Shown here: positions 1 to 12,134 of the stretch, piece after piece
Position numbering within the stretch: position 1 is the first letter of the stretch
Layout of the letters: each line of letters starts with the position of its first letter
Source of the DNA: Candidatus Tectimicrobiota bacterium
Lineage (GTDB): Bacteria > JACPSX01
NCBI GenBank assembly: GCA_016193065.1
Contig: JACPSX010000019.1
Span: 1 to 12,134, forward strand
DNA: 12,134 nucleotides
Direction of reading: 5' to 3'
Position numbers and translations under genes: made by a program
The notes under the pieces: generated by a model
What the model was told of the DNA's origin: nothing
Seen by the model: the letters and a program-made list of their open reading frames with translations, nothing else
Databases searched by the model: none

Positions 1-323
1 CCTTCTTCGTCAGGTCAAGCCTTCCAACCAAGCAGCTTTTCTGCCAAAGCCATGCCGGCTATCAGTTTCAATCCCTTCTTCGCCAGGTCAAGCCTTCCAA
101 CGCCAACGATCCCAGCCAAGCTGGGGGAAACTCCTACGGTTTCAATCCCTTCTTCGTCAGGTCAAGCCTTCCAACGAAGAACCGGTCCCGGTCACAATCG
201 CTCAACACCGCGTTTCAATCCCTTCTTCGTCAGGTCAAGCCTTCCAACTCCGTCCTTGTCGCGTTCTGGATCGGCTGGGAATGTAAGTTTCAATCCCTTC
301 TTCGTCAGGTCAAGCCTTCCAAC
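1..323 (-). CRISPR. CRISPR array, five repeats visible, continues beyond the left edge
   Basis: A 37-base repeat occurs at 1-28 (partial, cut by the window edge), 65-101, 139-175, 212-248 and 287-323. The last three full copies are identical. The copy at 65-101 has one change (T to C at 83). Spacers are at 29-64 (36 bases), 102-138 (37), 176-211 (36) and 249-286 (38), and none visibly matches elsewhere in the window. On the minus strand each repeat starts GTTGGAAGG and ends GGGATTGAAAC. The terminal ATTGAAAC is the common 8-base 5' handle of type III crRNAs, so I infer minus-strand transcription, the same direction as the cas genes. The copy at 287-323 would then be the first repeat. The array lies downstream of the cam1-like gene. 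Confidence 0.97.
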
Positions 324-415
324 AACGCGCTGCCATGCCGCTTCGAGGATGTTCCCCTCTACGACACCTGCGAAAGTTCACCGCGCCTGGCTGTCGAGAC
401 CTCGCCCTTGCTCCA
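324..415 (-). other. short spacer between the cam1-like stop and the first CRISPR repeat (leader position)
   Basis: Only 92 bases separate the last gene from repeat 287-323. In the inferred array orientation this is where a leader should lie, but it is GC-rich and I see no convincing -35/-10 pair. The array may depend on read-through from the cas operon, or promoter elements may sit inside the end of the cam1-like gene. If the array orientation were reversed, this would be the trailer side. Confidence 0.4.
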
Positions 416-1093
416 TCAGGCTTTCCTGTAGCTAGTGACGACCAAGGCTCTTTGAGTCCCGGGAATCGGCTTGTTGTTCGCATCGAACTCCGAGGCGATG
501 TACTGGCTGTCCACCCTGAGGTCATCGGCCGCCATCAATGCGGCAACGGACATGATGGCCGTCCCCCCGGTCAGGTCCACGACCATCGCCCTCTCGTCCA
601 GGCCCTTCGACTGGAGCCACCGAATCAGATGGGCGATGTCGTCCCTGATGCTCCTGAGGTTGGTGGGATCGACCGAGATCATCTTGTACCGATCCAGACC
701 AAGTCCGACCTTTTCCACTATCCCTTCCACCACCCGCTCCCTTTCGGTACGATTGGTCCCCAAGAACCCGCAGAACTCCGGTCGGAGCGCCCGGAACACT
801 TTGAGAACGGTGCTGTCGTCCTCGTGGCTCCTCAGGCCGACGGTAAAGATGACCCCGCGCCGGGGAATGTCGAGGGCCAGTGCCTCTCCAACCAGTGCCC
901 GGTGGCTGCGGATCATGTCCGCCCCGGAGGCGACTACGGCAACCAGCAACAGGATGGCCAGGGCGAGCAGCACGATCACCTCAGGCCTGTTGCCGAGGAG
1001 CACCGAGACGGCATTGGTGATGAGCTGAAAGCAGATGGCGACAATGGCGATCTCCAGCCACTTTTCGCGGAAGAAAGCCCTCAGGATCCTCAC
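416..1093 (-). CDS. cam1: Cam1-like membrane CARF protein
   Basis: This 225-residue protein has two strongly hydrophobic segments at about 14-33 and 38-58, then a soluble CARF-like domain from about 79 to the end. The CARF signature is DLTGGTAIMS at 173-182, the loop that contacts the cyclic oligoadenylate in this superfamily. Known Cam1 is a small CARF membrane effector that depolarises the membrane after binding cA4, and size and layout fit. Two segments rather than one is a difference from my memory of Cam1, so it may be a neighbouring family. The GTG start at 1093 has AGGAG five bases upstream and follows the csx15-like stop by 12 bases. It is the last gene before the array. A nuclease role is unlikely because no HEPN (R-x4-6-H) or PD-(D/E)xK motif is visible. 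Confidence 0.75.
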   Translation of the reverse strand: MRILRAFFREKWLEIAIVAICFQLITNAVSVLLGNRPEVIVLLALAILLLVAVVASGADMIRSHRALVGEALALDIPRRGVIFTVGLRSHEDDSTVLKVFRALRPEFCGFLGTNRTERERVVEGIVEKVGLGLDRYKMISVDPTNLRSIRDDIAHLIRWLQSKGLDERAMVVDLTGGTAIMSVAALMAADDLRVDSQYIASEFDANNKPIPGTQRALVVTSYRKA

Positions 1094-2504
1094 GACCGCT
1101 CCTCGCTACGCCGTCGAACCGGGTCTCGCCCGTGCGGCCCTGGCCCGTTCCCGGACCTCGTTCAGGTTGAGGATCTCCGCCACCTCGAACTGCGGGGGAT
1201 TGCTCCCCGCGACGGGCCGAAGCCGGAGGATGCTGGGAAAGTAGCCCATCCGCCCGTGGAGTTCCGCAAGAAGCGGCGCGGCGCCCACGTGCAGGCTTGG
1301 CGGGTTCACGAGGAGCGGGAGCGTCTGCCACTCCTCCGGCGTCAGGTTGACTTGGTCCACCAGCGCCCGCACCTGCTCGGCGAATGGTCGCTCGTGGCCG
1401 ACCTGCGCCCGGGCCTCGATCACCCGTTCCACCCCTGTAAACTGCTTTGGCCAGATCCTTTAACCCCGGGCCGTAGATCGGTGTTCCAACGCCGAATTGC
1501 TCCGAGGCCTCTCGGATGACCCTAATGTGCTCGTCGGAGGCCAGCGCGAAGACGGCCCGGGCGTACGGTCCACCAAAGATCGCTTCGTACTGCCGGATCT
1601 TAGCTACGACGGCAGTTACACCTTCGCCGTAGGGACCTCTTGTCTTGCACTCTACAATGCCGAGTCGCCCATTGCGCGCGACCATCACGTCTATCTCGCC
1701 CGTGAATCCCTTGATCCTTACCTTCCCCAGTACTTCGTCAAACAACTTGCACTCGTCGAGAGCGATGAGAGCGTAGGCCTCCACCCAGCCACCATTCAGG
1801 AACCCCCAGTCCGGTTCGCTGGTAGCCCGGATCCCGAGCTGCTCCTGCTTCCATGTCACCACATTGAGCTCCCCGAGCCTTTGGAGCGCCTGCAATCCCT
1901 TACCCTGGGGACAGAAAGAGAGCTGCGTTTCTTGCGACCACGGCTTCTGAGCTGTCTTCATCTCGATAACGACCTTCTTCAGGCAACGCTCATAAGCGCC
2001 GTCGTGGTTATCCACAAGCCATTTGACGAACTCCGTCCGTTCCCTTGGAATGGCGTTTGCGGATTGCACATCATCCATGAGTTCGCGTCCCGCCGCCCGC
2101 AACTGTGTCCCGATAGGAATCTTTACGTTGAACCGCTCTCGGGCAACCGGCTCCCCATTGGCCCCGAAGCGGATGAGCTCACTCGCCTCGGTGTTCACGT
2201 ACACCATTGGTGAAGCCGCCGCACGAGCCGCCTGATACGCGCCCAGCGACATGATCTTGGTTCCGCCGGTCAGATTCACGGTGACATGGGCATTCGAGTG
2301 CTTCTCGATCGCGCGGCCGCAATCGTCGCGCGCCTTCCGTAGGTCCCAGGGGTCCATCGTTAAAGGCTCAAGGACCTGCACTTTCGAGGTCCGCTCGTCC
2401 ATCGCCAACGCCCGGCGGAGATTCTCCGCCACCGACCGGATCCTGCGATCATCCGAAAGCAGGAATTGGACGCTCGTATAGCCCCCCGTCCCGGCAGCGA
2501 ACAC
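981..2504 (-). CDS. can2: Can2/Card1-like CARF plus PD-(D/E)xK nuclease (DUF1887 type)
   Basis: The N-terminal CARF domain carries [15 protein letters not shown] at 76-90, the cyclic-oligoadenylate-binding loop. The C-terminal nuclease shows GGWVEAYAL around Glu242, GEIDVMV with Asp272, and GIVECKT with Glu285 and Lys287, a full PD-(D/E)xK set. Can2/Card1 enzymes are cA4-activated nucleases that cut or nick DNA and RNA. Two ends look abnormal. The first residues match the family only from about [10 protein letters not shown], which begins upstream of the GTG start; GGAGGGAG lies six bases before an in-frame CTG at 2513. After about residue 358 (near 1431) the frame stays open for roughly 150 low-complexity residues that overlap csx15 and the start of cam1. 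That tail is probably not native. The normal protein would end close to residue 358. Confidence 0.8.
1106..1432 (-). CDS. csx15: Csx15-like CRISPR ancillary protein, N-terminus apparently missing
   Basis: The product is 108 residues from a GTG. I recognise stretches such as [33 protein letters not shown] and [18 protein letters not shown] as typical of the small Csx15 family, which accompanies type III systems. Related small proteins bind or degrade cyclic oligoadenylates, so a signal-lowering or buffering role next to two CARF effectors makes sense (inference). Csx15 proteins usually have about 20-25 further N-terminal residues. In this frame the codons just upstream read QFTG before ERVIE and then reach a TAA about 11 codons back. 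No good ribosome site precedes the GTG. The whole gene lies inside the out-of-frame tail of the can2-like reading frame, so an indel or deletion at about 1430-1490 probably removed its true start. Confidence 0.7.
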
Positions 2505-3570
2505 GGGGATCAGGTTGGGCTCCCTCCAGCGGCGTCTTCGGGTTGGACTTGAACCATTGCTGATCCGGATAGTTGATCACGTCAGGAGCGTTCTCATCCC
2601 AACGAAGAATGCGGTGCAAGTCTTGCAAATTGTCAGTCATCCCGTTGCGGTACCCGTCCACTCGCGCCGAAAGGAAGTCGGTCAAGGCCTTGTCCGTCAG
2701 GGGCTCACGCCAACCTCCACCCCACTGCCGATAGCGCAACTGGCGGTCGAGAGCCGTCAGCGCCGTGACCTCTATCTTCGCGCTACCCATGCCAATCGGC
2801 TTGCCCATCCCCACCTTGTGGCAGGTGTCGTCCCACAGAACGAGGCCAAAGAGCAGCAGGCTCAGACCGGCCTCGGCCAGGTTGTTGTATTCCACTTCAA
2901 ACGTGAAGAATGCCCCCGGCAGGACGGCCTCCACCGTCTTGTTCTGGCCGTCTTTCTGTGCGCGCATGCGGGGACCCTGCGGCCGGTGGTAGTAGAACTT
3001 CCGCCCGCGGATCTGCGGGATGGGATCCTCCGGCTTGGTCGAATAGAAGTATCTGTGACGGGGCTTCGGTGTACTGAGGACTGCCAGCGTGAATTGCCGA
3101 GTCTGATAACCCGATTGCGCGACTGCATCTTGCACGCTCACGTTACCCGAAAACACCTTGCCCCGGTTGAGCATTCCGAATAATCGGCACGCCGCGCACA
3201 GCGCACCAACATCTTCACAGGACTGGAATTCGCGGGGCAGTCCGTATGACACTGTCTGCCGCTCGTAGGCCAACCGGTTGGGCAATGTGAAGCATGAATT
3301 TGAGGCCGCCTCGACGACGGCGCGAATGGCCCCCTTGAGCGACGTACCAGGAACCATGGGCCTCCCCGTGTGGTCGCGGCACATTTCCAGGGTCTCATGC
3401 ATCCGCGCCCGGTCGGCGCTCCCCTCCCGGTACTTGGGCACAAACAGCGCCGTGCGGGTGGTCAGCTTACAGGAGATGCGCCCACTCACGCCTTCGAACC
3501 TGTCATGAAACCGCACGGCCTCACGGACTGGTCCGCCGCCGGACAATCGCACAAATCCGTAGGGATTCAT
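2449..3570 (-). CDS. cas7: Cas7-like RAMP protein, TIGR03986 type (type III-D)
   Basis: This 373-residue protein begins MNPYGFVRL, close to the PYNFV start I know from TIGR03986-type CRISPR RAMPs. It has FVPKYREG (43-50), the RAMP core MVPGTSLKGAIR (72-83), a zinc-type ALCAACRLFG (124-132), GRKFYYHR (189-196) and a Gly-rich KPIGMGSAKI near 257-266. It would form one crRNA-binding backbone subunit. I see no clear match to the Csm3 catalytic Asp in the usual place before the PGTSLKG loop. The ATG at 3570 overlaps the csx19 stop (ATGA). It is shorter than the 600-plus residues I remember for some members. The last 25 or so residues, after about TPLEG (346-350), look like out-of-frame can2 sequence. 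Its end overlaps the can2-like frame by 56 bases, so the true C-terminus may have been lost or shifted. Confidence 0.8.
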   Translation of the reverse strand: MNPYGFVRLSGGGPVREAVRFHDRFEGVSGRISCKLTTRTALFVPKYREGSADRARMHETLEMCRDHTGRPMVPGTSLKGAIRAVVEAASNSCFTLPNRLAYERQTVSYGLPREFQSCEDVGALCAACRLFGMLNRGKVFSGNVSVQDAVAQSGYQTRQFTLAVLSTPKPRHRYFYSTKPEDPIPQIRGRKFYYHRPQGPRMRAQKDGQNKTVEAVLPGAFFTFEVEYNNLAEAGLSLLLFGLVLWDDTCHKVGMGKPIGMGSAKIEVTALTALDRQLRYRQWGGGWREPLTDKALTDFLSARVDGYRNGMTDNLQDLHRILRWDENAPDVINYPDQQWFKSNPKTPLEGAQPDPRVRCRDGGLYERPIPAFG

Positions 3571-4040
3571 GGCTCTCCCTCCCATGTCATCCCGACCAGC
3601 CGCTCGGACACCAGTGAGGCATCCGACCGGCACCGGAATTCGCGTCGAGCCAGCCGGAGCCGCCCATTCCCTTTAGGTGCCGCCCGGTACTCCAACTGCC
3701 GCCCGATCCGTAACTCATCCTTCCCCCACAAATAGCTACCCGTCTCGAACGTCTCCGTGTTTGCCAGCGCCGGCCACGGGCCAAAGGGGGCTCCGGGGTC
3801 CTGTTCGCCGATCAGCCTGGCACGATACACGTCGCCCCTGCGCTCCCAACGCAGCTCATACGCTTGCCCAAAGATCCGTCCGTGGGACCATTGGTCCGGC
3901 GCGATGGCTTCGGACGGGCCAGGGAAATCAATGGCATCCACGCGCTCCAGGATGGCGAAGGGTGCCTCGGTTCGTGGCGGCTTCAACCACTCCAGCAATT
4001 GATGAGCCGTCAGGCTGGCAATCCAGATTTGCTCGGTCAT
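3567..4040 (-). CDS. csx19: Csx19-like type III-D CRISPR protein
   Basis: The product is 157 residues, size and context matching Csx19 (TIGR03984), an accessory gene of III-D loci of uncertain function. Visible traits are GRIFGQAYELRWERRGDVY (54-72), a YLWG segment (103-106), and ELRIGRQLEYRA (109-120), which resemble the ElrW, llWG and Y-rich motifs I recall for the family. No membrane segment, signal peptide or catalytic motif is visible. The ATG at 4040 overlaps the preceding cas7 stop as ATGA, and its own stop overlaps the next start the same way, so translation is probably coupled. A longer open frame to 4151 exists but would overlap the previous gene without need. It lies between two Cas7 genes, the usual III-D place for this extra gene, suggesting a part in or on the complex. 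Confidence 0.7.
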   Translation of the reverse strand: MTEQIWIASLTAHQLLEWLKPPRTEAPFAILERVDAIDFPGPSEAIAPDQWSHGRIFGQAYELRWERRGDVYRARLIGEQDPGAPFGPWPALANTETFETGSYLWGKDELRIGRQLEYRAAPKGNGRLRLARREFRCRSDASLVSERLVGMTWEGEP

Positions 4041-4996
4041 CGCGGCCTCCCACCTCGGTAGCGGGCCATCTCTATAGGCATTTCGTACCGCCCGGCCTTC
4101 TCGATCCATAACCGCCCAAGGGTCGCCCAGGGGAATGTTGCGCCCTCGCAAATGTAGGTGCTGCGTAGGCCGTTCGACACCTCCTCGACCGATGGAACAT
4201 CAACTTCGTCCGGCCGGACGAAATCATAGGCGCCCGCGAGACTTTCGGCGACGAGCGACCCAGCGCCCGTCAGCTTGAGTTGCCCATTCGCCGGCCTCGG
4301 CGCATTCGGCCCGAGGAAATCCACGCGGATGCGCGAGACCTGACCCCGTACCCGCCCCAGCCCGCGGGACTTGGCCGCGCCAACCCGAATCAGCCCGTCG
4401 GCGAGGTCTGCAAGCACGAAACCCACAAGTCCCATTTGCCAGAGCTCGAAGTTCCTCAAATGTAGGCGCGTGGCGAAGGTCCCCTCGGTCACTACCTCCA
4501 GATCGAACTTTACGCCGTGCGCCGCACCGCCGGTGAGGCGGTCAATCCCTACCCCGTCGCGCTGCTCGGGCCTTGGTGGTTTCCCCACGGCGTACGCGTC
4601 TTCGGTCGCTAGCCGCCCGCCGAACCAGGTGGACCCAAACAGCCGACAAATGAGGCATGAGTCGGCATAAGCACGCGGACCCTCCAGGCCTTCCTCCTTC
4701 GCCTTCTTTCGCGCATCGAAGCAAAGGCCGCACGAGGCTTCAGGCTGATTCGCCTCTACGAACGGATTGCAGGAGGCGACTGGGTTTAAGGTCCTTGCGA
4801 TCCGTTCGGCGTGACTGCGGAACGTCCCTTTGAGAGAACTCCCGGGGAGGTAGACCTCTTGCGTCCCGTTACGCCAAGTGGTCACGAATGCCATGTCAGG
4901 TCCGCTTATCGTTGGCAGTCCCGACTTAATCAGTATCGGTCCATCGGGCGCAATCGCCAAGTCAATCACACATTGGTTCACAAGTTGCTTCAACAT
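4037..4996 (-). CDS. cas7: Cas7/Csm3-like RAMP protein with retained catalytic Asp
   Basis: The product is 319 residues. The start is the ATG at 4996, preceded by GAGGGGGA; a TTG at 5017 would add seven residues but lacks that spacing. The opening MLKQLVNQ...DGPILIKSG is typical of III-D Cas7 proteins. SGPDMAFVTTW (31-41) puts Asp34 where Csm3 carries its target-RNA-cleaving Asp, followed by YLPGSSLKGTFR (49-60). A cysteine pair in SCLICRLFG (113-121), with further cysteines at 76, 89 and 92, suggests a zinc site. RDGVGIDRLTGGA (146-158) is a conserved RAMP loop, and AAKSRGLGRVRG is the Gly-rich region. It starts 17 bases after the upstream cas7 stop and ends in an ATGA overlap with csx19. 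It likely provides one of two target-RNA cleavage sites in the complex. Confidence 0.88.
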   Translation of the reverse strand: MLKQLVNQCVIDLAIAPDGPILIKSGLPTISGPDMAFVTTWRNGTQEVYLPGSSLKGTFRSHAERIARTLNPVASCNPFVEANQPEASCGLCFDARKKAKEEGLEGPRAYADSCLICRLFGSTWFGGRLATEDAYAVGKPPRPEQRDGVGIDRLTGGAAHGVKFDLEVVTEGTFATRLHLRNFELWQMGLVGFVLADLADGLIRVGAAKSRGLGRVRGQVSRIRVDFLGPNAPRPANGQLKLTGAGSLVAESLAGAYDFVRPDEVDVPSVEEVSNGLRSTYICEGATFPWATLGRLWIEKAGRYEMPIEMARYRGGRPR

Positions 4997-5013
4997 CTTT
5001 TCCCCCTCGGCAT

Positions 5014-5925
5014 TCAAGCCGGCAGCAGAGCAGCAATGTGTTGCGTGATGAAGTCTCCTATTGGGTTGGCCTCGGGCCAGCCGCGCTGGAGATACACGGT
5101 CAGATCTCTAGGCTGAGTGAAGTCTACCGCCGCAATCTGCACGTCCACGAGGTGGCAGCACCCCAGCCCGCGTGATCGGATGCCGCCCAGCGGGATCATC
5201 CCTTCCATGAATTCCTGCAAACCCAATGCAATCAGCCCCAGGTCACGCTCGGTTGGATTCTCCAACGTCATGCTGAAAGTGAACTTGGTTTGCGCCGGGA
5301 CGATCTCATAGTCAAACTTGATCTGCTCTACCGCCCGTTCGCTGTCACGATCGATGCCCACCCCGTCCCGAATCTGCGTCGTTTCGGCCCAGGGCTCGAT
5401 GACAGGCAGGTCGTGGAAGCGCGCGGCTGAGGCGAGGTGAACGGAGCCGAACGTCTTGCACGTGTCGCACAGGTATTCGGCCAACAGATCGAGCAGGTGA
5501 GCCGCATTCAACTCCACGCCTATCCACCCCCCGCGCCGCAGCGCCCGCAGCGCCTCGCGCTCTCTCTGAGCTACAACGTCCTCTCCAACGGCCAGCGCGA
5601 GGCCACGGCTGGCGGCTTCGCTCACCATTCGGTACTTTTCCGCGAGGTCTTCGTTCATCGAGAGGCAGGGGTTCGCCCTGTTGAGCGCACAGGTGGCAAA
5701 TCCGGGCAAGTTCGGCACAAGCCTTTCCACCCCCGCCCGGAATGCGCCCTTGAACGAGGAGCCTGGAATAACTGGCCGTCCGATGCCATCGCGCACGATG
5801 GGGCTGTCGGTTACGGTGGATGCCTCCCGGCCGCCACCGATGTGCAGTGCGGTATCGAGAACCAGGGTGCCAGTAAACCGATGGCGGGACCGGAGGTGAG
5901 ATCGATCAAGGGGGTGGATTGCCAT
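5014..5925 (-). CDS. cas7: Cas7/Csm3-like (Csx7-like) RAMP protein with retained catalytic Asp
   Basis: The product is 303 residues. ALHIGGGREA (26-35) opens the RAMP fold. Asp40 in STVTDSPIVRDG aligns with the Csm3 cleaving Asp (IDNPVIRD in Csm3), followed by PVIPGSSFKGAFR (51-63). EYLCDTCKTFGS (150-161) gives the usual cysteine pair, RDGVGIDRDSERA (186-198) the conserved loop, and GGIRSRGLG the Gly-rich motif. The ATG at 5925 has a strong AGGAGG five bases upstream. A gap of 156 bases separates it from the second small subunit, more than most junctions here, so it may have some independent expression, though I see no clear promoter. It starts the second Cas7 block of the operon. It is predicted to coat crRNA and cut bound RNA. 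Confidence 0.88.
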   Translation of the reverse strand: MAIHPLDRSHLRSRHRFTGTLVLDTALHIGGGREASTVTDSPIVRDGIGRPVIPGSSFKGAFRAGVERLVPNLPGFATCALNRANPCLSMNEDLAEKYRMVSEAASRGLALAVGEDVVAQREREALRALRRGGWIGVELNAAHLLDLLAEYLCDTCKTFGSVHLASAARFHDLPVIEPWAETTQIRDGVGIDRDSERAVEQIKFDYEIVPAQTKFTFSMTLENPTERDLGLIALGLQEFMEGMIPLGGIRSRGLGCCHLVDVQIAAVDFTQPRDLTVYLQRGWPEANPIGDFITQHIAALLPA

Positions 5926-6081
5926 GCTGTCCTCCTGTCCTACAGCAATTGTGAAACAGGTCCCTTCACTCTATCTCTGTACCTTTCGGGAGCACCTTCT
6001 CTGATCTTCCTGAAGTATCATTGCGGAGTGTCGCTTCCACCCTCGTGCGTCTCCTTCTTTAGCTCGTCGCCGACTCCGTCG

Positions 6082-6510
<429 letters not shown>

Positions 6511-6515
6511 TCATG

Positions 6516-6974
6516 TCAGGCCTCCCGCTTGCGATACATGAACTCTGCGGCCAGGTGCTTTACAAATTCGCGGCACAGATCCAGGTGAACCCGGCGAGGG
6601 AGGTCGGCGTCTAGATCAGCAGCGTGCGCACGCTCGTCGTTCACGATCTCGTCCGCCTTCTGGCGGAGCGATTCAAGCACCGCGATGACTTCCCGCCCTA
6701 CGCTCTCCTTGGCCCAGCCATGGCTACGGGCATCGCGCCCGATCTGTTTCTTAAGGAAATCCGTGATGTCTGACACCTTGTCGGTGGTGTAAGCCAGATT
6801 CTCAAGACTGCGAATCTGGGCGTTCCTGAGAGAGGTCTTCGTTAGCCGCTCGGCCAGGATGCGGGGACGGGCATCCTCGAGTTGCTGATCACTGGCCCGC
6901 GCAATCGCCGCACGCACTGCCACACGAAGCAGAGCCTTGCGGTCCTGCTGGCTGAATCCAGTTTTCTCGCCCAT
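6516..6974 (-). CDS. cas11: Cas11-like small subunit, first copy
   Basis: The product is 152 residues from the ATG at 6974. An ATG at 6983 would add MRS but has AAAGG only one base away, whereas the later ATG lies eight bases after AGGA. The protein is charged and predicted all-helical, with no membrane or catalytic motif. It shares the pattern LRNAQIRSLENL (49-60) and LCREFVKHLAAEFM (133-146) with the next gene, so the two are probably paralogues. Size, helical nature and position after csx10 fit the small subunit (Cas11/Csm2-like) of a type III-D complex, though I have no specific family signature. It starts 13 bases after the csx10 stop. It could instead be an uncharacterised III-D accessory protein. 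Confidence 0.65.
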   Translation of the reverse strand: MGEKTGFSQQDRKALLRVAVRAAIARASDQQLEDARPRILAERLTKTSLRNAQIRSLENLAYTTDKVSDITDFLKKQIGRDARSHGWAKESVGREVIAVLESLRQKADEIVNDERAHAADLDADLPRRVHLDLCREFVKHLAAEFMYRKREA

Positions 6975-6987
6975 CGACCTCATCCTT

Positions 6988-8187
6988 TCACAGTTCTCGC
7001 TGCAGGAAATAAGAATGAAACGGATCGCAGGCCGTCATTCGGCCGAACCCCTCCGCCCGCCGGTCGCCGACGCTCTCGCGCTCGATTTCTTGCAGCCGGT
7101 CGATCACCGGTTTTCCATCGTAGCCCGGGGGCAGGCGAAAAAGTAGGACGGAGCCACGCCCTAAAGCCCATGTATCAGGCTTGGGCAAGTTCAGCGCCGC
7201 ATTCCAACCCGGCACAACAGCGGCGCTCAGGACACTGCGACGCCGATCCGCCTCACGGGGTAATTTGAAGTCGTCCGCCTTTATCCCGTCCAATATTGGC
7301 TCACCAGCGGGATCGTGTAGGGCAAGGTGGCTTTGCAGCGTTAACGAGAAATACTCGCCTTTCGGTTGACGCTCGAACAGGCCCCACAGAGTTCGCGCGG
7401 CTTCATTTAATGCGGCCCACCGATCAGCAATGGTCTGCCTTTCGGCCGGGGCTGCCCCCCACCCAGCTACAGACAACTGCCCCAACCCCCGGCTGCGTCC
7501 ATAGCCCACGGCGATTCGCTGCCGGTATCCGGCCACCTCGATCAACTTGGAACGCAATTCCTCCGGCAGAGTAACCACGCCACGGAAGAGTACGTCCTCA
7601 TGGACATCGCTCTCCTCGATGACTTCATGCGAAAACAGCATCCCGTGCGCCGCCGTTCCGGAGGCCCGCTCAATCGCAGTGGTGGTGATTGTTCGCTTCC
7701 GCACGGTCACCCGCCGAAACCCCTCTAGCGATGTGTAATAACCTGACTCCAGGCGGTCCCGTCTTTCACGACGTCCGACGCTCCTGCAGTCTGGGCAGTA
7801 AAGCCAGCCATTGTGCTCCAGCGGGTCGGGCTGTTCCATTTCACTTGCCAGCTCAAACCGGAGCAGCCCGTCCGTGAGGCTCGTAGATTCGTGATTGCCG
7901 AAGCGCTTGCACGCTACCGCTGTCGCCGGCATCAGATGTGCCAGACCATGGTGATCACTCGGGATAGGGAGGAAATCCGAAAAACGGACGACCTCAGACA
8001 GAAACAGGTCCCTGAAAGTCGGCTCTTGCGACCGCTCCGGAACGCCGGCGAGGTACAAGTCGGCCAATGCGCCCCGGACGGAGCTAGCGGGCAGATAGTC
8101 GAGCGTCGGCGCAAACTGTTCACTTGCGCGCCGCCGGTGTAGCGCCAGGGGAGACTCGGCTTTCAGCGTCAGCGTATCAGCGGTCAT
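6988..8187 (-). CDS. csx10: Csx10, Cas5-like subunit of type III-D
   Basis: The product is 399 residues, within or slightly below the family range. Key stretches are LDYLPASSVRGALADLY (29-45), a RAMP loop; MPATAVACK (86-94) followed by YCPDC (130-134), a likely zinc site; TAIERASGTAAHGMLFSHEV (170-189), a signature I associate with Csx10; and AVGYGRSRGLGQL (226-238), the Gly-rich loop. Csx10 is the III-D Cas5 equivalent, expected to hold the crRNA 5' handle and sit beside Cas10. The ATG at 8187 overlaps the stop of the preceding cas7 as ATGA, which fixes the start; an upstream extension to 8304 lies wholly inside that gene. The C-terminal part (about 285-399) is a second, less conserved RAMP-like half. 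No break is seen. Confidence 0.88.
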   Translation of the reverse strand: MTADTLTLKAESPLALHRRRASEQFAPTLDYLPASSVRGALADLYLAGVPERSQEPTFRDLFLSEVVRFSDFLPIPSDHHGLAHLMPATAVACKRFGNHESTSLTDGLLRFELASEMEQPDPLEHNGWLYCPDCRSVGRRERRDRLESGYYTSLEGFRRVTVRKRTITTTAIERASGTAAHGMLFSHEVIEESDVHEDVLFRGVVTLPEELRSKLIEVAGYRQRIAVGYGRSRGLGQLSVAGWGAAPAERQTIADRWAALNEAARTLWGLFERQPKGEYFSLTLQSHLALHDPAGEPILDGIKADDFKLPREADRRRSVLSAAVVPGWNAALNLPKPDTWALGRGSVLLFRLPPGYDGKPVIDRLQEIERESVGDRRAEGFGRMTACDPFHSYFLQREL

Positions 8188-8930
8188 GGCTGCGCCTCCG
8201 CATCGTCCCTGTAAAGCGCCAACGCCTCGACGTTGGCTAGCTGGCGCTCGACGGGGACCTGTCGTCCACCCACGATCACGTTCCCCGGCAAAACGAATAC
8301 ACACTCCCCCGCACCGCGACTCGCCCCGCCGCCCAGGGTCCCAACCGACTTCAGGCCTGCGAAGAGCAGGACCAACTCGTAGTACACGTCCGGAGCGTCG
8401 GCCAAGCTAACGGGGCTCAGCCGCAACCGCCCAATCAATGCCGGTCTGGCTTCATACGTGAGCCCTTCGGCGGTGAACTCGCTCGTGAACAGCCGCGCCT
8501 CCGCTGCCAGGCCGCGTGTCCGGCTCAGTTGGACTTGGGTCCGAGCAATTGTCTGGCCGAATACGGCCCGACTCTCGTGGTTAGGACGGAGCCCCTCTAC
8601 CCACTCTTCGATCAGGCGTGCTGATTGCCAGCGGAGGTCGGTACCCTGCCCTGGCGCGCCGAAGATCCTGCAAACCAGGCAGGTGTCCCGGTGCCGCACC
8701 ATCTGCCGGGCATGAGGCGCGCGGCAGTCGCCAATCCCATGCAAGGAGGCCAGCGCCTCGCATGCCGAGCGGACTTTACCCTTCAGGGTGCTTCCCGGAA
8801 TGTAGGCCAGCCCGTCCCGTCCCTTCACCACCGTGCGATTCACCATCCCACGCGAAAATCCTGTCCCGATGTGCATTGGGCCGCGCGTCTGGACGATGAG
8901 GCTGGGTAACTCGATGGATGTCGGCTGCAT
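8184..8930 (-). CDS. cas7: Cas7/Csm3-like RAMP protein, no Csm3-type catalytic Asp
   Basis: The product is 248 residues. I chose the ATG at 8930, which has GGGGGAG four bases upstream; the GTG at 8933 is too close to it. GPMHIGTGFSRG (17-28), AYIPGSTLKGKVR (42-54), DTCLVCRIFGAPG (82-94) and SVGTLGGGASRGAGE (195-209) are the standard Cas7 loop, cysteine pair and Gly-rich motif. Where Csm3 has its cleaving Asp (IDNPVIRD), this protein reads MVNRTVVK, so it probably binds crRNA without cutting target. It lies ten bases after cas10 and overlaps csx10 by ATGA. Its place beside the Cas10 and Cas5 genes matches the first Cas7 gene of III-D loci. Confidence 0.87.
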   Translation of the reverse strand: MQPTSIELPSLIVQTRGPMHIGTGFSRGMVNRTVVKGRDGLAYIPGSTLKGKVRSACEALASLHGIGDCRAPHARQMVRHRDTCLVCRIFGAPGQGTDLRWQSARLIEEWVEGLRPNHESRAVFGQTIARTQVQLSRTRGLAAEARLFTSEFTAEGLTYEARPALIGRLRLSPVSLADAPDVYYELVLLFAGLKSVGTLGGGASRGAGECVFVLPGNVIVGGRQVPVERQLANVEALALYRDDAEAQP

Positions 8931-8940
8931 CACTCTCCCC

Positions 8941-10347
8941 CTACTCCTCAGGCAACACGAATTGGTAAGCCTCGATCAAATCAGCGAGCGCAGTTGTATG
9001 GTCGATCCTTGGCGGGTTATTGTCCCGCCGCCATGGCGGCAGGGCCTGGTCACCGTCGCCAAACGCTCTATAGAACTCATCGAGGGCGTCGCGTTGCTCC
9101 TTCCCGATGCGGCCGCCAACCTTGACCCAGCGATATATCGCGTCTGCCTGCGAATGAAATAGGCCCTCGTACAGATATTGAAGCTGACTCCGGGGGAACC
9201 TCGCTTTCTTGAAAGCCTTCACACACTCAAGGAGGGTTCGCGCCTGGTTCAAGGTGTACGGCCTTTGCGTTAGCCGTATCTGGCGGTCTCCGCGAGGGAA
9301 CACAAAAGATTCCTGCGTGAGCACCTCTTCGCGCAGCGTATTCAAATCGCTGCTGCCAGCAGCCGTGACGACCATAAAATCCAGCGAGCCCGTACGGTAT
9401 CCCTCCTCGGCACAGCGCTGCTTTGCTCGTTTGAGCAACTGGCCAGCCAGGCTATGGCAAGCGGCCATCGGAAAACCTGCGTGAGCCAACACGACAGCCG
9501 TCCCCAGCGTAAGGGGCTTTTCATCGGGCAGGTGTCCCGCCCTCAAGGCCTCTCGGGAATCCCGTTCAAACGTCGCCGTTATCTCCAGTGCAACCGATAG
9601 GGCCATATCTCCGGCTGTAACCAGCATCAGGACATCCCTCACCGTTTTCTGAATCAGTTGATCCAGCTTGTCGGCAAAGGCCCCGTACTCCTCTGCACCT
9701 GCGAGCTGCTTCAGCCGCTCGCCGATACTATTCCCGTCCGAGTACATGAAGCCGATATAGCCGGGGGGCCGCGCGACTGCCCCGAGAGCATTCAAGTCTT
9801 CCGGCGCGTTCACATCCCGGTTTCGGTCGAATGCCTGCCTCTTGGCGTAGCATGAATGACAGATCGCCGACTGATCTAGGTGCGAGACCCTCGAGGCGGG
9901 ATGGCGCTCGCAGGCCGCGCATGGCTGCGTATACGATTCGATCCCTGGCAACAGCCGGCGGGCTTTCTCATCCTTCGCCTCTCGCAGTTTGAGCCATGCC
10001 ATGGCCACCCGCTCCCCAAATCCTTCGGTCTTGGTTGCTGGCGCCAGGCGCATCGGCGCACCAGTGATCGATGCGGTCAAGGCCTTGTGGCCATACGAGG
10101 CTTGAACCACGTTGATGATGTGTTTGGCCTTCGCTTCGGAGGGTGCCAACAACACCGCCGAGCCTCCCGCCGCGAAGACAATCTCACAGTCGGGACACAC
10201 CGGTCGAACCACACGCCCCAATTCCGCCCTGCTGTTTAACTCGGTGAGCAACCAGCTCGCCCCTCTCACCTCACGGAGTTTGTCGGTGGCGAACACGTAC
10301 TCCTTGATCCGGTCTGTGTCAAAGCAGACAAGATATTCATCACTCAT
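8941..10347 (-). CDS. cas10: Cas10, HD-less type III-D large subunit with altered GGDD site
   Basis: The product is 468 residues, short for Cas10 because there is no N-terminal HD nuclease, as is common in III-D. FDTDRIKEYVFATDKLREVR (9-28) begins Palm 1, with GGSAVLLAP at 61-69. Zinc-finger cysteines are at 143, 146, 163 and 166. Palm 2 starts with GFMYSDGNSIGERL (199-212), which keeps the conserved Asp. The expected GGDD reads AGDM (245-248), followed after only three residues by VALEITATF. Family members normally have a longer strand and a Pro-Ala segment here, so about ten residues including the second catalytic Asp seem deleted. LTLGTAVVLAHAGFP (279-293) and the helical C-terminal domain are intact. 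The ATG at 10347 has AGAGGAAGGA six bases upstream. It is the structural large subunit; cyclic-oligoadenylate synthesis is doubtful. Confidence 0.92.
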   Translation of the reverse strand: MSDEYLVCFDTDRIKEYVFATDKLREVRGASWLLTELNSRAELGRVVRPVCPDCEIVFAAGGSAVLLAPSEAKAKHIINVVQASYGHKALTASITGAPMRLAPATKTEGFGERVAMAWLKLREAKDEKARRLLPGIESYTQPCAACERHPASRVSHLDQSAICHSCYAKRQAFDRNRDVNAPEDLNALGAVARPPGYIGFMYSDGNSIGERLKQLAGAEEYGAFADKLDQLIQKTVRDVLMLVTAGDMALSVALEITATFERDSREALRAGHLPDEKPLTLGTAVVLAHAGFPMAACHSLAGQLLKRAKQRCAEEGYRTGSLDFMVVTAAGSSDLNTLREEVLTQESFVFPRGDRQIRLTQRPYTLNQARTLLECVKAFKKARFPRSQLQYLYEGLFHSQADAIYRWVKVGGRIGKEQRDALDEFYRAFGDGDQALPPWRRDNNPPRIDHTTALADLIEAYQFVLPEE

Positions 10348-10450
10348 AAGGATTCCTTCCTCTTGGCCTCAAGCCCCTCGGTTGCGTTCGGTGGACTATG
10401 GGATTGAGCCCCTCAAGTACCTCTATATTTTTCCCATCGAACACGCTCAT
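10340..10450 (-). other. 36-codon open frame ahead of cas10, start resembles GyrB/ParE
   Basis: In the gap between cas6 and cas10 an ATG at 10450 opens a 36-residue frame that ends eight bases inside cas10. It begins MSVFDGKNIEVLEGLNPI and keeps HR soon after. This resembles the start of type II topoisomerase B subunits (IxVLEGLxPVxxRP). After that the likeness fades. It could be a small gyrB-like relic, a short upstream ORF coupled to cas10 translation, or chance. The region before its ATG has GGTGAG about nine bases away, a moderate site. Confidence is low. Confidence 0.3.
10404..10416. promoter_or_regulatory. perfect 5-bp inverted repeat upstream of cas10
   Basis: TTGAG CCC CTCAA is a perfect inverted repeat about 57 bases upstream of the cas10 start. 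A related GCCCCTCGG occurs again at 10372-10380. It may be a small operator or RNA hairpin, or simply part of the gyrB-like short frame that it overlaps. Confidence 0.25.
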
Positions 10451-10542
10451 GCCCGTAACTCACCGGCGTAAGGGTTCCGGACAGGAGCCCGCGCGGTATT
10501 CCTGGCGCTTGATTGTCGAATAACGCGCGCAGGCGCAGGCAC

Positions 10543-10556
10543 CAGAGCGAACTCTG
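10543..10556 (-). terminator. small UUCG-loop hairpin just after cas6
   Basis: On the transcript this reads CAGAG UUCG CUCUG, a five-base-pair stem with a UUCG loop, seven bases past the cas6 stop. It has no following U-run, so it is not a standard terminator. It could protect the cas6 mRNA end or attenuate transcription into cas10. Confidence 0.3.
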
Positions 10557-10563
10557 CTCTCCC

Positions 10564-11616
10564 TCACCTTGAATCGGGCAGAGCCAGCTTGAATAGGCCC
10601 AGCCCGAAGACGGTGCCCTTCCCCACGTGCACCCATTCTCCCAATCGGAGGAGCGGCAAGAATTCATCCAGCGCGCCCCGGAACTGGGCCGAGCCAACGA
10701 AGCCCCCCATGAGCATGGTCGTCTCCTGCCGGGCCGAGTACCGCTGCCACTCTACCCACCGGAGATCCTTTGCCACAGCCTCAACCGCCTGCGCCCGCTG
10801 GATGAGGCCCCGGAAGTCCAGGTCCAGGCGCTGGCCGCAATGGAAATAGGAGAGGGTGGAGAGGCGCCGCAGGAGGTTTCGGATGAGAATGTGGAACTCC
10901 AGGTCGGAGGCCAGGCGGTTCTCGAACTTGAGGCGGGTCGGGGTCAGGAACTCAATGCCCAAACGACCGTGATCGTGACCGTGGTCGTGATCGTCATCGT
11001 GATCGTGGGCGTGATCGTTGGGGTGGTCGTGGACGGCGAACAGCCGTGATCGTGATTCGTGTTCGTGGCCGTCCGAGGCTTCGGCGCCGGTGCGGATGCG
11101 GAAGTCGTCGCGCAAAACCCTGCGGTCGCCTGCGTAGATCATCGCCCACCCATCCGGCCCGCGATTCCTGGTCTCTCCGCGGACCTCGGCCAGGCGGTAC
11201 CGGCCGTGCTGTCGGCCGAGCCCGGTCCGACCCAGTTCCTCGAAGGCCACGATAAAGTAGGGTAGGTAATCAATCCCCCGCCCGATGAGCGTCAGGCCGA
11301 ACTCCAGGGAGTCGCCGGCCGCGTAGTTCCGGCGCCCATTCAGGGGCGGCTCGATGACGAAAGGATGGGGCGCGGCCGGGTACTTCCGGAGCATTTCGGT
11401 GTCGGCCGCCGGGGGCGTCTCGAAGACGTACTGGTACGGGCACTGCTGGCGGACCAGGCACCGGTCGCACTCCCCGTGCCGAACCACGCAGACCGCCCGC
11501 TTGAAGGCATGCCCGAATCCACCGCGCAGGGCAGATCCCGCGTACTCGGGGATCTGCAAACGCTCCTCGGCCTCGATCACGAATTTGAACTTGCCGACCC
11601 GGAAGCCATCCAGCAC
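10564..11616 (-). CDS. cas6: Cas6-family pre-crRNA endoribonuclease with His/Asp-rich insert
   Basis: The product is 350 residues. I chose the GTG at 11616, nine bases after GGGAG; a TTG at 11637 would add seven residues. LQIPEYAGSALRGGFGHAFK (21-40) is the typical opening of the PF10040-type Cas6 proteins. Cysteines 43, 50, 53 and 59 (VCVVRHGECDRCLVRQQCPY) match a cluster usual in this group, perhaps a metal site. The C-terminal VGKGTVFGLGLFKL is the Gly-rich RAMP loop. Its role is cutting the array transcript at each repeat; the catalytic residues cannot be assigned by eye. Residues 196-216 are almost all His and Asp (nine His, eight Asp), encoded by an imperfect hexamer repeat, which I do not know from other Cas6 proteins. 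It is the first gene after the promoter and is 216 bases from cas10. Confidence 0.85.
   Translation of the reverse strand: MLDGFRVGKFKFVIEAEERLQIPEYAGSALRGGFGHAFKRAVCVVRHGECDRCLVRQQCPYQYVFETPPAADTEMLRKYPAAPHPFVIEPPLNGRRNYAAGDSLEFGLTLIGRGIDYLPYFIVAFEELGRTGLGRQHGRYRLAEVRGETRNRGPDGWAMIYAGDRRVLRDDFRIRTGAEASDGHEHESRSRLFAVHDHPNDHAHDHDDDHDHGHDHGRLGIEFLTPTRLKFENRLASDLEFHILIRNLLRRLSTLSYFHCGQRLDLDFRGLIQRAQAVEAVAKDLRWVEWQRYSARQETTMLMGGFVGSAQFRGALDEFLPLLRLGEWVHVGKGTVFGLGLFKLALPDSR
10968..11033. repeat. imperfect CGTGAT hexamer repeat inside cas6
   Basis: About eleven hexamer units, four of them exactly CGTGAT and others such as CGTGAC, CGTGGT, CGTCAT and CGTGGG. On the coding strand they read ATCACG-type units giving alternating His and Asp. 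Two more CGTGAT units lie at 11045-11056. The pattern suggests slippage-driven growth, always in frame. Confidence 0.85.
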
Positions 11617-11956
11617 CGCAGGGATCTCCCTAAACAAAAACGCCGCACTTCCCCCGCAGGGAAAATACGGCGACGCCTCCCCCTCCCGACTGACCCATCG
11701 CGTCCGTCCTTTGATGCGACAAGGTGGCCCGATGGTGGGTCGTGAAAATACGCTGTCCCACAGGAGATGTCAACTGCTTTATCCGCATTTGTAGTCTTGT
11801 ACGCGTTTGTACCCCCTCCCGGCAGGGAGAGATCCTATGGCGGATCCCCTCTGAGAGGTATGCGGAGGACCGGACACCTGGGATCCGTCCAGACCGTCAG
11901 GGTGACGCCCCACACAAAGACGGTAGAGCTGCCCCGAGAGTAAGACAGCACCGCCC
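11617..11956. other. non-coding region upstream of the cas operon
   Basis: About 340 bases with no supported gene on either strand. It holds the predicted operon promoter, three TTGTA units just upstream of it, and two copies of GAAAATACG (11661-11669 and 11744-11752), the second covering the -10 box. Plus-strand frames here are short and lack family features. The right part may be the degraded upstream portion of the PIN-domain gene whose end follows; AAPRVRQHR in one frame just before the recognisable part is suggestive. Confidence 0.6.
11745..11773 (-). promoter_or_regulatory. sigma70-type promoter of the cas operon
   Basis: On the minus strand a perfect TTGACA (11773-11768) is followed by 17 bases and TATTTT (11750-11745). 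Transcription would start near 11738, leaving about 120 untranslated bases before the cas6 GTG. Three TACAA units (11811-11807, 11801-11797, 11793-11789) lie just upstream and could bind a regulator. Confidence 0.65.
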
Positions 11957-12067
11957 TACGCCGATGCCATTGCCGTTGCGATCGCACAAAAGGAAGACGC
12001 CATCATCGTGACCGGGGATCCGGAGTTTGGGAATGTCGAACATCTCGTCACGGTTGACTGGCTCTGA
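11957..12067 (+). pseudogene. 3' remnant of a PIN-domain (VapC-like) toxin gene
   Basis: The frame reads YADAIAVAIAQKEDAIIV then TGDPEF and ends VTVDWL before TGA at 12065. YADA and TGDPEF are the last two acidic motifs of PIN-domain RNases, which are usually about 130 residues. Here only the final 36 or so are in one frame. Upstream, the same frame stops at TAG (11924-11926) with no start codon, and a possible continuation lies in another frame, suggesting a frameshift. It points toward the cas operon start, on the opposite strand. A toxin-antitoxin remnant at the edge of a CRISPR island is a common neighbour. It is probably non-functional. Confidence 0.65.
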
Positions 12068-12079
12068 TGCAGAAGCAAC

Positions 12080-12104
12080 CGCAGATGGACGCAGATAAAC
12101 GCCG
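12080..12104. repeat. short CGCAGAT tandem repeat
   Basis: CGCAGATGGA and CGCAGATAAA stand in tandem, followed by a partial third unit (CGCCG). Similar CGCAGAT-rich tracts occur as dispersed intergenic repeats in several bacterial groups, so this may be a copy of such an element marking the edge of the island. Confidence 0.45.
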
Positions 12105-12134
12105 TTGCTCGATAGGTGTGAAAAAGAATGGACC

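What the first reader, a model, noticed from the sequence alone, without database searches (positions are those of the whole stretch)
8941..10347. Cas10 cyclase site looks broken while three cOA-dependent genes are kept
Cas10 has AGDM where the family has GGDD, and only three residues separate it from VALEITATF, where I expect a strand and a Pro-Ala segment. This looks like a roughly ten-residue in-frame deletion that removes the second Asp. Yet can2, csx15 and cam1-like genes, all dependent on cyclic oligoadenylate, follow in the same operon. Either the effectors are now silent, another Cas10 in the genome supplies the signal, or the altered palm makes a different product.
Basis: partly seen in the sequence, partly recalled or inferred. 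Interest (0 to 1): 0.65.

Follow-up and report, generated by a model that had tools for sequence, protein, structure and literature searches.

The report
Assembly-collapsed Cas10 cyclase in III-D locus
A bacterial CRISPR immune locus appears to have lost the enzyme site that makes its alarm signal, but the same kind of missing-sequence fault occurs in core metabolic genes across this draft genome, so the break is more likely an assembly error than biology.

Summary
In about 65 other III-D Cas10s it aligns with the turn after GGDD. The closest syntenic relative (L107) reads …IGGDDVLLITAADIAIEV…; the window reads …TVRDVLMLVTAGDMALSV…. A net 23 residues (69 nt) are missing just upstream: helix end, loop, strand β2 and the GGDD turn. 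As written, the cyclase cannot work. Two of the three 'kept' genes are not intact: can2 lacks its start codon and first CARF strand, and csx15 lacks about 27 N-terminal residues including the cA4-binding loop. Only the Cam1-like gene is whole. No second Cas10 was found. The contig comes from a fragmented draft genome. An unbiased frame-switch scan finds the same kind of loss genome-wide (10 strong sites without N in 503 kb of coding sequence; 1 in 1.41 Mb of controls), including nuoL/nuoM, argB/argD and an acetolactate synthase. Most likely the assembly collapsed sequence and the organism has an ordinary III-D cOA system. Genuine recent decay of the signalling arm is the main rival, because all three window lesions hit that arm. 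Only raw reads can decide.

The parts
8941..10347 (-). cas10 (III-D type, no HD domain), 468 aa, open frame lacking the GGDD hairpin
   Evidence: Foldseek top hit III-D Cas10 8s9t_C
9730..9744 (-). YSDGN, first metal-binding Asp motif of palm2 (D204), retained
   Evidence: invariant D in alignment A4
9628..9645 (-). junction TVRDVL where 23 residues (69 nt net) including the GGDD hairpin are missing relative to L107
   Evidence: AlphaFold2 model lacks strand beta2
9604..9615 (-).
9811..9831 (-). short zinc-finger to palm2 linker, about 18 residues shorter than L107; may be natural variation
2511..2529 (-). junction where the stop of the TIGR03986 cas7 and the start plus beta1 of can2 are missing (about 61 nt net against L107)
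1421..1447 (-). junction where the can2 stop and the csx15 start plus about 27 residues are missing
   Evidence: independently flagged by the frame-switch scan (L083 1434)
1430..2520 (-). can2 (CARF + PD-(D/E)xK) without its start codon and first CARF strand; nuclease residues retained (ORF by GTG 981-2504)
1106..1432 (-). csx15 (cA4 ring nuclease or sponge family) lacking its N-terminus
416..1093 (-). Cam1-like membrane + CARF gene, full length
   Evidence: PADLOC CARF_2M 7-209 against 6-193/200
10564..11637 (-). cas6, intact
8184..8933 (-). cas7 (Csm3-like), intact
6988..8187 (-). csx10 (Cas5 of III-D), intact
6516..6983 (-). cas11 (Csm2-like)
6082..6507 (-). second small cas11-like subunit
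   Evidence: 46% identity to a syntenic gene of L107
5014..5925 (-). cas7 (Csx7-type); D40 aligns with catalytic D33 of III-Dv Cas7-2x
   Evidence: paper PMC11026444
4037..4996 (-). cas7 (Csx7-type), intact
   Evidence: 63% identity to L107
3567..4040 (-). csx19
   Evidence: TIGR03984 above cut-off
2449..3570 (-). TIGR03986 cas7; about 24 residues of out-of-place tail because its stop is missing
1..323 (+). CRISPR array, cut by the contig end; only array of this repeat found in the genome

Best explanation
The missing Cas10 cyclase hairpin is most likely a collapse of sequence in a fragmented draft assembly, as are the missing can2 start and csx15 N-terminus. The organism most likely carries an ordinary type III-D system. 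In that system crRNA-guided RNA binding would switch on a GGDD Cas10 that makes cyclic oligoadenylate (probably cA4), which Can2 and the Cam1-like protein obey and Csx15 removes. Shown: the sequence as deposited lacks the hairpin; relatives have it; the same kind of loss is spread through core genes of this assembly. Inferred: that this particular loss is of that kind, and the normal activity of the real locus.
For: A frame-switch scan calibrated on each genome found 16 same-strand switches with no stop codon in 503 kb of coding sequence of this genome. Ten of them are strong (over 150 nt overrun) and not at N runs. The controls gave 0 in 346 kb, 0 strong in 379 kb and 1 strong in 686 kb (Poisson P about 7e-12). 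Lesions lie in genes a cell with these pathways should not have broken: nuoL/nuoM and argB/argD, a frameshifted acetolactate synthase, TRAP permease, CofC-like and acyl-CoA synthetase genes (gene names read by eye). Other contigs hold short N runs. The truncated genes are otherwise free of decay: no internal stops or frameshifts, conserved residues kept. Long-standing loss does not predict this. The syntenic relative L107 has intact GGDD and can2.
Against: The window has three such losses in about 11 kb, several times the average elsewhere (P of three or more given at least one is about 0.04 for an assumed rate of 0.5 per 12 kb). All three hit the signalling arm (about 0.03 by chance, a grouping chosen after seeing the data). 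The cas10 loss is in frame. Thirty housekeeping proteins, about 15,000 aa, show no net internal loss of 15 aa or more, though that sample was biased to long intact frames.
Confidence: 0.63

Rival explanations
1. Genuine, recent decay of the cOA arm. An in-frame deletion removed the cyclase hairpin but kept Cas10 as a scaffold. Can2 and Csx15 then lost their N-termini, leaving a complex that only cuts target RNA with Cas7, plus one orphan membrane CARF gene.
For: All three clear lesions fall in signal-making or signal-handling genes and remove the nucleotide-handling element of each: GGDD, CARF beta1, and the Csx15 beta1-alpha1 loop holding the S9/H11 residues (paper PMC13148439). The backbone genes are intact with tidy junctions, and a Cas7 catalytic Asp is kept. 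[quoted passage not shown]
Against: The same kind of loss occurs in core genes genome-wide. Three nearly simultaneous clean deletions with no point decay are needed. The Cam1-like gene is intact.
Confidence: 0.28
2. Effectors are driven by another cyclase in the cell, a second Cas10 in trans.
For: About 14% of the genome is missing from the assembly.
Against: Searches of the genome with Cas10 palm2, III-D Cas10 and Cmr2 models find only this gene. Only one array with this repeat was found. Can2 and Csx15 themselves look incomplete.
Confidence: 0.03
3. The altered palm still makes a nucleotide product with a changed active site.
For: The first metal Asp (D204) remains, and one Asp (D238) sits in the GGDD register.
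Against: Strand beta2 and the hairpin that holds the second metal site are gone in the model but present in the model of L107. Palm mutation abolishes cOA in III-Dv (PMC11026444).
Confidence: 0.02

Closest known systems
Type III-D (III-D1) CRISPR-Cas, e.g. the syntenic locus DSAR01000497.1 (L107) and Synechocystis III-D/III-Dv (8bmw, 8s9t)
   Same: Gene set and order cas10-cas7-csx10-cas11-cas11-cas7-cas7-csx19-TIGR03986 cas7-can2; Cas10 without HD domain; best fold matches are III-D Cas10s.
   Different: Relatives keep GGDD and a full-length can2; the window sequence does not.
Subtypes III-C, III-G, III-H, III-I (cyclase inactivated or lost)
   Same: Cas10 without a working cyclase site; target RNA cutting would remain here.
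   Different: Those are stable lineages; [quoted passage not shown] Here the subunits are plain III-D and CARF genes are still present.
Can2/Card1, Csx15 and Cam1-like cA4-responsive proteins
   Same: Family matches over the parts present.
   Different: Can2 lacks its start and CARF beta1; Csx15 lacks about 27 N-terminal residues.

Membership tests
Type III-D CRISPR-Cas | Csx10-type Cas5 and Csx19 present | tested here: met
   Csx19 TIGR03984 37.1 bits (cut-off 35); Csx10 TIGR02674 156.8 bits over full length, just under its 177.3 cut-off; PADLOC Cas5_IIId 2e-46
Type III-D CRISPR-Cas | III-D type Cas10 without HD nuclease domain | tested here: met
   Frame starts at palm1; closest by fold 8s9t_C
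Type III-D CRISPR-Cas | Several Cas7 subunits, at least one with the catalytic Asp | tested here: met
   Cas7 D40 aligns with D33 of Cas7-2x (PMC11026444)
Active Cas10 cyclase | xGDD motif on the beta2-beta3 hairpin of palm2 | tested here: not met
   Motif and beta2 absent; about 65 other III-D Cas10s have it, the one exception being a chimeric frame
Active Cas10 cyclase | First palm2 metal Asp (xxDGN) | tested here: met
   YSDGN, D204
Can2/Card1 | Complete CARF domain with beta1 and motif I | tested here: not met
   Start and beta1 absent against L107 and others
Can2/Card1 | PD-(D/E)xK nuclease residues | tested here: met
   WVEAY...EIDVM...ECK retained
Csx15 | N-terminal beta1-alpha1 loop with the cA4-binding Ser/His | tested here: not met
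   About 27 residues absent against L161 and L163; role of the loop from PMC13148439
Cam1-like CARF membrane effector | Transmembrane helix or helices plus CARF over full length | tested here: met
   CARF_2M 7-209 against 6-193 of 200; helix count by eye, not predicted
Active cOA signalling | cOA made on target RNA binding | not testable with these tools
   Needs purified complex or cells

The most novel reading that the evidence does not exclude
The losses are real. The locus is a snapshot of a III-D system shedding its cOA arm, with Cas10 kept as a cyclase-less scaffold for Cas7 RNA cutting, the nucleotide-handling element deleted in Can2 and Csx15, and a Cam1-like gene not yet lost: an intermediate on the route proposed for III-G and III-H.
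Probability: 0.27. Interest if true: 0.5.

Novelty: not a real feature. Interest (0 to 1): 0.15.

Why it matters
If taken at face value, the locus would be catalogued as a cyclase-dead III-D variant with orphan effectors. The genome-wide scan shows that such calls from a single draft genome need a check of the assembly first. If the losses prove real, it would be a rare intermediate in the reductive loss of cOA signalling.

Tried and rejected
AGDM as a degenerate GGDD: rejected by alignment to relatives. A roughly ten-residue deletion: the net loss is 23. Second Cas10 in trans: not found. My first test of assembly quality, spans of 30 housekeeping proteins, suggested no background losses; it was biased because only long intact frames were chosen, and was superseded by the unbiased scan. 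A tblastn test for frame changes was too small to decide. Self-targeting as a reason for decay: three of the four complete spacers have no other match in the genome (the fourth was not tested). One spacer has no exact match in viral contigs. Close relatives of this Cas10: direct scans found none; L107 came through the TIGR03986 protein. L136 as a second natural GGDD-less case: it is a chimeric frame.

Full report
What is there. The window is a whole contig (12,134 bases) of a 2.9 Mb draft genome in 294 contigs, 86% complete, the only held member of its phylum. It carries a type III-D locus on the minus strand: cas6, cas10, cas7, csx10, two cas11-like genes, two csx7-type cas7 genes, csx19, a TIGR03986 cas7, can2, csx15 and a Cam1-like CARF membrane gene, followed by a CRISPR array cut by the contig end.

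The observation. AGDM, however, is not the cyclase motif. Aligned with III-D Cas10s from many phyla, VLMLVTAGDMALSVALEI is the strand after GGDD plus the next turn and helix. The decisive comparison is L107 (DSAR01000497.1, a Chloroflexi draft genome), found through the TIGR03986 protein. It has the same gene order and 35-63% identity over the complex subunits. Its Cas10 reads TKEQVFTALQDHGSPRDGIAPFEIVLIGGDDVLLITAADIAIEVALTI; the window reads IQKTVRDVLMLVTAGDMALSVALEI. The net difference is 23 residues (69 nt), upstream of AGDM. In the gapless register GGDD becomes VRDV. Of about 65 distinct III-D Cas10s surveyed, all but one chimeric frame keep an xGDD-type motif. AlphaFold2 models agree: L107 has beta1-alpha1-beta2-GGDD-beta3-alpha2, while the window protein goes from alpha1 straight to a short beta3, beta2 being absent. 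Foldseek places the window protein with III-D Cas10.

The neighbours. The statement that three effectors are kept does not hold. can2 reads ...[12 protein letters not shown]... with no start codon and no first CARF strand, where L107 has MAKTMIALVSAQRMQNIIPVFQKG; the upstream cas7 has lost its stop, and about 61 nt are missing. csx15 begins at [10 protein letters not shown], where relatives have about 27 more residues including the NFxHPLT segment. In the solved Csx15 proteins that beta1-alpha1 loop carries the Ser/His used in cA4 binding and, in one of them, cleavage (PMC13148439). can2 has no stop before csx15. The Cam1-like gene is full length by profile coverage. The backbone subunits show no comparable loss and their junctions are tidy. 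A Cas7 catalytic Asp is present.

Real or artefact. The first test looked at spans of 30 housekeeping proteins and saw no internal losses. That sample was biased towards long intact frames, and its own tables showed two frames running far past their ends. These proved to be nuoL running into nuoM, with the end of one and the start of the other missing, and argB running into argD with its end and stop missing. A frameshifted acetolactate synthase followed. An unbiased scan was then made on about 579 kb of this genome (about 20%): a coding-frame model trained on each data set, counting same-strand frame switches where the upstream frame has no stop. It found 16 sites in 503 kb of coding sequence. 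Four of the 16 lie at or near N runs, and ten are strong with no N. Two complete genomes gave 0 and 2 (none strong), and the loci from other genomes (mostly drafts) gave 8 (one strong). For ten strong sites against the control rate, P is about 7e-12. Inspection shows broken TRAP permease, CofC-like, flippase-like and acyl-CoA synthetase genes (named by eye). The scan independently flagged the can2/csx15 junction in the window. It cannot see in-frame losses such as the one in cas10.

Weighing. A genome-wide fault that removes tens of bases without leaving N explains the window at no extra cost, and explains why the truncated genes otherwise look healthy. Against it, three losses in about 11 kb is several times the average, all three fall in the signalling arm, and the cas10 loss is in frame. 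I put assembly collapse at about 0.63 and genuine decay of the cOA arm at about 0.28. The other readings (a second Cas10, a changed product) have little support.

If real. Loss of the cyclase together with CARF genes is known for III-G and III-H, and about 97% of Cas10s are thought active (PMC12669027). This locus would then be an intermediate with plain III-D subunits, able to cut target RNA but not to signal. Csx15, Can2 and Cam1-like proteins are linked to cA4 in the literature (and general knowledge), so the intact ancestor, or the real locus if the assembly is at fault, would most likely signal with cA4.

Noticed in passing
L165 (G000:C21) about 2545; L175 (G000:C31) about 4869; L099 (G000:C17) about 4845: Sequence missing without N at nuoL/nuoM, argB/argD and inside an acetolactate synthase gene of the same genome.
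   Followed up: yes
L085 2218, L096 6583, L232 2249, L181 12182, L084 914, L174 1843: Further frame switches without a stop codon in G000 contigs; several lie in conserved genes (TRAP permease, flippase-like, acyl-CoA synthetase, CofC-like).
   Followed up: partly
L086 (G000:C4, 2774 bases): A whole contig of this genome reads as N, apparently withheld or masked.
   Followed up: no
L096 158-2170 (G000:C14): A SecA-like protein matching only to position about 605 of 789, with a TolC-like gene right after it; either a short SecA2 or another collapsed gene.
   Followed up: no
L136 8984-10840: A chimeric frame in which a Cas10 runs into a TIGR03986-like cas7; looks like another draft-assembly fusion or a deletion.
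   Followed up: partly
window 10347-10564: A gap of about 217 nt between cas6 and cas10, one of only two sizeable intergenic spaces in the operon (the other is 5925-6082); a possible promoter region.
   Followed up: no
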